Below, in pieces: positions 1 through 64,000 of a stretch of DNA of 64,000 nucleotides; position 1 is the stretch's first letter; the number at the start of each line of letters is the position of its first letter. The DNA is taken from positions 124,001 through 188,000 of the forward strand of contig NZ_AUPZ01000013.1 of NCBI RefSeq assembly GCF_000445475.1, in the 5' to 3' direction. Position numbers and translations under genes: made by a program. The stretch comes from Sulfurimonas hongkongensis (GTDB lineage: Bacteria > Campylobacterota > Campylobacteria > Campylobacterales > Sulfurimonadaceae). Below the pieces are notes generated by a model that saw nothing but the letters and a program-made list of their open reading frames with translations, was not told where the DNA came from and made no database searches.

Positions 1-156
1 CCACTCATATGTGGTTTTTAAAGAGATAAATGTTTGACGTTGCTGATGGCACTCCACGCATTTTTTTATAAAGATCCTCTGCCCTTTATAAACTGCAGCG
101 TTAGAATAAGAAGAAAAGATAAGAGCTATCGTAAGAGCTATAAAGATTTTTTTCAT
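1..156 (-). CDS. c-type cytochrome-like exported protein (3' part outside window)
   Basis: The minus-strand frame opens with ATG at 156 and stays open to base 1, giving 52 N-terminal residues. They start with a Sec signal peptide (MKKIFIALTIALIFSSYSNA, probable cleavage after SNA) and then a haem c-binding CVECH motif at about residues 33-37. A GAGG Shine-Dalgarno element lies about 7 bases upstream of the ATG. The product should be a periplasmic cytochrome c or a small haem-binding protein; with only one motif visible its electron partners cannot be named. It precedes the ubiD-hem block but is separated from it by about 90 bases. A forward frame across the same bases (34-219) lacks comparable features and is judged a shadow. 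Confidence 0.7.
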   Translation of the reverse strand, partial: MKKIFIALTIALIFSSYSNAAVYKGQRIFIKKCVECHQQRQTFISLKTTYEW

Positions 157-175
157 AAGACATACCTCGAGTATA

Positions 176-181
176 ATTATA
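176..181 (-). promoter_or_regulatory. candidate -10 box (TATAAT) for the cytochrome gene
   Basis: Reading the minus strand, a perfect TATAAT lies 20 bases before the cytochrome ATG, giving a leader of about a dozen bases that contains the GAGG ribosome binding site. No clear -35 element is visible 17 bases further up. The assignment rests on the -10 box and its position only. Confidence 0.4.
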
Positions 182-249
182 GCTATATTACATTAGAAGA
201 TATTATAGAAAGCTTATGAAAACATCTAATCACGTCTTATTATTAAAAG

Positions 250-2064
250 CTAGAGTTGGAACTTATTATTTAGTTTTTCATCTAAATCCCAAAGCCCTTT
301 ATTTTTAAGAGATTTGACTACACTACTAGTACACTCTACATCATCTGGCCACTCTCTAGTAAATCCATCTATTTGGCTCTTATTTGTACCATCAACACCG
401 ACCATCAAGCCTGATATAAAGATATCTCTTTGAGCATCTATGTTATTTGTAACACGCCAAACCAACATGTATGGATTTATAATATCATTCTTTTTTTCAT
501 CCACAAATACTACAATTCTTATGTTTGTACTAAGTTCTATTAGTGCATCAAAGTATTTTTTTACACTTTTAGTTTTATCTACACTAATCACTGTAATAGG
601 ATTTTTTGTTCTCCTCATATATTGATGAACGGACGAAGCATCAGGAATCAACTCTTTTATTTTTGAGAGCAACTCTTCATCACCCAAAAGGTGTGGAGCT
701 TCAACTTTGTTTGCAGCAGTTGCATCAATGCCTAGTTTTCCACCAACAAGACTCTCTGGAGATGAGTGATCTAGTGCATCTAAAACGCCCTCTGAGATAA
801 AAAGTGATTTAGGAGCAAATCTGTCTAAAATGTATGAAACAAGCGCCTCATAATTATCTAGCTTAGGGGCATTTTCATCTAAAAAGATAGCATGCTTTAC
901 AAAACTCATCTGCCCAGTTCCCCAAAAAGCATGCATAAACTGCTTTGCATGACCTTTGTAGAGTGGTTGCATCTTAGCTAGTATTAAATTATGAAAACCA
1001 GCATTTTCTGGCATATGATAGTCTATTAAAGCGGGTACCGTTGTCTTTAAAAGTGGAAAGAATATCTTTCCTGTAGCCCAACCCATATATTTATCTTCAA
1101 GCGGTGGCTTACCAACTACTGTAGCTAAATATGTTGGCTTTTTTCTTGTCGTAATTGCGCTCACTTGCATAACAGGATACGAATCTGCTAGAGTGTAGTA
1201 ACCAGTATGATCTCCAAAAGGTCCCTCAATACGCATCTCCTGTGTATCCACCCAGCCCTCTATTACATAATCAACATCTTGTGGAATATATAGAGGCGTA
1301 GTTAAAGACTTAACTAGTTTAGCTGGTTTTTTAGTGATAAGACCATACATTAAAAGCTCGTTTACCCCATAAGGCAGGGGAGCTGTAGCACACCAAGTAT
1401 ATAGGGGGTCCCCTCCTATAGCAATAGTAACTGGCATCTTTTTTCCAGCCTTTTGATACTGGTCGAAAAAGTGGGATGAGTCTTTATGTATCTGCCAATG
1501 CATTCCTAAATGATTTTTATCAAAGACTTGAAGTCTATACATTCCGACATTTACCATAGTCCCATCAAAGCTTTGAGTATAGACTTGTGCCATAGTTATA
1601 AAAGGTCCACCATCTTGTTCCCAAGTGGTTAGAACAGGGATTTTACTAAGGTCAATCTCATCATTCATATATACAACTTCTTGACATGCACCTTTTTTAT
1701 TTGTCTTTTTTGGAAAGATATTTTTTAGTGAAAAAAGCTCGCCTGCTATAGAAATTTTATCCATGAAACCTGCTGGTGGCTTCATATGCAAAAGTTTTGT
1801 AATCTCATCTGCAACTGACTCTATAGTTCTTCCAAAGAGAAGTTCAGTTCTTTTGTATGAACCAAATAGGTTCATAAGCACAGGCTCTTCAAATTTTTTA
1901 CCATTTTTATTATCAACTACATTTGTAAAAAGTATAGCTTTTCCGCCATCTTTTTTCTTAACCTCTGCATATGCCAAATGTGGAATCTCAAGATAGATAT
2001 CTAACTCATCCTCGATAACTCTTAATTCACCGTGCTTTTTTAGTAACTCTATAGTTTTATGCAT
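250..2064 (-). CDS. ubiD: UbiD-family decarboxylase (menaquinone biosynthesis)
   Basis: A 604-residue UbiD-family decarboxylase. The family uses prenylated FMN; Campylobacterota make menaquinone by the futalosine route, where this homologue is thought to remove the ring carboxylate. Visible signatures are NVGMYRLQV, MHWQIHKDSSHFF and the glutamate-bearing IEGPFGDHTGYYT, which matches the family's prFMN/metal-binding and acid-base region. The start at 2064 (MHKTIELLKKHG) is chosen because AAAAAGGAGACAAAA precedes it directly. An upstream in-frame start at 2112 would put a hairpin repeat inside the protein. The gene lies downstream of hemC, an order I also recall in C. jejuni (hemC-ubiD). No ubiX partner is in the window. 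Confidence 0.9.
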   Translation of the reverse strand: MHKTIELLKKHGELRVIEDELDIYLEIPHLAYAEVKKKDGGKAILFTNVVDNKNGKKFEEPVLMNLFGSYKRTELLFGRTIESVADEITKLLHMKPPAGFMDKISIAGELFSLKNIFPKKTNKKGACQEVVYMNDEIDLSKIPVLTTWEQDGGPFITMAQVYTQSFDGTMVNVGMYRLQVFDKNHLGMHWQIHKDSSHFFDQYQKAGKKMPVTIAIGGDPLYTWCATAPLPYGVNELLMYGLITKKPAKLVKSLTTPLYIPQDVDYVIEGWVDTQEMRIEGPFGDHTGYYTLADSYPVMQVSAITTRKKPTYLATVVGKPPLEDKYMGWATGKIFFPLLKTTVPALIDYHMPENAGFHNLILAKMQPLYKGHAKQFMHAFWGTGQMSFVKHAIFLDENAPKLDNYEALVSYILDRFAPKSLFISEGVLDALDHSSPESLVGGKLGIDATAANKVEAPHLLGDEELLSKIKELIPDASSVHQYMRRTKNPITVISVDKTKSVKKYFDALIELSTNIRIVVFVDEKKNDIINPYMLVWRVTNNIDAQRDIFISGLMVGVDGTNKSQIDGFTREWPDDVECTSSVVKSLKNKGLWDLDEKLNNKFQL

Positions 2065-2107
2065 TTTTGTCTCCTTTTTAAAAGAAGTGAATTCTTTTAA
2101 AATTCCC

Positions 2108-2134
2108 CTCACTAAAGCTTCGCCTTTCGGTGAG
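2108..2134 (-). repeat. hairpin between hemC and ubiD
   Basis: CTCAC (2108-2112) pairs with GTGAG (2130-2134), and the inner AAAG/CTTT segments extend the stem around a GCGAAG loop on the minus strand. It sits in the ubiD leader, upstream of the AAGGAG ribosome binding site. A second small inverted repeat (AAAAGAA/TTCTTTT) lies between it and ubiD. No U-run follows, so it is not a typical terminator. It could be a REP-type palindrome or a leader/processing structure. Confidence 0.45.
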
Positions 2135-2147
2135 AATAATATTTAAT

Positions 2148-3107
2148 TTATAATCTTTGTGGCATCTCATCTTTAAAAGCACATTTTTGTGCATCTTCGA
2201 GCAGTTCTAACGCTCCATTATCTATCATCTTTTTAGCCATATCTAAACCTAAATTTTGACTTTTCTTCACATCTACTATAAGTTTTTCCTGCATGATTTT
2301 TGTTCCATCACTAAAGCCTATCATAGTTCTAAAAATAACTTTGTCACTTTCTATAACAGCGTTACAAGCAACAGGTGCTGAACATCCTGCACCTATTTTA
2401 GAGATAAAATCTCTCTCTATCTGTGTACAGATATAAGTCTCTTCATCATTTAAACTCTTTGCTATCTCTCTTACTTTTTCATCTTTGCAAACTATCTCAA
2501 TTCCAAGAGCAGCTTGTCCCATAGGTGGTATCATCATATCTAATGACAATTTTTCTTTAAATGGAATATCTTTTAACAAATCGAGTCTGTGCAGACCTAT
2601 GTAAGCTAGTATAATGGCATCATATTGACCCTCTTTAAGCTTTCTTAGTCTTGTATTTACATTTCCCCTTAAGTCTTTTACTTGCAAATCTGGTCTCTCG
2701 CAAAGTAGTTGCATTCTTCTTCTTAGACTTGTTGTTCCAACTACCGCACCCCTTGGTAAATCATCTAAGTCTTTATACTTATGAGATAAAAAAACATCAC
2801 TTTGGTCTTGCCTTGCTGTCACTGCGACCAACTCTAAGCCCTCAGGAATATAAGTCGGTACATCTTTTAGTGAGTGGACTGCCATATGAGCCCGTGAAGC
2901 GAGCATTGCATCTTCGAGCTCTTTTGTAAAGTGACCTTTTCCACCGATGAGGGCTAGTGGTTTATCTAAAACCTTATCACCACCACTTACTATCTTGTTT
3001 AGTTCAACTTCTATCTCTGGATAATTCTTTTCTATCTTTGCTTTTACATGGTAAGCCTGCCAAAGTGCCAAATCTGAGACTCTAGTGGCTATTACTAACT
3101 TTTTCAT
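2148..3107 (-). CDS. hemC: Hydroxymethylbilane synthase (porphobilinogen deaminase)
   Basis: This cytosolic enzyme joins four porphobilinogen units into hydroxymethylbilane, the third committed step of tetrapyrrole synthesis. The 319-residue protein has the catalytic Asp in VHSLKDVPT (about D82), the substrate-binding arginines in GTTSLRRRMQL and LRGNVNTRLRKL, and the cofactor-attachment Cys in GAGCSAPVA (about C243). Length is normal for the family. It starts four bases after the dsbC-like gene and belongs to the same minus-strand run as hemA, so two haem genes are probably co-transcribed. hemE is separate, at 47.5 kb. Confidence 0.97.
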   Translation of the reverse strand: MKKLVIATRVSDLALWQAYHVKAKIEKNYPEIEVELNKIVSGGDKVLDKPLALIGGKGHFTKELEDAMLASRAHMAVHSLKDVPTYIPEGLELVAVTARQDQSDVFLSHKYKDLDDLPRGAVVGTTSLRRRMQLLCERPDLQVKDLRGNVNTRLRKLKEGQYDAIILAYIGLHRLDLLKDIPFKEKLSLDMMIPPMGQAALGIEIVCKDEKVREIAKSLNDEETYICTQIERDFISKIGAGCSAPVACNAVIESDKVIFRTMIGFSDGTKIMQEKLIVDVKKSQNLGLDMAKKMIDNGALELLEDAQKCAFKDEMPQRL

Positions 3108-3111
3108 ATAT

Positions 3112-3945
3112 CTACTTTACCTTTTGGTATTTTGCTTTTGTTTTATCTATCTTATCATCAAAGAACACTGTAGGCGTTCCATTTACCATCAACTCACTTG
3201 CTATTTTCATATCACTAGTATAATGTTGTACTACAGATTTTGACTTTATATCTTGCAGAGTTATATTTGTCTTCAAACTTTTATTAAACGCTGCAAGTAT
3301 CTTACTCTCATCTCTCTCACGTGCATCTACTTCAACCTTGTAAAGTTTTAAAACAACATCTTTTTCACCTTTTAGCTCGGCTGCTGTTGCAGCTTTTACA
3401 AGTGTCAGAGCTGCTGGATGCAAAGACTCTAATGGAAAATGATAGTAGTAAAGGGCAAACTTTTTCGGACTTTTTTTCATATACTCTATCGCTTTTGGAA
3501 CAAAGTCTCTACAAAATGGGCATAGAGGGTCTGAAAAAATAGCTACTCTATGAGTTGCATCAGCATTTCCATATATCAGGTTTTGCTTCTTATAGTGAGA
3601 AGACTCAAAAGATGGAGAGACTGAATCTTTTAGAGATTTTCCTGTTTTTAAGTCTATAAGGTCTGGTGAAATAGTAGTTCCGTTTGAGAACCAAATCATT
3701 TTTTGGTTAATATCACGACTACCTTGTTTATCTTTTACATTAGCATCTACATTTACTATAAAAGCGCTCCAGCCATCAACTTGATCTAGCTTAATTTTTT
3801 TATGAACTTTTACATCTAATTTTAATATGTTTGGATTAGCAGAAAACGACTTTTTTAAAAAAGCCTCCATATCTGCATTTGTATTTGCCTCTAAACAACT
3901 ACTTACTATCAGGGTGCTTAGTAATAACTTCAACATCAATGACAT
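3112..3945 (-). CDS. DsbC/DsbG-like thiol-disulfide protein, exported
   Basis: A 277-residue exported thioredoxin-fold protein. The N-terminus is a signal peptide ending LIVSSC, compatible with a lipobox (C17), followed by an N-terminal region of about 110 residues. The thioredoxin domain has the redox motif CPFC at about residues 142-145 and a late NGTPTVFF segment carrying the cis-proline. This layout matches DsbC/DsbG-type isomerases. The start at 3945 is preferred over the longer in-frame start at 4023 because AAAAGGAT lies just upstream and the signal peptide then begins the protein. The first 47 bases overlap fxsA, so translation is likely coupled. Substrate is unknown; cytochrome maturation would be a guess. 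Confidence 0.85.
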   Translation of the reverse strand: MSLMLKLLLSTLIVSSCLEANTNADMEAFLKKSFSANPNILKLDVKVHKKIKLDQVDGWSAFIVNVDANVKDKQGSRDINQKMIWFSNGTTISPDLIDLKTGKSLKDSVSPSFESSHYKKQNLIYGNADATHRVAIFSDPLCPFCRDFVPKAIEYMKKSPKKFALYYYHFPLESLHPAALTLVKAATAAELKGEKDVVLKLYKVEVDARERDESKILAAFNKSLKTNITLQDIKSKSVVQHYTSDMKIASELMVNGTPTVFFDDKIDKTKAKYQKVK

Positions 3946-4330
3946 CTGAATCCTTTTTCTGATTTTTTTGTATATCTTCACTCTTATACTTGCTCGACGA
4001 TTGTACATTATAACGGTTAACAAGCATCCTCGTAAAAATGCTAAACTGCATTAAGGCACCTATAATATCTGTCATAAATCCCGGCACTATTAGTAAAAAA
4101 GCACCTATGATTGTAAAGAGGTTTAACCTTTGAAACTCTTGTAGATCTATTGCGTGGTAAGAGACAGCTGTAATATTTTGAAAAAGAGTCTCCCTAAAAT
4201 TAAGAAGTATAAGAATCCCGATAAGTGCAGTTATTATTATCTCAAAAAAAGTGAAGAGCCCACCGATGGTTGAGGAGATATTTACAGATATTAAGACCTC
4301 TAAAAAAAGATATATTAAAAAATAAATCAT
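3899..4330 (-). CDS. fxsA: FxsA family inner-membrane protein
   Basis: A 143-residue membrane protein with about three hydrophobic segments and the family signature LLIVPGFMTDIIGALMQF, followed by a charged cytoplasmic tail rich in lysine and serine. FxsA of E. coli is known for suppressing F exclusion of phage T7; its normal role is unclear. The start codon follows the proS stop by one base and the 3' end overlaps the dsbC-like gene. A membrane protein at this place, between proS and hemC, is also what I recall for C. jejuni, so the position is conserved. Confidence 0.85.
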   Translation of the reverse strand: MIYFLIYLFLEVLISVNISSTIGGLFTFFEIIITALIGILILLNFRETLFQNITAVSYHAIDLQEFQRLNLFTIIGAFLLIVPGFMTDIIGALMQFSIFTRMLVNRYNVQSSSKYKSEDIQKNQKKDSDVIDVEVITKHPDSK

Positions 4331-4331
4331 C

Positions 4332-5636
4332 TTATATAAGTTCCATTATCTTAGCAAAAACATTGCTCGCTTCTACAGATGTTTTTACTTTAGTTTTTCT
4401 ATCATAAATCTCAACTATGCCATTTGATAGCTCTTTACCTATGATGATGGTATAAACAAATCCTATAAGCTCTGCATCTTTCATCTTAAAGCCAAATCTC
4501 TCTTTTCTATCATCTAAAATAACCTCAACACTACTATCTAAAAGCTTACTATAAAGATCTTCGCCTAGTTTCACCTGCTCATCATCTTTAATGTTTGAAA
4601 CTAAGATATTTACCATATATGGAGTTGTGCTTTTTGTCCAGACACAACCATCTTTGTCATGGTTTTGTTCAATAACCGCAGCTACAAGCCTGCTAACTCC
4701 GATGCCAAATGTTGCCATCTCAAATGCTTTTGCTCTTCCATTTTCATCATTAAAGTTTGCCTCTAACGCTTTTGAATACTTAGTCCCAAGCTGAAAAATA
4801 TGCCCAACTTCTATACCTTTTTTAAAGCTAAGTTTTGCTCCGCATGAACATCTATCATCAAGGTCTTGAGTTTGTAGATCTTCATAACTTCTCTCTTTTA
4901 GCTCCTCTATCTTTTTCTCATCCTCGTAAAGGGTCTCTATATTTGCACCATATTCACAACTCTCGCAAACCACTAAAGTATCCTCTCCACTATCTGCAAG
5001 AACATGAAACTCTCTACTTCCACTCCCACCAATAGCTCCACTGTCAGCTTCAACCACCCTAAAATCAAGTCCAAGTCTTGTAAAGATTTTTTTGTAAGTA
5101 TCTTGCATAAGGTGGAACTCTCTTATCATATCATCCTCAGAAGCATGAAAAGAGTATCCATCTTTCATCAAAAACTCACGGCCACGGAGAAGTCCATATC
5201 TAGGTCTTGCTTCATCACGAAATTTTGTATTTATTTGATACAAATTTATCGGTAAATCTTTATAACTTGTTACTCTATTTTTAACAAGCTCAACTATAGC
5301 CTCTTCATTTGTAGGACTAAGCACAAAGCTGTTTTCATGTCTATCTTTGATGCGAAGCATCTCTTTGCCCATAGTCTGGCTTCTACCACTCCTCTGCCAA
5401 AGACTCATAGGAGTTATAAAGCTTAGTTGAACTTCGTTGCATCCTGCCTTATCCAGCTCCTCTTTTACTATAGCTCTGATTTTTTCTAAAACTATTTTTC
5501 CAAGTGGTAAAAAATTATAGAGTCCAGAACCCTGTTGATTTATAAATCCACCTCTAACTAAAAACTGATGACTAGGCAAGGTTGCATCTGATGGCGCTTC
5601 TTTTGTAGTTGGTATAAAAGCCCGACTTCTTCTCAT
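4332..5636 (-). CDS. proS: Prolyl-tRNA synthetase, short form lacking the INS editing domain
   Basis: Class II synthetase that charges tRNA-Pro. Motif 1 (around [11 protein letters not shown]), motif 2 ([19 protein letters not shown]), motif 3 ([18 protein letters not shown]) and the C-terminal anticodon-binding domain are all intact. The protein is 434 residues, whereas bacterial enzymes with the YbaK-like INS editing domain are about 570. Between the motif-2 region (ending [11 protein letters not shown]) and the catalytic core resuming at [19 protein letters not shown] only about 28 residues remain, so the INS domain is missing. The frame is continuous through the junction, with no sign of a frameshift. 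The ATG overlaps the hemA stop (ATGA), with AAGGGGAAG as ribosome binding site. Confidence 0.96.
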
Positions 5637-6937
5637 TTGCTTCCCCTTTGTGCGATACTTAGGTCATGTTCGCACTTATATTTATCTGGTATCTCTTGTT
5701 TTTCATTTTTAATCAAAAACTGCAAAGCTCCAGTTATCATATCTGATTTTGAGTCTTGTGATACACTTCTCATCTTTGAGGTCATATCGTGTAAAAAGCG
5801 TTTTATAACCTGCTCGGACATCTTACGGATCTCTTGCTCATACTCTTTTGGGATATATTTATTTTTTATAACTCTATCGCTCTCTATCTTTGCAGCCTCA
5901 AAAGCTTTTGAGTATATATCTTTTATCATCGGCTCTATATTTAAAGTATCAAGCCATTCAAAAAACGCTACTGTACTTCTTCCTACAATGGTATGAGCCT
6001 TTCTAGCCTCATCTTCTCTTAGACCTCTATTCTCATCAACTATAGTTCTTAAATCATCTATCTGATATAGGTTAATCCTCTCTCCTTTGTGATAGTTAAT
6101 ATCTCTAGGAAGTGCCAAATCAAACCAGTATCTATCAAATTCACATGACTTAATAATCTCATCTGTAATGATAGGCTCAGGAGCTGAAGTAGCAGTAAAT
6201 AAAATCTCAAACTCATTTACAGCTTTTGAGAGTTGGTCAAAGTCCAAAACCTTAGCACCACACTCCTGTGCTAACACGAAAGCCTTTTCTTTTGTTCTGT
6301 TCATTATATAAACATCTGCACCATTTGAGACTAGATGTTTGGCCGTTATTTCAGACATCTCTCCAGTACCTATAACTAAAGCCTTCATCCCCTCAACACT
6401 CTCTAAAACTGACTTTAGTTTAGCTACTGCTACACTTGCTATGGAGACTGGTTTTGAAGAGATATCAGTTGCATTTCTAACTTGTGCTGCACACTTAAAA
6501 GCGTTGTGCATAGCACGGGCTAGTTTTTGACCACAGTGACCTTTATCATAAGAGAATCTAAAAGCATCTTTTAGTTGCCCGGCTATTTGGGTCTCACCAA
6601 CGACCATAGAATCAAGCGAAGAGGCAACACTAAAGAGATGATGGATAGCACTGCTATCATCAAATATATCAGCTCTTCCTTCTAACTCTTCTATAGAAAT
6701 TTCAGCACGGGCCGTGAGCTTTTCAAAGATATGTTGTGTAGCTAATACAATATCGCTACAGCTACAAAATATCTCCATCCTATTACAGGTTGAGATAAGT
6801 ATAGTCTCATTTATAGCCTCACTCTCATTTAGTTTACTCAAACAAGCATGTAGATGCTCATCATCTGGATAAGAGAGTTTTTCTCTAATCTCCATAGTTG
6901 AATTTTTATGTGAAAAGCTTATATTTAAGTAGTGCAT
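5633..6937 (-). CDS. hemA: Glutamyl-tRNA reductase
   Basis: First enzyme of the C5 haem pathway: it reduces glutamyl-tRNA to glutamate-1-semialdehyde with NADPH. The 434-residue protein shows the nucleophilic Cys in [10 protein letters not shown], the conserved [15 protein letters not shown] segment, a nucleotide-binding VIGTGEMSE, and a helical C-terminal dimerisation domain. It overlaps proS by four bases and its ATG overlaps the stop of the upstream prenyl synthase (TAATG), so the group is almost certainly one operon. Regulation in other bacteria is by feedback proteolysis; nothing in the sequence shows this here. Confidence 0.97.
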
Positions 6938-7824
6938 TAGTAACTTCTTTTTATCATGGTTTGGAGGATTTGAGTTAGTTCTTCATCACCTTTTATGGCG
7001 TTCATTGCATCTTGGGATAGTTTTTTTGCAAGTAGAAATGACTTCTCTATACTTCCATGCTTTTGCATCTTAGATTTTATCCAAAGAGTCTCTTCTTCAT
7101 CTATAGACTTTGCGTGTAAACTTTTTAGTCTAAGCCTATCTTTCTTATCTAACTCTTTATAAAGATAGATATAAGGTAATGTACATTTTCCCTCTACAAA
7201 GTCGTTCATCGCAGGTTTTCCAAGAGTAGCTGCATCTGCGGTTATGTCTAAGATATCATCTACAATTTGAAATGATAGACCAAGATTTCTACCATAGATG
7301 GCATGTTTTTTCGCATCTTTGTCTTCTAAAAGAGCAGCCCCGTAAGCAGCTGCTTCTATAAGAGTTGCAGTCTTTAGATAGAGCATATCTAAATATTTAT
7401 CTTCATCTTCGTTAAATTCATCTGCCATCTTTACATCTTGCATCTCACCCTTACTAAGCGCGGTTACAGAAGAAGATATCACTTTTGCTATATCTTTATC
7501 AAACCCAACTAGCTCAGTAAAAGCTTTTGAGTACAAGATATCTCCAAGCATTATCGCTACTTTACTTCCATCAGTTGCATTTACAGATTCCGCGCCTCTT
7601 CTGATCGTTGCTTCATCTATTACGTCATCATGAAGCAAGCTCGCCGCGTGGATAAGCTCAACTATAGCCGCTAAAAGTGGGGCTTTTGGATGCTTTGATG
7701 CTATCTTTAAAATTAATTTTGCACGAAGTCTTTTTCCACCTGCGAGTTTATTAAAAAGATGAGTAACTTCATCATAATCAACCTCTTTTATAAGCCTAGC
7801 AATCTCACACTCAACTCTTTGCAT
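6937..7824 (-). CDS. ispB: Polyprenyl (probably octaprenyl) diphosphate synthase
   Basis: A 295-residue trans-isoprenyl diphosphate synthase that builds the side chain of menaquinone. The two aspartate-rich motifs that bind Mg-diphosphate are LLHDDVIDEA and QIVDDILDIT, and the GGKRLRAKL segment binds isopentenyl diphosphate. Placement just upstream of hemA, in a group that also holds ubiD, fits a respiratory quinone and haem operon. Chain length cannot be read from sequence with certainty, so the symbol is by analogy with E. coli. Start ATG at 7824 follows AAAGAGG. Confidence 0.88.
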   Translation of the reverse strand: MQRVECEIARLIKEVDYDEVTHLFNKLAGGKRLRAKLILKIASKHPKAPLLAAIVELIHAASLLHDDVIDEATIRRGAESVNATDGSKVAIMLGDILYSKAFTELVGFDKDIAKVISSSVTALSKGEMQDVKMADEFNEDEDKYLDMLYLKTATLIEAAAYGAALLEDKDAKKHAIYGRNLGLSFQIVDDILDITADAATLGKPAMNDFVEGKCTLPYIYLYKELDKKDRLRLKSLHAKSIDEEETLWIKSKMQKHGSIEKSFLLAKKLSQDAMNAIKGDEELTQILQTMIKRSY

Positions 7825-8247
7825 TCACACCTCTTTAAAATTATTAAGATCTACGAGCTCTATTTCAAGATCTTTGTCATACAAAAAAAGCTCAAATATT
7901 GCTTTTTTAGTTTCATAATCAAACTCTTTAAATTTAACTAGCAGATATGGAGGATTAAAGCGGTTTGCTCCACGACTTCTAAGCTCAAGTCTAAAAAAAC
8001 GATTTCTCATCTCTTGGTAGAGTATGTTTTGAGCTATAACTTTGTCGTATGAGCGATGAATTACCAATCCCAGGTTTTTATACAGCGTCCAGCTAAATTT
8101 AAAGAGTTTTGAACTATCTTCGTATTTTACAAGAATTTTCTTTTGTTCATCCTTTGCCAAGGAGATTGTCTTTTTTTCTCTATATTCATCACCAAAACTT
8201 AAGCTATAAATAAGTGATAAAAGAAGAAAAACTTGTAAAAATTTCAT
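7825..8247 (-). CDS. Small secreted protein conserved beside the prenyl synthase
   Basis: A 140-residue protein with a clear Sec signal peptide (MKFLQVFLLLSLIYSLSFGD, cleavage near SFG), then a basic, aromatic-rich mature part without cysteines or a recognisable catalytic motif. I do not recognise a named domain. Its stop abuts the prenyl synthase start with no gap and its start lies seven bases after the DUF2018 gene. I recall an exported protein of unknown function at the equivalent place in C. jejuni (Cj0540). Probably periplasmic or membrane-attached; function unknown. Confidence 0.75.
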   Translation of the reverse strand: MKFLQVFLLLSLIYSLSFGDEYREKKTISLAKDEQKKILVKYEDSSKLFKFSWTLYKNLGLVIHRSYDKVIAQNILYQEMRNRFFRLELRSRGANRFNPPYLLVKFKEFDYETKKAIFELFLYDKDLEIELVDLNNFKEV

Positions 8248-8254
8248 CTAAAGC

Positions 8255-8545
8255 CTACTCACTCTTAGATACTATTTCACCCATTAATTCTATACTAAGA
8301 CTCTTGAGTTTAGTGCCTACCTCGTCTTGGTTTGAGACTATAAACTGATCAACTTTACTAAGAAAATCTTCTCCAAGATGCTCTTCTAAAAGCAACTCCA
8401 TTGCAGCTCTTTTTTTCATAAAATTTTCTAAATCAAATCTAACAACATCATTATTAGCATTGAACATTATATCCATCAACTTACTTGTTGGCGAACCTAA
8501 AAACACATCATCTTCATCTTCAAACAGTGCACTATATTTTGACAT
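8255..8545 (-). CDS. DUF2018 family protein (HP0242-like)
   Basis: A 96-residue, acidic, all-helical protein matching the epsilonproteobacterial DUF2018 family, whose H. pylori member HP0242 forms an unusually intertwined dimer. The N-terminus has the typical FEDEDDVFLGSP turn followed by LMDIMFNANNDVV and a central helix around KKRAAMELLLEEHLGEDF. Its cellular job is unknown. It is the promoter-proximal gene of the prenyl synthase-hemA-proS run: a 55-base gap separates it from argB, and AAGGGAT precedes its ATG. Cytosolic, since no signal peptide is present. Confidence 0.85.
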   Translation of the reverse strand: MSKYSALFEDEDDVFLGSPTSKLMDIMFNANNDVVRFDLENFMKKRAAMELLLEEHLGEDFLSKVDQFIVSNQDEVGTKLKSLSIELMGEIVSKSE

Positions 8546-8600
8546 TTACTATCCCTTAGTTTTATTTACATATTTCGAGATTATACAATTCTTTCATTAA

Positions 8601-9452
8601 CTACAAAATGATTTGTGTCCCAACTCCCTCTGTAGTGAAGAGTTCTAAAAGCATTGAGTGTTCTATTCTACCATCTATAATATGTGCTTTATTTACTCCA
8701 CCCTCGATGGCTTCAAGGCAAGCATCAACCTTTGGAACCATTCCACCATGTATAGTTCCATCAGACTTTAGCACTTCTATCTCATCTCTTGTAAGAGTCT
8801 CTAGTAACTCTTTATCTTTGTTTAAAACACCCGGAGTATCTGTTAAAAAGATTATTTTATTCGCCCCTATAGCCTTTGCAACATAAGATGCACACAGATC
8901 TGCATTTATGTTAAACCCAGGGTGTCCCATCTCTTCCCCTGCCGCTATTGGAGCAATAACAGGAACAAAATTATCAGCAATTAATTTAGTTATAACTATA
9001 GGTTTTACTGCATTTATATTTCCAGTGAGTCCCCACTTTGCAAAGTCTTTTGCTTTTGCAGTTATAAAGTGCGCATCTTTACCACTTACACCAATAGCTT
9101 TTGCACCGTGCGAGTTTAAAAGTGACACTATCTCTTTGTTTATCTCTCCACTTAGTATCATTTCAGCAATTCGCATAACCTCTTTAGTTGTAACTCTTTG
9201 ACCCTCTATAAACTTTGACTCAATATTTAGAGCATCCAGCATCTCTGTGATTTTAGAGCCACCACCATGAACGATAACAGGCTTGATGCCAACTAAATAC
9301 ATTAAAAGAATATCCTCTGCAAACTTCTCTTTTAATTGTGCTGATGTTTGGGCCGAACCACCATACTTAATAACAACTATCTCATCCCTAAATTCTTTAA
9401 TAAATGGCAGTGCATCAAGGAGTGTTTTTACCGTTTCTATCTTTTTTTTCAA
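8601..9452 (-). CDS. argB: Acetylglutamate kinase
   Basis: Phosphorylates N-acetylglutamate in the second step of arginine synthesis. The 283-residue protein has the phosphate-binding VVIKYGGSA and IVHGGGSKI motifs, the FNINADLCASYVA segment and the nucleotide-site DTPGVLNKDKELL. An N-terminal helix of about 20 residues precedes the kinase core, as in hexameric arginine-inhibited ArgB enzymes, so feedback inhibition is possible but not proven. The start overlaps the lpxK stop (ATGA). No other arg gene is in the window. Confidence 0.96.
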   Translation of the reverse strand: MKKKIETVKTLLDALPFIKEFRDEIVVIKYGGSAQTSAQLKEKFAEDILLMYLVGIKPVIVHGGGSKITEMLDALNIESKFIEGQRVTTKEVMRIAEMILSGEINKEIVSLLNSHGAKAIGVSGKDAHFITAKAKDFAKWGLTGNINAVKPIVITKLIADNFVPVIAPIAAGEEMGHPGFNINADLCASYVAKAIGANKIIFLTDTPGVLNKDKELLETLTRDEIEVLKSDGTIHGGMVPKVDACLEAIEGGVNKAHIIDGRIEHSMLLELFTTEGVGTQIIL

Positions 9453-10405
9453 TCTCTCATCCTATAGTTATTAATAATATCAAATACCGCACCTTCAACC
9501 TCTACTTCTAAGTCTAGCAGAGATATAGGCAGATTAAAAGCTTCAACCTTTACAAAATCCTTATAAGTTAGTAAAAGCGAGTGTGTGCCATCACTTCTTA
9601 AAATATCCTCTAACTCACCCTTTGTATATAAGTGATGGTCCTCAAAGTAGTGCTTTTTTATCACACCCTTTGGTAAATACTCATCAAGTCTTGATGGTCT
9701 AGCAATCGCAGATACAAGTGACATTTTATCACTTTTATCTCTAAGATGCACTACTCTTTTAAAATCTCTATTCTCTTTTAGAGTTATGGCATCTTTTGTA
9801 GCCCAAAGTCTCTCTCTAAATGCGCCTGATGGCAAACATCTTCTGTTTTTTGTATCTACATCTATAAGAAAATCTAGTTTTTTTATATCATGCTTTGAAT
9901 AAGCATCATCTAAAAAAACAATTTTAGCTCCCATCTCTTTAGCTTTTTTTATAGCTTTTGCTCTATCTTCACTTACTATTACTATGGCAGAGGAGAGTTT
10001 TTTTGCATATATCATAGCCTCATCTCCACTAACATCTACATCGCATAAGATTTTTCCATCTTGCTTTACTACAATGAGTCCTTTGCTTTTTCGCCCATAA
10101 CCACGAAGGATAACTGCTGAATCAGCATACCTTGATGCAAGAGCAGTAACAAGGGGAGTCTTACCACTTCCGCCAACGCTTAAATTGCCAACACTTACTA
10201 TATCGATATCAAAATCTTTTATAGTTTTACTCTTAAATCGCACAAACATAACAAAGCAGTATATCCAGCTAAGAGGGAGCAGTAAACAAGAGAGGAGTTT
10301 ATCAAAAAGAGTTGGCTTATAGAAGTATCTCTCAACCCAGAAAACTAAACTCTTCTTCAACTCTTTTAAACTCTTGTTTTTGCTATCTGTTTTACTTTTT
10401 GGCAA
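9449..10405 (-). CDS. lpxK: Tetraacyldisaccharide 4'-kinase (lipid A synthesis)
   Basis: LpxK phosphorylates the 4' position of the lipid A disaccharide at the inner membrane. Seen here are an N-terminal membrane segment (CLLLPLSWIYCFVMFV), the Walker A-like VGNLSVGGSGKTPLV and ILRGYGRKSKG. The start is uncertain because there is no ATG: TTG at 10405 has AGAGG ten bases upstream. TTG at 10360, just after the aminotransferase stop, would begin the protein shortly before WVERYFYKPT, where I remember other family members starting. With 10405 the gene overlaps the aminotransferase by 40 bases. C. jejuni also has lpxK beside nadE. Confidence 0.93.
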   Translation of the reverse strand: MPKSKTDSKNKSLKELKKSLVFWVERYFYKPTLFDKLLSCLLLPLSWIYCFVMFVRFKSKTIKDFDIDIVSVGNLSVGGSGKTPLVTALASRYADSAVILRGYGRKSKGLIVVKQDGKILCDVDVSGDEAMIYAKKLSSAIVIVSEDRAKAIKKAKEMGAKIVFLDDAYSKHDIKKLDFLIDVDTKNRRCLPSGAFRERLWATKDAITLKENRDFKRVVHLRDKSDKMSLVSAIARPSRLDEYLPKGVIKKHYFEDHHLYTKGELEDILRSDGTHSLLLTYKDFVKVEAFNLPISLLDLEVEVEGAVFDIINNYRMRD

Positions 10406-11490
10406 ACAAATTTAACCTCTTCATCGCTCATACTTGCATAGATTGGAAGTGATAGGACTTGTTGAAAACTTTGTAGTGCTATAGGATAGTTATTTATTTT
10501 TAACGAGTATTTTGATTTGTAATAAGAAAGCAGGTGCAGAGGAATATAGTGAACTCCGCACTCTACACCAGCTTTTTTCAGCTCTAACGCAAAAGAGTCA
10601 CGATTTTTATCTACTTTTATAATATAGAGTGAAAAGGGGTGCTCTTCATTATTCATATTTGGGATAGTCACATGCTCAGTTGATGCAAGTGTGTCACTAT
10701 ATACCTTTGCTATGTCTTGTTGTCTTTTTATATTTGAGTCTTGTTTTACAAGTTGCGCTCTAAGATAAGCAGCATTTAATTCGCCCATAGAGTAATCATT
10801 TCCTATATCTACGACATCGTAGATATACTCTAGTGCATCTTCATCTCTAACTATCGCATGGTTACTTAAAAGTTTGGCTCTTTCTATAATCTCATCATCA
10901 TCACTAACGAGCATACCACCATTACAAACATTTTTTTTCAGATGCGGAGAGAAGTTAAAACAAGTTATATGTCCGCCTGTTGAGCCTATTTTTTTACCTC
11001 TGTACAAGGCTCCTAAAGCTTCACTTGCATCTTCAACTATTTTAACATTGTAAATCTTCGCTATTGAGTAGAGTCTATCCAAATCAACACTAACACCAGC
11101 TATATGTGTAACAATCACCGCTTTTAGTTTTTTTGACTGGTTATCTTCTAGATAAGCCTCTAATAGATCTAAGTTTATGTTGTAATTATTTGCTTCAATA
11201 TCCACAAAAACTGGCTCAGCATCAAAGTGTCTTACAACCTCAGCTACGTTTGGAAAAGCGTTCACACTACAAACTACTTTATCACCCCTTTTTAAGTCAA
11301 GTGCTAACATCGCTAGATGCAAAGCAGAAGTTCCATGAGAAGTTGCAAGTGCATATTTACAACCTATATAAGCGGCAAATTCTTCTTCAAGTTTTGATAC
11401 TTGGTTTAAATTTTCCCCATCTAAAACATCTGCAACATTTCCATGCTCTTCTCGTCCACTCTCATATCTACTAAAAGCTACTTTCATCAT
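10366..11490 (-). CDS. DegT/DnrJ/EryC1/StrS-type sugar aminotransferase
   Basis: A 374-residue PLP enzyme of the family that aminates keto-sugars bound to nucleotides. Diagnostic parts are ATSHGTSALHLAMLAL (PLP phosphate pocket), IVEDASEALGALYRGK (Asp to the pyridine nitrogen) and the lysine region FNFSPHLKKNVCNGGM. In relatives such as ArnB or PseC the lysine is followed by about five residues and GG; here the segment is two residues shorter and lacks the usual GEGG. Substrate is unknown; a surface polysaccharide or lipid A role is inferred from neighbouring lpxK. Start ATG at 11490 has AAGGAT seven bases upstream. Confidence 0.85.
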   Translation of the reverse strand: MMKVAFSRYESGREEHGNVADVLDGENLNQVSKLEEEFAAYIGCKYALATSHGTSALHLAMLALDLKRGDKVVCSVNAFPNVAEVVRHFDAEPVFVDIEANNYNINLDLLEAYLEDNQSKKLKAVIVTHIAGVSVDLDRLYSIAKIYNVKIVEDASEALGALYRGKKIGSTGGHITCFNFSPHLKKNVCNGGMLVSDDDEIIERAKLLSNHAIVRDEDALEYIYDVVDIGNDYSMGELNAAYLRAQLVKQDSNIKRQQDIAKVYSDTLASTEHVTIPNMNNEEHPFSLYIIKVDKNRDSFALELKKAGVECGVHYIPLHLLSYYKSKYSLKINNYPIALQSFQQVLSLPIYASMSDEEVKFVCQKVKQIAKTRV

Positions 11491-11521
11491 ATTTTATCCT
11501 TAAAGTTAATTTCTAAAGTCT

Positions 11522-12280
11522 TTAGACCATTTTCGCAATTTTTGGCATCTCTGTTTTGAAGCTATTGTTAGAGACTCTTTTTATTAGCATCTCTAGCATC
11601 TCTTTATCTATATCTTTTTTTAAAATATCCTCTTTACTTAATCTCTCATCAACCAAAAGTCTCAAAGCAGAATCAATCTTGGCATAGGTGTAACCCAAAT
11701 CATCCTCATCACTCTGTCCTTCCCACAGATCAGCAGAAGGAGCTTTGTCTATAATGGCTTTTGGTACACCTAAATACTTAGCTAGTTTATAAATCTCACT
11801 TTTGTACAAATCACCTATGGGATTTATAGCGCAAGCTAGATCTCCGTAAATAGTTCCATAACCCAGCATCAACTCACTTTTGTTACTAGTACCCAAAACC
11901 AGAGCATTTTCTCTAGCAGATATATCAAAGATAGTAGCCATTCTCATGCGAGATGAAAAATTTCCTATTCTCAACTTATCCATATCGGGGTTTAGCTCTT
12001 CATAAGCACTAAGCATCGGCTCTATAGAAGCTGTAATAGCTCTTATAGAGAAGTCGTTGCATAGCGTATCTGCATCTATAAGTGAGTTTTGCGAAGAGTA
12101 TTGTGATGGCATCTTAACACACAAAAGTTCATCTTTAAAAACTCTATGTGCTATTACGGCAACGACAGCAGAGTCCAATCCACCGCTAAGCCCTACTAGA
12201 ACTTTTTTAAAGCCTCTTTTTGATACTTCGGCTTTTAAAAACCCTTTTAAGTATTCTGTTATGTGTGCATATTTGTTCAT
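11522..12280 (-). CDS. nadE: Ammonia-dependent NAD+ synthetase
   Basis: Converts deamido-NAD to NAD with ATP and ammonia. The 252-residue protein is the short form without a glutaminase domain. Motifs are the PP-loop GLSGGLDSAVV, LGTSNKSELMLGYGT, GDLACAINPIGDLYK and SADLWEGQSDEDDLGY. It heads the nadE-aminotransferase-lpxK-argB run on the minus strand. The 130-base AT-rich gap to the divergent metallo-hydrolase gene should hold both promoters. C. jejuni has a similar divergent pair (a hydrolase and nadE). Confidence 0.96.
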   Translation of the reverse strand: MNKYAHITEYLKGFLKAEVSKRGFKKVLVGLSGGLDSAVVAVIAHRVFKDELLCVKMPSQYSSQNSLIDADTLCNDFSIRAITASIEPMLSAYEELNPDMDKLRIGNFSSRMRMATIFDISARENALVLGTSNKSELMLGYGTIYGDLACAINPIGDLYKSEIYKLAKYLGVPKAIIDKAPSADLWEGQSDEDDLGYTYAKIDSALRLLVDERLSKEDILKKDIDKEMLEMLIKRVSNNSFKTEMPKIAKMV

Positions 12281-12411
12281 ATTTTTTTCTAACCTTTAAA
12301 AATCTTTAACAAAAATTATTATATCAAAAATTATACACAATTTGCACTATTGAAAATTTAGTTCTATTTTTTTATATTATTTTGTTACAATCCAAACAAA
12401 AAAGAGAAACT

Positions 12412-13005
12412 ATGAAGATAAATGTTCAAGCTATGGGTGACTACCAAACCAACTGCTATATAGTAAGCGTTGATGGTAAAGATTTTATCATTGATCCAGG
12501 AGTTGGAGCCACGTCTTGGGTAGAGCAAAATGTTAAAAATCCAGTAGCCATTCTTAACACTCATGGTCATTTTGATCATGTTTGGTCAAATGATGAGTTA
12601 CAAAAGAGACTAAACATCCCACTCTATACGCCAAGAGATGATGTAAAGATGCTTAAAGATAGCTCGTGGATGCCGGCACTACCTCCATCTACTCCGGATA
12701 TAGAAGTTAAGCCAGATGAAGAGTTCGATTTTGATGGTATCAAAGTGAAGTTTCACCACTTTCCTGGACACAGTGAGGGAAGCTCTATGATAGAGATAGA
12801 AGATGCCATGTTTAGCGGAGATTTTATTTTTGAGAGATCAATAGGAAGAACTGACTTTCCATACTCATCTCCCAAAGATATGAAAGCTTCACTACAAAAG
12901 TTTAAAAAGTTTGATTTTGACAAGACCCTGTATCCTGGTCATGGAGGAACTACCACCATAAAACAAGAGCAAGCTTACGCAGACTACTGGATACAAAATC
13001 TCTAA
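12412..13005 (+). CDS. Metallo-beta-lactamase-fold hydrolase (glyoxalase II type)
   Basis: A 197-residue hydrolase with the full binuclear metal set: NTHGHFDH (HxHxDH), FPGHSEGS, the bridging aspartate in FSGDFIFERSIGRTDFP and the final histidine in LYPGHGGTTT. It is closest to short YcbL-like glyoxalase II proteins that lack the C-terminal glutathione-binding domain, so the thioester substrate is uncertain. Start ATG at 12412 is preferred over an upstream TTG (12382) because AAAGAG lies just before it and MKINVQAMGDYQTNCY is a typical family N-terminus. Divergent from nadE. Confidence 0.88.
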   Translation: MKINVQAMGDYQTNCYIVSVDGKDFIIDPGVGATSWVEQNVKNPVAILNTHGHFDHVWSNDELQKRLNIPLYTPRDDVKMLKDSSWMPALPPSTPDIEVKPDEEFDFDGIKVKFHHFPGHSEGSSMIEIEDAMFSGDFIFERSIGRTDFPYSSPKDMKASLQKFKKFDFDKTLYPGHGGTTTIKQEQAYADYWIQNL

Positions 13006-13008
13006 GGC

Positions 13009-13482
13009 TTAAGATTCCTCTGCATCGAGAAGTTTGAGTTTTAAGACATGTTTTTCAGTTATTACTGTTCTAAACTCTCCATGAAATATCTTTATATCTA
13101 AAACATGGGCCTCAACATAAACATTTCTTTTTCTTCCCTCTTTATGTCTAACTCTAGCTACAAAGTTTACTTCATCTCCAAACTTTACAGGTGAGAGAAA
13201 ATGGCTCTCACTCCCAACTAAGACAACATTTTTTTCATTTACTGCCGCCATCGCCGCAAAATCAGCTGCTCCAAAGATAAAACCACCATGAATAAGTCCT
13301 TGCTCATCTGCAACCATCTCAGTGCTTGTAGTTAGGCGGAGTTCTACATAGCCTTGTTCTATCCTCATGATTTCTCCGCACAAATCACGATTTATATTCT
13401 CATGCGTGTTTAATACAACTGAGTTTTGCTCATCTTCTCTATAGTCATCAAGTTCTAGATCCTTATCATTTTCTTCATTCAT
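13009..13482 (-). CDS. Cj0977-like hotdog-fold protein
   Basis: A 157-residue single hotdog domain preceded by an acidic, probably flexible stretch of about 25 residues. The helix motif GLIHGGFIFGAADFAAMAAV matches the Cj0977 group of Campylobacterota, related to PaaI/MaoC thioesterase-like proteins. In C. jejuni that gene is reported to be co-regulated with flagella and needed for invasion, while its ligand (probably an acyl-CoA) is unknown. It follows cmoB by 13 bases, the same neighbour as in C. jejuni (Cj0976-Cj0977). Ribosome binding site AAGGG, start ATG at 13482. Confidence 0.85.
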   Translation of the reverse strand: MNEENDKDLELDDYREDEQNSVVLNTHENINRDLCGEIMRIEQGYVELRLTTSTEMVADEQGLIHGGFIFGAADFAAMAAVNEKNVVLVGSESHFLSPVKFGDEVNFVARVRHKEGRKRNVYVEAHVLDIKIFHGEFRTVITEKHVLKLKLLDAEES

Positions 13483-13495
13483 AAATACCCTTATC

Positions 13496-14377
13496 TTATT
13501 TTATCAGTCGTACATATACTCTTGCAGGTGCGTCGTAACCCTCTACAGTTTTAGTATTATCCTCTGGATCTAAAAAGTCTTGCAATGACTGCCCTTCTAT
13601 CCACGAAGTTTTTCTCTGCTCACTTGCGTCTGTTTGCATAGTCTCCAAAACCTCAAAGCTACTAAACCCAGCTCTGTGGCACCAGTTTTTTAAAGCTGGT
13701 ATTGTTGGAACAAAGTAGATATTTGGTATCTTTGAATAAGATGATTTTGGACAAAGTGCCATCTCTTCATCACCTTTGATATAAAAGGTATCAAGAATAA
13801 CCTCACCCTCCTTATCAAGCCCACGATAAAGAGACTTAAGCATTGCTATTGGATCACTTCTATGGTACAAAACACCCAAACAAAAGATGGTATCAAACTT
13901 CTCTTCGTAAACTGGCAGATGCTCAACTCCCAAGAGTTCATAAACAATATCACTCTTTACAAAATGATTTATAAAATCAAACTGCGTCTTATAAAGAGGT
14001 GATGGATCAAAGCCTACTAGAGTCTTTGGATTGTCCTCTTGCATGCGAAACAGATAATATCCATTGTTACATCCTATATCGGCAACTCTCTTATTTTTTA
14101 AATCAAAATGTTTTCTAAGCAGGTTATACTTGATATTACTCTTCCACTCAGCATCTATAAATGTGTCACAAACATCAAAAGGCCCTTTTCTCCAAGGCAT
14201 CAAAAGCTTTGCAACACTATATACATCACAAGGTTCATTTGAACTTATCTTTATAGCTTCTCCTAATGTAATCTCAAAGCTACCATCAGGCAGAGTACCC
14301 AAAGCATCACGAAGTGGTTTGATATTTTTCCATGTCATCCATTTTTGTCTCTCTTTTCTTATCTCATCTAGGTTCAT
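13496..14377 (-). CDS. cmoB: tRNA U34 carboxymethyltransferase
   Basis: CmoB transfers a carboxymethyl group from carboxy-SAM to 5-hydroxyuridine at the wobble base of tRNAs, giving cmo5U. The SAM-binding loop is [15 protein letters not shown], followed by [16 protein letters not shown], both characteristic of CmoB. The start is taken at 14377 ([13 protein letters not shown]). A longer frame back to 14455 would add a hydrophobic stretch not expected for this cytosolic enzyme. No strong ribosome binding site is visible for 14377, so the start is moderately sure. The partner CmoA is not in the window. Confidence 0.93.
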
Positions 14378-14454
14378 ATCAATCTTTATATCAGTAATTT
14401 TTGTTACAATTGTACCAAAAATTATAATGAACAATAGTGTAATACAAAATCGCA

Positions 14455-14473
14455 TGACAAAATAAAGTGAAGG
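14455..14473 (+). repeat. 19-bp direct repeat, copy 1
   Basis: TGACAAAATAAAGTGAAGG occurs here and again, identically, 204 bases downstream at 14659-14677. Copy 1 is followed by AAACCCTT and copy 2 by GTTTCC, so the two copies open into the 13-base inverted repeat. Related boxes lie at 14691 and 20165. Confidence 0.85.
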
Positions 14474-14487
14474 AAACCCTTTGCTAA

Positions 14488-14560
14488 TTCCAATGCTCCG
14501 CGTTGGAACTCATGTATATTTTTAGGTGTTATATATAGACTCCCACGCAGAGCGTGGGAG
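14488..14560 (+). repeat. REPIN-like element: two inverted hairpins, copy B1
   Basis: Two stem-loops lie in inverted orientation about 30 bases apart. Hairpin a (14488-14508) is TTCCAATGC, loop TCC, GCGTTGGAA; hairpin b (14540-14560) is CTCCCACGC, loop AGA, GCGTGGGAG, a perfect nine-base stem. On its opposite strand hairpin b aligns with hairpin a, the arrangement known as a REPIN. The sequence resembles the widespread ...CCCACGCTCTGCGTGGG... REP class mobilised by RAYT transposases. A second copy in opposite orientation lies at 59501-59577. Confidence 0.8.
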
Positions 14561-14578
14561 CCAGAGGAAATAACAAGA

Positions 14579-14657
14579 GGCACAAGTGCCGAGGGCTTCC
14601 TGCCGAAGGAAGTGCCCTTGGGGTATTAGCGTAGTTAGCGGGATTACTCCCGATACC
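14579..14657 (+). repeat. Cluster of three hairpins inside the 14.5-kb repeat island
   Basis: GGCAC-AA-GTGCC (14579-14590) is followed by AGGGC/GCCCT with inner TTCC/GGAA (14592-14618). A third structure spans 14622-14657, with outer GGTAT/ATACC, inner CGGGA/TCCCG and loop TTAC. The first palindrome has a counterpart, GACAC-AA-GTGTC, upstream of radA, where the other two hairpins are absent. No open frame or U-run suggests a gene or terminator. Confidence 0.7.
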
Positions 14658-14658
14658 G

Positions 14659-14677
14659 TGACAAAATAAAGTGAAGG
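14659..14677 (+). repeat. 19-bp direct repeat, copy 2
   Basis: Identical to 14455-14473. It lies directly after the hairpin cluster; together with the preceding G it reads GTGACAAA..., matching the box that follows a palindrome upstream of radA (20164-20183). The degenerate third copy (TTACAAAGTAAAATTAAGG, 14690-14708) is only about 13 bases further on and overlaps the translation start region of the next gene. Confidence 0.85.
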
Positions 14678-14715
14678 GTTTCCTTCATTTTACAAAGTAA
14701 AATTAAGGAATATTA

Positions 14716-15609
14716 ATGCGTTTAGAGAAAAAAGCTACTGTGGTTTCAACAACAGTTGCAGCTATTTTAGTTTTAATGAAAACGACAGTTGGAATTTTGA
14801 GTGGTTCTATTGCTGTTTTAGCATCCGCTATTGATAGTTTTTTAGACCTCATTGTTTCTATGTTTAATTACTTTGCACTCAATACTGCTGAGAAAAATCC
14901 TGATGATAAGTTTAATTATGGAAAAAGCAAGTTAGAACCTCTCGCTGCTGTGGTTGAGGGAACTATTATATCTTTTTCGGCTATTTTTATACTCTATGAA
15001 GCCCTTGTAAAGATTGCTCATCCTAGAGAGATGTCATTTATGCAAAGCAGTATCTGGGTTATGGCAGCTTCACTTATCATAACTCTTGGGCTTGTTTTAT
15101 TTTTAAACTTTGTTGCTAAAAAAACAAATAATATGGTTATAAAAGCTGATGCACTTCATTATAAAACAGATCTTCTCTCAAACGGTGCAATTCTTTTAGC
15201 CTTAGCTCTTATTGCATATACTGGTGAGCAGTTGATTGATCCTATTTTAGGAGTTCTTATTGCTCTATATATGATCTACTCTGCTATTCCCATCATTAAA
15301 GATGGTATTTTAATGCTCTTAGACGTGGCACTCCCAGAAGAAGATATACAGAGGATTCAAGATGTCTTAGAATCAGAAGAGCTAAACGATTATCACTACT
15401 TAAAAACTAGAATCTCTGGCTCACATATCTTTATCTCAGTTCATGCAGTTTTTAATGTAAGTGTTTCTTTATATGATGCTCACCTAGTAGCCGATAGAGT
15501 CGAAGCAAAGATAAAAGCTCTTTTTGATGACAATAAGATTGTACACACACTCATACATATGGATCCATATGATGATTCAGAGATAAATGATACAGAAGAA
15601 GGATACTAA
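14716..15609 (+). CDS. Cation diffusion facilitator (FieF-type) metal exporter
   Basis: A 297-residue CDF-family antiporter that exports divalent metal (zinc or iron type) in exchange for protons. Six membrane helices fill residues 10-190. The transport site is of the DDHD kind: D40 and D44 in SAIDSFLDL, H148 and D152 in ALHYKTDLLSN, as in E. coli FieF (YiiP). The C-terminal cytoplasmic domain (about 205-290) contains further histidines (ISVHAVF, HTLIHMDPYDD). Its ribosome binding site AAGG belongs to the recurrent box described nearby. The next gene begins five bases after its stop, so both are probably one transcript. Confidence 0.9.
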   Translation: MRLEKKATVVSTTVAAILVLMKTTVGILSGSIAVLASAIDSFLDLIVSMFNYFALNTAEKNPDDKFNYGKSKLEPLAAVVEGTIISFSAIFILYEALVKIAHPREMSFMQSSIWVMAASLIITLGLVLFLNFVAKKTNNMVIKADALHYKTDLLSNGAILLALALIAYTGEQLIDPILGVLIALYMIYSAIPIIKDGILMLLDVALPEEDIQRIQDVLESEELNDYHYLKTRISGSHIFISVHAVFNVSVSLYDAHLVADRVEAKIKALFDDNKIVHTLIHMDPYDDSEINDTEEGY

Positions 15610-15614
15610 AAAGT

Positions 15615-16346
15615 ATGAATTTTTATACACTTATTATTGGAACTGAGATACTTAACGCTAGAAGAGAGGATAAACACTTTAAATTTGTCCGTGATGAATT
15701 AAAAAAATATGGACATGAACTCTTTGCAACTTTCATTGTAAGAGATGAGTTAAAACTACTTCAAAACTGTTTTGAGCTTATAAAATCAGATAAAGAGTCT
15801 GTGATGTTTTCGTTTGGTGGTATTGGTTGCACGCCTGATGATCTTACAAGAGAGATAGCGGCTGATATCTTTACCTCAAAGCCTGTAGTAAGACACAAAG
15901 AGTTTGAAAAAGATATCTTAGATAGGTTTGGCGAAAGAGCTTACCCACATAGAGTCCATATGGCAGATTTGCCAGAGAATTCTAAACTACTTTTTAACCC
16001 TGTAAATAATATGTCAGGGTTTTCTTTAGAGGATAGATTTTTCTTCACTCCAGGTTTTCCCGAGATGGCACACCCTATGATAAGCGATGTTATCTCAAAA
16101 TTTTTCTCTAAAAGTGCTCTAAAGTATAGACTAACACTTCTTGCAAAAACGAGCGAAGAGACTCTTATATCTCAAATGAGTCTCATACCAGCACATATAG
16201 AGCTATCGTCACTCCCTATATTTATAGATAAAAAACCAAATGTTGAGTTATCTTTGAGTGGTTATGATGAGAATGAGGTTAGAGAGTACTTTACTATGTT
16301 TGAAGAGGAGCTAAAAAAACATAATATAGAGTATAGACTACTATAA
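15615..16346 (+). CDS. MoaB/CinA-type molybdopterin-binding domain protein
   Basis: A 243-residue protein whose N-terminal two thirds form a MoCF-like domain: LIIGTEILNARRED (the substrate-binding TEIL), MFSFGGIGCTPDDLTREIA (the GGxGxTxDD motif) and FTPGFPEMA. This resembles the N-terminal half of CinA, without the NMN deamidase half. The C-terminal 80 residues are of unknown role. Family members bind or hydrolyse nucleotide-like or pterin ligands; the exact reaction cannot be told. It is co-oriented with the CDF transporter and converges on rny, with a 44-base gap and no clear terminator. Confidence 0.78.
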   Translation: MNFYTLIIGTEILNARREDKHFKFVRDELKKYGHELFATFIVRDELKLLQNCFELIKSDKESVMFSFGGIGCTPDDLTREIAADIFTSKPVVRHKEFEKDILDRFGERAYPHRVHMADLPENSKLLFNPVNNMSGFSLEDRFFFTPGFPEMAHPMISDVISKFFSKSALKYRLTLLAKTSEETLISQMSLIPAHIELSSLPIFIDKKPNVELSLSGYDENEVREYFTMFEEELKKHNIEYRLL

Positions 16347-16390
16347 ATTCACGGTAGTTCAAGTTAAACAACCTACTAGAAGTTTTAGCT

Positions 16391-17959
16391 CTACTTAGCA
16401 TACTCTACAGCACGACTCTCTCTGATAACATTTACCTTTATTTCTCCGGGATATTGTACCTTCTCTTCTATCTCTTTTGCAATCTCTTTTGAGATAAGCA
16501 CAGACTCATCATCATTGACTAAGGTAGCATTTACAATGACTCTTACTTCACGACCTGCATTTATTGCATATGCTTGTCTAACTCCAGAAAATCCTGATGC
16601 TATCTCCTCTATAAGAGTAACTCTTTTTAGAAAACTCTCTAAAACTTCTCGTCTAGCTCCTGGTCTTGCAGCTGAGAGTGCATCTGCTGCACAAACTGCC
16701 GCACACTCTATAGAGTTCATATCTTCATATCCATGATGGGCATAAATAGCATTTATAACCACACTATGTTCATTGTAGCGGTTACAAACTTCAACACCTA
16801 AGTCAACATGATTTCCATCACACTCATGGGTTAAAGATTTTCCAATATCATGAAGCAAGCCTGCTCTTTTTGCAAGTCTTGCATCTCCGCCCATCTCTGA
16901 TGTCATAATCCCAGCCAAGTGTGCCACTTCTATAGTATGTGCTAGTGCATTTTGTCCATAACTAGCTCTATATCTTAGCTTTCCGATCAGTTTAATCAGT
17001 TCAGGGTGCATAGCTCCTACATCCATATCAGAGATAAGCTCTTCACCTTCACTTAGTATTTTGTCTTCAAACTCTTCTGAGACTTTTTCAAAAATCTCTT
17101 CTATTCTAGCTGGCTGAATCCTTCCATCTTCTATAAGAAGTTGTAGTGTTTTTGTTGCTATTGCTCTGCGGTATAGGTTAAAACTACTAACTAAAATAGC
17201 ATTTGGTGTATCATCTATAATAATATCAACACCAAGAAGCATCTCCAACGCTTTTATATTTCTGCCCTCTTTTCCTATGATGCGACCTTTTAGTTCATCA
17301 TCTTCTAAGTGAACAAGATTAGTGAGCCTCTCTGATGCAAACTCACCTGCAAACCTACTTGTAGCTTGAGCTAAAATATAATTTGCTTTTTTCTTAGCCT
17401 CAACTTTTGCTTCATTTTCATAGCGTCTAACTATATGCGCAACATCGGCACGACTCTTCTCTTCTATACTCTCTAGTAAAACCTTTTTAGCTTCATTTTG
17501 AGTCATTCCTGCACTATTTTCTATAGCATGAAGTGCTTCATCAATCTTCTCTTCATACCGCTTCTTTAGTGCCTCTAGTGACTTTTCATTTCTATCTAAG
17601 TCTATCTTTTTGGCCTCTAAAACTCTTACCTCATCACGAAGTCTTTTCTCTTCATTTTGTTTATATCTCTTAAAACTCTGTTCTTTTTTTATAACATCAT
17701 CTTCTCGTTGAGCCAAGTGAGCTTTTGCTCGCTCTTTTGCACTATCAAACTCTTTTTTAGCTTCAAACTCAATCTCTTTAGCTCTTAAGTTTGACTTATG
17801 TAGAAGGTGCTGCGCTTCATTTTCTATAGCACCAGCTTTTGCTTTTGCTTTATCAACAAAAATATCAAAGTTTGCATGAGTAATTTTCTTAGAGATAAAA
17901 AAACCAAAAAGACCACTTATAGTGGCAACGGAGCCACCTATTAGTATCTCATTAAACAT
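16391..17959 (-). CDS. rny: Ribonuclease Y
   Basis: Membrane-anchored endoribonuclease that starts mRNA decay. The order is: one N-terminal membrane helix (residues 5-23), a long charged coiled coil to about 190, a KH RNA-binding domain with GRIIGKEGRNIKALE, then an HD domain with the metal pair in GLLHDIGKSLTHE and further histidines in YAHHGYEDM. Length 522 is normal. Start ATG at 17959 follows CAGGAAAA. The formyl-THF cyclo-ligase gene lies 16 bases upstream, an order also known in C. jejuni (Cj1208-Cj1209). Confidence 0.97.
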   Translation of the reverse strand: MFNEILIGGSVATISGLFGFFISKKITHANFDIFVDKAKAKAGAIENEAQHLLHKSNLRAKEIEFEAKKEFDSAKERAKAHLAQREDDVIKKEQSFKRYKQNEEKRLRDEVRVLEAKKIDLDRNEKSLEALKKRYEEKIDEALHAIENSAGMTQNEAKKVLLESIEEKSRADVAHIVRRYENEAKVEAKKKANYILAQATSRFAGEFASERLTNLVHLEDDELKGRIIGKEGRNIKALEMLLGVDIIIDDTPNAILVSSFNLYRRAIATKTLQLLIEDGRIQPARIEEIFEKVSEEFEDKILSEGEELISDMDVGAMHPELIKLIGKLRYRASYGQNALAHTIEVAHLAGIMTSEMGGDARLAKRAGLLHDIGKSLTHECDGNHVDLGVEVCNRYNEHSVVINAIYAHHGYEDMNSIECAAVCAADALSAARPGARREVLESFLKRVTLIEEIASGFSGVRQAYAINAGREVRVIVNATLVNDDESVLISKEIAKEIEEKVQYPGEIKVNVIRESRAVEYAK

Positions 17960-17975
17960 TTTTTTTCCTGTTCTT

Positions 17976-18536
17976 TTAGCCCCTAGTTCTCCGTCTTTTT
18001 ATAATTTTTGGCGTTAATAGTAAATCACATGCAATGTCATATTCATCACATATAAACTCTTTTGTAAAACAAATGTCTGGTTGCACAAAGATAGTATATG
18101 GTTTCTTTTTTAACTTTTCAAAAAAACGATCATACATCCCTTTTCCAAAACCTATTCTTTGTAAGTTACCATCAACCCCAACCGCAGGTACTATGGCTAT
18201 ATCAATTTTATTTATATTTCTTAGTGTATTTCCCGCTTCGTAAATACCAAAATTCTTTCTCTTTAGCGGTAATCTAAATGGTACTACTTTAAAACTTTTA
18301 TCTTGCATAAATGGCACATAAACATCACAAACTTTACGAACTCTTAAGAGTGTTTTTCTTATATCTGCTTCAAATTCAAGTGGATAGTAAAACAAAATTG
18401 ACTTCGGTTTTAGTCTCTTTATCTCTTTTAATAGTCGTTTATTTATTATTGCATCCCTATAGTATCTATTTGACCTTGGGGCATTCTTCATCTTTTTGAT
18501 ACAATTTTGTCTAAAAGTTGATTTTGTAAGACACAT
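17976..18536 (-). CDS. 5-formyltetrahydrofolate cyclo-ligase
   Basis: ATP-dependent conversion of 5-formyl-THF to 5,10-methenyl-THF. The 186-residue protein has the conserved FGKGMYDRFFEKLKKKPYT segment (normally GxGxGYYDR), IVPAVGVDGNLQRIGFGKG and the N-terminal basic helix KSTFRQNC. The glycine-rich loop is somewhat divergent, MYDR instead of YYDR. The start at 18536 (MCLTKSTFRQ) fits the family better than an in-frame ATG at 18593. Divergent from the TlpA lipoprotein gene, with about 60 bases between for both promoters. Confidence 0.88.
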   Translation of the reverse strand: MCLTKSTFRQNCIKKMKNAPRSNRYYRDAIINKRLLKEIKRLKPKSILFYYPLEFEADIRKTLLRVRKVCDVYVPFMQDKSFKVVPFRLPLKRKNFGIYEAGNTLRNINKIDIAIVPAVGVDGNLQRIGFGKGMYDRFFEKLKKKPYTIFVQPDICFTKEFICDEYDIACDLLLTPKIIKRRRTRG

Positions 18537-18598
18537 ATAAAATCTTTCGGTTATAATTTCGTATATTTTACAATAATAATTCAACAAAGGCACTATAA

Positions 18599-19171
18599 AT
18601 GTTTAAAAAAACTATCACCTCACTTCTTTTAACATCAGCACTCTTTTTCGTTGCATGTAGCGATGATAAAACTAAAAGCGATGAAATAGCTAAAGATGCA
18701 AACAGTCTAATTTCAAAAAATGAGTTTGTTTTAACTGCACTTGACAACAAACAGTATGTTGTAAAAAAGGAGGGTTCTGACTTTATTCTAAAGGGTGCAG
18801 AGGGCAAAGTTGTTCTTTTTGATATTTTTGCTACTTGGTGTCCACCATGTCGTGGAGCTGCGACTCATCTAACCTCACTTCAAGAAAAGTATAAAGATGA
18901 CCTTATTGTTATTGGCATCTCTATAGAAGAGGCAATAGAAAACTCTAAGCTACTAGACTTTAGAAATGAATACAACGCAAACTATACTCTTGTAAACTCT
19001 GATCAAAATCGCCGCTTAGCTGACACTATAGTAAATGAACTAAAGCTTGGAGATAGATACCCAATCCCTGTGATGGCACTATATAAAGATGGTAAATATA
19101 TAAATCATTTCATAGGCTCAATAGAAGAAGAACTTATAGAGAGCGATATCAAACTTGCTATAAATAAGTAA
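18599..19171 (+). CDS. TlpA/ResA-like thioredoxin lipoprotein
   Basis: A 190-residue lipoprotein: signal peptide with lipobox FVAC (C20), a short linker, and a thioredoxin domain with ATWCPPCRG (C81, C84) and a late YPIPVMALY segment containing the cis-proline. TlpA/ResA proteins reduce disulfides outside the inner membrane, often for cytochrome c maturation; that use is plausible in a genome rich in c-type haem proteins but is inference. The following ftsY starts 12 bases downstream. Similar lipoprotein-ftsY-radA order is known in C. jejuni (Cj1207c-Cj1205c). Confidence 0.9.
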   Translation: MFKKTITSLLLTSALFFVACSDDKTKSDEIAKDANSLISKNEFVLTALDNKQYVVKKEGSDFILKGAEGKVVLFDIFATWCPPCRGAATHLTSLQEKYKDDLIVIGISIEEAIENSKLLDFRNEYNANYTLVNSDQNRRLADTIVNELKLGDRYPIPVMALYKDGKYINHFIGSIEEELIESDIKLAINK

Positions 19172-19183
19172 GGATTTAAAAAG

Positions 19184-20065
19184 ATGTTTGGCTTTATCAA
19201 GAACTCTCTATCTAAGACTGCTGATGCCATAAAAAGCGTAGTACCAAAGAAAAAATTAACTTTTTCAAAAGATGAGATAGAAGATATTTTGCTTGAAGCT
19301 GATGTTGAGTACGAGCTAATAGAGAAAATTCTAAATGAAACCTATCAAGAGAAAATAACAAGAGATATACTCCGCTCAAAACTCCTAGCAACCCTTGCAT
19401 ACACAAGTTACAAAGAGCCAGAATTTACGGCTCCTTTTGTTGAACTTATAGTTGGAGTAAATGGTGCAGGAAAAACAACAACCATCTCAAAGCTAGCCCT
19501 TAAATACAAAAACGAAGGCAAAAAAGTTATCCTCGGTGCTGGTGATACTTTTCGTGCAGCTGCGATTGAACAACTAACTCTTTGGGCAAAAAAGATAGGT
19601 GTTTCTATAGTTGCATCTGCTCAAGGGCATGATTCTTCGGCAGTAGCCTACGACACTATAGACTCTGCAAAGTCCAAAAATTTTGACAATGTTATCATCG
19701 ATACAGCGGGGAGACTTCACACTCAAACAAACCTGGCAAATGAGCTTAAAAAGATAAAAAGAATCTGCGATAAAGCTCACCCTTCTTCGCCGCATAGAAC
19801 CATCTTAGTGCTTGATGGAACGCAAGGAAACTCCGCTATTTCACAAGCAAAAGCGTTTAATGAGATGATAGGCGTAGATGGCATCATCATCACAAAGCTA
19901 GATGGAACAGCAAAAGGTGGCTCTGTTTTCTCCATAGCTTATGCACTAGAACTTCCTATTTTGTTTGTTGGAACTGGTGAGAAGAGTGAAGATTTCATTC
20001 CATTTGACAAGTATGAGTTTGTAGATACTCTTTTAGATGCTATTTTTGTAGAAGAAACTGCATAG
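19184..20065 (+). CDS. ftsY: Signal recognition particle receptor FtsY
   Basis: SRP receptor GTPase that docks ribosome-nascent chain complexes at the membrane translocon. The 293-residue protein has the helical N domain (about 1-85) and the G domain with [15 protein letters not shown] (P-loop), [41 protein letters not shown] and [11 protein letters not shown]. The acidic A domain of E. coli FtsY is absent, as in many epsilonproteobacteria; a short basic amphipathic N-terminus may bind the membrane instead. Its last codons form part of a terminator-like hairpin. Confidence 0.97.
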
Positions 20066-20077
20066 TTTCTTCTTTTA
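20050..20077 (+). terminator. Rho-independent terminator at the end of ftsY
   Basis: AGAAGAAACT (20050-20059), loop GCAT, AGTTTCTTCT (20064-20073), then TTTA. The ten-base stem is perfect but AT-rich, and it includes the final ftsY codons and stop. It would separate ftsY from radA. Confidence 0.6.
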
Positions 20078-20151
20078 TATGACATTTTGCCATATTTTTA
20101 ACTTCTTTTTTTATTCTTAACTATCATACTTTATCATTATAAAATAAAAGA

Positions 20152-20183
20152 GACACAAGTGTCGTGACAAAGTAAAATTAAGG
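20152..20183 (+). repeat. Palindrome plus recurrent box upstream of radA
   Basis: GACAC-AA-GTGTC (20152-20163) is followed at once by GTGACAAAGTAAAATTAAGG, whose AAGG serves as the radA ribosome binding site. The 17 bases ACAAAGTAAAATTAAGG (20167-20183) are identical to 14692-14708 before the CDF gene. The palindrome differs from GGCAC-AA-GTGCC at 14579 by one paired base change on each arm. Confidence 0.75.
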
Positions 20184-20191
20184 CAATAAAT

Positions 20192-21538
20192 ATGGCTAAA
20201 AAAAAGATTCTCTTTGAGTGTCAACATTGTGGACTAACAACTCCAAAGTGGATGGGAAAATGCACTAACTGTGCTGCGTGGGACTCTTTTGTTGAACTTA
20301 ATGAGCATCAACAAGAGGTTGTAAAGAAAACAAAAACTAGCTCAAATCAAGCTTCAAAAGCTATAAGTATAAACGACATCATAGAAGATGAAGTCTATAG
20401 ATATAGCTCTTTAGATATTGAGCTTGATGGTGTTTTAGGTGGCGGAATAGTTCCAGGCTCACTTACTCTCATCGGAGGAAGTCCGGGAGTTGGTAAGTCT
20501 ACCCTACTTCTAAAGATAGCCTCAAATATTGCGTCTTGTTCTAAAAATGTTCTCTATGTAACAGGAGAAGAGTCAGCCTCGCAAATAAAACTGCGTGCAA
20601 ATCGTTTAAAATCAAATGAAAACACCCTTTATCTTCTTAGTGAGATTAGATTAGAGCAGATTTTGCTTGAACTCGAACATAGAGCTTATGAGTTTCTTAT
20701 CATCGACTCCATCCAAACCATCTACTCTGAAAATATCACTTCGGCACCCGGTTCAGTAACACAAGTAAGGCAAATTACTTTTGAACTTATGAGAGTAGCA
20801 AAAGAGAAGGATATTGCGATTTTCATCATTGGCCACATCACAAAGGAGGGCTCAATTGCAGGTCCTAGGGTATTAGAGCATATGGTCGATACTGTGCTTT
20901 ATTTTGAAGGTGATTCATCTCAAGAGCTACGCATCCTAAGAGGTTTTAAAAACCGCTTTGGACCAACAAGTGAGATAGGTGTTTTTGAGATGAGAGGTGA
21001 TGGCTTAGTATCAGCTACTGATGTGGCATCTAGGTTTTTTAACCGAAATTCCCAGCAAGCGGGCTCAGCTTTGACTGTAGTTATGGAAGGCTCACGCCCT
21101 ATCATACTTGAAGTCCAAGCCCTTGTCTCTGAATCACATACTCCAAACTCAAAAAGACAAGCCACAGGATTTGATACTAACAGATTAAATATGCTCTTAG
21201 CACTTCTAGAGAGAAAGCTAGAGATCCCACTCTCTGGTTATGATGTTTTTATAAATATAACTGGAGGTATAAAGATAAGTGAGACTAGTGCAGATTTAGC
21301 AGTCTTAGCTGCCATCATCAGTAGTTTCAAAAATCGTGCGATATCAAAAGAGACTGTGTTTATTGGAGAGGTCTCACTAGTGGGAGATGTAAGGGATGTT
21401 TATGGTCTTGATGTAAGATTAAAAGAGGCTAAAATGCAAAATATCACAAAAGCATTAGTAGCAAAAAAACCTCTTGAGAAGAGTAGCCTCAAAGTTTTTA
21501 TAGTAGATGAAGTAACAAAACTTATAGAATGGTATTGA
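20192..21538 (+). CDS. radA: DNA repair protein RadA
   Basis: RadA is a RecA-related ATPase that drives branch migration during recombinational repair and natural transformation. The 448-residue protein shows the N-terminal zinc finger (CQHCG, then CTNC), Walker A GGSPGVGKSTLL, the RadA-specific KNRFG and a Lon-protease-like C-terminal domain (about 290-448, with NITGGIKISETSADLAVLAA). It follows the ftsY terminator by 120 bases and has its own ribosome binding site within the recurrent box. Length is normal. Confidence 0.97.
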   Translation: MAKKKILFECQHCGLTTPKWMGKCTNCAAWDSFVELNEHQQEVVKKTKTSSNQASKAISINDIIEDEVYRYSSLDIELDGVLGGGIVPGSLTLIGGSPGVGKSTLLLKIASNIASCSKNVLYVTGEESASQIKLRANRLKSNENTLYLLSEIRLEQILLELEHRAYEFLIIDSIQTIYSENITSAPGSVTQVRQITFELMRVAKEKDIAIFIIGHITKEGSIAGPRVLEHMVDTVLYFEGDSSQELRILRGFKNRFGPTSEIGVFEMRGDGLVSATDVASRFFNRNSQQAGSALTVVMEGSRPIILEVQALVSESHTPNSKRQATGFDTNRLNMLLALLERKLEIPLSGYDVFINITGGIKISETSADLAVLAAIISSFKNRAISKETVFIGEVSLVGDVRDVYGLDVRLKEAKMQNITKALVAKKPLEKSSLKVFIVDEVTKLIEWY

Positions 21539-21609
21539 TTTTTAGCTTGTTGATAGATTTTTAAAACTATATTGACTATAATTTCAAGACATATATATAA
21601 AGGATATCG

Positions 21610-21870
21610 ATGATAGATGCTGAATTCAGAAGCGAAGAGAGATTTTCTAGGCTATCATTGGCTTATAAGGGCAATGAAGAGAAAGAGCAGGTAAACTACT
21701 GTGTTGCAAATATAATTAAAAAACATAAAAAACAACCTGAAACTTACACTACAAGTATCTCTGGAGGGAGAGAAGTTTTAGTAATAGAATACCATGATGA
21801 TAATAATCGTGAAGCTGGGAGTATCTTTGAAGAGATAATAAAAGCTTTAGAGATTACAAAGTGTATTTGA
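21610..21870 (+). CDS. Small protein of unknown function
   Basis: An 86-residue cytosolic protein with no signal peptide, membrane segment or motif that I recognise. It is mixed alpha/beta in appearance: charged helices (SEERFSRLSLAYKG, EEIIKALEITKCI) flank a strand-rich middle (TYTTSISGGREVLVIEYHDD). A good ribosome binding site (AAAGGAT) precedes ATG 21610 and the gene ends three bases before carbonic anhydrase, so it is very likely real and co-transcribed with it. Confidence 0.65.
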   Translation: MIDAEFRSEERFSRLSLAYKGNEEKEQVNYCVANIIKKHKKQPETYTTSISGGREVLVIEYHDDNNREAGSIFEEIIKALEITKCI

Positions 21871-21873
21871 TAG

Positions 21874-22527
21874 ATGAACTTAGAAGAGCATGCCCATGGC
21901 AACGAACTTTTCAAGGAATATTTTAAAGAAAACAAAGAGTCACTACTAAAATTAGTTACAAGCGGACAGAGCCCAAAAGCTCTTTTTATTGGCTGTTCTG
22001 ACTCTAGAGTAATCCCAGACTTGATGATTCAATCAGATCCTGGAGACTTGTTTGTTATCAGAAATGTAGGAAACTTTGTTCCTCCATACAAGCCTGATGA
22101 AGATTATCACGCCACCGCCTCTGGCATTGAGTATGCGGTTGGCGTTTTAAATGTTAAAAAGATTATTATCTGTGGGCACACTCATTGTGGAGCCATCAGC
22201 AGTCTGTATAAAGAGATAAATGATCCATCTCTGATCCATACGAAAAAATGGCTTGAACTTGGAAAGAGTGCCAAAATGAATGCGATACTAAGCCTTGGCA
22301 CTAATGCCGACAAAAAACAGCTTTATAGACTTACAGAAAAACTCTCCGTTATGAAACAGTTAGAAAATCTTTTAACATATCCATTAGTAAAAAAAGCTTT
22401 TGAAGCATCAGAACTCTCTATTCATGGGTGGCTTTATGATATAGAAACTGGAGAAATAAAATACTACAATGCAGAAGCATATGAGTTTTTACCTCTAAAA
22501 GATTTAAACAATAGTAATGATAATTAA
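21874..22527 (+). CDS. Beta-class carbonic anhydrase
   Basis: Zinc enzyme interconverting CO2 and bicarbonate. The 217-residue protein has the beta-class zinc ligands and catalytic dyad: CSDSRV (Cys, Asp, Arg) and CGHTHCGAI (His, Cys). No signal peptide, so it is cytosolic. In a CO2-fixing (reverse TCA) or capnophilic relative it would supply bicarbonate or CO2 to carboxylases; that link is inference. The start is ATG 21874, with little ribosome-binding sequence, consistent with coupling to the preceding 86-residue gene whose stop lies three bases upstream. Confidence 0.95.
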   Translation: MNLEEHAHGNELFKEYFKENKESLLKLVTSGQSPKALFIGCSDSRVIPDLMIQSDPGDLFVIRNVGNFVPPYKPDEDYHATASGIEYAVGVLNVKKIIICGHTHCGAISSLYKEINDPSLIHTKKWLELGKSAKMNAILSLGTNADKKQLYRLTEKLSVMKQLENLLTYPLVKKAFEASELSIHGWLYDIETGEIKYYNAEAYEFLPLKDLNNSNDN

Positions 22528-22580
22528 TAATTATTTTTGATATTGCGATATACTAGCAAAATAACTTTTAAGGGAAGAGT

Positions 22581-23126
22581 ATGGCAGAAGAAGAAAACAC
22601 TCAAGATCAAGTTACAGAAAAAAAATCTAGTAATATGTTGATAATAGTTATCATTGTTGTCTTGGTACTGATTATTATCGTTGGTGCTATAGTAGCCTTT
22701 ATGCTTATTGGTGATGATAACGCACCTCTAAACGATAAGGTAGCACCGCAAGCTAGTGAAAAAAGAGCACCACAAACTAGACAAACTTCGAATAATTACA
22801 GTGACTCAAGAAAATTAGATGATATAGGTATTTTATACCCACTAGACACATTTACAGTAAACTTAAAGAGCGACTCAGGCCGCAGATACCTCAAAGTTAC
22901 GATGTCACTAGAGTTAGAAGGCAAAGAGCTAAGCATAGAGTTGGACAACAAATCTCCAGTTATAAGAGATAGAGTCATTAGAATACTAACATCAAAGTCA
23001 TTAGAAGAGATCTCTTCTAAAAAGGGCAAGCAAAAAATAAGTGACCAAATTATGGATACACTAAATGCAATGATTTCAGATGGTCGCATTAAAGGTATCT
23101 ACTTTACTGAGTTTGTAGTTCAGTAA
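22581..23126 (+). CDS. fliL: Flagellar basal body-associated protein FliL
   Basis: A 181-residue single-pass inner-membrane protein. A short acidic cytoplasmic tail precedes a strong membrane helix (about 19-43), a proline/serine-rich linker and a periplasmic FliL domain with YPLDTFTVNL, YLKVTMSLELEG and ILTSKSLEEISSKKGK. FliL rings surround the stators and modulate motor output. No other flagellar gene adjoins; flgP/flgQ/flgR lie 20 kb away. Ribosome binding site AAGGGAAGAG. Confidence 0.92.
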   Translation: MAEEENTQDQVTEKKSSNMLIIVIIVVLVLIIIVGAIVAFMLIGDDNAPLNDKVAPQASEKRAPQTRQTSNNYSDSRKLDDIGILYPLDTFTVNLKSDSGRRYLKVTMSLELEGKELSIELDNKSPVIRDRVIRILTSKSLEEISSKKGKQKISDQIMDTLNAMISDGRIKGIYFTEFVVQ

Positions 23127-23166
23127 GCAAGCTTTGTTAAAGCTCTGTATTAGGGGCTTATTGTCG

Positions 23167-24360
23167 TTAGGAAAAGTCTAAGCAAAAAATGTTTTCTTCA
23201 TTTTTATGAAAATAGCTCAAGGAAAAGTTGTGCTTATTTATGATTTTGCTGACAATACTAAGACCAAGTCCAAAGCCATCTCTTTGTGAGAGCTCTTGTG
23301 TAAACGGTTCTAGGTAATACTCAAACTCTTTTGAGAGTTTTTTGCCTCTGTTGATAACATATAATTTCTGCTTTGAAGCTCTTATGGTAATTGGCAATTC
23401 GGTGGCATATTTTAGTGCATTATCTAGTAAGTTTTTAATTGCAATTGAGAGATAGTGCAAATCGGCATCTATTTTAAAATCCTCTTCAATTAGGAGTGTG
23501 ATGTTTGACTCCTTCTCTATATATAACTTGCTGAGTGCTTCTGTTATAAGTGTCTCAGCACTAAAAGTTGAGATATTTAGCTCTGTAGAGTTTAGCTTCT
23601 CTAACTCTATTAGCTCACTTGTTAAAACCTCCAAATCTGAGAATATCTTTTCTAACAACTCTTTTTGCTCACTATCTTCTATCTTTTGGATGAGAAATTT
23701 TCCTTTTGCTATTGGAGTTCTTAGCTCATGCCCTATATCTCGCAGTAGCTCCTCCCTGCTTTTTATTAACCCCTCTAGAGATGCTGCCATTGTATTAAAA
23801 GCTTTTGAGAGTGTTCCCATCTCATCATTTGAGACTATATCTATCCTGCTGTTAAAATTTCCGCTTGAGAAATTCTCAATCTTTTTTGTGATTTTTTTAA
23901 GTGGAGAGAGAAGTTTAAGTAGATACAAAAATATTAGGAACAAAACAATTATGTCTAAAAAAATAAGAGCATTTAGCTTTAGTTTGTCATTTATATTCTC
24001 CTCATCCGGAGTCTTGAGCGTATAGTTTTCATCAAGAAAGTTTATCTCTATAATAAACTCATCTTCAAAAGAGGCCTTTTTTATAGAGATAAAACCAAAA
24101 GTGTGTTTTTCATAGTAGAGAAGCTCTCTGTTTTTTTTATCTTGAGCATCAACTCTTTTTAAATCATATTTGTTTATCAGACTCTCGACTCTGTCTTTAT
24201 TGTCAATGTTTTGAAATATCTCGTTTGAAATTTTTAGATATTTATCTTTTATAAGGTCATCTATTCGTTTGGAGTTTATGGTGTCAATCCAAAACCCTAT
24301 AATGCTCATAAGAGTAAAGCTTATTAAAAAGAGTATCGATATTTTTTTAATTATTGACAT
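23167..24360 (-). CDS. Sensor histidine kinase of the cytochrome cluster
   Basis: A 397-residue class I kinase. TM1 (about 8-24) and TM2 (about 128-147) enclose a periplasmic sensor of about 100 residues; then come HAMP, HisKA with the phospho-accepting His in RDIGHELRTPIAKGKF, and HATPase with NLLDNALKYA and GFGLGLSIVSKI. The G1 box appears reduced. The ATG lies one base after the stop of the response regulator gene, so the pair is co-translated. The upstream Spy/CpxP-like gene suggests a CpxA-like envelope sensor governing the cytochrome genes. Signal unknown. Confidence 0.92.
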   Translation of the reverse strand: MSIIKKISILFLISFTLMSIIGFWIDTINSKRIDDLIKDKYLKISNEIFQNIDNKDRVESLINKYDLKRVDAQDKKNRELLYYEKHTFGFISIKKASFEDEFIIEINFLDENYTLKTPDEENINDKLKLNALIFLDIIVLFLIFLYLLKLLSPLKKITKKIENFSSGNFNSRIDIVSNDEMGTLSKAFNTMAASLEGLIKSREELLRDIGHELRTPIAKGKFLIQKIEDSEQKELLEKIFSDLEVLTSELIELEKLNSTELNISTFSAETLITEALSKLYIEKESNITLLIEEDFKIDADLHYLSIAIKNLLDNALKYATELPITIRASKQKLYVINRGKKLSKEFEYYLEPFTQELSQRDGFGLGLSIVSKIINKHNFSLSYFHKNEENIFCLDFS

Positions 24361-24361
24361 A

Positions 24362-25027
24362 TTAGCTCATAAACTTATAGCCAATGCCCCAGACGGACTT
24401 GATATATTTTGGCTCTTTGGGGTCGTCGCCTATCTTGTTTCTTATGTTACTTATGTGGGTATCGATTGTTCTGTTTTTTGTGTTTTCATCTAGCGAGGTT
24501 GCATTTAAAATCTGCTCTCTTGAGGATATTTTATTTCTGTTTTCTACTAAAAATATAAATATTTCAAACTCAATTTTTGTAAACTCGATTGAGTAGTTAT
24601 CTAAAAGAACCTCTCTGTTTGCCTTATCAATAGTAAACTCTCCTATTGTCATTTTGGACTCTAGAGACTTTTTTAGTATATGCTCTATCCTTAAAACTAG
24701 CTCTCTTGGCTCATAAGGCTTTGCCAAATAGTCATCAGCACCCAAATCAAAACCATGTATCTTGTTTCCAATATCTCCTCTTGCAGAAGAGATGATAACC
24801 GGAATATCAGAGATGCTTTTAATACGCTTTAAAACATCAAAGCCGTCAATATAGGGAAGCATTAAATCTAAAATAACAATAGCGTAAGAGCTGCTCTTCT
24901 TAAGCTCCTCTATTGCATCAAGCGGGTGTGCAAAGGCATTGCAGGTAAAGTTGTACTTCTTTAAGTACTCCGCTATCAAACTTTGCATCTGCAGGTCATC
25001 TTCTATAAGCAAAACTCTTCTATTCAA
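24362..25027 (-). CDS. OmpR-family response regulator
   Basis: A 221-residue regulator: receiver domain with acidic pocket LLIEDD and phospho-acceptor D54 in IVILDLMLPYIDG, conserved Lys in YLAKPYEPREL, then a winged-helix DNA-binding domain (about 125-221) ending SVWGIGYKF. The start codon is TTG at 25027, with GGGAG seven bases upstream. The first eight bases overlap the Spy/CpxP-like gene. It likely controls the cytochrome operon upstream, in which it is itself encoded; no binding site was identified. Confidence 0.94.
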   Translation of the reverse strand: MNRRVLLIEDDLQMQSLIAEYLKKYNFTCNAFAHPLDAIEELKKSSSYAIVILDLMLPYIDGFDVLKRIKSISDIPVIISSARGDIGNKIHGFDLGADDYLAKPYEPRELVLRIEHILKKSLESKMTIGEFTIDKANREVLLDNYSIEFTKIEFEIFIFLVENRNKISSREQILNATSLDENTKNRTIDTHISNIRNKIGDDPKEPKYIKSVWGIGYKFMS

Positions 25028-25421
25028 CTCTCCACTCCCACAAATAGTATGAAAATTTTTTCCGCTGTGAGGCTGATAATATAGAGTGAATCTCTTCTAG
25101 AGTGTCAATCTCTAACTCAAGAGCCTCTTGGTGTATATCTTGTGCAATGTTTTCATACTTCTCTTTGTCAAACTTCTTTTCTCTTATAAGCTCTTGAAGC
25201 TCTTTTTCTCTTTTGGCTTTTTTCTTATAAAATTTTTCATACTCTTTTCTATAATCTATCAATATCTCTTTTATCTCTTTATATTGATCTTTGCTGAGGT
25301 TTAGATAGTCTAGATTTTTATAGATATGGTTTTTATTTTGTTTATGTTCATAATCATCTGCCAAAAGTGAAAAGGAGAGAAACAGACTACATAAAAGCAC
25401 GAATATTTTTAATTTTATCAT
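25020..25421 (-). CDS. Spy/CpxP-like periplasmic protein
   Basis: A 133-residue exported protein, very rich in Lys/Glu and helical. The signal peptide (to about FSLLADD) is followed by LSKDQYKEIKEILIDY and, 70 residues later, LSASQRKKF. These two LTxxQ-like repeats are the signature of the Spy/CpxP family of periplasmic chaperones and kinase inhibitors. Start ATG at 25421 has AAGGA ten bases upstream; a TTG at 25427 is also in frame. It overlaps the b561 fusion gene by 35 bases and the regulator by 8. A role in damping the adjacent kinase is inference from CpxP. Confidence 0.8.
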   Translation of the reverse strand: MIKLKIFVLLCSLFLSFSLLADDYEHKQNKNHIYKNLDYLNLSKDQYKEIKEILIDYRKEYEKFYKKKAKREKELQELIREKKFDKEKYENIAQDIHQEALELEIDTLEEIHSILSASQRKKFSYYLWEWRVE

Positions 25422-26499
25422 CTTCAATCAATCCTTTTTCTATATCACTATGACATGCTTTGCAGTTTGCTCTGCTTTTTACATCAGCATGTGCAAAAAC
25501 TTCTTTTGAAATATCTTTATGCCTAGTTTTGAAGAAATCTGTGTGGGTTATTGCTATTATATCTTTATTTTTTATCGAATTCAAAATCTTAACACTTACC
25601 TCTTGCGTTGAGGTCTCAGCACTATTTTTTAGTAAAAAATCTAAAATGTTTTTGTTATCTTCTTCATCCAAGGAAGCATCATCTTCAAAATGGTTCTCTA
25701 AATCACTCATTAAAGCTATCCATGACCTTTTTGGCAGCGTATGCGGTGGATAGAGTGTGTGGCATGAGGCACACTCTTTAACAAAAAGCTCATTTTGTTT
25801 TTTATAATCCACGCCCTTGTGACTTGAAACAATCAGTGGGTTGGAAGGGGTTATGAGGTTAAAGAGCAAAAAAGCAATAAATATAGCCAGAAATAGCGCA
25901 GCTAAAAGTTTTTGAAAAATAGTTAGCTTAATACTCTCATCCTCTTTTGTCACCTTGTAACCGCTAAATATAGAGTTTAGCGTCTCATGTTTTGCATGAA
26001 GGACTCTATCGCTTAAGATACCCAGCAGATGCAGAACTATCAGGGCAATTAAAATGCTAGATAAAAACTCATGTATATCTTCAAAGAGTTCCATCTCTTT
26101 AAAAAAGCCGCTATTTAACGATGAGAGCAACCCTTTTCCCTCTTGAATACCAAATGTTAATATACCTGTAATTATAGTAAGAAAAACAACTATAAATATA
26201 CCAATCATCACATAAGATGCAATAGGATTGTGTCCTACATACTTCTGTTTAGAGCTAAAAATATTTGATATAAACTCTTTTATATCTCTAAGAGCCATTG
26301 GAAAATCTTTAAATCTAGAGTTTTTCGGACCAAGATAGCCCCAAAAAAATCTAAAAACCAAAAGAGTTAAAATTCCATAACCGATAATCGCATGATAATT
26401 TAGTAGCTTATCATCATCCGTTAAAAAAGCAAGTAAAATTAGCACTACAAAGAGCCAGTGAAAGACTCTAGTAGGAAGTGACCATATATAAGACTTCAT
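25387..26499 (-). CDS. Cytochrome b561 fused to a dihaem cytochrome c domain
   Basis: A 370-residue fusion. Residues 1-175 are a four-helix di-haem b561 domain of the hydrogenase/nickel-type b subunit, with candidate haem-b histidines H14, H36, H143 and H157. A fifth membrane segment (about 195-216) is followed by a periplasmic DHC-type domain with CASCH (243-247) and CKACH (346-350) and the family pattern W-x-LMSDLENHF. It would pass electrons between the quinone pool and periplasmic cytochromes. Related bacteria usually encode b-type cytochrome, DHC and SHP as separate genes, so the fusion is notable. Ribosome binding site AAGGAG. Confidence 0.88.
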   Translation of the reverse strand: MKSYIWSLPTRVFHWLFVVLILLAFLTDDDKLLNYHAIIGYGILTLLVFRFFWGYLGPKNSRFKDFPMALRDIKEFISNIFSSKQKYVGHNPIASYVMIGIFIVVFLTIITGILTFGIQEGKGLLSSLNSGFFKEMELFEDIHEFLSSILIALIVLHLLGILSDRVLHAKHETLNSIFSGYKVTKEDESIKLTIFQKLLAALFLAIFIAFLLFNLITPSNPLIVSSHKGVDYKKQNELFVKECASCHTLYPPHTLPKRSWIALMSDLENHFEDDASLDEEDNKNILDFLLKNSAETSTQEVSVKILNSIKNKDIIAITHTDFFKTRHKDISKEVFAHADVKSRANCKACHSDIEKGLIEDDKIKNIRAFM

Positions 26500-26511
26500 T
26501 GTAGTATCTCC

Positions 26512-27018
26512 TTAATCTTCCCATCTTCCATAATTTGGAATCATGATATCTCTCTCGCTATATATACCTTTTTGCACTGTGGTATGACATGCGGTGCAGT
26601 TAAATATCCCTTTTACCTCTTCTTGTGTTATAAGATTCTCTCTTATATCTTTGTGCTTTTCAATCATATATGGGGTCTTTGATATAGAGTCCGGAATTTC
26701 TCCCTCTCTTAGGCTATTTACAACTCTAGAACTTCTTTTATAATTCATAAACTTCTCAGCACTGTTTTTATTTAAATACTTACTAATATAATCAAAATCC
26801 TCTTTTGCCAAAGAGGCATCAGAGCCGAAGTGATTTTCGAGATTTGACATCATCTTCTGCCAAGAGTTTGATGGAAGAAGACCGGGTTGATATGCAAAGT
26901 GGCACGAGCCGCACTCTTTTACATATAGCTTGTCCGTTGCCACAGCAACACCTTTTTTATCGTAACTTGCTGCTAAAACTACACTCGCTAGTGCTGCTAA
27001 TAAAATTAATGGCTTCAT
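26512..27018 (-). CDS. Dihaem cytochrome c (DHC-like), periplasmic
   Basis: A 168-residue exported cytochrome: signal peptide (to about VLAAS), haem motifs CGSCH (36-40) and CTACH (141-145), and the DHC-family middle with SWQKMMSNLENHFGSDASL. It is clearly homologous to the C-terminal domain of the adjoining b561 fusion (same spacing of motifs, same ENHF.DASL segment), so the domain has been duplicated. It lies between the SHP-like and b561 genes with gaps of 10-12 bases and AAGGAG ribosome binding sites, indicating one operon. Confidence 0.9.
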   Translation of the reverse strand: MKPLILLAALASVVLAASYDKKGVAVATDKLYVKECGSCHFAYQPGLLPSNSWQKMMSNLENHFGSDASLAKEDFDYISKYLNKNSAEKFMNYKRSSRVVNSLREGEIPDSISKTPYMIEKHKDIRENLITQEEVKGIFNCTACHTTVQKGIYSERDIMIPNYGRWED

Positions 27019-27028
27019 CTTTGACTCC

Positions 27029-27430
27029 TTATTTGTTGATGATGTATGTTACTACATCGCCTTTTTCTTGGATTGTTCCCTCACGGTTATAGACATCATT
27101 GAAGTTTCTTCTTAACCATTTCTCGATAGTTTTGACTTCACTAAACCTTTTTGGGTTTGCTTTAGGAGAGAGCGGTTCAATCTCTTTTGCAGTAAAGTAA
27201 TTCTTACTAGCTTTGCTTAAATCGTCTCCATGACAAGATACACATGAGACCTCTTTGCCTTTTTTCCCGATATGTTTTGAGGTAAAAATCTCCTCGCCTC
27301 TTTTTAAATCAAATCCACTAAAACTTGGATTTTCAATTTTTGCCTCTTTTGCAAGAGTGTTTAAATACTCATCCACAACCGAAGCAGAAGAGATATTTAA
27401 AAAGAGAAACAGAGTAAGTATGAGTTTCAT
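27029..27430 (-). CDS. SHP-like monohaem cytochrome c (DUF1924)
   Basis: A 133-residue exported cytochrome with signal peptide (to about SSAS) and one haem motif CVSCH at 63-67. The C-terminal segment KTIEKWLRRNFNDVYNREGT matches the DUF1924/SHP family. In Rhodobacter SHP an asparagine is the sixth haem ligand and the protein binds oxygen or NO; an Asn is present in this region, but which one ligates cannot be told. The first gene of the shp-dhc-b561 operon; ribosome binding site GGAAG. The 160-base gap upstream should hold the operon promoter. Confidence 0.85.
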   Translation of the reverse strand: MKLILTLFLFLNISSASVVDEYLNTLAKEAKIENPSFSGFDLKRGEEIFTSKHIGKKGKEVSCVSCHGDDLSKASKNYFTAKEIEPLSPKANPKRFSEVKTIEKWLRRNFNDVYNREGTIQEKGDVVTYIINK

Positions 27431-27562
27431 TTTTTCTTCCTTTATTTGTATATGTTAGAAGTATAAAATGATTGTGTTAATTATTTATGTTAGTTTTCTT
27501 GACAACTTCTTAACAGTAGTAAGAAGTCATAGCAGGGAGTAGTTATTGTGTTTTATAGTAGA

Positions 27563-27587
27563 TTGGCATGCAAAAAGAGCATGCCAA
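27563..27587. repeat. Perfect hairpin between the EF-hand and SHP genes
   Basis: TTGGCATGC (27563-27571), loop of seven bases, GCATGCCAA (27579-27587). It follows the EF-hand gene on the minus strand. No good U-run follows on either strand, so it may be a weak terminator, an mRNA 3'-end stabiliser or an operator-like palindrome in front of the cytochrome operon. Confidence 0.5.
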
Positions 27588-27592
27588 AATTA

Positions 27593-27904
27593 TTATCTCC
27601 TTCTTCTAGTTTGATGATCTTCAAACTCTTTTTTACTGACTACGCCATCTTCGTTTGAGTCAATTCTTGAAAATTCATAGTGGCTTTTTACACTCCTTTG
27701 CATTCTGCCTTCTTCTTGGCGTTCTTTTGCCCTTATTTTTCTTGCCTCTTTCATCTCACTCTCTGTAAGTGTGCCATCATTGTTTAAATCAAAGCTCTCA
27801 AAAGTGGGCATGTCACGCCCCGAGTTTTGAGCCATTACAGGTGTAACTAACAACAAACTTAGCGCAACAAGAGATAATCTTATGTGTTTACTAAATATTT
27901 GCAT
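27593..27904 (-). CDS. Exported EF-hand calcium-binding protein
   Basis: A 103-residue protein with a signal peptide (cleavage near VMA, residue 24) and two canonical EF-hand loops, DLNNDGTLTESE (39-50) and DSNEDGVVSKKE (82-93), joined by a basic helical linker. Both loops keep the Asp/Asn and final Glu ligands, so calcium binding is likely. The start at 27904 (MQIFSKHIRL) is chosen because AAAGGAG precedes it. It is co-oriented with the SHP operon, about 160 bases upstream of it, so it may be co-regulated. Function is otherwise unknown. Confidence 0.82.
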   Translation of the reverse strand: MQIFSKHIRLSLVALSLLLVTPVMAQNSGRDMPTFESFDLNNDGTLTESEMKEARKIRAKERQEEGRMQRSVKSHYEFSRIDSNEDGVVSKKEFEDHQTRRRR

Positions 27905-28010
27905 AACGAAACTCCTTTTTTTGGTATTGCAATATTGTAGCACATAGATAGTTAAATGTTATTCTAAACTATATAAAATCTTCTATCTGCTTTACAGCAG
28001 TTTATATTTT

Positions 28011-29153
28011 TTAAATCTTAAACTCATTTAATTTTTCTCTTAAACCAACACCCCAACTGTGAAGAGTATTTGCGATTTTTCTTACTTCTTCTATTTGTTG
28101 AGAGTTCTCATTAAAAATAACTTCAATCTGCTTCGATGAGTCCATAACCTCTTTTGTCTCCTCTTTTACTTCTAAAGACTTTTTAGCTATATTATTTGAC
28201 AGCTTTATATTTTTACCAGAAACTGTGATGAGTTTCTTTATAACTTCATTTGCTGAACTAGATACATTTTGTAACTCGTAAATCTCTTTCGCATTGTCAT
28301 TCATTTGAGTACTTATTATTTGAATAGAATCAACAACGGCAGTTATAATTATATTGATTTCACCTAGACTTGTTTGAGTTTTTTCAGCCAATAGTCTTAC
28401 TTCATCTGCAACTACTGCAAATCCTCTTCCATGCTCTCCTGCTCTTGCTGCTTCAATCGCAGCATTTAGTGCTAAAAGGTTAGTTTGATCGGCTATATCA
28501 TCGATAACAGATAGAACATCTTTTGTTTTTTGTGCATCTTGGCTAAGACGATTTAACTCTTCGGCTAAAGAAGTCTCTTTTTCTACACTGCTTTGTATCT
28601 TCTGCCCAAGAGAGACTATATTTGTTTGTGTGTCTCCTAAATAATTATCAATTTGCTGCATCTCTTCTTTACTTAGTTGTGCATTTTCGTTGATATCTTC
28701 AAAAATCAAGTTCATATTATCTGCATTTTTTGCACTTGCTTCTATTATTTTTCTCTCTTTTTGTGTTTGTGCATTTAAAAAAGAGACAATATCTTGAAGT
28801 TTTGAAGAAATCTCATCATGTGTTTTTGATTGCTCTTGAAATCCTAAGATTGCAGTTTTAATTTTATTTTTAAAAAATATAACTGCATTTAACATAGTTG
28901 AAGATTCAGAATTAAAACGAGTATCTATCTCGATTTCTTTTGAGAGATCCATAGATTCTAGAGAGTTATTTATTTTACGACTTAGATCAACACCCCATTT
29001 TTTTTCATCAAAGTCATGAATGATTAAAATAATTGCTACTAAGTACTGAACAGTGGCTCCAATGAAGTTTTCAGTAAAAAAGAATGCGTTAATGGGTAAA
29101 AGAATAAACGCACTAATATGGATAGAGCGCATTCTAAAAAAGAGTGATTTCAT
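28011..29153 (-). CDS. Methyl-accepting chemotaxis protein without a large periplasmic domain
   Basis: A 380-residue chemoreceptor. Two closely spaced membrane helices (about 10-28 and 31-46) leave almost no periplasmic loop, so the stimulus is probably sensed in the membrane or cytoplasm. The signalling hairpin tip is intact ([20 protein letters not shown], then [19 protein letters not shown]), flanked by long coiled coils. No HAMP or PAS domain is obvious. Single gene, no che genes nearby. Ribosome binding site AGGAAAA before ATG 29153. Confidence 0.9.
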
Positions 29154-29253
29154 AATATTTTCCTACTTAATTTTTAATTAGGACAATTTTAGTATGATTT
29201 AAAAAAGATAGCCTTGATTCCTATCAACTTCAAATACTTCCTTGTAAGATTAT

Positions 29254-31125
29254 CTATGAAATGCTATATATGACAGCTCTGTTTCTTCCTCCATTTTTAG
29301 CTTCATATAGTGCTATATCTGCTTTTTTAACAAGACTTTGAGCGTCATCATCATCTGTTAATTGTGCTATTCCTAAACTTATAGTTTTGTAACCAACTTT
29401 GTTAAAGTGGTAGCTTGAGACTTCTTCTTTTAACTTTTGAGATAAGATAAGGGCCTCATCTTGTGTTGTATGTGGGCAGATTATCAAAAACTCCTCTCCT
29501 CCAAATCTCCCAAAGATATCAGACTTTCTAACAAGGTTTGAGATCATCTTAGTCACTTCAAATAAAACTACATCTCCAACCTGGTGTCCATGAATATCAT
29601 TTACCTTTTTAAAATGATCTATATCTACGATGATTAATGACAAGTTATGTTTATGTCTTTTTGCAATCTCTACCTCATAGTCCAAAAATTCATCAAGTTT
29701 TCTTCTGTTTAAGATGCCTGTGAGTTTATCTATAGAAGAAAGCACTTCTAACTCTTTTTTAAGCGTGATATCTTGGCTAATCGACAAAAAAGACTCTATC
29801 TCGCCTTGCTCATCTTTAACTGCTACTATGTGTTGCTCCAGCCAAAAATCACTCCCATCTTTCTTTTTGTTTTTAATCTCCCCATCCCAAGCTTTATCGT
29901 TTAACAGGTTTTGCCAAAGCTCCGTGTAGAGTGATAAAGGAGTATCACTATGGCGGATAATACTCATAGGTTTTCCTATAAGCTCTTCCTTTGAGTAACC
30001 GCTAGAGACTTCAAAAGCACTACTAACTTCGGCTATAGTACTATCTTTTTTGACTCTTGCACTAACCACATACTTATCTAAAATAGATGCAAATCTTTTT
30101 AACTCTCTGTTTGCTACAAAGAGGGCCGTTTGCAACTCTGATGGTTTTTTTGAAGCAAAAAAAGCCATCAAAACACTCGCTAAGATACTTAAGATAATAA
30201 TGTCGATGGTAGAGAGTATTCTGTCACTTAAAAACTGTTCTTGATACTCCTCTTTTGGTCTCATTATTAAAATCGCTTCATCTTCATTTTTGATAACATC
30301 ATTTAGTTTATATACATAGTTATTTTCAAATGATTCTTGTCTTGAGAGTATATTTGAAGCATTTTTAGGAAAGTCTTTTGTGATGGCTCTTTGTATCCCT
30401 GTGTATTTGTTAAAAGAGTATCTTTGATTTGGATGGATTATATAGTTTCCATATTTATCAACTATATAATGCTCAAATGTAGAAGACTTGCTGATGGAAT
30501 CAAGTAGGTTTTTTGTAAGCAGATTTACCATCAGCATTCCCTGAAATCTTTGAAATTCATCAAAAAGCGGTAGAGCTATTCTTATAGTTGGCTTGTATGG
30601 TAGTTCTACTTTTCCATGCTCCACATTTAAGTCAAACTTAGAGTGCCAAACTTTTTCATCTTTCATAGAAGAGACAACTTGAAAGTAGTCTCTACTAGCT
30701 TTGTTTTGAAGTTTATCTCTAGGTATTAGCGAGGCTTCATCATATCGGTTTTGCTTGTTTATTCTGATAATTTCCATTCCGCTTTTGTTTATAAATCTTA
30801 ACTGCATAATATCTCTATTCATATTTGCAATGGTTAAAAATAGATCTTCAACTTTTAAAAGTTTATCTCTATCTTTATGCTTTACAAACTCTATAAGTGC
30901 AGTACTCTTAGAGAGGCTCTTTATGATACTATCAAAGTTATCAACTTCTTCTTTTAAGATAAGAAACTTTTTTATAACCATAATCTCATCTGCTTTAGTA
31001 TCTAACTCATCTTTAAAACTATTTAGTTGAATATTATATGAGATTACTCCACTAAAGATAGAGATCAAAGTTCCAAATATAATGAAATATATTGTAAAAA
31101 GTTTTTTAAAATTTTTTTGAGACAT
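29254..31125 (-). CDS. Membrane diguanylate cyclase with Cache-like sensor and PAS domain
   Basis: A 623-residue protein making cyclic di-GMP. TM1 (about 7-28), an extracytoplasmic Cache-type sensor (about 30-300, with RDKLQNKASRDYFQ and YIVDKYGNYIIHP), TM2 (about 303-322), PAS with PAC motif (about 345-455), then GGDEF with active site FGRFGGEEFLI. The RKSD sequence five residues before GGEEF is a product-inhibition I-site. No EAL domain. Monocistronic, about 150 bases from divergent acpS. Confidence 0.93.
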   Translation of the reverse strand: MSQKNFKKLFTIYFIIFGTLISIFSGVISYNIQLNSFKDELDTKADEIMVIKKFLILKEEVDNFDSIIKSLSKSTALIEFVKHKDRDKLLKVEDLFLTIANMNRDIMQLRFINKSGMEIIRINKQNRYDEASLIPRDKLQNKASRDYFQVVSSMKDEKVWHSKFDLNVEHGKVELPYKPTIRIALPLFDEFQRFQGMLMVNLLTKNLLDSISKSSTFEHYIVDKYGNYIIHPNQRYSFNKYTGIQRAITKDFPKNASNILSRQESFENNYVYKLNDVIKNEDEAILIMRPKEEYQEQFLSDRILSTIDIIILSILASVLMAFFASKKPSELQTALFVANRELKRFASILDKYVVSARVKKDSTIAEVSSAFEVSSGYSKEELIGKPMSIIRHSDTPLSLYTELWQNLLNDKAWDGEIKNKKKDGSDFWLEQHIVAVKDEQGEIESFLSISQDITLKKELEVLSSIDKLTGILNRRKLDEFLDYEVEIAKRHKHNLSLIIVDIDHFKKVNDIHGHQVGDVVLFEVTKMISNLVRKSDIFGRFGGEEFLIICPHTTQDEALILSQKLKEEVSSYHFNKVGYKTISLGIAQLTDDDDAQSLVKKADIALYEAKNGGRNRAVIYSIS

Positions 31126-31272
31126 TTTAATTCAATCTCCAATTGTAAGCTTGCTATTTATAACATACTGATAGAAAAGAACATATTAATATTGGTATTA
31201 TTATGTGTTTTAAAGGTGATTTAGGCAACTCCAATATGCTATAATCGCAAATAATTTATATTGGGGTTTAAA

Positions 31273-31647
31273 ATGATTGGAATTGATCTTATACAGATTT
31301 CTAGGATGCAAAGACTTATGGAGAAGTTCGGACAAAAGGCACTAGAGAGATTTTTATCCCCCCCTGAGATAGAACTTGCTTTAAACTACAAAACTGCCGC
31401 TGGTTTTTGGGCTGCAAAAGAGGCTCTCTCAAAAGCTCTTGGAGTAGGTATTGGTAAAGATTGTGCATTTAAAGATATTACTATCTCAAAGACACAAAAA
31501 GGCGCACCAAAATTAGAGTTATCTCAAAGACTCATCGATGCATTCCATATAACAGACACCTCTCTTTCTATAACTCATGATGGCGACTACGCTATTGCAG
31601 TTGTAGCGATAGAATCAGCCTCCACCCACAAAATCCAAAAGTTCTAG
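31273..31647 (+). CDS. acpS: Holo-[acyl-carrier-protein] synthase
   Basis: Transfers 4'-phosphopantetheine from CoA to acyl carrier protein. The 124-residue protein has both family motifs: MIGIDLIQISRM with the metal-binding Asp, and GFWAAKEALSKALG (normally WAAKEAxxKA). The ATG at 31273 is chosen over a TTG four codons upstream, with GGGG eight bases before it. The last 33 bases overlap the convergent thiS gene, so the two 3' ends share sequence on opposite strands. Confidence 0.93.
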   Translation: MIGIDLIQISRMQRLMEKFGQKALERFLSPPEIELALNYKTAAGFWAAKEALSKALGVGIGKDCAFKDITISKTQKGAPKLELSQRLIDAFHITDTSLSITHDGDYAIAVVAIESASTHKIQKF

Positions 31648-31815
31648 CTTATCTAAATCCTTTATAACGCAACTATCCCACTCATTTTGTTTTACTATCT
31701 GTGTATTTAGAGCCGCTGCCATAACTTTATCCTCTAAAGAGAGTTCTTTTAGTATTTCTAAGAGAGTCATATCACTCTTAAACTCTTTTTTATTTCCATT
31801 TATTATTATCTTCAT
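31615..31815 (-). CDS. thiS: Sulfur carrier protein ThiS
   Basis: A 66-residue ubiquitin-fold protein that carries sulfur as a C-terminal thiocarboxylate for the thiamine thiazole ring. Evidence is the beta-grasp pattern (MKIIINGNKKEF, LLEILKELSLEDKVMAAALN) and the C-terminal DFVGGG. The family normally ends in GG, so the extra glycine is compatible. It stands alone: no thiF, thiG or thiH gene adjoins. Its 3' end overlaps acpS convergently by 33 bases. Confidence 0.88.
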   Translation of the reverse strand: MKIIINGNKKEFKSDMTLLEILKELSLEDKVMAAALNTQIVKQNEWDSCVIKDLDKLELLDFVGGG

Positions 31816-32038
31816 CTCTTACTCTTTTTCAAATATTTATAGACCACATCATGCGACTAAATTTTACCATCATTCTTTCTACGAAACTAAGCGTAACTCT
31901 CAATCTTACAATAACAATTTGTAACATAATAGTTTCCATTGTTTTTTAATTGTTAGAATTGTAGCGTTATTTATTGAAATTACACTCAATTAAAGATATA
32001 CTAATATCTTCTAAACTAACTTTAAACTGGATATTGAA

Positions 32039-32785
32039 ATGTTAAATTCCAAAGAGATACTAAAATATACTAAAAATCTATCTATATTATTTGCAGAAGA
32101 CCATGATGACTTAAGGCAAAGTACAACTGAAATACTTAAAAGTTTTTTTAAAAGAGTAGATAGTGTAAGCGATGGAAAAAGTGCTTTATTAAAATATAAA
32201 GAGTACCAAGAGGAGACTTCTAGTTACTACGATATAGTCCTAAGCGATATTCAGATGCCAAACATAAATGGCGTTGAGCTAACTTCTAAACTCTATGAGA
32301 TAAATCCTTCTCAACTCCTTATCATATTATCAGCACATGACGATACAAAATATCTTCTTCCACTCATAAACTTAGGTATCGAACAGTTTGTAAAAAAACC
32401 CATTGACTATCAAGAGCTACTAAGAGCTTTACTAAACAGTTCAAAAAAGGCCAACCAAACTCCAACGAGCAGTCAAGCAGTTTCTCCAAATATTCAACTA
32501 AGCACTGATGTTGTTTTTGACAGAGTAAACAGCTCTCTTATAGAAAATGGCAAGACGATTTACTTAACAAAGTATGAGATTATTTTTATGCAACTACTAA
32601 GCAGTAAAATTGGTAAAATATACTCAAATGAAGATATAGCAAAAAAATACGAAGAATTACAAGAGAGCTTAGATATCCAAAATATTAGAAAATTAGTTTC
32701 AAAACTTAGAAAAAAATTACCTGCAAACTCATTAGAGAGCATATATGGAGTTGGATATAGAATCATATCTTTAACACAAGAGTAG
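32039..32785 (+). CDS. Orphan response regulator with winged-helix output
   Basis: A 248-residue regulator: receiver domain with acidic pair in LFAEDHDD, phospho-acceptor Asp in DIVLSDIQMPNINGVE and Lys in FVKKPIDYQE, a serine/threonine-rich linker, then an OmpR-type C-terminal domain (about 155-245) with YLTKYEIIFMQLL and ESIYGVGYRI. No histidine kinase is adjacent; it is followed by a terminator. Partner kinase and targets are unknown. The 223-base gap upstream, divergent from thiS, holds no other recognisable feature. Confidence 0.88.
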   Translation: MLNSKEILKYTKNLSILFAEDHDDLRQSTTEILKSFFKRVDSVSDGKSALLKYKEYQEETSSYYDIVLSDIQMPNINGVELTSKLYEINPSQLLIILSAHDDTKYLLPLINLGIEQFVKKPIDYQELLRALLNSSKKANQTPTSSQAVSPNIQLSTDVVFDRVNSSLIENGKTIYLTKYEIIFMQLLSSKIGKIYSNEDIAKKYEELQESLDIQNIRKLVSKLRKKLPANSLESIYGVGYRIISLTQE

Positions 32786-32805
32786 TAACTTCACTACTCT
32801 CTTTT
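32779..32805 (+). terminator. Rho-independent terminator after the orphan regulator
   Basis: AGAGTAGT (32779-32786), loop AACTTC, ACTACTCT (32793-32800), followed by CTTTT. The stem overlaps the stop codon of the regulator gene. It isolates that gene from gdhA. Confidence 0.7.
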
Positions 32806-32920
32806 AGAAGACAATTATTTAACACATATAAAAATAAACCTCTACTTAAATAATAATAAATTTTCAAAATATCGCCCATAACGCACTACCTTTACATGTT
32901 CTTAAATATTTTTAGAGTAA

Positions 32921-34306
<1,386 letters not shown>

Positions 34307-34326
34307 AAAAATCCCCTAACTCTATA

Positions 34327-34457
34327 GAGGGTGTGAATAACTCGGAAGTGAGGCTTCAGTCTCCGCCTATTTTGCGGGACTCATCGTGGAGAACGCCACG
34401 GGTTAGCGTTCCTAGAAGTCCCACTTCCAAGAGAAACTAAAGTTATTTCACACTCTC
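34327..34457. terminator. Long inverted repeat between convergent gdhA and the hybrid kinase
   Basis: GAGGGTGTGAATAACT (34327-34342) is complementary, with one mismatch and one extra base, to AGTTATTTCACACTCTC (34441-34457). The arms bracket the 85-base hairpin module below. The position between convergent stop codons suits a bidirectional terminator whose loop now holds the repeat. No strong U-run is present, so the terminator role is inference. Confidence 0.45.
34344..34428 (+). repeat. Long palindromic module A, copy 1
   Basis: An 85-base structured element. Outer arms are GGAAGTG (34344-34350) and CACTTCC (34422-34428), with GGGACT/AGTCCC next. Internal hairpins are GAGGC-TTCA-GTCTC and AACGC...GCGTT around CACGGGTTA. 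A second copy lies at 59378-59478. The AACGC/GCGTT stem here corresponds to AATGC/GCATT there, a paired change that keeps the helix. Confidence 0.8.
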
Positions 34458-34461
34458 AGAG

Positions 34462-37400
34462 CTAGGTACTCTCTTTTAGCAAACTCTCCACAACTTCTAT
34501 AGCTCTATCATACTCTAAATCTTGCACACTATCTTTTAACTCTTTGAGTCTGTCTTGTGTTACTTTATCTTTTAAAAATAGGTAGATGTTGTTAAAAAAA
34601 ACATCATCAATTACGGATGATTCAAAAAGCAACTCTTTTAGCTTTATAAGCTCCTCTTTACACTCTTTTGTATCTTTTATACTACTTATCTCTATCTCTA
34701 TTTCTTCTTGTGTCAATCTAGTTAGCTCATCTTTAGTCTTACTTAGTATGGTCTCAAGATTTTTTATGTCACTACTTTTTATACCCAGATCAAATGACTC
34801 TTCTATCTTTTTACAAATCTCACTAAGTGCTTTAGCACCTAAATTTCCACTCATTCCCCTTAGTGCATGAATATCCATTTTAGCTTCTTCATCTTTGATC
34901 TTTAGCTTTAAAACTATATCTTTAAACTCACTATCTAACTGCTCTTTAAATTTAACAAGTATCCTTTTTGAGAGTTTCTCTGAACCAATGGAATTTTGCA
35001 AAAAATCTTTATCTAAGATTATGGCTCCACTTGAGTTTTTAAAAATCTTATCTTTACAAAGCTCTTTGATTATTAAGTAGAGTTTATCTGAATCAATAGG
35101 CTTTGATAGATGCTCATTCATAGTTGCATCTAAGGCTTTTTGCCTATCTTCTATGGTTGAAGCTGCGGTTAATGCTACTATTGGGACAACCTTATCAAAC
35201 TCTCTTATAAGCCTTGTTGCTTCTTCTCCACCCATGATTGGCATCTGCATATCCATAAGTATCAAGTCATAATCATCTTGATACTCTTTGTATTCATATA
35301 CAGCTTCTTGTCCATTTTGAGCTACAAATACTTCTATACCTACTCTTTGCAGCATCATCGTTGCTACTTCTTGATTTATTTTATTATCTTCAACAAGCAA
35401 GATTTTGAGTCCGCTTAAATCTGGTAGCTCTAAGATTTTTTCATGCTTTTTTAAAATATCATCAAAAGCCACTACTTTAAAATCTCTGTCTTTTTTATTA
35501 GACTCCTCTTGCCACTCTTTAACCTCAACTTCTATCTCAAAACTAAACCTACTCCCAACTCCTTCTTTACTATCAACCTCAACTCTCCCGCCCATCGCTT
35601 CTATAATTTTTTTTGAAATTACAAGTCCTAGTCCAGTTCCTCCATACTTTCTTGTTGTTGAAGCATCAGCCTGAACAAAAGCTTTAAAGAGCTTAGAGAG
35701 TTGCTCTTTGTTCATTCCTATGCCCTCATCTTCTACACTAAAACAAAGAAGTGCTTTTGTTGGGCTTAGCTTTTGCTTTAGCTCTACAGAGACTTTGATA
35801 CTGCCTTCTTCTGTAAACTTGTACGCATTACTTAAAAAGTTAGTTAAGGCTTGTGCTATTCTAAGCTCATCAGAGACTATAACACTAGGAACATCAGCCC
35901 TACTTAAAAAGCAAAGTTCTAAGCCTTTTTTCTCAAAACTATCGCTAAATATCACACGAAGTCTCATAAAAATATTTTCTAACTCAAAAGCTTCTAACTC
36001 AAGCTTAAGGTGCCCTGCTTCTATCTTGGAGTAGTCCAAAATATCATTTATAATACCAAGAAGCATTTTTGAAGATCCACTTATCTTAGATATTAAATCT
36101 TGTTGCTTTGTATCTAAGCTTGTATCTTGCATAAGCTCACTTAAACCTATGATAGCATTCATCGGAGTTCTTATCTCATGACTCATATTTGCTAAAAATC
36201 GACTCTTTGCTTCGTTTGCTAGTTCTGCCTTTTTAGCACTTTTTTCAAGTTCTATCTTGTCTAAAACTTTTTGGGTTTCATCATTATATATAGCTATAAC
36301 TTCTTTAGTAGAGATTCTATAAACAAAATTCTCTCTATAGACACTAAGCTTTTCATCTTCATAAAAAGATATAGGATGATATTCTGAGATGCCTGTTTCA
36401 TAGACTCTCTTAAAAATATCAAAAAGACCCATCTTTTTGACCATTGGAAAAACTTCAGTAACTCTCTTACCTATGGCATCTTCTTTTGCTAAGTTATCCA
36501 TAATCAGTGAGGCTTTATTTATATCTTTAAATACAAAATCTTCTCCATCATTATAAGCTTCATATATAGCCACTCCGCTTTTCATGTTATCAAAAAGCTC
36601 TTGTAGCATCTCTTTACTTTGCAATACCTCTAGTTTTAATCTCTCTTCATTGTCTATAAAGCTATGAGTTCCAGCCATCTTAAGAGCTTTTTTATCTCTA
36701 TCCCACTCTATAACCTTTCCTCTATCAAGCACCCAAACCCAATGACCATCTTTGTGTTTCAATCTACATTTTGATTCATAAAAATCACTTTTTTTCTCAA
36801 GACACTCCATAAGTTTTTTATTACTCTGTATTAGGTCATCAGAATGAGTTAACTTATTCCAAGTATCTATGCTTAAGGGGGAGAGTTCACTGATAGTATA
36901 ACCTATCATGCTAGCCCATTTCTCATTAACGTCAACATCTCCAGTTTGGATATTGTATTCCCAAGTACCGATATTGGTACCATCTATGATATTTTCTAAC
37001 CTCTTTTTTTCATTATAAAGAAGCTTCTTTGTCTCTTTAAGCTGAGTTTGATCAAAAATATATCCGCGAATGGCAACAACATCGCCTTTGCTATCTCTTA
37101 GAAGTTGCGTAAAATCATAAAACCATCTATACTTGCCACTCTTTAGTTTTAATCGATAAGATTGCTCATAAACATTTGCACCGTTTGAGATATAGTTACT
37201 TACTTCTTTAGTTATCCTTGATATATCATCCCTATGAATCAGATCTGAAAATACAAAATCTCTACTTAGCATCTCATCTTTTGAAAAACCTAAAACTGAC
37301 TTAGAATTTTGAGAGATATAGTTTATAGGCCAATTCTCGCTTGGCTCCCACTCTACAACCACAACAGGACCTCCAGAGAAGAGCTTTCTCTCTATTTCTA

Positions 37401-38163
37401 GCTCACTCTGTGCAGATTTTTTTTGTGTTATATCTATCAAACTCCAGATGACGCCTTTATTTAAATCATCTCTATCTAGTGGAGTTCCAAAAACTTCACA
37501 CCAGATAATTCTGTTATCTTTTGTTTTGAATTTATACTCTATATTTGTTATATTTGAGTCTATTAGTTTTTTATACTCACTCGTAAACTCTCTAAAAGAA
37601 CTAGATGAGGCATGTATAATTTCGAAGCTTTTACCTATTAACTCATCTTTTTCAAAGCCAAACATTTCACAAGCTCTTTTATTTAATTCAATAATTTCTC
37701 TTTTTGAAGATGCCAACAAAATAGCTACAGCACCATTATCTAAGAGAACCTGATTTAAACTTGTGTTTTTTTCTAGCAACTGTTTTTGTTTTAGCTCTTT
37801 AGTTATATCTATAAAAGTTACTACTATTTCATCTTTAGTAAAGTAATTTTCTGTTATTTTTTGAGCAAAAACTTTAAAAGTATATATCTCATTCTCTTTT
37901 TTCATCTTTACGAGATGTTTTTTTTCTGGATTACTAAAGATATACTCTATCCAATTTAAAGCTCCCATATTAGTCTTTAAGTAGCCTTTTTCTTCGATAA
38001 AATGTTCGCACACACAGTTATTATGAGTCATAAATTCTTTTATATTTTCATAGCCAAAAAAATCTAAAAATGCTTGGTTTGCCTCTGTAAGCCTTTTTCC
38101 GCCTTTAGTCACTAAAACTATGTTGTGTTGGGCGTCAAATATGGCTTTAAATTTGTTTTTCAT
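34462..38163 (-). CDS. Multi-PAS hybrid histidine kinase with receiver and HPt domains
   Basis: A 1233-residue soluble hybrid kinase with no membrane helix. In order: about five PAS-type modules (roughly 5-115, 125-245, 258-385, 390-510, 520-640, several with PAC motifs), HisKA with the phospho-His in ANMSHEIRTPMNAIIGLSEL (about 661), HATPase with NFLSNAYKFTEEG and GGTGLGLVI, a receiver with Asp in LILMDMQMPIMGGEEA (about 973) and an HPt domain with DIHALRGMSGNLGAKAL (His about 1099). This is a complete internal phosphorelay. It overlaps the REC-GGDEF gene by 17 bases, so the likely output is cyclic di-GMP. Confidence 0.93.
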   Translation of the reverse strand: MKNKFKAIFDAQHNIVLVTKGGKRLTEANQAFLDFFGYENIKEFMTHNNCVCEHFIEEKGYLKTNMGALNWIEYIFSNPEKKHLVKMKKENEIYTFKVFAQKITENYFTKDEIVVTFIDITKELKQKQLLEKNTSLNQVLLDNGAVAILLASSKREIIELNKRACEMFGFEKDELIGKSFEIIHASSSSFREFTSEYKKLIDSNITNIEYKFKTKDNRIIWCEVFGTPLDRDDLNKGVIWSLIDITQKKSAQSELEIERKLFSGGPVVVVEWEPSENWPINYISQNSKSVLGFSKDEMLSRDFVFSDLIHRDDISRITKEVSNYISNGANVYEQSYRLKLKSGKYRWFYDFTQLLRDSKGDVVAIRGYIFDQTQLKETKKLLYNEKKRLENIIDGTNIGTWEYNIQTGDVDVNEKWASMIGYTISELSPLSIDTWNKLTHSDDLIQSNKKLMECLEKKSDFYESKCRLKHKDGHWVWVLDRGKVIEWDRDKKALKMAGTHSFIDNEERLKLEVLQSKEMLQELFDNMKSGVAIYEAYNDGEDFVFKDINKASLIMDNLAKEDAIGKRVTEVFPMVKKMGLFDIFKRVYETGISEYHPISFYEDEKLSVYRENFVYRISTKEVIAIYNDETQKVLDKIELEKSAKKAELANEAKSRFLANMSHEIRTPMNAIIGLSELMQDTSLDTKQQDLISKISGSSKMLLGIINDILDYSKIEAGHLKLELEAFELENIFMRLRVIFSDSFEKKGLELCFLSRADVPSVIVSDELRIAQALTNFLSNAYKFTEEGSIKVSVELKQKLSPTKALLCFSVEDEGIGMNKEQLSKLFKAFVQADASTTRKYGGTGLGLVISKKIIEAMGGRVEVDSKEGVGSRFSFEIEVEVKEWQEESNKKDRDFKVVAFDDILKKHEKILELPDLSGLKILLVEDNKINQEVATMMLQRVGIEVFVAQNGQEAVYEYKEYQDDYDLILMDMQMPIMGGEEATRLIREFDKVVPIVALTAASTIEDRQKALDATMNEHLSKPIDSDKLYLIIKELCKDKIFKNSSGAIILDKDFLQNSIGSEKLSKRILVKFKEQLDSEFKDIVLKLKIKDEEAKMDIHALRGMSGNLGAKALSEICKKIEESFDLGIKSSDIKNLETILSKTKDELTRLTQEEIEIEISSIKDTKECKEELIKLKELLFESSVIDDVFFNNIYLFLKDKVTQDRLKELKDSVQDLEYDRAIEVVESLLKEST

Positions 38164-39094
38164 ATACTAAAGCCTCGTTATTTGAGCAAAACTTATTTCT
38201 GCCACTCTCTTTTGCTTCATACAGTAGCCCATCAGCAGATGATAGTATCTCATCTTTTTCTATATTTAAATCTTCTGATTTATGAAAGATTCCCAAACTA
38301 ATAGTTATTTTATTTTGAACTTTTGAATATAGATGTTCTATGTTTAAATTTCTTACTGCATCTAAGAGTTCATTAGCGACTATTGAGATATTTTCTTGCG
38401 GTAAATTGTTAAGAAGGACTACAAACTCCTCTCCACCATACCTTGCTATAAAATCGTTTGGTCTTTTTAGAGTATCCTTTAGAGCAATAGCTACCTTTCT
38501 AAGTGCTTCATCACCTTTTCCATGTCCATAATTATCATTATAAGGCTTAAAAAAATCAATATCTATCATAATTACTGTCAAATCTTCACTTTGACGCAGA
38601 GCCTCTTTATATCGTCTCTCAAACATCTCATCAAAGTACCTTCTGTTTGGAATATGTGTCAAGCCATCATACATAGACAACTCTTCTAATATGTCACTTT
38701 TAAGCTTTAACTCTATATGATTTCTCACTCTTAGTTTTACAATAGTTTTTTTAAAAGGTTTCGTTATATAGTCTATAGCCCCTAAGTTTAAGCCATACTC
38801 TTCATCTTCTTGACTATCTTTTGCAGTTACAAAGATGATGGGAATATTTTTAGTTTGTTCATTGTTTTTCAAAATCTTACAAACTTCATAGCCATCCATC
38901 TCTGGCATCATAATATCTAAGAGTATCAAATCTACCCCCATATCACTAAGCGCAATCTCAATAGCTTTTTTTCCATTTTTGGCAACTTTAACTTCGTACT
39001 CATCTTTTAACAAATCATTTAAAAGCAGTAAGTTTGTTGTCATATCATCAACTAATAAAAGAGTCGGCTTTTTATTTATATCTATTTTGTCCAC
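38147..39094 (-). CDS. Response regulator with GGDEF diguanylate cyclase domain
   Basis: A 315-residue REC-GGDEF protein. The receiver (1-125) has phospho-acceptor Asp in DLILLDIMMPEMDGYEV and Lys in YITKPFKKT; the cyclase domain (about 135-300) has RYGGEEFVVLL, with RPND five residues upstream as an inhibitory I-site. Start codon GTG at 39094, with AAGGAA upstream. The 3' end overlaps the start of the hybrid kinase, so both are co-translated and probably form a phosphorelay that makes cyclic di-GMP in response to PAS-sensed cues. Confidence 0.93.
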   Translation of the reverse strand: MDKIDINKKPTLLLVDDMTTNLLLLNDLLKDEYEVKVAKNGKKAIEIALSDMGVDLILLDIMMPEMDGYEVCKILKNNEQTKNIPIIFVTAKDSQEDEEYGLNLGAIDYITKPFKKTIVKLRVRNHIELKLKSDILEELSMYDGLTHIPNRRYFDEMFERRYKEALRQSEDLTVIMIDIDFFKPYNDNYGHGKGDEALRKVAIALKDTLKRPNDFIARYGGEEFVVLLNNLPQENISIVANELLDAVRNLNIEHLYSKVQNKITISLGIFHKSEDLNIEKDEILSSADGLLYEAKESGRNKFCSNNEALVYEKQI

Positions 39095-39253
39095 TATTTA
39101 TGTTCCTTAGATAAGAGATTTTTTTCTAAAATTAAAATAACATGTACTCATAATGTTACCTATTATAGCACTTTGCTAATAATTAAAACATAAAATAACT
39201 TTAACATTTTTGTAGTACAATTCTTTAACAACTGTAAAATATAGGACGCAAAG

Positions 39254-39691
39254 ATGAATAAATTTTTACAAATAGCCCTAGAAGAAGCAAAAAAGAGTCT
39301 CAAAGAGGGTGGAATCCCAATAGGTTCAGTTCTAGTTATTGATGACAAAATTGTAGGTCGTGGTCATAACAAACGGGTTCAAGATGGCAGTGCAATTCTT
39401 CACGCTGAGATGGACTGTCTTGAGAATGCTGGAAGATTATCAGCCTCAGACTATAAAAAGGCAACGCTCTACTCTACACTTTCACCTTGCTTTATGTGTA
39501 GCGGAGCCGCACTTTTATATAAGATTCCTAAAGTTGTCATAGGTGAAAACAAAACATTTCAAGGTCCTGAGGAGCATTTACGCTCAAGTGGCGTAGAAGT
39601 GGAGGTTTTAGATGACAAAGAGTGCTACTCTTTGATGCAAAACTTCATCAAAACAAACCCAGAACTTTGGAATGAAGATATAGGAGAGTAA
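39254..39691 (+). CDS. Nucleoside/cytosine deaminase family protein
   Basis: A 145-residue zinc deaminase. The zinc and proton-shuttle motif is ILHAEMDCLENAG (HAE) and the two zinc cysteines are in LSPCFMCSGA (PCxxC). The GGIPIGSVLV start and the overall length fit the yeast-type cytosine deaminase/guanine deaminase/TadA-like group; substrate is not decidable by reading. The lack of tRNA-binding basic features at the C-terminus argues against TadA. Ribosome binding site AGGA; convergent with the patatin gene. Confidence 0.85.
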   Translation: MNKFLQIALEEAKKSLKEGGIPIGSVLVIDDKIVGRGHNKRVQDGSAILHAEMDCLENAGRLSASDYKKATLYSTLSPCFMCSGAALLYKIPKVVIGENKTFQGPEEHLRSSGVEVEVLDDKECYSLMQNFIKTNPELWNEDIGE

Positions 39692-39704
39692 ACTTTACTC
39701 TTTT
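39685..39704 (+). terminator. Weak terminator hairpin at the deaminase/patatin junction
   Basis: AGAGTA (39685-39690) can pair with TACTCT (39696-39701), then TTT. The short stem overlaps the stop codons of both convergent genes. Stem length and U-run are marginal. Confidence 0.35.
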
Positions 39705-40579
39705 GTGTCATCTTGTGATGTTAAAGCTTCATGTTTTTCTAAAGTCTCTTTAGTTATTTTGTAACCATATTCTATAATCTCTTTTGCTCTTGTAAATTCA
39801 AACATACTACATAGATTTCTTGGTATAGTTATCTCTATATCTGGCGGATATGCGGCTAACTTCATCCTAGCTACGCTTCCTTGCATAGTCTCAAAAGATT
39901 TGTTTGCCACTATATGCATGCCATCTTCTTTAGCTATGGATTCTGGCATAGATAGCTTATTCATATACTCTTGGATTTTTTTAGAAAAAGAAGAGCCATT
40001 GTTCTCTTTTTTAAGCGGGGGTTCACTTAGAGCTTCCCCGCTTAAATTTACAGCTATTGTTAGATCAGTTGAGTCATTAAAACTAGGTGCTATGGGAACT
40101 GGGTTTAAAACACTTCCATCAACTAAGAGACTGCCATTTCTAGAGTAAGGTGTAAAAAATAGTGGCAATGAGATAGATGCTCTGATGGCTTCTAAGAGCC
40201 GTCCCTTATTCATCCAAACCTCTTTTTCTTCATCTATATTTGTAGCCACTGCGGTAAACTTTATCTCTAAATCTTCTATAAGTGGGTTACCAGCTAAATC
40301 TTCCATTTTTTTCATAAGAGCCTCTCCCGAGACAAAACCTCCAGAGCCTTTAAAATCTAGTAGTTTTAACATATCTAAAATGTCAATATTTTTTATCCAC
40401 TCAACATAGTTATCCAGCCTACCAGCCGCATAAAATCCACCAATCAAAGCTCCCATAGAACAACCGGAGATGGATTTTATCTCAAAGTCATTCTCCTCAA
40501 GCCACTTTATAACACCAACATGTGCTAAACCTCTTGCACCACCACTACCCAAAACCAAAGATACACTTTTTTTACTCAT
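39695..40579 (-). CDS. Patatin-like phospholipase (RssA type)
   Basis: A 294-residue serine hydrolase with a Ser-Asp dyad. Oxyanion loop LGSGGARGLAHVGV, nucleophile S41 in SISGCSMGALIGG (GxSxG) and catalytic Asp in LLVDGSVLNP are all present. No signal peptide or membrane helix, so it is a cytosolic or membrane-associated acyl hydrolase; lipid substrate unknown. It follows glnB by 28 bases on the same strand and may be co-transcribed with it. Confidence 0.9.
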   Translation of the reverse strand: MSKKSVSLVLGSGGARGLAHVGVIKWLEENDFEIKSISGCSMGALIGGFYAAGRLDNYVEWIKNIDILDMLKLLDFKGSGGFVSGEALMKKMEDLAGNPLIEDLEIKFTAVATNIDEEKEVWMNKGRLLEAIRASISLPLFFTPYSRNGSLLVDGSVLNPVPIAPSFNDSTDLTIAVNLSGEALSEPPLKKENNGSSFSKKIQEYMNKLSMPESIAKEDGMHIVANKSFETMQGSVARMKLAAYPPDIEITIPRNLCSMFEFTRAKEIIEYGYKITKETLEKHEALTSQDDTKE

Positions 40580-40606
40580 TTTTTTAACTCTCTTTTGTGT
40601 TGCTAC

Positions 40607-41294
<688 letters not shown>

Positions 41295-43784
41295 ATGAGC
41301 GATTTGCTAAACAATGATGAAGTACAAACTATAAATATAGAAGAGACTCTTCAAAACAGTTACCTCGATTATTCTATGAGTGTAATCGTAGGTCGAGCCT
41401 TGCCAGATGTTCGTGATGGGCTTAAACCTGTTCACAGAAGGATTCTTTATGCGATGGACAAACTAAGCCTCTCTCACGGCTCAAAGTTTAAAAAGTCTGC
41501 TCGTATAGTTGGTGATGTTATTGGTCAGTATCATCCACACGGTGATACTGCTGTTTATGATGCACTAGTTCGTATGGCTCAAGATTTCTCTATGAGAATG
41601 CAACTAGTAGATGGTCAAGGAAACTTTGGCTCCATAGACGGTGACAACGCTGCTGCTATGCGTTATACTGAAGCTAGGATGACAAAATATGCAGGCGAAC
41701 TTCTAAAAGACTTAGAAAAAAACACTGTAAATATGATAGACAACTATGATGGTACTACAAAAGAGCCAGATGTTATGCCAACTCGTGTTCCAAACCTGCT
41801 AATAAATGGCTCATCAGGTATAGCAGTTGGTATGGCTACAAACATCCCTCCACATAACCCTAAAGAGATTTTAATGGGGCTAAAAGCACTGCTAGCTGAC
41901 CCTAATATCTCACTGAGTGGGATTATGCAACACATAAAAGCCCCTGATTTTCCAACTGGCGGTATCATTTTTGGTAAAAAAGGTATTATGGATGCATATG
42001 AGACTGGTCGTGGGCGTATCAAAGTTCGTGCTAAAACTCATATAGAGCAAAAAGCTAAAAAGGAAGTTATTGTCATTGATGAACTTCCATACCAAGTAAA
42101 CAAAGCTAGGCTTATAGAAAACATAGCAAATCTAGTAAAAGACAAGATGATAGATGGAGTCTCTGAGGTCCGTGATGAGTCTGACCGTGATGGGATGAGA
42201 GTCGTGATAGAGCTAAAGCGAGATACTATGAGTGAGATTGTTCTTAACAATCTTTTTAAACAAACTAGCATGCAAACTACTTTTGGTATCATCATGCTCT
42301 CTATTTTAAACCAAGAGCCTAGAATCTTTGGCATTATAGATGTGCTAAAACATTTTATAAATCATCGTAAAACTGTTATCATCCGTCGTACTATTTTTGA
42401 CCTTGAAAAAGCAAAAGCTAGAGCGCACATCTTAGAGGGTCTCAAAAAGGCCATCGATATTATTGACGATGTTATCCGCGTTATTCGTGCCTCAGGAAAT
42501 GAAGAAGATGCAAAGAACAATCTTGTAAGTGAGTTTGAGTTCTCTGAGATTCAAGCTGCAAGTATCGTAGCTATGAGACTTGGCCGCTTAACTGGTTTAG
42601 AGATAGAAAAGATTGAAAATGAACTAGCAGAGCTTATGAAGCTCATAGAGTACCTAGAGTCTATCTTAAAAAGTGAAGAGGTTCTTCATGGCATCATAGG
42701 TGAAGAGTTTGATGAAGTTCTTGAAGTTTATGGATCAAACAAAAGAAAAACAGAAGTAGAAGATGATTATGATGACATAGATATAGAAGATCTTATCCCA
42801 AATGAGCCGATGGTTGTAACCATCACTCATAGAGGTTATATAAAAAGAGTGCCACTAGCTCAGTATGAAAAACAAAAAAGAGGTGGAAAAGGCAAGACTG
42901 CAATAACTACTTATGAAGATGATTTTATAGAGAGATTTTTCACTTGTAACACTCATGACACACTTCTTTTTGTAACAGACCGTGGTCAACTTCACTGGTT
43001 AAAAGTATATAAAATCCCAGAGGGAAGCAGAGTAGCAAAAGGAAAAGCTGTAGTAAATCTTCTAAACCTAATGGCAGATGAGAGAATCCGCTCTATCATA
43101 CCAACAACAGACTTTAGTGAAGAAAAAAGCTTAGTATTCTTTACGCAAAAAGGTGTTGTAAAGAGAACAAACTTAAGTGAGTTTTCAAACATCAGAAGCA
43201 ACGGCGTAAGAGCTATAGTTTTAGATGAAGATGATGCGCTAATTACTGCTAAAATAGCCGATCAAGATATAAAATACTTGTTTATAGTTACAAAACTAGC
43301 ACAGTGTATAAAGTTTGACATAGAAAAGATCCGTGAGCAAGGTCGAAGTACGCGTGGAGTTAGAGGTATCAAGTTTAAACATGAAGATGATGAAGTCATA
43401 GATGCTAACATCATTGCAAATGATGAGCAAGAGATTTTAGTAGTATCTGAAAAAGGTATCGGTAAAAGAACATCTGCTGGTGAGTATCGTTTAACGAATC
43501 GTGGTGGTTCTGGTGTTATTGCTATGAAGATGACCAATAAAACTGGTAAATATGTAGTTGGTTGTCTGATGGTAGATGAGACTATGGATATGATGGCGCT
43601 TACAGTTGCTGGAAAGATGATAAGAGTTGATATGCAAACCATCTCAAAATCAAGCAGAAATACATCTGGCGTATATATAGTAAAAGGCGATGACGTTGCA
43701 AGTGTCTCAAGATGCCCTAAAAAACCTGATGAAGAAGATGAAGAAGATGATATGACTCCAATCGATATATTAGATGTGGAATAG
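41295..43784 (+). CDS. gyrA: DNA gyrase subunit A
   Basis: The DNA-breaking subunit of gyrase. The 829-residue protein has the catalytic tyrosine in [10 protein letters not shown] (about Y124), the quinolone-determining [15 protein letters not shown] with T85 and D89 (threonine here is the normal Campylobacter-type residue), a coiled-coil gate, and a C-terminal beta-propeller with the GyrA-box QKRGGKG. The tail ends in a strongly acidic stretch. Start ATG at 41295 with AGG eight bases before it; a GTG three codons upstream is less likely. It leads the gyrA-flgP-flgQ-flgR-asd run, the same order as in C. jejuni (Cj1027c-Cj1023c). Confidence 0.97.
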
Positions 43785-43852
43785 TAGTTGCTAATTCTAA
43801 ATTATCATAACAATAAAGACACTTAACTAAGTGCCAAACAAAGGGAAATAAA

Positions 43853-44362
43853 ATGAGAAAACTTCTACTACTAGTGGCAATCTTATATTCGTCATCTATA
43901 ATTGCTGATTCATCTTTAGAGCCTAAAATATCTCAGATTGATTCTAAGGTATGTGCTATAGACAACAAGGTTGAATCCATACAATCTGATATAAAAGATA
44001 TGAGCAAGCCTAGAGCTGTAGCAAAAGAGGGAGAGCGAGTTTTAAGTAGAGAGACTGATATCCTTGTTAGTGTTATTGGGCAGGGCGTAGCACCTATGAA
44101 CACTGCTTCTCCAGCACAAGCTTACGCACTCGCAAAAAGAGCAGCAACAGCTGATGCTTACAGACTTATAGCCGAAAAAGTGGTTGGTGTTCGAATTGAT
44201 GGTCAGGACTCTATCAAAAATATGATGGTCAAAAGATCAACAATCCGTACATCAGTAAAAGCGATGGTAAGAAATGCAAACATTGTTGAGACTACTTTTA
44301 AAGAGGGGCTATGCGAAGTAGAGATGGAAATTTTAATCTCTTACTCAGATTTTGCTCTTTAG
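43853..44362 (+). CDS. flgP: FlgP-like flagellar outer-membrane/basal-disk protein (LPP20 family)
   Basis: A 169-residue exported protein with signal peptide MRKLLLLVAILYSSSIIAD, a heptad-like coiled segment (SKVCAIDNKVESIQSDI) and an LPP20-type domain with AYALAKRAATADAYRLIAEK and STIRTSVKAMVRNANIV. In C. jejuni FlgP is an outer-membrane lipoprotein forming the flagellar basal disk. Here the signal peptide lacks a lipobox cysteine; the only N-terminal Cys is at about residue 34. Identity rests on sequence pattern plus gyrA-flgP-flgQ-flgR synteny. Ribosome binding site AAAGGGA. Confidence 0.82.
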   Translation: MRKLLLLVAILYSSSIIADSSLEPKISQIDSKVCAIDNKVESIQSDIKDMSKPRAVAKEGERVLSRETDILVSVIGQGVAPMNTASPAQAYALAKRAATADAYRLIAEKVVGVRIDGQDSIKNMMVKRSTIRTSVKAMVRNANIVETTFKEGLCEVEMEILISYSDFAL

Positions 44363-44721
44363 CTATAACTTTTTCGCTTTCTACTCAAGCTAGTGAATAT
44401 ATTATATCTTATCGTTTTGTTGTAAAAGATGCCACTCTTTACAACGAAACACTCCACATCTCAAAAGCTATGCAAAAGTGTAGTGGAATCCCCCAAACTC
44501 CTTTACTCCTTACAACATACAAAGATAAAAATCTAAAAAAGACTATAAAAAACAATGAACAAGAGTTTATAGATTTTATACATAAACTAGGTCTTAGTGT
44601 TGAGCACAAGGAAAAAACCACAAACCACATAAACAGATCCACAACAATTTTGACACTAAAGAGTACTTGTTTCAAAGTCGATTTTAATGATAATTTTGCT
44701 AAAATTACACCTTTAAAATAG
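44311..44721 (+). CDS. flgQ: FlgQ-like motility protein
   Basis: A 136-residue exported protein with a signal peptide ending near STQA, then a domain with two cysteines (KCSGIPQ and LKSTCF) that could form a disulfide. In C. jejuni FlgQ is needed for FlgP stability and motility. Direct similarity cannot be scored by eye; the call relies on position directly after flgP and before flgR. It overlaps flgP by 52 bases, implying translational coupling. No membrane helix beyond the signal. Confidence 0.7.
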   Translation: MRSRDGNFNLLLRFCSLAITFSLSTQASEYIISYRFVVKDATLYNETLHISKAMQKCSGIPQTPLLLTTYKDKNLKKTIKNNEQEFIDFIHKLGLSVEHKEKTTNHINRSTTILTLKSTCFKVDFNDNFAKITPLK

Positions 44722-44741
44722 GGCTTAAACAGGATATTTTT

Positions 44742-45884
44742 GTGAAGATTGCAATAGTAGAAGACGATATAAATATGAGAAAATCTTTAGAGATTGCAAT
44801 GAGCGACTATAAAGAGTTTAAAATCATCACATTTAAAAATGCAGTAGATGCTCTTAAAAAACTCGACAGCACTTTTGACCTAGTCATTACAGATATAAAT
44901 ATGCCAAAGATGGATGGCATTGAGTTTGTAAAAGAATTAAATGGCAAATATGAAGTCATAATAATGACAGGAAATGCGACACTCTCTCGTGCTATAGAGT
45001 CCATACAACTAGGCGTTAAAGATTTTTTGTTAAAACCTTTTGATGTTGATACTTTAGTAGCAGCTATAAAAAGAGAAGATAAAATCCAAAAAGCACAAAA
45101 AAGGGTTCCTAAGAAAAAAAGTGATGCTAGCGGATTTTTAGGAAGTTCTAGTGCTTTGCGAAAGGTTTTAAACATAGCAGACAAAGCTTGTAAGACTGAT
45201 GCAAGCATACTTTTACTGGGCCAAAGCGGAGTTGGCAAAGAGGTTTTTGCTGACTATATACATAAAAACTCGCCTCGTGCAAAAAAGCCTTTTGTTGCGA
45301 TAAATATGGCGGCAATTCCAGAAAACCTTATAGAGAGTGAGCTTTTTGGTTTTGAAAAAGGTGCATTCACTGACGCAACTGAAGCAAAAGCTGGGCAGTT
45401 TGAACTAGCACAAGGTGGTACACTTTTCTTAGATGAAATAGCAGAGATGCCCTACTCTCTTCAAGCAAAACTTCTTCGAGCATTGCAAGAAAAAGAGGTA
45501 AGACGTTTAGGCTCATCAAAGAGTATTAAGATTGATATTCGTGTTGTCTCAGCTACAAATGCTAACCTTGAACAAAAGATAAAAGATGGAGAATTTAGAG
45601 AAGATTTGTACTATAGATTAAACACTATTCCTCTAAATATTCCACCACTTAGCCAAAGAAAAGATGAAATTTTAGAGATTGCAGATGCAATGATAGAAGT
45701 TAACTGTAAAAAGTACTCATTTAAGGCAAAAAGACTCAGCGAAGATGCAAAAAAGCAACTTCTATCATATGCTTGGCCAGGAAACATTAGAGAACTTTTA
45801 TCAGTAATTGAGCGTGCAGTTATACTTAGTGAATCAGATATTATAAAAACAGATGAACTTTTTTTACAAAATAAAATACAATAG
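44742..45884 (+). CDS. flgR: Sigma-54 activator FlgR without a DNA-binding domain
   Basis: An NtrC-family regulator for sigma-54 flagellar genes. Receiver (1-115) with D51 in LVITDINMPKMDGIE, then an AAA+ domain (about 130-370) with Walker A LLGQSGVGKEV, the sigma-54 contact loop GAFTDA (normally GAFTGA), Walker B GGTLFLDEIAEM and the AWPGNIREL sensor. The protein ends at residue 380, with no Fis-type helix-turn-helix, as reported for Helicobacter FlgR. Start codon is GTG 44742 with AGGAT upstream. The kinase partner (FlgS) is not in the window. Confidence 0.92.
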   Translation: MKIAIVEDDINMRKSLEIAMSDYKEFKIITFKNAVDALKKLDSTFDLVITDINMPKMDGIEFVKELNGKYEVIIMTGNATLSRAIESIQLGVKDFLLKPFDVDTLVAAIKREDKIQKAQKRVPKKKSDASGFLGSSSALRKVLNIADKACKTDASILLLGQSGVGKEVFADYIHKNSPRAKKPFVAINMAAIPENLIESELFGFEKGAFTDATEAKAGQFELAQGGTLFLDEIAEMPYSLQAKLLRALQEKEVRRLGSSKSIKIDIRVVSATNANLEQKIKDGEFREDLYYRLNTIPLNIPPLSQRKDEILEIADAMIEVNCKKYSFKAKRLSEDAKKQLLSYAWPGNIRELLSVIERAVILSESDIIKTDELFLQNKIQ

Positions 45885-45893
45885 GAGAAACAA

Positions 45894-46925
45894 ATGTCTA
45901 AAAAATTTAATGTAGCAGTAGTTGGAGCAAATGGGGCAGTTGGAGAAGAGATACTGAGAGTTCTTGACGAACTTAATTTTCCAATAAAAAAATTAGTGCC
46001 ACTTGCTAGTAGCAGGAGTGCTGGAGATACGGTTGAATTTAACTCAAAAAAAGTAGTGATAAAAGAGCTAACAAGTAATATCTTCGAAAAAGAAGAGATA
46101 GATATAGCACTTTTTTCAGCTGGTGGAAGCGTTAGTGCTAAGTATGCACAAGATGCAGTTAGAGCTGGTGCGGTAGTTATTGACAACACTTCTCACTTTA
46201 GAATGGATGCTGATGTTCCTTTGGTTATCCCTGAGGTAAATCCAGAGGACATTGCTAAGTGGAGAGTAAAAGGAATCATAGCAAATCCTAACTGCTCAAC
46301 TATTCAGATGCTTCAAGTGTTAAAACCTCTTGATGACGCTTACGCTTTAACAAGAGTAGATGCTAGTACATATCAAGCAACTTCTGGTGCGGGAAAAAGT
46401 GCTATGGAAGAGTTAGTATCACAAATGCAAGCCTTTTTTGCATTTAAACTAGATGATGCCCAGCATAAAGCATTTGCACATCAAATAGCTCTAAATGTTA
46501 TCCCCCAAATAGATGTTTTTATGGATAATGGCTATACAAAAGAAGAGATGAAGATGGTAAATGAGACTAGTAAAATTTTGCATAGAGAAGTTCCATTAAG
46601 TGCTACTTGTGTGCGTGTACCAACTCTTCGTGGTCACGCTGAAGCGCTTACACTTACATTTAAAAATGATGTGGATGCAAAGATGGTTACAGATGTTTTA
46701 CAAAAAGCTCCAAACATAGTTATAGTAGATGAACCTAGTGAGAGCATCTACCCGATGCCTGCAGCTTGTGTAGATATGAATGAAACTTTTGTAGGTCGCA
46801 TACGAGCTGATAACTTTGCAAAAAACATCATTCATCTATTTGTAGTTGCTGATAATTTAAGAGTCGGAGCTGCAACGAATGCTGTTCGTATAGCTCAAAA
46901 ATGGATAGAGATGGAAGCAAAGTAA
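45894..46925 (+). CDS. asd: Aspartate-semialdehyde dehydrogenase
   Basis: Reduces aspartyl phosphate to aspartate semialdehyde, the branch point to lysine/diaminopimelate, threonine and methionine. The 343-residue protein has the NADP-binding VVGANGAVGEEIL, the catalytic Cys in IANPNCSTIQML and the His in VPTLRGHAEAL. Ribosome binding site AGGAG. It follows flgR by nine bases, as in C. jejuni, though it has no known flagellar role. thrC lies 13 kb downstream. Confidence 0.97.
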   Translation: MSKKFNVAVVGANGAVGEEILRVLDELNFPIKKLVPLASSRSAGDTVEFNSKKVVIKELTSNIFEKEEIDIALFSAGGSVSAKYAQDAVRAGAVVIDNTSHFRMDADVPLVIPEVNPEDIAKWRVKGIIANPNCSTIQMLQVLKPLDDAYALTRVDASTYQATSGAGKSAMEELVSQMQAFFAFKLDDAQHKAFAHQIALNVIPQIDVFMDNGYTKEEMKMVNETSKILHREVPLSATCVRVPTLRGHAEALTLTFKNDVDAKMVTDVLQKAPNIVIVDEPSESIYPMPAACVDMNETFVGRIRADNFAKNIIHLFVVADNLRVGAATNAVRIAQKWIEMEAK

Positions 46926-46926
46926 T

Positions 46927-47445
46927 ATGTTAGAAAAACTGTTTGAAAACACTCTATGGAGCACAAGATTTATAGTTGTTTTGGCTGTTATTTTTGGTCT
47001 TGTTGGTGCTGTAATTTTATTTGCAGTAGCGAGCATTGATATAATTTCTACTGCTAAGTATGTTTTTATAACTTATACAACAGGTGCTCATCCAGATAAA
47101 TTTCATGAAGATGTAGTTGGTGGTATTATCGGTGCAGTTGACCTTTATCTTATCGGCATAGTTATGCTTATCTTCTCATTTGGTGTCTATGAACTTTTTA
47201 TCTCAGATATAGACGCAGCAAAGTGTGAAGAAGAAACTGAGAACAAAATACTAGCTATCGACTCACTAGATCAGTTAAAAGATAAGATCTCAAAAGTCAT
47301 AGTTATGGTACTTGTAGTTGGATTTTTTCAAAAAGTTGGTTACACTAAATATGAAGGTGCACTAGATTTGTTCTATTTAGCACTTTCAATCACTGCAGTG
47401 GCAGTAGGTTTATACTTTTTATCAAAAGTAGGAAAAAAGCATTAG
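46927..47445 (+). CDS. UPF0114 (YqhA) family membrane protein
   Basis: A 172-residue membrane protein with four predicted helices (about 13-35, 62-86, 120-138, 146-164). The stretch VDLYLIGIVMLIFSFGVYEL is typical of UPF0114. Function is unknown in all species. It starts one base after the asd stop (TAATATG), so translation is coupled. C. jejuni also has an integral membrane protein after asd. Confidence 0.85.
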   Translation: MLEKLFENTLWSTRFIVVLAVIFGLVGAVILFAVASIDIISTAKYVFITYTTGAHPDKFHEDVVGGIIGAVDLYLIGIVMLIFSFGVYELFISDIDAAKCEEETENKILAIDSLDQLKDKISKVIVMVLVVGFFQKVGYTKYEGALDLFYLALSITAVAVGLYFLSKVGKKH

Positions 47446-47491
47446 TTTTAAGATAAGTAGACTAAAATAACACAACGATTAAAGGATAAGA

Positions 47492-48532
47492 ATGAGTAAA
47501 ATATTTGTAGATGCCTGTTTTGGCAAGGAGACTCCATACACTCCGGTTTGGATGATGAGACAAGCGGGTCGTTATCTACCAGAGTATATGAGAGTTCGAG
47601 CTGAGGCTGGAAACTTTTTAAAACTTTGCCATAACCCCAAAAAAGCTTGTGAAGTCACACTTCAACCTGTAGATATAGTTGGAGTTGATGCAGCAATATT
47701 ATTTAGCGATATTTTAGTCGTTCCAAACGAGATGGGAATGGATTTAGAGTTTATAAAAGGTTCAGGTCCAAAATTTCATAATCCTATAAAAACAGAAGCT
47801 GATATAGATAGACTCATAGGCGCACAAGAAGCCGCATCAAAGCTAACTTATGTTTATGAGACTATAGAACTTATAAAAAAAGAGCTAGATGCAAGAGGTG
47901 GCGAGACTGCCCTTATCGGTTTTACTGGTGCTCCTTGGACACTTGCAACTTACATGATAGAAGGCGAAGGTACAAAGACTTACAATATTTGTAAAAAAAT
48001 GATGTATTCAAACCCTGCACTTCTACACAAAATACTTGCAAAAGTAACAGAAGTTGTAAAAATCTATATGCAAAAGCAGATAGAAGCTGGGATAGATGTA
48101 GTTCAAATCTTTGACTCATGGGCAGCCGCTATTGAGCCGGGCAAATATGATGAGTTTTCTTGGAAGTATATGGTAGAAATCGCTGACTTTTTAAAAGAGA
48201 AGTATCCTCATATTCCAATCATTATGTTTCCAAAAGGTATTCCTGCATTTTTAGACAAAGTCTATGGTAACTTTGAAGTATTTGGCGTGGACTGGTCAAC
48301 TCCAATGAGCCTTGCTAAAGAAAAGCTTGGAGACAAGTATGTTCTTCAAGGAAATATGGAGCCATGTCGTCTTTACTCAAAAGAGGCTACTACTGAGTGT
48401 GTAGAAATTATTCAAGAGACGATGCAAGGAGAGAGACATATCTTTAACCTAGGACATGGAATACTTCCAGATGTTCCAGTAGAAAATGCTATACACTTTA
48501 TAAAAGAGTGTCAAAGAGTTAGCAAAAAGTAG
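47492..48532 (+). CDS. hemE: Uroporphyrinogen decarboxylase
   Basis: Decarboxylates uroporphyrinogen III to coproporphyrinogen III. The 346-residue TIM-barrel protein has [16 protein letters not shown] (the substrate-binding arginines), [12 protein letters not shown] with the catalytic Asp, [16 protein letters not shown] and [12 protein letters not shown]. Ribosome binding site AAAGGAT. The radical SAM gene follows after eight bases, as I recall in C. jejuni (Cj1243-Cj1244). Confidence 0.97.
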
Positions 48533-48540
48533 TTAAGATC

Positions 48541-49473
48541 TTGAAAACAATTTTTGGTCCTATAAACTCAAGAAGATTTGGTTCTTCTTTGGGTATAGAC
48601 CTCTCCCCTGCCCTAAAACAATGCAACTTCGACTGTCTCTACTGCGAACTAGCTCCTGCTGTTACAGTAGATGCGCAAGAGAACGTTGTTAGTGTTGAAC
48701 AAATCATTAATGAACTAAAAGGGCATCTAGATGAGAAGATAGATGTGATAACCATAACCGCAAATGGCGAGCCAACACTATATCCACACCTAGATGAACT
48801 CATAGATGCGATAAACCAGATAAAAAACAATACCCAAACCCTTATACTTACAAATAGTGCAATGCTAGTAGATGAGAGAGTCTTTAATGCTCTTTTAAAA
48901 CTAGATCAGGTTAAACTCTCCCTAGATGCCATTAGCAATGATATCTTTAACAAGATAGATAGACCTCACAAAGATATAAGAGTAGAGGAGGTTGTAAAAA
49001 AAGTACAAGAGTTTAGCAAAATATTTACAGGAAAGCTATTTATTGAGATACTCTTTGTTCATGGCTTAAATGACACCAAAGAAGAGATAGCAAAACTCAA
49101 CCATGCACTACTAGGTATAAACGCCACTAGAATAGACTTAGGAACGATAGATAGACCGCCAGCCTATAACGTTGCTGGGATTAGCTACAAAGAGCTTCAT
49201 GAGGCTGCACTCTTATTTGATAGAGAGTTACCTATCCACATCGCATCAAGAATCCATGCAGAACCAAACTATGCTAAGTACAACGAAGAAGAGATACTAA
49301 ATACGCTAGATAAAAGGCCTCTTACTATGGATGATATAGATATTTTATTTGACAAGCCAAGTAAAGAGAGACTAAAAAATCTTATAAAAGAGCAAAAAAT
49401 CATCAAAAAAAGAGTGGGGAATTTAGAATTTTTACTCCCTGCCACAAATGCAAGAAGAAAAAGAACAAAATAG
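48541..49473 (+). CDS. Radical SAM protein (COG0731-like)
   Basis: A 310-residue radical SAM enzyme with cluster motif CNFDCLYC (C28, C32, C35) and the SAM-binding glycine/glutamate segment ITANGEPTLYPHLDEL. The last 60 residues look like a small winged-helix domain (MDDIDILFDKPSKERL). The group is widespread and uncharacterised; some members resemble wybutosine-type enzymes, but no substrate can be claimed. Start codon is TTG 48541, since MKTIFGPINSRRFGSSLG is the conserved N-terminus and no ATG precedes it. Probably co-transcribed with hemE. Confidence 0.87.
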   Translation: MKTIFGPINSRRFGSSLGIDLSPALKQCNFDCLYCELAPAVTVDAQENVVSVEQIINELKGHLDEKIDVITITANGEPTLYPHLDELIDAINQIKNNTQTLILTNSAMLVDERVFNALLKLDQVKLSLDAISNDIFNKIDRPHKDIRVEEVVKKVQEFSKIFTGKLFIEILFVHGLNDTKEEIAKLNHALLGINATRIDLGTIDRPPAYNVAGISYKELHEAALLFDRELPIHIASRIHAEPNYAKYNEEEILNTLDKRPLTMDDIDILFDKPSKERLKNLIKEQKIIKKRVGNLEFLLPATNARRKRTK

Positions 49474-49483
49474 CCCAAAAACC

Positions 49484-49512
49484 TTGACTTTTCCTCTTGC
49501 CTAAAGTATAAT
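49484..49512 (+). promoter_or_regulatory. Sigma-70-type promoter of the tRNA-Asn genes
   Basis: TTGACT (49484-49489) and TATAAT (49507-49512) are separated by exactly 17 bases. The tRNA begins 17 bases after the -10 box, so transcription would start a few bases before it. This is the clearest promoter in the window. Confidence 0.88.
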
Positions 49513-49528
49513 TTCGGCTCAATATCAA

Positions 49529-49603
49529 TCCGGATTAGCTCAGCGGTAGAGTAGGTGACTGTTAATCACTTGGTCACTGGTTCGAATCCAGTATCCGGAG
49601 CCA
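49529..49603 (+). tRNA. tRNA-Asn (GTT), copy 1
   Basis: A 75-base cloverleaf with acceptor TCCGGAT/ATCCGGA, D-arm with AGCTCAGCGGTAGAGT, anticodon GTT at 49561-49563, T-arm GGTTCGAATCC and an encoded CCA after discriminator G. The identical second gene begins 98 bases further on. Confidence 0.97.
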
Positions 49604-49626
49604 CTTATTGAAACTTACATTTAAAT

Positions 49627-49701
49627 TCCGGATTAGCTCAGCGGTAGAGTAGGTGACTGTTAATCACTTGGTCACTGGTTCGAATCCAGTATCCGGAGCC
49701 A
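49627..49701 (+). tRNA. tRNA-Asn (GTT), copy 2
   Basis: Identical over 75 bases to the first copy, anticodon at 49659-49661, CCA encoded. Only 23 bases separate the genes and no promoter lies between, so both should be processed from one transcript. The flanking bases differ, so the duplication covers only the tRNA itself. Confidence 0.97.
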
Positions 49702-49826
49702 CATTTTATACAACCTTAAAAACTTTCTAAATCTCGAAAAACATCTATTAATTCACCAATTCTAATATCAAGTGCAACTTTATAAATCTGAAAAATTGTT
49801 TGAGGCTTGAAAGTGCGGTGTGTAGG

Positions 49827-49903
49827 TGGTGGGTCCTGCGTGACTCGAACACGCGACCACTCCGTTATGAGCGGAGGGCTCTAACCAACTGAGCTAAAGA
49901 CCC
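49827..49903 (-). tRNA. tRNA with CAT anticodon (elongator Met, or Ile2)
   Basis: A 77-base cloverleaf on the minus strand: acceptor GGGTCTT/AGGACCC (one G-U pair), D-arm GCTCAGTTGGTTAGAGC, anticodon stem CTCCG/CGGAG with loop CTCATAA (CAT at 49867-49869), T-stem GCGTG/CACGC with TTCGAGT loop, discriminator A and encoded CCA. CAT is read as methionine or, if C34 is lysidinylated by TilS, as isoleucine. The 5' end does not look like an initiator tRNA (a G1-C72 pair is present). Confidence 0.9.
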
Positions 49904-49911
49904 ACCTGTAG

Positions 49912-49930
49912 TACAAAGCTTTGCTTTGTA
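49912..49930 (-). promoter_or_regulatory. Palindrome and -10 box in the leader of the CAT tRNA
   Basis: TACAAAGC/GCTTTGTA forms an eight-base stem just upstream of the tRNA 5' end. Eight bases further up a TATAAT -10 box (plus-strand 49938-49943) is followed by a GC-rich discriminator; no good -35 is seen. The hairpin may guide RNase processing of the tRNA precursor. Confidence 0.4.
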
Positions 49931-49968
49931 GGGCGAAATTATAGTCAATATATCCTTATATTATTCTT

Positions 49969-52900
49969 TTACTGTGCTTTATCTTTTATTTTAAACACAA
50001 CTGCATATAAAAGTGGTAGATATATAAGGTTTAACACCGTTGCCCACGCTATACCAAAGCCAAGGGAAATCGCCATTGGTTGAAGTATGGTAGCTTGCCC
50101 TGAAGCAAAAAAGATTAGCGTTGAGAGTCCTAAAACTGTTGTTAGGGATGTTAAAAGGATTGGTCTTAGTCTTGTTGCAGCTCTCCTCATCAGCTCTTCG
50201 GTGTTGTCTGATTTTGTGATAAAACTTACAACTATAAGTCCATCATTTACAACAACTCCTGCAAGCCCTACTATTCCTATAAGCCCCGGCATTGTTAAAT
50301 TTATGCCCATAACCCAGTGGCCAAAAAAGACTCCTAATAAAACAAGTGGTATAGTGCTTAAAACAATGAGTGATTTTTTTATAGAGTCAAAGAGCCAAAC
50401 AAGAGTTATAAAAATTAAAAATATAGCTATAACAGCAGATTGAAGTAACTCTTTTATATTTTTAGTATTTTCTTTCTCTTCCCCTTTTATATCTATCTTA
50501 TAACCATCTTCTTTTAGTTTGGTAAATGTTGGTTCTAACTCTTTCATCGCCTCAGATGAAGTGAGCAGTTTTTTATCCAAACTTGCCATAACCGTTCTTA
50601 TTCTTATGCCATCTTCTTTTTTAAGTGCTACAAAGCCTTGAATCATAATAAACTCACAAACTTCATGCAGGGCTATAAACTTGTCAGTTGATGGTATCTG
50701 CACCTCTAAGTTTTGTATGGAGTCTATCTCTTGGTTGATTCCACTCTCTATTCTTATGCGAACAAGTCCCTCATCATTAAACATCTTTGCATACTCACCT
50801 TTTAGGTAGTAAGCACGAAGTTCTTGAGATATAAGTTCCTCGTTAAATCCCAACTCTTGCCCATACTCATTAACTCTAAGCTTTAACTCCTTTTCTCCAG
50901 GATTTGCATCATCTGAGATATTATTAACGCCTTTTATATTTTGCAGTGCATTTGAGAGATACTTTACACCCTTTAAAATTTCATCTTCGCTCTTACCACT
51001 AAGGCTTATCTCGATGTCAGATGCAACAACTCCAGCATCTGGGACTTTTACAACTAGCTCTTCATAGAGAGGATTGTTGCCTTGTTTCATCTCTCTAAAT
51101 GGCTCTACTATTTTTTCTATATCTTTAGCAATATCTTGTGCTGATTTTTGTCTTGTTAGTGCATCTGCATCATATTCCAATGATAAGTATGGACTGATAT
51201 AGGTATCAAAAATATTTGAAGGTGCTCTCTCTTTTAAATCTATAAATATTTGAAAGTAATTATCTCCTGTTTCAACCATATTTTTAGCATCCATCTTAAA
51301 ACCGATGACTGAGGTGATGGAAGAGAAGTCTGCTTCATTAGTGTTAGCTAAAAGTTCACTCTCTAGCTCTGTTATTATCTTTTCTGTATCCTCTAGCTCA
51401 CTATTTACATCAACTTTTCCATAGATATAGACCTGAGTATTGTCAAAATCGGGAAAGAGTTGAAACTTTGAGCTTTTGATAAAAACAAAGGTTAAAAGTA
51501 AGATAGAAGAGACTATAACTATTAGTGAGAGCCATTTTTGTCTGAAGAAAAAATGCAAAATATTTGAGTGCCATCTGTTTGCATTTTTCCAAAGTCTTGA
51601 AGTAAAACTCTCCTTTTTTGAAACTTTTAAAAAGTCATATGCATGAAGTGGCAAAAAGTAAAATGCTTCAAACAAAGATGAGAGCAGAAGCACTGTTATC
51701 ATAATAGGGATGATTTTTATAAACATTCCCATCTCTCCACTAAGAAGCAACATAGGTAAAAATGCAAAAATAGTAGTTAGCGTAGCAGTAAGTACTGCTG
51801 GAAACATCTCAATAGATCCAACTATAGCAGCCTCTCGCCTCTCCATACCCTCTTCTAAGTGTCTGTAGATGTTCTCCGCTACAATTATCGCTTCATCGAC
51901 TAACATTCCTAGAGCTATTAGAGCACCTAGAAGGGAGAGCATATTTATGGAGTCTCCCATGATGTTTGTAGCGATTAGCCCTATCATAAAACTTACAGGA
52001 ATCCCGATAGCCACAACAACTGCAATCCCACGGTTTATAAAGATAAGCATAGCTACAAAGACTAACATTAAACCAAAAGAGATATTTGTAAAAACAGTGT
52101 TTAGACGATTTTTAATCCAAATAGAAGTGTCTGTATATATATCATAACTGACCCCAACACTATTTTGCGACTTCTCTTTTAGTATCTCTCTTATCTGCTT
52201 AACTAGTGCTATAGCATTTCCATTTTCAGACTTTGTAACATTGATAGATACGTTTCTCACACCATTATAGTGAGAGAGTTCAGACTCATCACTAAGCTTA
52301 AACTCTATATCTGCAATATCTCCGATGCGAACACGAGAAGAGCCTACACTTATGATGGTATCTTCAACACTTTTTTTCGTTTTTTCTCCATTAAAAGTTG
52401 AGATATATAGATGTTTGCCTCTCTCTTTTATAGTTCCTATGGGAAAGATTGAGCTTATTTTTTTTAGAGATGCAACGACTAAAGAGGGGTTTAACCCATA
52501 GGCTAAAATCTTTTGTTCTTTTAGAGTGATAACCATCTCATCATCAGCATCACCACGAATAGTAACCTCATTTAAGTCTTTTATGCGGCTTAGTTCTGTT
52601 TTTAACTCTTCTGCTAAAAGTAGAAGCTCTTTTTTACTTTTATCTCCAGCTAAAGCGATGAGAACAAGAGGAAAGTTATGTAGTTGTATCTTAGCAATTG
52701 GTTCAGCCATATCGGCTGGCAAATCTTTTCTTACACTACTAATAACATCCTTTACATCACTTAAAACAGTACTGTTTTCTGATCCTGTTTTGATATCACT
52801 TATGATGGAAAAAGAGCCATTTTTTATGGTTGTTTCTATCTTTTTTAACTCATCAACATTTTGTAGTCCATCTTCTATGGTCTTTACAACCATCTTATCA

Positions 52901-53082
52901 AGCACATTAGCCGAAGTTCCTGCATATCCTCCGCTTACAATTACTTTGTCCATATTCATAGGTGGAAAAATCTCTTTTGGAATGTTTATATATGCAAAGA
53001 TAGAGAGTGAAAGGATAAAGGCTAAAAATATATGGTTTAAGAGTGGTTTGTCAATGGCAAACTCAATAAAGCGACGAATCAT
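49969..53082 (-). CDS. RND-family efflux permease (AcrB/MexB-like)
   Basis: A 1037-residue inner-membrane proton-driven transporter: TM1 near the N-terminus, a large periplasmic loop, TM2-TM7 clustered at about 325-530, a second loop and TM8-TM12 near the C-terminus. The TM4 relay segment is GMLVDEAIIVAENI, with the first of the two usual aspartates kept and the second replaced by Glu. TM10 has GLAGVVVNDGLIVVSF. No membrane fusion or outer-membrane channel gene adjoins, so its partners or substrate are unknown. It ends 66 bases from the tRNA gene and lies downstream of the ftsL-like gene. Confidence 0.9.
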   Translation of the reverse strand: MIRRFIEFAIDKPLLNHIFLAFILSLSIFAYINIPKEIFPPMNMDKVIVSGGYAGTSANVLDKMVVKTIEDGLQNVDELKKIETTIKNGSFSIISDIKTGSENSTVLSDVKDVISSVRKDLPADMAEPIAKIQLHNFPLVLIALAGDKSKKELLLLAEELKTELSRIKDLNEVTIRGDADDEMVITLKEQKILAYGLNPSLVVASLKKISSIFPIGTIKERGKHLYISTFNGEKTKKSVEDTIISVGSSRVRIGDIADIEFKLSDESELSHYNGVRNVSINVTKSENGNAIALVKQIREILKEKSQNSVGVSYDIYTDTSIWIKNRLNTVFTNISFGLMLVFVAMLIFINRGIAVVVAIGIPVSFMIGLIATNIMGDSINMLSLLGALIALGMLVDEAIIVAENIYRHLEEGMERREAAIVGSIEMFPAVLTATLTTIFAFLPMLLLSGEMGMFIKIIPIMITVLLLSSLFEAFYFLPLHAYDFLKVSKKESFTSRLWKNANRWHSNILHFFFRQKWLSLIVIVSSILLLTFVFIKSSKFQLFPDFDNTQVYIYGKVDVNSELEDTEKIITELESELLANTNEADFSSITSVIGFKMDAKNMVETGDNYFQIFIDLKERAPSNIFDTYISPYLSLEYDADALTRQKSAQDIAKDIEKIVEPFREMKQGNNPLYEELVVKVPDAGVVASDIEISLSGKSEDEILKGVKYLSNALQNIKGVNNISDDANPGEKELKLRVNEYGQELGFNEELISQELRAYYLKGEYAKMFNDEGLVRIRIESGINQEIDSIQNLEVQIPSTDKFIALHEVCEFIMIQGFVALKKEDGIRIRTVMASLDKKLLTSSEAMKELEPTFTKLKEDGYKIDIKGEEKENTKNIKELLQSAVIAIFLIFITLVWLFDSIKKSLIVLSTIPLVLLGVFFGHWVMGINLTMPGLIGIVGLAGVVVNDGLIVVSFITKSDNTEELMRRAATRLRPILLTSLTTVLGLSTLIFFASGQATILQPMAISLGFGIAWATVLNLIYLPLLYAVVFKIKDKAQ

Positions 53083-53102
53083 TTTCTTCCTTGGGGAGAA
53101 TC

Positions 53103-53381
53103 TTAAAAAAGTGTGTCTAATATCTGGTTTTTATATCTGATGGACTCAACAGAAGCGTTTATAAGTTTGTTCTCCTCTACAAGCGTGTCATATTCACCTT
53201 TTAGTTTTGAGATATCTCTGCTTTTGAAGTATATACGTTGCTGTATGTAGATTTTAGGAAAGAGTGCTAAAGATATAAAACTTATAATCAAAAGCATGAA
53301 AACAAGGTACTTAAAATCAAGTCTCTTTTTTTCATTTAAAACCTCGTCGACTTCATTTAAAAGTTCATCTCTATCTTGCAT
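53103..53381 (-). CDS. ftsL: FtsL-like small membrane protein
   Basis: A 92-residue bitopic protein: acidic/basic cytoplasmic N-terminus (1-24), one membrane helix (about 25-41), then a coiled-coil periplasmic tail (SKLKGEYDTLVEENKLINAS). This architecture and location directly after rsmH are those of the divisome protein FtsL, which rarely shows recognisable sequence identity. It overlaps rsmH by 11 bases and precedes the RND gene by 20 bases. The call is by architecture and position. Confidence 0.68.
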   Translation of the reverse strand: MQDRDELLNEVDEVLNEKKRLDFKYLVFMLLIISFISLALFPKIYIQQRIYFKSRDISKLKGEYDTLVEENKLINASVESIRYKNQILDTLF

Positions 53382-54294
53382 AGTGAAAAACTCTCATCTT
53401 AGCACTTCTGCTTCTAGGATTTGCTTTTAGTTCATCTTCACAGGCAGTTATTGGTTTTTTACTTAGTACTTTTCCTAATGAGTTGTCTCTTGAGCAAGTG
53501 CATCTAAAGGCATCATCAAGGCAGATACAGTTTTTTGTCCACTTTGAATAAGTATGCTTTACTATTCTATCTTCAAGTGAGTGAAAGGATATGATAGCGA
53601 TGATGGCATCACTAAAGTTTGCATATTCTATACTTTTTAAAAGTGATTTTAGCTCACCAAGCTCATCATTTACTTCTATGCGGATAGCCTGCATCAAAAG
53701 TGTAGCAGGATGGATTTTTTTGCCATGAGGAAGAAGATGTTTGGTAGCATCACTTAGCTCTTTTGCAGATACAAAAGGTCTAGATGAAACTATGGCAGAA
53801 GCTATTTTCTTGTAGTTTCTTAGCTCACCGTATTCTAGTAAAATCCTCTCTAGCTCCTCTTTTGAGTACTCATTTACAACTTCTTTGGCACTAAGTGCTG
53901 CACTCTTATCCATTCTCATATCTAAAGTATCGCTCTCATATGAGAAGCCTCTATCTCTTTGGTCTAGCTGCAAAGAGGAAACACCTATATCTGCTAAGAT
54001 TCCCCTAATATTACTAGTTCCATATTCTGAAATTATCTCATCTATTATGTTTGAGAAGCGACCTCTTTTTATGACTACTCTATCTGCGTATGGTTGAAGT
54101 CTTTTTGTAGAGAAATCTATGGCAGTTTGGTCTTGGTCTATGGCTATGAGTTTTATATGAGGGTTTGCCTCTAGTAGCATGGAAGAGTGTCCGCCATATC
54201 CCATAGTACAGTCGATAATAATCCCCTCTTTTATATCTTTAAATGAGTCGATTACCTCTTTGTATAGTACGGGAATATGTGGGATGTCTTGCAA
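53371..54294 (-). CDS. rsmH: 16S rRNA C1402 N4-methyltransferase
   Basis: Methylates N4 of C1402 in the ribosomal P site using SAM. The 307-residue protein has IPVLYKEVIDSF, the SAM-binding IIDCTMGYGGHSSMLLEA, GILADIGVSSLQLD and DIGV/SFHSLEDRIVKH motifs. Start codon is TTG at 54294, with AAAGG eight bases upstream; no ATG alternative is near. It lies in front of ftsL, the usual start of a division cluster, although the rest of that cluster is absent here. Confidence 0.95.
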   Translation of the reverse strand: MQDIPHIPVLYKEVIDSFKDIKEGIIIDCTMGYGGHSSMLLEANPHIKLIAIDQDQTAIDFSTKRLQPYADRVVIKRGRFSNIIDEIISEYGTSNIRGILADIGVSSLQLDQRDRGFSYESDTLDMRMDKSAALSAKEVVNEYSKEELERILLEYGELRNYKKIASAIVSSRPFVSAKELSDATKHLLPHGKKIHPATLLMQAIRIEVNDELGELKSLLKSIEYANFSDAIIAIISFHSLEDRIVKHTYSKWTKNCICLDDAFRCTCSRDNSLGKVLSKKPITACEDELKANPRSRSAKMRVFHYAR

Positions 54295-54392
54295 AAAAAA
54301 CCTTTAATTATATTGGGGCAATTATACATAAATAATGTAAATTTTCATTTCAATAAAAAATCTACTTTGATAAAAAAGGTTTTTAATATCTC

Positions 54393-54692
54393 TTAAGCCC
54401 CTAAAGCTTTTTTAACATTTTCATCAGCCATAGTAATATTCCACGCTGGCTCCCAAACAACTTCTACATCAACGCTTTTAATGTTTGCCATCTTCTCAAC
54501 TGATTCTCTTACCCACTGAACTATCATCTGGTGCATAGGACAAGCTTTTGTTGAGAGAGTCATTGTAACTTTAACATTGCCCTCATCATCACACGAAGCA
54601 TCATAAATAAGCCCCATCTCCACAAGGTTAAATCCAACCTCAGGGTCAATAACCGTTGATATCGCTAAAAGTAATTCTTCTTTTGAATACAT
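54393..54692 (-). CDS. DUF59/MIP18 family metal-sulfur cluster assembly factor
   Basis: A 99-residue protein of the DUF59 family (SufT/PaaD-like) that helps build or deliver Fe-S clusters. The conserved IDPEVGFNLVEMGLIYD motif and a C-terminal part with TKACPMHQMI containing the reactive cysteine are present. It lies 26 bases after the NnrS-like gene on the same strand. The ribosome binding site (AAGG) sits in a stretch resembling the recurrent box seen at 14.4 and 20.1 kb. Repair of Fe-S clusters damaged by NO would fit the neighbours, but that is inference. Confidence 0.85.
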   Translation of the reverse strand: MYSKEELLLAISTVIDPEVGFNLVEMGLIYDASCDDEGNVKVTMTLSTKACPMHQMIVQWVRESVEKMANIKSVDVEVVWEPAWNITMADENVKKALGA

Positions 54693-54718
54693 ATTTAATT
54701 CCTTAATTTCATTTTGTG

Positions 54719-55954
54719 TTATTTATAGTTAATCATAAAAAAAACATTTCTAAAAAGTGCAAACGCACCTACAACCAAAAATGAGGCGCCCGCTTTTATC
54801 ATTGTGTCATTTTGCATAAGTATTGCGAGTGCTATAATACTCACTCCTATTGCACCAAAGACAAACTGTGCATGTGAACTTTTTTTTGGTAGCATGTCTG
54901 CTAACATTGGTACTTTTTGTTTTCCAACTAGTGGCGAGAATCTCTCAAACCAGACAAGAAATGGGATTATTTTATACATATGCCCAGTTATTACAAAACC
55001 AAAAAAGCCAAAAAACATAAGCCAACCACTAGCTAGCAGTAATGGTTCATACGATATAAAGAGATAAAGTACTCCAAAGGTCACAGCAACTACCATTGAG
55101 ATATATCCAAAAAAAAGTGACATAACATAGATATCTATCTCTTTTCTAGCTCTTGTTTTAAAGATAGTATAGGTCATATAGAAGTAGATAAACATAGATA
55201 TAACCGCTAGTGCATAAGCTGTGTACTCTATGAAAAAGTATTGTACAAATGAAGATATCACAACCAAAACAACAGAAATGCTCATCAAAGTTATGGAGAT
55301 CTCAAGCGGTCTCATTGAAAAACCATGAGACAAGCCAAACATCGGAAGCAAAACAACAGAGAGTCCCATCAGAGTCACTATAATATAACCGCCAATAACT
55401 AAATAAACGTGACTACGAAGTAGTGAAATGATATCAACTTCAATAACTCCAGCATATCCAAGTGCCATAGTAAGCCCAAAGATGATGCCAAAAAACAAAA
55501 AAGTGTTTGAGATGAGTACGCTACTTATCACTAAACTAAACTTTTTTACTTTTTTTATGGTTGAAAATATCTCCATAACAAATATCATCATAGAGATTAA
55601 AACAACGGTTCCACCATATGGCAAAAGAGCAGGATATCCTAAAAATCCAACTGCCATCAAAAGTGTGCCGATACCAAGGAGTGGCCAGATAGCATAAAAA
55701 AGCTCAACTGCAGAGTGCCCAACTTCAAGCACAACTGGAACTAACTGTGCCATAGCTCCAAATATAACCATCATCACAAATCCAAGCAAATATAGATGTA
55801 CAAAACTTAAAACTTTTGTATCTTGAACAAAAAGATTGTCAGCTGTAAAGAAGAAAATGTATATAGATGCTAAGAGATAAAAGACACCTCCGAGTATAAA
55901 AAACGGAGAGATTAGCTTAAAAGGAGGTGCAAAATCTTGTGAGATGGAAAACAT
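54719..55954 (-). CDS. Polytopic membrane protein, NnrS/CcoN-like
   Basis: A 411-residue, twelve-helix membrane protein. Histidines fall in or at membrane helices: FVHLYLLGFVMMVIFGAMAQ (about H52), LRSHVYLVIGG, MFGLSHGFSM and ITGHMYKIIPFLVWF. This pattern resembles NnrS and the haem-copper oxidase subunit I relatives found with NO metabolism genes. The catalytic copper ligands of a true oxidase were not identified. It follows the DUF2249-like gene by four bases and precedes the DUF59 gene, a combination commonly seen in denitrifiers. Role: probable haem/copper membrane protein in nitrosative stress. Confidence 0.7.
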   Translation of the reverse strand: MFSISQDFAPPFKLISPFFILGGVFYLLASIYIFFFTADNLFVQDTKVLSFVHLYLLGFVMMVIFGAMAQLVPVVLEVGHSAVELFYAIWPLLGIGTLLMAVGFLGYPALLPYGGTVVLISMMIFVMEIFSTIKKVKKFSLVISSVLISNTFLFFGIIFGLTMALGYAGVIEVDIISLLRSHVYLVIGGYIIVTLMGLSVVLLPMFGLSHGFSMRPLEISITLMSISVVLVVISSFVQYFFIEYTAYALAVISMFIYFYMTYTIFKTRARKEIDIYVMSLFFGYISMVVAVTFGVLYLFISYEPLLLASGWLMFFGFFGFVITGHMYKIIPFLVWFERFSPLVGKQKVPMLADMLPKKSSHAQFVFGAIGVSIIALAILMQNDTMIKAGASFLVVGAFALFRNVFFMINYK

Positions 55955-55958
55955 AAAC

Positions 55959-56300
55959 TTAGTGACAAGCTGTCTGAGTTAGATCAGAGTCAACTCCCGC
56001 ATCTACACTTGTAAATGTAACTTTAACCAAGCCACCTTCTACCTCTTCAATACTGTAAGCAATATCAGATTCAAGCTTACCAAAAAGTCCACCTGGTGCT
56101 TTATGGTTTATCATAACTAAAACATTGTTATTGTTTTTGATAAGTCTTAAACCGCTCATCGCATTTACCATAGGGTCTGGTGGTCCACACTTAGATGTGT
56201 CAAAGTAGTAAGTACTCACCCCATCTTTTACAAGTTCAAAAAAGTCAACAGTTGCTCCTGCGACTTCAATTTTTTTTGCTTCGTTTGGTATCAATGTCAT
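55959..56300 (-). CDS. DUF2249-like (TusA-fold) small protein
   Basis: A 113-residue cytosolic protein with the pattern CGPPDPMVNAMSGLRLI followed by VLVMINHKAPGGLFGKL. DUF2249 proteins show PPEPM...L.....L.....P.pLy..L in the same spacing, so assignment to this TusA-like fold is likely. The first Cys is at about residue 38 and a second lies in the C-terminal TACH. DUF2249 genes often sit with hemerythrin, NnrS and DUF59 genes in NO-responsive loci. Ribosome binding site AAAGGAT. Confidence 0.7.
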   Translation of the reverse strand: MTLIPNEAKKIEVAGATVDFFELVKDGVSTYYFDTSKCGPPDPMVNAMSGLRLIKNNNNVLVMINHKAPGGLFGKLESDIAYSIEEVEGGLVKVTFTSVDAGVDSDLTQTACH

Positions 56301-56438
56301 GTAAATCCTTTATTTTAATAATAAGTTTATTGTAATAAAGATTTTTGCATATGACATTGATATGTGTCAACTTGTACTACATCTACCTCAAGACCCATTC
56401 TAAAGCTAAGAAAAACAATACTTTTAAAGGCTACTTAG

Positions 56439-57671
56439 TTATCTAGTCTGCCCACTTCCGTAGATCTTAAACTTGTAAGTTGTAAGCCCTTCTATCCCCA
56501 TAGGACCACGAGCATGAAGTTTATTTGTACTGATACCAACCTCAGCACCAAAACCAAAAGATCCACCATCTGTAAAACGGGTTGAAGCATTTACATAAAC
56601 AGCTGCTGCATCTATTGCACCTAAAAACTTCTCAGCAGTTGTTATATCTTCACTAATGATGGACTCTGAGTGACCTGAACCAAATCTAACGATATGCTCT
56701 ATCGCACCATCAACACCATCTACCACTTTTATATTTAAGATATTTGCCAAGTATTCAGTATCAAAATCCTCTTCGGTAGCCTCTTTGACATCGATAATGG
56801 CTCTAGTTTTTGAGCAACCTTTTAACTCTGTATGAGCTTTATCAAACTCTGCTTTAATTTTTGGCAGTGCATTGTCTGCTATAACCTTATCAACTAAAAG
56901 CGTCTCCATTGCGTTACAAACACCCGGTCTTTGAGTCTTTGCGTTTATTGCGATTGCAATAGCATTGTCAAGCTTTGCATCTTTATCTATATATATGTGA
57001 CATTGACCTTTATCGTGCTTTACCACACTTACAGTTGCGTTTTGGCTTACATAACTGATAAGACCTGCTCCACCGCGAGGAATAATGAGATCTACATACT
57101 TATCCATCTTTATAAGCTTTGCAACACCCTCTCTTGAAGAATCCTCTAGTAGTGAAATTAGGGCTGTTGGAAGATTATTTTTTGTTAGCACGCTTTGAAG
57201 AACTTTTGCTATAGCTTTGTTTGAGTGCTGGGCTTCTTTTCCACCTTTTAGTACACAAACATTTGAGCTTTTAAAACATAGCGCTGCTGTATCACTTGTT
57301 ACATTTGGACGAGACTCATAGATGATGCCAATCACACCGATTGGAATACTTGTTTTTTCAATCTTTAGCCCCTCTTCTGTTATCCAACCATCAAGAACGC
57401 GACCAACTGGCTCTTTAAGAGCTGCTATCTCTTCTATAGCTACAGCCATCGCTTCAACTCGACTCTCATCAAGCAGAAGTCTATCTTTAAGTGCACTAGA
57501 GAGATTATTTTTATCTGCATCTGCCATATCTAGTGTATTTGCTTGAACTATCTCTTTTGTTTTTGCTCTTAGCTCGTTTGCCATCTCTCGAAGTATCGAA
57601 TTTTTTTTGCTGCCACTGATGGTAGAGAGAACTCTACTTCCATCTTTTGCTTCTTTTAAAAATCTTTCCAT
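56439..57671 (-). CDS. proA: Gamma-glutamyl phosphate reductase
   Basis: Second step of proline synthesis: NADPH reduction of gamma-glutamyl phosphate to glutamate semialdehyde. The 410-residue aldehyde dehydrogenase-fold protein has the catalytic Cys in RPGVCNAMETLLV, IIYESRPNVTSDT and GSFGFGAEVGISTNKLHARG. It follows proB by 17 bases with AAAGGAT as ribosome binding site, forming a proBA operon; proC diverges from proB 78 bases away. Confidence 0.97.
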   Translation of the reverse strand: MERFLKEAKDGSRVLSTISGSKKNSILREMANELRAKTKEIVQANTLDMADADKNNLSSALKDRLLLDESRVEAMAVAIEEIAALKEPVGRVLDGWITEEGLKIEKTSIPIGVIGIIYESRPNVTSDTAALCFKSSNVCVLKGGKEAQHSNKAIAKVLQSVLTKNNLPTALISLLEDSSREGVAKLIKMDKYVDLIIPRGGAGLISYVSQNATVSVVKHDKGQCHIYIDKDAKLDNAIAIAINAKTQRPGVCNAMETLLVDKVIADNALPKIKAEFDKAHTELKGCSKTRAIIDVKEATEEDFDTEYLANILNIKVVDGVDGAIEHIVRFGSGHSESIISEDITTAEKFLGAIDAAAVYVNASTRFTDGGSFGFGAEVGISTNKLHARGPMGIEGLTTYKFKIYGSGQTR

Positions 57672-57688
57672 TGCTTAATCCTTTGAGT

Positions 57689-58471
57689 CTATTTTTTGTC
57701 TTTAGTCTCTTCTTTTGGTATAAAGAGTGTACCTAATGTATGTGTGTCATGTAGTAAAAATTGCTCTGCTGCAGTCAAGTCAAAACCATTTGTTAAGAAC
57801 ATTTTTCTTCCATTTTTAAGCATAAAGTCTGCAGCTTTTAGTTTAGTAACTATTCCACCTGTCGCAAAAGGGTCATTTGGAGTTGCAGCATCTTTTAGGG
57901 AGCCTTTTGGCAGTTCATGTAAAACCTTATATATCTTAGCATCATTATGCTCTTGCGGGTTTTTATCATAATAGCCATCAATATCACTTAAAATAACTAA
58001 CAAATCAGCTTTTACTGCGTGTGCAACACTTGCTGAGAGTTGGTCATTATCCCCAAATAGTTGCTCAGGAGTAGATGTTATATCATTTTCATTTATGATT
58101 GGTAATATATTATTGTTAAGATGTGCATCTATGATATCTTGAAACATTTTTGTTCTTTTTCTTGAATCAAAATCATCTTCAGTGAGAAGTATTTGAGCTG
58201 TATTTATATTGTAGATATCAAATTTTTTCTTATAGCTAGCCATGAGTATTGGCTGACCAGCAGATGCTATCGCCTTTTTGCCAATCTGTTTATTCTTATC
58301 TAACTGCAGTGCTGAGTATCCAGCAGCAACTGCACCAGAAGTTACTAATAAAACATCATACCTCGCCCTTAGCTTCACTATAAGAGTTACAAGATTTAGC
58401 ATCCTCTCTTTTGCTATCTTATTTTTGTCCGTAAGCACGGCACTCCCTACTTTTATTACTAACCTGTTCAT
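57689..58471 (-). CDS. proB: Glutamate 5-kinase, short form without PUA domain
   Basis: Phosphorylates glutamate in the first step of proline synthesis. The 260-residue protein has the amino acid kinase core with VIKVGSAVLTDKN, LVTSGAVAAGYSAL, INENDITSTPEQLFGDND and DPFATGGIVTKLKAADF. The C-terminal PUA domain found in E. coli ProB (367 residues) is missing, as is usual in epsilonproteobacteria. Proline feedback inhibition probably remains, since its site is in the kinase domain. It starts the proBA operon. Confidence 0.95.
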   Translation of the reverse strand: MNRLVIKVGSAVLTDKNKIAKERMLNLVTLIVKLRARYDVLLVTSGAVAAGYSALQLDKNKQIGKKAIASAGQPILMASYKKKFDIYNINTAQILLTEDDFDSRKRTKMFQDIIDAHLNNNILPIINENDITSTPEQLFGDNDQLSASVAHAVKADLLVILSDIDGYYDKNPQEHNDAKIYKVLHELPKGSLKDAATPNDPFATGGIVTKLKAADFMLKNGRKMFLTNGFDLTAAEQFLLHDTHTLGTLFIPKEETKDKK

Positions 58472-58549
58472 TTATCGCCTTTTATAAACTATGCTCTTTG
58501 CACAATTGTAATGTATGTTATACTAGCATAAAAACTTTAAGGGACTATT

Positions 58550-59308
58550 ATGAGAACAATTACATTCATTGGTAATGGAAATATGGCACTAAGCATCGCA
58601 AAGGGATTAAGAGATAATTATAACATCGAAGTTGTAGGCAGAGATGCTAAAAAGCTTCAAGATTTTGAAATAGAGGTAGGAGTGAGCGTAGAGAAGCGAC
58701 TTTTAGAAGGCTTTAATATGGAGGATAAAACAGTTTTGCTCTGCGTTAAACCTGCAAATGTTGATGAAATTTCTAAAAAACTAAAAGGAAAAGCAAGAGT
58801 TATCTACTCAGTTTTAGCGGGTACTAGCATTGAGAAACTAAAGTCATCTCTAAACTCTGGCGCAGTTGTAAGAACGATGCCAAACTTAGCTGCAAGTGTA
58901 AGAAAGTCTATGACAACACTAACAGGAGATATAGAGTTTAAAGAAGAAGCAGAGGAGATTTTAGGCTCTATTGGCAAAACTCTATGGCTTAGTAGCCAAA
59001 AAGAGCTCGATATTGCTACAGCCCTTGCTGGAAGTGGTCCTGCTTATCTAGCTCTAATCTCAGAAGCTCTAGCTGATGGTGCAGTAAAGCAAGGTTTAAA
59101 AAGAGAAGATGCCATGGTTGTTATGAGAGGTCTCTTTGGTGGATTTGGAGAGCTTATACAAGATATCCATCCTGCACTTTTAAAAGATGGAGTGATGAGT
59201 CCTGGCGGAACAACAGCCGCTGGTTATGGAGCACTAGAAGATGGAAATGTAAGAAGTGCCTGTATGGATGCTATTGCAAAAGCTTATAAAAGAGCAAAAG
59301 AGTTATAA
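58550..59308 (+). CDS. proC: Pyrroline-5-carboxylate reductase
   Basis: Last step of proline synthesis. The 252-residue protein has an N-terminal Rossmann motif FIGNGNMALSIAKGL, the VVRTMPNLAA segment and the C-terminal signature with ALAGSGPAYLALISEALADG and MSPGGTTAAGYGALE. Divergent from proB, so all three proline genes share one intergenic region of 78 bases. Start ATG 58550 follows AAGGG. It is followed by a repeat-rich gap. Confidence 0.96.
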   Translation: MRTITFIGNGNMALSIAKGLRDNYNIEVVGRDAKKLQDFEIEVGVSVEKRLLEGFNMEDKTVLLCVKPANVDEISKKLKGKARVIYSVLAGTSIEKLKSSLNSGAVVRTMPNLAASVRKSMTTLTGDIEFKEEAEEILGSIGKTLWLSSQKELDIATALAGSGPAYLALISEALADGAVKQGLKREDAMVVMRGLFGGFGELIQDIHPALLKDGVMSPGGTTAAGYGALEDGNVRSACMDAIAKAYKRAKEL

Positions 59309-59331
59309 AATAAATTTTTGTGTCACATCAC

Positions 59332-59357
59332 GGAACCCCGAACAAGTTCGGGGTTCC
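59332..59357. repeat. Perfect 12-bp hairpin with AA loop
   Basis: GGAACCCCGAAC, loop AA, GTTCGGGGTTCC. Stem is fully complementary and GC-rich, unlike surrounding AT-rich sequence. It follows proC; the plus strand continues with AAAAA instead of U, so it is not a standard terminator, but it could stop or protect transcripts from either side. REP-like. Confidence 0.75.
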
Positions 59358-59377
59358 AAAAATCACATTAATATCTA

Positions 59378-59478
59378 GGAAGTGAGGCTTCAGCCTCGCA
59401 GAGATACTTTGAAGCTGTACAGTGCGGGACACATAGTGGAGAATGCCATTGGTTAGCATTCCCAAAAGTCCCACTTCC
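59378..59478 (+). repeat. Long palindromic module A, copy 2
   Basis: A 101-base relative of 34344-34428. Outer arms GGAAGTG (59378-59384) and CACTTCC (59472-59478), then GGGAC (59426-59430) with GTCCC (59468-59472). Inner hairpins are GAGGC-TTCA-GCCTC and GAATGC/GCATTC around CATTGGTTA. It is 16 bases longer than copy 1, in the region between the first hairpin and GGGAC. Confidence 0.8.
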
Positions 59479-59500
59479 GAAGGTATGGCATACTCTCTGG

Positions 59501-59577
59501 CTCCCATGCTCTGCGTGGGAGTTTATATATATGCAACACGCAAGAAGATGTATGAATTCCAACGCGGAGCATTGGAA
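59501..59577 (-). repeat. REPIN-like element, copy B2
   Basis: Hairpin CTCCCATGC/GCGTGGGAG (59501-59521) and hairpin TTCCAACGC/GCATTGGAA (59557-59577) are the reverse complement, with small changes, of the pair at 14488-14560. The AT-rich spacer differs more than the hairpins do. Opposite orientation of the two copies argues for dispersal and against tandem duplication. Confidence 0.8.
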
Positions 59578-59601
59578 CTAGTTCAGCTCAATCAGCCTCA
59601 C

Positions 59602-61071
59602 TTATAAAAACTTCAATATCTCTTTTTCTATATCTTCTTTTTCTATTATAGTATCGTGTATTATCTCTTTTGTAAAAAGCTCATTTATCATTTCTGGAAT
59701 CTTTACATTTGCCGTTTTTGAGATGGACTTTAGAGCTACTATATCTTTTGCATCGCTCTCACCTGTTAGTGCATTTGCTATAACTGGAGAAAATTTTGTC
59801 CACTCAGCAGTTGAGTAGATGATGCTTGGAATATCTTTTACAGCACAAGTCTCATGTGCTTTAAAACAAGTTGCAGTGTGTGGGTCCATCAAGTAACCCT
59901 CATCAAAACTCTTTTTGATATACTCTTTTCCCTCTTCATCACTACAAAAATCAGCTACAAAAATCTCTTGAAGTTTAGAGAGTTCATCTGATGTTAGTGT
60001 ATAGATTTTCTTCTCATCTAAGTCACTCATTAGCTCTCTTGTTCTATTTGCTCCAAAGAGGTCATACAAAACTCTCTCAACATTTGAAGACTTTAGTATA
60101 TCCATAGCAGGCGAAGTTGTGAGGATCAGCTCTTGGTTGCGCATATCATAGATACCTGTTTTAATAAGACGCGTTAAGATATTGTTTTGGTTTGATGAGA
60201 TGATTAGTTTTTCAACTGGCAAGCCCATAAGCCTTGCATAGTAAGCTCCTAAAACATTTCCAAAGTTTCCACTTGGAACATTTAGATAAACCTTATCTCC
60301 AACTTTTACAACATCTTGTCTTACAAGCTCTAAGTAGTTATGGATGTGATAGATGATTTGAAATATGATTCGCCCAAAGTTTACAGAGTTTGCAGCTGAG
60401 AGTGATATATCTTTAGCCTTTAGTGCCTCATCAAAACTCTTAGATGCTAAAAGATTTTTCAAAGCACTTTGTGCATCATCAAAATTTCCTTTTATGCCTA
60501 TTACTTTAAGGTTAGGCGCATCTTCTGTTACCATCTGCAATCTTTGAACATCAGAAGTTCCATTTGCAGGATACATACAAGCGACTTTTATGTTTTTTTT
60601 GTTTTTAAAAGTCTCTAGGGCAGCTGGTCCAGTATCTCCACTTGTAGCAGCTAAGATAAGATAATTTTCACCTCTTTTTTGTGCAACGCTTGAGAGGATA
60701 CTACCAAATGGTTGAAGTGCCATATCTTTAAACGCACGAGTTGGACCGTGATAGAGTTCACTTACATATAGATTTTCTTTTAGCTTTACAACTGGAACAG
60801 GATTAGTTGCATCATCAAACTTATCATAAAGACTCAGTGCCTCATCTATAACACTGCGTTCTATATCTATCTCAAACTTACTTAGTAAGTCAGACGCAAG
60901 AGTTTTATATGAAGAGTTTAAATGTTTGTTTAAAAATTCTAAACCTAGCTCTGGAAGGCTCTCTGGGACATATAAACCGCCATAAGAGGCGATAGGACTT
61001 AGTATTGCTTGGGAAAATGTTACACTTGATGCTCTGCTTCCATCACACCCACGAGTTTCTTTAAAGTTCAT
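59602..61071 (-). CDS. thrC: Threonine synthase
   Basis: PLP enzyme converting phosphohomoserine to threonine. The 489-residue protein has the PLP lysine in ELYHGPTRAFKDMALQPFG, ILAATSGDTGPAALETF and LNVPSGNFGNVLGAYYARL. Length and motifs fit the longer class 2 (E. coli/yeast-like) enzymes. It converges on proC across the repeat gap and lies 36 bases downstream of the EnvC-like gene on the same strand, so co-transcription is possible though unrelated in function. Confidence 0.96.
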   Translation of the reverse strand: MNFKETRGCDGSRASSVTFSQAILSPIASYGGLYVPESLPELGLEFLNKHLNSSYKTLASDLLSKFEIDIERSVIDEALSLYDKFDDATNPVPVVKLKENLYVSELYHGPTRAFKDMALQPFGSILSSVAQKRGENYLILAATSGDTGPAALETFKNKKNIKVACMYPANGTSDVQRLQMVTEDAPNLKVIGIKGNFDDAQSALKNLLASKSFDEALKAKDISLSAANSVNFGRIIFQIIYHIHNYLELVRQDVVKVGDKVYLNVPSGNFGNVLGAYYARLMGLPVEKLIISSNQNNILTRLIKTGIYDMRNQELILTTSPAMDILKSSNVERVLYDLFGANRTRELMSDLDEKKIYTLTSDELSKLQEIFVADFCSDEEGKEYIKKSFDEGYLMDPHTATCFKAHETCAVKDIPSIIYSTAEWTKFSPVIANALTGESDAKDIVALKSISKTANVKIPEMINELFTKEIIHDTIIEKEDIEKEILKFL

Positions 61072-61107
61072 ATTTTTCTCTACTTAAAATTATTTTTGAA
61101 ATTATAT

Positions 61108-62322
61108 CTAAAAAAGACTTTCTGGGTCTATATGGTAAGACTTCTGAGTTACTTCAAAAATGAGCTCATCATCAACTCGTCCTATTGTGTAGCCTTTTTT
61201 TATCTTCTTGCCCTTTTTTATATTTGGCGAAATTTGAGAAAGATTTGCATAGATAGTGTGAAGTTGATTGTCATGTTCAATAATAACAATATTTTTTAGT
61301 ACCGCTGTTTTATCAGCATAAATAATCCTACCATTAAAAACAGTTTTCACCTTTGCATTGTTTTGTTTTGGTTTAAGCGAAATAGACTCATTAAAAACCT
61401 TTATACCGTAGATTGGATCTGTATATGTTCCATATTTTTTAGTAATTGTGTATGGGCTAAATGGAGCTATAGTTTTAGACCCTACATATTTTTTTGTTTT
61501 TACTCTTTGGTAGCTACTTCCATGTTTTTTAACCTTTGGAAGATTCTCATCTGGAGTTTTAGAGCTAAAAGCCTTTCTTCTTTGTTCTGCTTCTTTGGCC
61601 TTTCTTATCTCATCAATCTTTATGATGTTTAGTTTTGCAAGCGTATTTTTTAGTTGATCTTGCTTTTTAAGAACTTTTTTCAACTCTTTTTTATAAGAGT
61701 TTTTAGCAATCTCAAGCTTTTTCAAGTCTTTTATATTTTTTTTGTTGGTCGCTATTAAATCTTTTCTTTTTGCATCAATATTTGCTATCTCAACTTCAAG
61801 AGAGCTTGCATGCTTATTTAAAGTATCTATATTTTTTGAGTTTTTATAAAATTTGGCATTTAATTTTTTTACCTTTTGCTTTGACTCCTCTAACATCACT
61901 TTTAAAACTTCAAACTCCATAAGTGATTTCTCACTTGCATCCATCTCCTCTTCTAAAATGACAGAGAGTGAAACACTTTGAGCTATAGTAAAGACAAGCT
62001 CTTCTTCTAACTTTTCTTGAGTAGCTTTTAGGCTTTTTTGACTGCTTCTTAGTTCTTCTAACTGCTTTGTACTTGACTCATAAGTCGTCTCTTTTTTTGA
62101 GAGCTCTTCTTTTAGGTTTTTTATATGTCTCTCTTGTGTTTCTATCTCTTTTTTTTGCTTTAGTATTGCCTTTGCAGTCTGTGCCATCTTCTCAGTTAGA
62201 GTTGAGGAGCTTTTTGTATATGTACTAAGTTTTGAACTGGTTTTTTTTATATCAGCATCTACACTGGTTTTTGCAAAAACTACGCTTGTTGCTAAGATAA
62301 TCACTAAAAATAGATGAATCAT
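61108..62322 (-). CDS. EnvC-like murein hydrolase activator (degenerate LytM)
   Basis: A 404-residue periplasmic protein: signal peptide (about 1-17), long coiled coils (about 25-255), a basic linker, then a LytM/M23-like domain (about 290-404). The zinc ligands expected of active LytM enzymes are not seen: the HxxxD position reads FNES and the HxH position reads ELIFEV. EnvC of E. coli is likewise inactive and activates amidases under control of FtsEX. The gene overlaps ftsX (ATGA), giving the order trmB-ftsE-ftsX-envC known in C. jejuni. Cell-division role is inferred from this. Confidence 0.86.
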   Translation of the reverse strand: MIHLFLVIILATSVVFAKTSVDADIKKTSSKLSTYTKSSSTLTEKMAQTAKAILKQKKEIETQERHIKNLKEELSKKETTYESSTKQLEELRSSQKSLKATQEKLEEELVFTIAQSVSLSVILEEEMDASEKSLMEFEVLKVMLEESKQKVKKLNAKFYKNSKNIDTLNKHASSLEVEIANIDAKRKDLIATNKKNIKDLKKLEIAKNSYKKELKKVLKKQDQLKNTLAKLNIIKIDEIRKAKEAEQRRKAFSSKTPDENLPKVKKHGSSYQRVKTKKYVGSKTIAPFSPYTITKKYGTYTDPIYGIKVFNESISLKPKQNNAKVKTVFNGRIIYADKTAVLKNIVIIEHDNQLHTIYANLSQISPNIKKGKKIKKGYTIGRVDDELIFEVTQKSYHIDPESLF

Positions 62323-63131
62323 ACCTCTTCTTTATGCCCGATAACTATCATAAATGCTAAAATTATAGATAGTGTCATTGATGCACCAAAAAGAGTAATT
62401 GCATCATTTACAACATCAAAAATAACTATATTGATGCTAAGATTTTCAAACTGGTCTTGTATCAAAGGTGCTGATGATATATAAACAAAGAGACCAAAAG
62501 TAATAATCCCAGCAATGATGGCATCTACAATGGCAAGTCTGAACAAAACAGCTGAGCGAAGCCAGATGGGTGCACCAAAGAGTGCCATGATACTCATTCT
62601 TTCATTATGTTTAAACTGCCAAATACGAAGCTCTTTAAAGATAAGAAGAGTAGTTACCACAAAAACAACGATGGCAAAAACAAATACAACTGTTTTAAAT
62701 AGCACTAAAAGTTTATATGTAGTGTCATGGTTATGAGAGAAATCCTCTATTTTGGTTATCGATTTTATCTTCAAAAGGTTTTCTCTTAGTTTCTTTATCT
62801 GATGGGGACTTGGATATTGAGTTAGGCTGAGCTTATAAAACTTTGGAAGAGTTAGTTTTAAAAGTTCCTTATTCTTCTTAGTTATACCACTATTTAACCT
62901 CTCTATAACACTGTCTGCTGAGAGTTCACTTACACTATATATAAGCTCACTTACATCCATTATCTCTCTATCTTGTAATTTTTTTTGACTTATGACAATG
63001 ATGGAGTAGTTGTTTGCTAAGTTTTGTTTATAAGCCTCCATAGTTCTATCTACAATTGTAAAAATTTGTATAGAAAAAAGTATGCTAACAAGTGCAATAA
63101 CTAAAGAGAAGTGATTTTTAAATGACTTCAT
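62319..63131 (-). CDS. ftsX: Cell division protein FtsX
   Basis: A 270-residue membrane protein with four helices (one at about 8-26; three at about 147-255) and a periplasmic loop of about 110 residues between TM1 and TM2, the FtsX topology. It forms the membrane part of the FtsEX complex that controls septal murein hydrolysis through EnvC-like factors. The start at 63131 ([10 protein letters not shown]) is chosen because GGGAG lies five bases upstream; an in-frame ATG at 63143 has a poorer site. The gene overlaps ftsE by 14 bases. Confidence 0.88.
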   Translation of the reverse strand: MKSFKNHFSLVIALVSILFSIQIFTIVDRTMEAYKQNLANNYSIIVISQKKLQDREIMDVSELIYSVSELSADSVIERLNSGITKKNKELLKLTLPKFYKLSLTQYPSPHQIKKLRENLLKIKSITKIEDFSHNHDTTYKLLVLFKTVVFVFAIVVFVVTTLLIFKELRIWQFKHNERMSIMALFGAPIWLRSAVLFRLAIVDAIIAGIITFGLFVYISSAPLIQDQFENLSINIVIFDVVNDAITLFGASMTLSIILAFMIVIGHKEEV

Positions 63132-63789
63132 GTATGCTCCCATACTCTATGTTGTAGTGCTTATAATCAACATTTAAATTTCTTGGAATGTTATGAGTTA
63201 CAACTATAACGGTAGTGTTTAACTGCTCATTTGCACCCTCTAAAAGGTTCCATATAAGCTGAGATGAGTAGTCATCTAAGTTACCAGTTGGCTCATCTGC
63301 TAAGATGAGTATCGGGTTGTGTGCTAGTGCTCTAGCCATAGCAACTCTTTGTTGCTCTCCACCACTAAGTTCTAGTGGATATTTTCCTGCTTGATGTTTG
63401 AGTCTAACATGCTTTAGAAGTGAATCAACTTGACTTTTAGTTACACCTTTTTCATATCCATTTATAATGAGAGGAAGCATAATGTTTTTCTCAATTGTCC
63501 ACTCTTTTACAAGCTTATAGTCTTGAAAAACTATACCAATATGTCTTCTTAGGAAGTTAAGTTTAGAAGTTGTAACACCACGAAGCTCTACTCCACCAAC
63601 TATCAAACTCCCTTGTTTGGCCTTTAGAGAGCCATAAAGAGATTTAAGTAGAGTTGACTTTCCACTTCCACTAGCTCCAGTTATAAAGATAAAACTACCA
63701 GAGTCAATGGAGAAGTTTGCCTTGTTTATAATCGTCTCATTGTTTGAGTATGAGAGAGATAAATCTTGTGCTATTATTACCTTATCCAT
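63118..63789 (-). CDS. ftsE: Cell division ATP-binding protein FtsE
   Basis: A 223-residue ABC ATPase. Walker A is [10 protein letters not shown], the Q-loop [11 protein letters not shown], the signature [15 protein letters not shown] and Walker [14 protein letters not shown], followed by a switch histidine in VTHNIPRN. Together with FtsX it powers conformational signalling to the periplasmic EnvC-like activator. ATG at 63789 overlaps the end of trmB by eight bases, so the four genes are one operon. Confidence 0.94.
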
Positions 63790-64000
63790 GAAAAACCTCT
63801 TCTAGACATTTGTGTGCTAAAAGATTACTCTTGGAGCTTAGTGGAAGTGATGGATAGTAGGATGCCACCCTGTCTCTTACGATTATGTAGAGATGCTCAG
63901 GTCTATCAAAACTACCAAGAGAGACTCTAAACATAACACCACCATCAAGTCTATAAACTCTCTCAAAATGGATAAATCCGCCATCAAACTTTTTTGTAAC
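63782..64000 (-). CDS. trmB: tRNA (guanine-N7)-methyltransferase TrmB, C-terminal part
   Basis: A minus-strand frame enters at base 64000 and stops at 63782, giving the last 72 residues of a longer protein. Residues include [20 protein letters not shown] and [13 protein letters not shown], ending [12 protein letters not shown]. The fragment does not contain the SAM-binding part. The call rests on the C-terminal position upstream of ftsE: in C. jejuni trmB (Cj1278c) precedes ftsE, and campylobacterial TrmB has a long C-terminal extension. The product would methylate G46 of tRNAs. Confidence 0.65.

Follow-up and report, generated by a model that had tools for sequence, protein, structure and literature searches.

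Several kinds of short sequence with defined structure are known from the spaces between genes. REPs and REPINs, which are associated with RAYT transposases, are short palindromic units that occur between genes in many copies, paired or in tandem; in the REPs of Escherichia coli, a GTAG tetranucleotide precedes the hairpin. Translational riboswitches and other leaders that switch the accessibility of the Shine-Dalgarno (SD) sequence begin with a folded 5' domain, after which come hairpins that exclude one another; one of these covers the SD. Viral xrRNAs, which are exonuclease-resistant pseudoknotted RNAs, form compact pseudoknots that occur in tandem, as far as the portions of the accounts consulted describe them. 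The BOX, RUP, and SPRITE repeats of pneumococci are small repeats, interspersed in the genome, that can become part of RNA leaders through co-transcription in 5' regions; according to the sections consulted in PMC3049150, they are over-represented between convergent genes.

A repeat island between cmoB and the gene of a cation efflux (CDF) transporter in Sulfurimonas hongkongensis shares traits with each of these systems. It lies in a stretch of 64,000 nucleotides that was analyzed as a whole (hereafter, the window). The island is a composite of a remnant that carries the first copy of a 19-mer, a REPIN-like pair, and one copy of a leader element; on balance, it is probably a pile-up of dispersed elements whose main part is a mobile leader element with RNA-level action and a switch-like 3' part. 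Copies of the leader element share a common order: the H1 palindrome, H2, a mini-stem, H3, the box, H4, and H5 with the SD, followed by the start codon. The features of the window copy and its surroundings are as follows.

14455–14482, plus strand: probable remnant of an upstream element copy, comprising the first 19-mer (exact repeat of 14659–14677) and then an inverted-loop half hairpin
14479–14566, no strand assigned: two inverted palindromes that form a REPIN-like pair, with an AT-rich stretch between their GC-rich hairpins and with relatives in the same genome
14575–14709, plus strand: one of the dispersed copies of the leader element, with the SD of the CDF gene at its end (model R1, 121.0 bits)
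14579–14590, plus strand: H1 palindrome GGCACAAGTGCC, core helix (covarying pairs 5-16, 6-15, and 7-14)
14594–14611, plus strand: H2 hairpin (14597–14600/14608–14611) with pseudoknot PK1, supported by covariation
14594–14596 with 14602–14604, plus strand: PK1 of the window copy, GGC with GCC
14612–14633, plus strand: region that holds the AAC strand of pseudoknot PK2 and the mini-stem in most copies, here replaced by GTGCCCTTGGGGTA
14634–14657, plus strand: H3 hairpin with loop TTAC and two mismatches in the window copy, supported by covariation
14667–14692, plus strand: H4, TAAAGTGAAGG (within the second 19-mer) with CCTTCATTTTA; predicted to be dominant, leaving the SD open
14682–14708, plus strand: H5, the same CCTTCATTTTAC strand with GTAAAATTAAGG instead, covering the SD
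14705–14709, plus strand: Shine-Dalgarno sequence AAGGA
14716–14718, plus strand: start codon of the CDF gene
14716–15609, plus strand: downstream gene of the cation efflux (CDF) transporter (Pfam PF01545 and PF16916)
20152–20183, plus strand: shrunken element remnant at radA, in which the H1 palindrome directly adjoins the box and the SD, the core and H4 having been lost

The two identical copies of the 19-mer TGACAAAATAAAGTGAAGG (14455–14473 and 14659–14677) that an initial annotation of this DNA had noticed are genuine repeats. When up to three mismatches are allowed, the window holds 3 sites, whereas 100 shuffles gave 0.07 on average; there is also a weaker third copy at 14690–14708 and a three-mismatch copy at radA. 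Across the whole 2.30-Mb genome, the exact 19-mer has 2 sites and its degenerate form (≤3 mismatches) has 34, versus 8 with a reversed-pattern control, and one-mismatch versions are located inside other copies of the leader element. A BLAST search with the island against the same genome gave 57 matches (E ≤ 10), which fall into two groups: relatives of the REPIN-like stretch (14479–14566) and relatives of about 14570–14716. These matches and the excess of degenerate 19-mer sites exclude chance as the source of the repeats, and the caveat that the 19-mer might be a fortuitous match absent elsewhere in the genome can be dismissed. The inverted repeat said to bracket the island is also present, but it is longer than the 13 bases originally given, because 14463–14481 and 14674–14692 are 95% complementary over 19 nt. 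The stretch 14455–14482 is probably the remnant of an upstream element copy; its 19-mer corresponds to the box plus the 5' arm of H4, and the same flank in the closest relative (G037) reads GTGACAAAATAA, followed by the H1 palindrome of a leader element.

The REPIN-like pair recognized within the island withstood closer inspection. Like known REPINs, it consists of two inverted REP-like palindromes and is dispersed in many copies: the same genome has nine relatives by BLAST, eight of them near full-length and one partial; G037 has two copies at the same locus. A second pair is present in the window at 59495–59581 on the minus strand (C13:183495–183581 of the genome). Unlike in systems of REPs or REPINs with RAYT, no intact RAYT (Y1) transposase was found in a PF01797 search of the S. 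hongkongensis genome, and the same search identified no mobilizing enzyme for the leader element. An active RAYT as the mover was not found in this genome; the sole PF01797 match (25.2 bits; cut-off, 23) has an HUH motif that looks broken by eye. It lies in a 461-aa protein on contig C21 (L343:1462–2847), whose N-terminal part is weakly similar to Y1 transposases and whose C-terminal half is a SapC domain; at E ≤ 1e-5, the protein as a whole matches only SapC.

The main part of the island is a copy of a widespread structured leader element that has been previously unrecognized. Searches against Rfam yielded no match to the element, neither in the window (gathering threshold) nor at seven element loci (E ≤ 1), and the matches at seven order-level loci were to RNase P, tmRNA, and, below threshold, a stretch within tmRNA. 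The portions of the literature searched, including those of PMC12306157, PMC3049150, and PMC3847290, contain no description of it. A covariance model (R1) was built from 21 of 36 aligned copies (36 of 37 hand-extracted copies had been kept), leaving out 15 copies with length changes that were misaligned by MAFFT. In the genome of S. hongkongensis, R1 has 68 matches at E ≤ 1, of which 40 remain at E ≤ 1e-7. The element was detected in 127 of the 135 genomes of the genus (E ≤ 0.01) and in 214 of the 228 genomes of the family (E ≤ 0.001), representing 16 of its 18 genera; both surveys consider best matches, and the copies per genome are lower bounds. At the level of the order, 139 of 398 genomes have a match at E ≤ 1e-5, 44 of which were counted in the family and the remaining 95 outside it, in other families. 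A core-only model (R2) gave 125 matches in five genomes.

The fold of the core is conserved, with helices and two pseudoknots that are backed by compensatory changes. In the alignment of the 21 sequences of R1, which also served for the pair-change test, 91.4% of the cells are paired and 20 of the 35 pairs show two-sided changes. The 85 two-sided cells compare to 21.9 after shuffling, a number reached in 0 of 500 shuffles; this significance is overstated, because both copies and genomes are related by descent. Mutual information among 103 aligned matches recovers the helices, and one pair outside the model (20-30; GC 68, AU 32) ranks with the helix pairs. The two pseudoknots are of the H-type and are evident in 46 diverse cores, selected from the 103 rows at <80% identity and 76–84 nt, with one row dropped by hand. 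PK1 pairs GGC with the H2 loop GCC or variants thereof, and PK2 pairs AAC with GUU. All 276 cells of their six pairs are paired, and two-sided changes number 21, versus 5.9 after shuffling; further pair types show no excess (5 versus 5.2 shuffled), and the changes in PK2 are few (three GC for AU at one pair and one at another). A third pseudoknot (GTAG at 51–54 with the H3 loop) was rejected, its three pairs holding in just 39, 29, and 43 of the 46 cores. Among the cells of the helices and pseudoknots, 50 hold G-T mispairs and 15 A-C mispairs, which indicates that it is the sense strand that folds, either as RNA or as single-stranded DNA. Compact pseudoknots and tandem occurrence are traits that the element has in common with viral xrRNAs as portrayed in the portions consulted; its sequence and topology differ by eye, and it resides in bacterial leaders. 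In the window copy, GTGCCCTTGGGGTA replaces the AAC strand of PK2, so that a consensus-type PK2 cannot form there. This lack of the 5' strand counts against a function of this particular copy, which may be partly decayed. An optional extra hairpin (GUACCCUUGGGGUA) is located between H2 and H3 in several copies (L003, L029, L030, L222, and others) and is shortened in the window copy.

The 3' part of the element contains two competing helices. The strand CCUUCAUUUUA can pair either with an upstream partner, UGAAGG (H4), or with a downstream partner, the SD region (H5), and its versions come paired with matching upstream and downstream partners. When partners were swapped among 82 unique copies (of 90 rows, with 11 order-level loci left out), the native H4 and the native H5 were each more stable than in 200 of 200 swaps (H4, −8.10 versus a swap mean of −6.69 kcal/mol; H5, −5.95 versus −4.48 kcal/mol), although here, too, the relatedness of the copies exaggerates the significance. 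At two loci outside the genus (L352 and L353), the H5 pairing is kept with changed letters. The helices are thus predicted to be mutually exclusive, with one of them hiding the SD, as is typical of a translational switch. A closed default is contradicted by H4 being stronger than H5 in 66 of the 82 copies, and simple sequestration of the SD finds no support, because the SD is predicted to be more open in the elements than in controls: the mean probability of being unpaired is 0.61 in 48 elements and 0.46 in 22 control genes (p = 0.007; 22 of 31 genes, the rest being without an SD match). This argues for a leader that is open by default and has a closed state as its alternative. The folded 5' domain and the exclusive hairpins, one of which covers the SD, resemble those of translational riboswitches. 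The element differs from them in its many unrelated targets, its tandem and antisense copies, its gain by insertion, its predicted preference for the open state, and the absence of an Rfam match.

Copies of the element are placed directly before start codons. Among the copies from the genus, a start codon follows 0–11 nt past the R1 match in 83 of 84 cases, as compared to 5 of 84 when the other end and the other strand are considered. This test included 85 of 125 matches after exclusion of duplicates and of matches below 79 bits, and one of the 85 was cut off; because R1 includes the SD end, copies without an SD are under-counted. The sole miss is the gene of 50S ribosomal protein L32, whose short reading frame failed the length rule although its ATG is visible. 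For the 49 matches listed for the S. hongkongensis genome, the start codon is located at a distance of 5–12 nt in 25 cases and of 17–25 nt in 4 cases; the remaining 20 have none, and most of these are remnants, lie near tRNAs, or precede another copy in a tandem. The copies detected with R2 in codirectional gaps are predominantly in sense orientation (53 versus 17 antisense; p = 1.9e-5), also in Sulfurimonas alone (34 versus 6). The others among the 106 copies placed (of 125 matches) are located in divergent leaders (22), between convergent genes (5), or inside reading frames (6) or have no assigned region (3); placement relied on a crude gene caller, and at least the rplL row is misfiled. The 17 antisense and 5 convergent copies, several of them in tRNA clusters, cannot act as leaders, which counts against a role as leader. 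Whereas REPs show no orientation bias relative to the start codon, the leader element has a sense bias and a near-constant distance to the start codon, and it further differs from REPs and REPINs in its two pseudoknots and its SD end. The bias toward 5' leaders also contrasts with the convergent gaps favored by BOX, RUP, and SPRITE, for which the sections consulted in PMC3049150 describe no switch that ends in an SD. The proteins encoded downstream include DapB, HypA, ribosomal proteins L7/L12, L19, L27, and L32, DnaK, FabI, an omega-like (Rpb6 family) subunit of RNA polymerase, NifU, FliJ, FlgD, PurS, LuxS, and the CDF transporter. Such a broad regulon (ribosomal proteins, dnaK, fabI, dapB, flagellar genes, hypA, and luxS) is odd for a ligand switch.

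The element has been gained at individual genes. Among 89 genomes with a BLAST match to the CDF gene (E ≤ 1e-100), only those of S. hongkongensis, G037, and G063 extend into the element, which means that relatives do not all share the same full island. The covariance model detects it at 1 of 80 named CDF loci (L141, from the same genome as G037), 79 of which hold more than 200 bases upstream. Upstream of radA, G037 carries two tandem copies with scores of 60.1 and 51.6 bits. The model finds nothing at the remaining 29 of 30 loci, one of which is the remnant of S. hongkongensis; the other 28 show no element by eye. The palindrome and box reported upstream of radA at 20152–20183 are present, and the site is a filled site that has shrunk rather than the empty site proposed in the initial annotation. 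At both CDF and radA, the AGG of the SD is, by eye, the point where host sequence begins again. In an order-level genome (G336), a sense core (725–805) is located inside a class A RNase P RNA gene (L357:545–1009), where the alignment places the insertion in the loop of the arm that follows ACAGAAA, which we take to be P12. As is characteristic of mobile elements, the leader element is thus present or absent at orthologous sites (CDF and radA) and inserted into another gene (RNase P). That it spreads is evident from the gains at CDF and radA, the antisense copies, and the copy inside the RNase P RNA gene, and this set is best explained by a mobile element whose RNA folds autonomously.

The arrangement of five loci suggests a possible history of the island. 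Where the CDF locus is empty (G134, G025, G117, and G122), a short leader links the promoter to the SD. The element was probably gained before the split of G063, G037, and S. hongkongensis, and a second copy and the REPIN-like pair would have been added before the latter two diverged. G037 seems to have later duplicated part of the locus, and the upstream copy in S. hongkongensis presumably shrank to the first 19-mer.

That the island is built of dispersed repeat units and was shaped by insertion was correctly anticipated, but the details of the insertion have to be revised. Exact 19-bp direct repeats flank the REPIN-like pair and part of the element, and they were taken for target-site duplications around an insertion, with radA as the empty site. 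Such duplications should lie outside the element and be single in empty sites, an arrangement encountered at neither CDF nor radA. The second 19-mer belongs to the interior of the element (end of H3, box, and H4 arm), one-mismatch versions recur within other copies, the radA form is a remnant, and real empty sites for CDF and radA, which exist in other genomes, lack the 19-mer; the comparisons at radA and CDF refute this explanation. A less remote alternative, which we nevertheless regard as rather unlikely, is that the element is a mere mobile DNA repeat of the REP or MITE type, whose single-stranded hairpins serve a transposase, whose insertion next to the SD is due to chance, and whose RNA has no role. 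Dispersed, tandem, and antisense copies, those in tRNA clusters and in the P12 arm of the RNase P RNA gene, and the conserved GTAG that precedes H3 would all fit a DNA repeat. However, two pseudoknots with compensatory changes are not expected of an insertion substrate, and the pair of competing helices, each covarying with the strand they share, the sense bias, and the near-constant spacing to the start codon are also difficult to reconcile with it. The only Y1-like match in the genome, with its seemingly broken HUH motif in a protein that otherwise matches only SapC, also speaks against this explanation.

RNase J has a major part in the post-transcriptional control of H. pylori, according to the part of PMC10700544 consulted. 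The pseudoknotted core might accordingly be a putative shield of the 5' end against a 5'-to-3' exonuclease (RNase J) that stabilizes the mRNA, with H4 and H5 merely freeing the SD. The compact pseudoknots, the tandem arrays, the placement upstream of housekeeping genes and of tmRNA, and the predicted openness of the SD agree with such a role, but it leaves the conservation and covariation of H5 unexplained and is at odds with the existence of antisense copies; we consider it possible but doubtful. If the element instead acts as a leader with a switch-like 3' part, as we favor, it may control the translation of downstream genes. It would insert between promoter and start codon and be transcribed into the 5' leader, where H4 would form first and keep the SD open, so that the insertion would be tolerated; if the core then sensed a condition or ligand, the balance would shift to H5 and translation would be lowered. 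More tentatively, the element might be a mobile riboregulator, that is, a two-pseudoknot RNA domain that spreads by insertion, fuses to the SD of the gene where it lands, and brings along a bistable translation switch. In Sulfurimonas and related bacteria, it would thereby build and reshuffle a regulon of housekeeping genes, with a fold sturdy enough to be accommodated in RNase P RNA. In that case, a bacterial family would harbor an unannotated RNA domain, in tens of copies in each genome, before core genes, among them those for ribosomal proteins L7/L12, L19, L27, and L32, DnaK, FabI, DapB, and flagellar components, and a spreading element would have rewired its gene regulation. It would then become testable how mobile sequences turn into regulatory leaders without killing expression, and a two-pseudoknot RNA fold would be open to direct study.

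Several individual loci deserve mention. Judged by eye from the start shared by its relatives, cmoB begins near 14377, and the reading frame that reaches 14455 is over-extended by about 26 codons (14378–14455). The 5' end of a tmRNA gene (849–1267) at L352 adjoins an element copy (720–851) whose H5-like hairpin has a different sequence. Antisense core elements are located between tRNA genes at L284, L286 (S. hongkongensis), L356, and L452. A stretch of the S. hongkongensis genome (L302; C9:14700–18300) contains both a tRNA-Trp gene and tandem core units about 90 nt apart; the units of this array have no SD part, and the last of them is followed by what appears by eye to be a reading frame similar to that of ribosomal protein L11.
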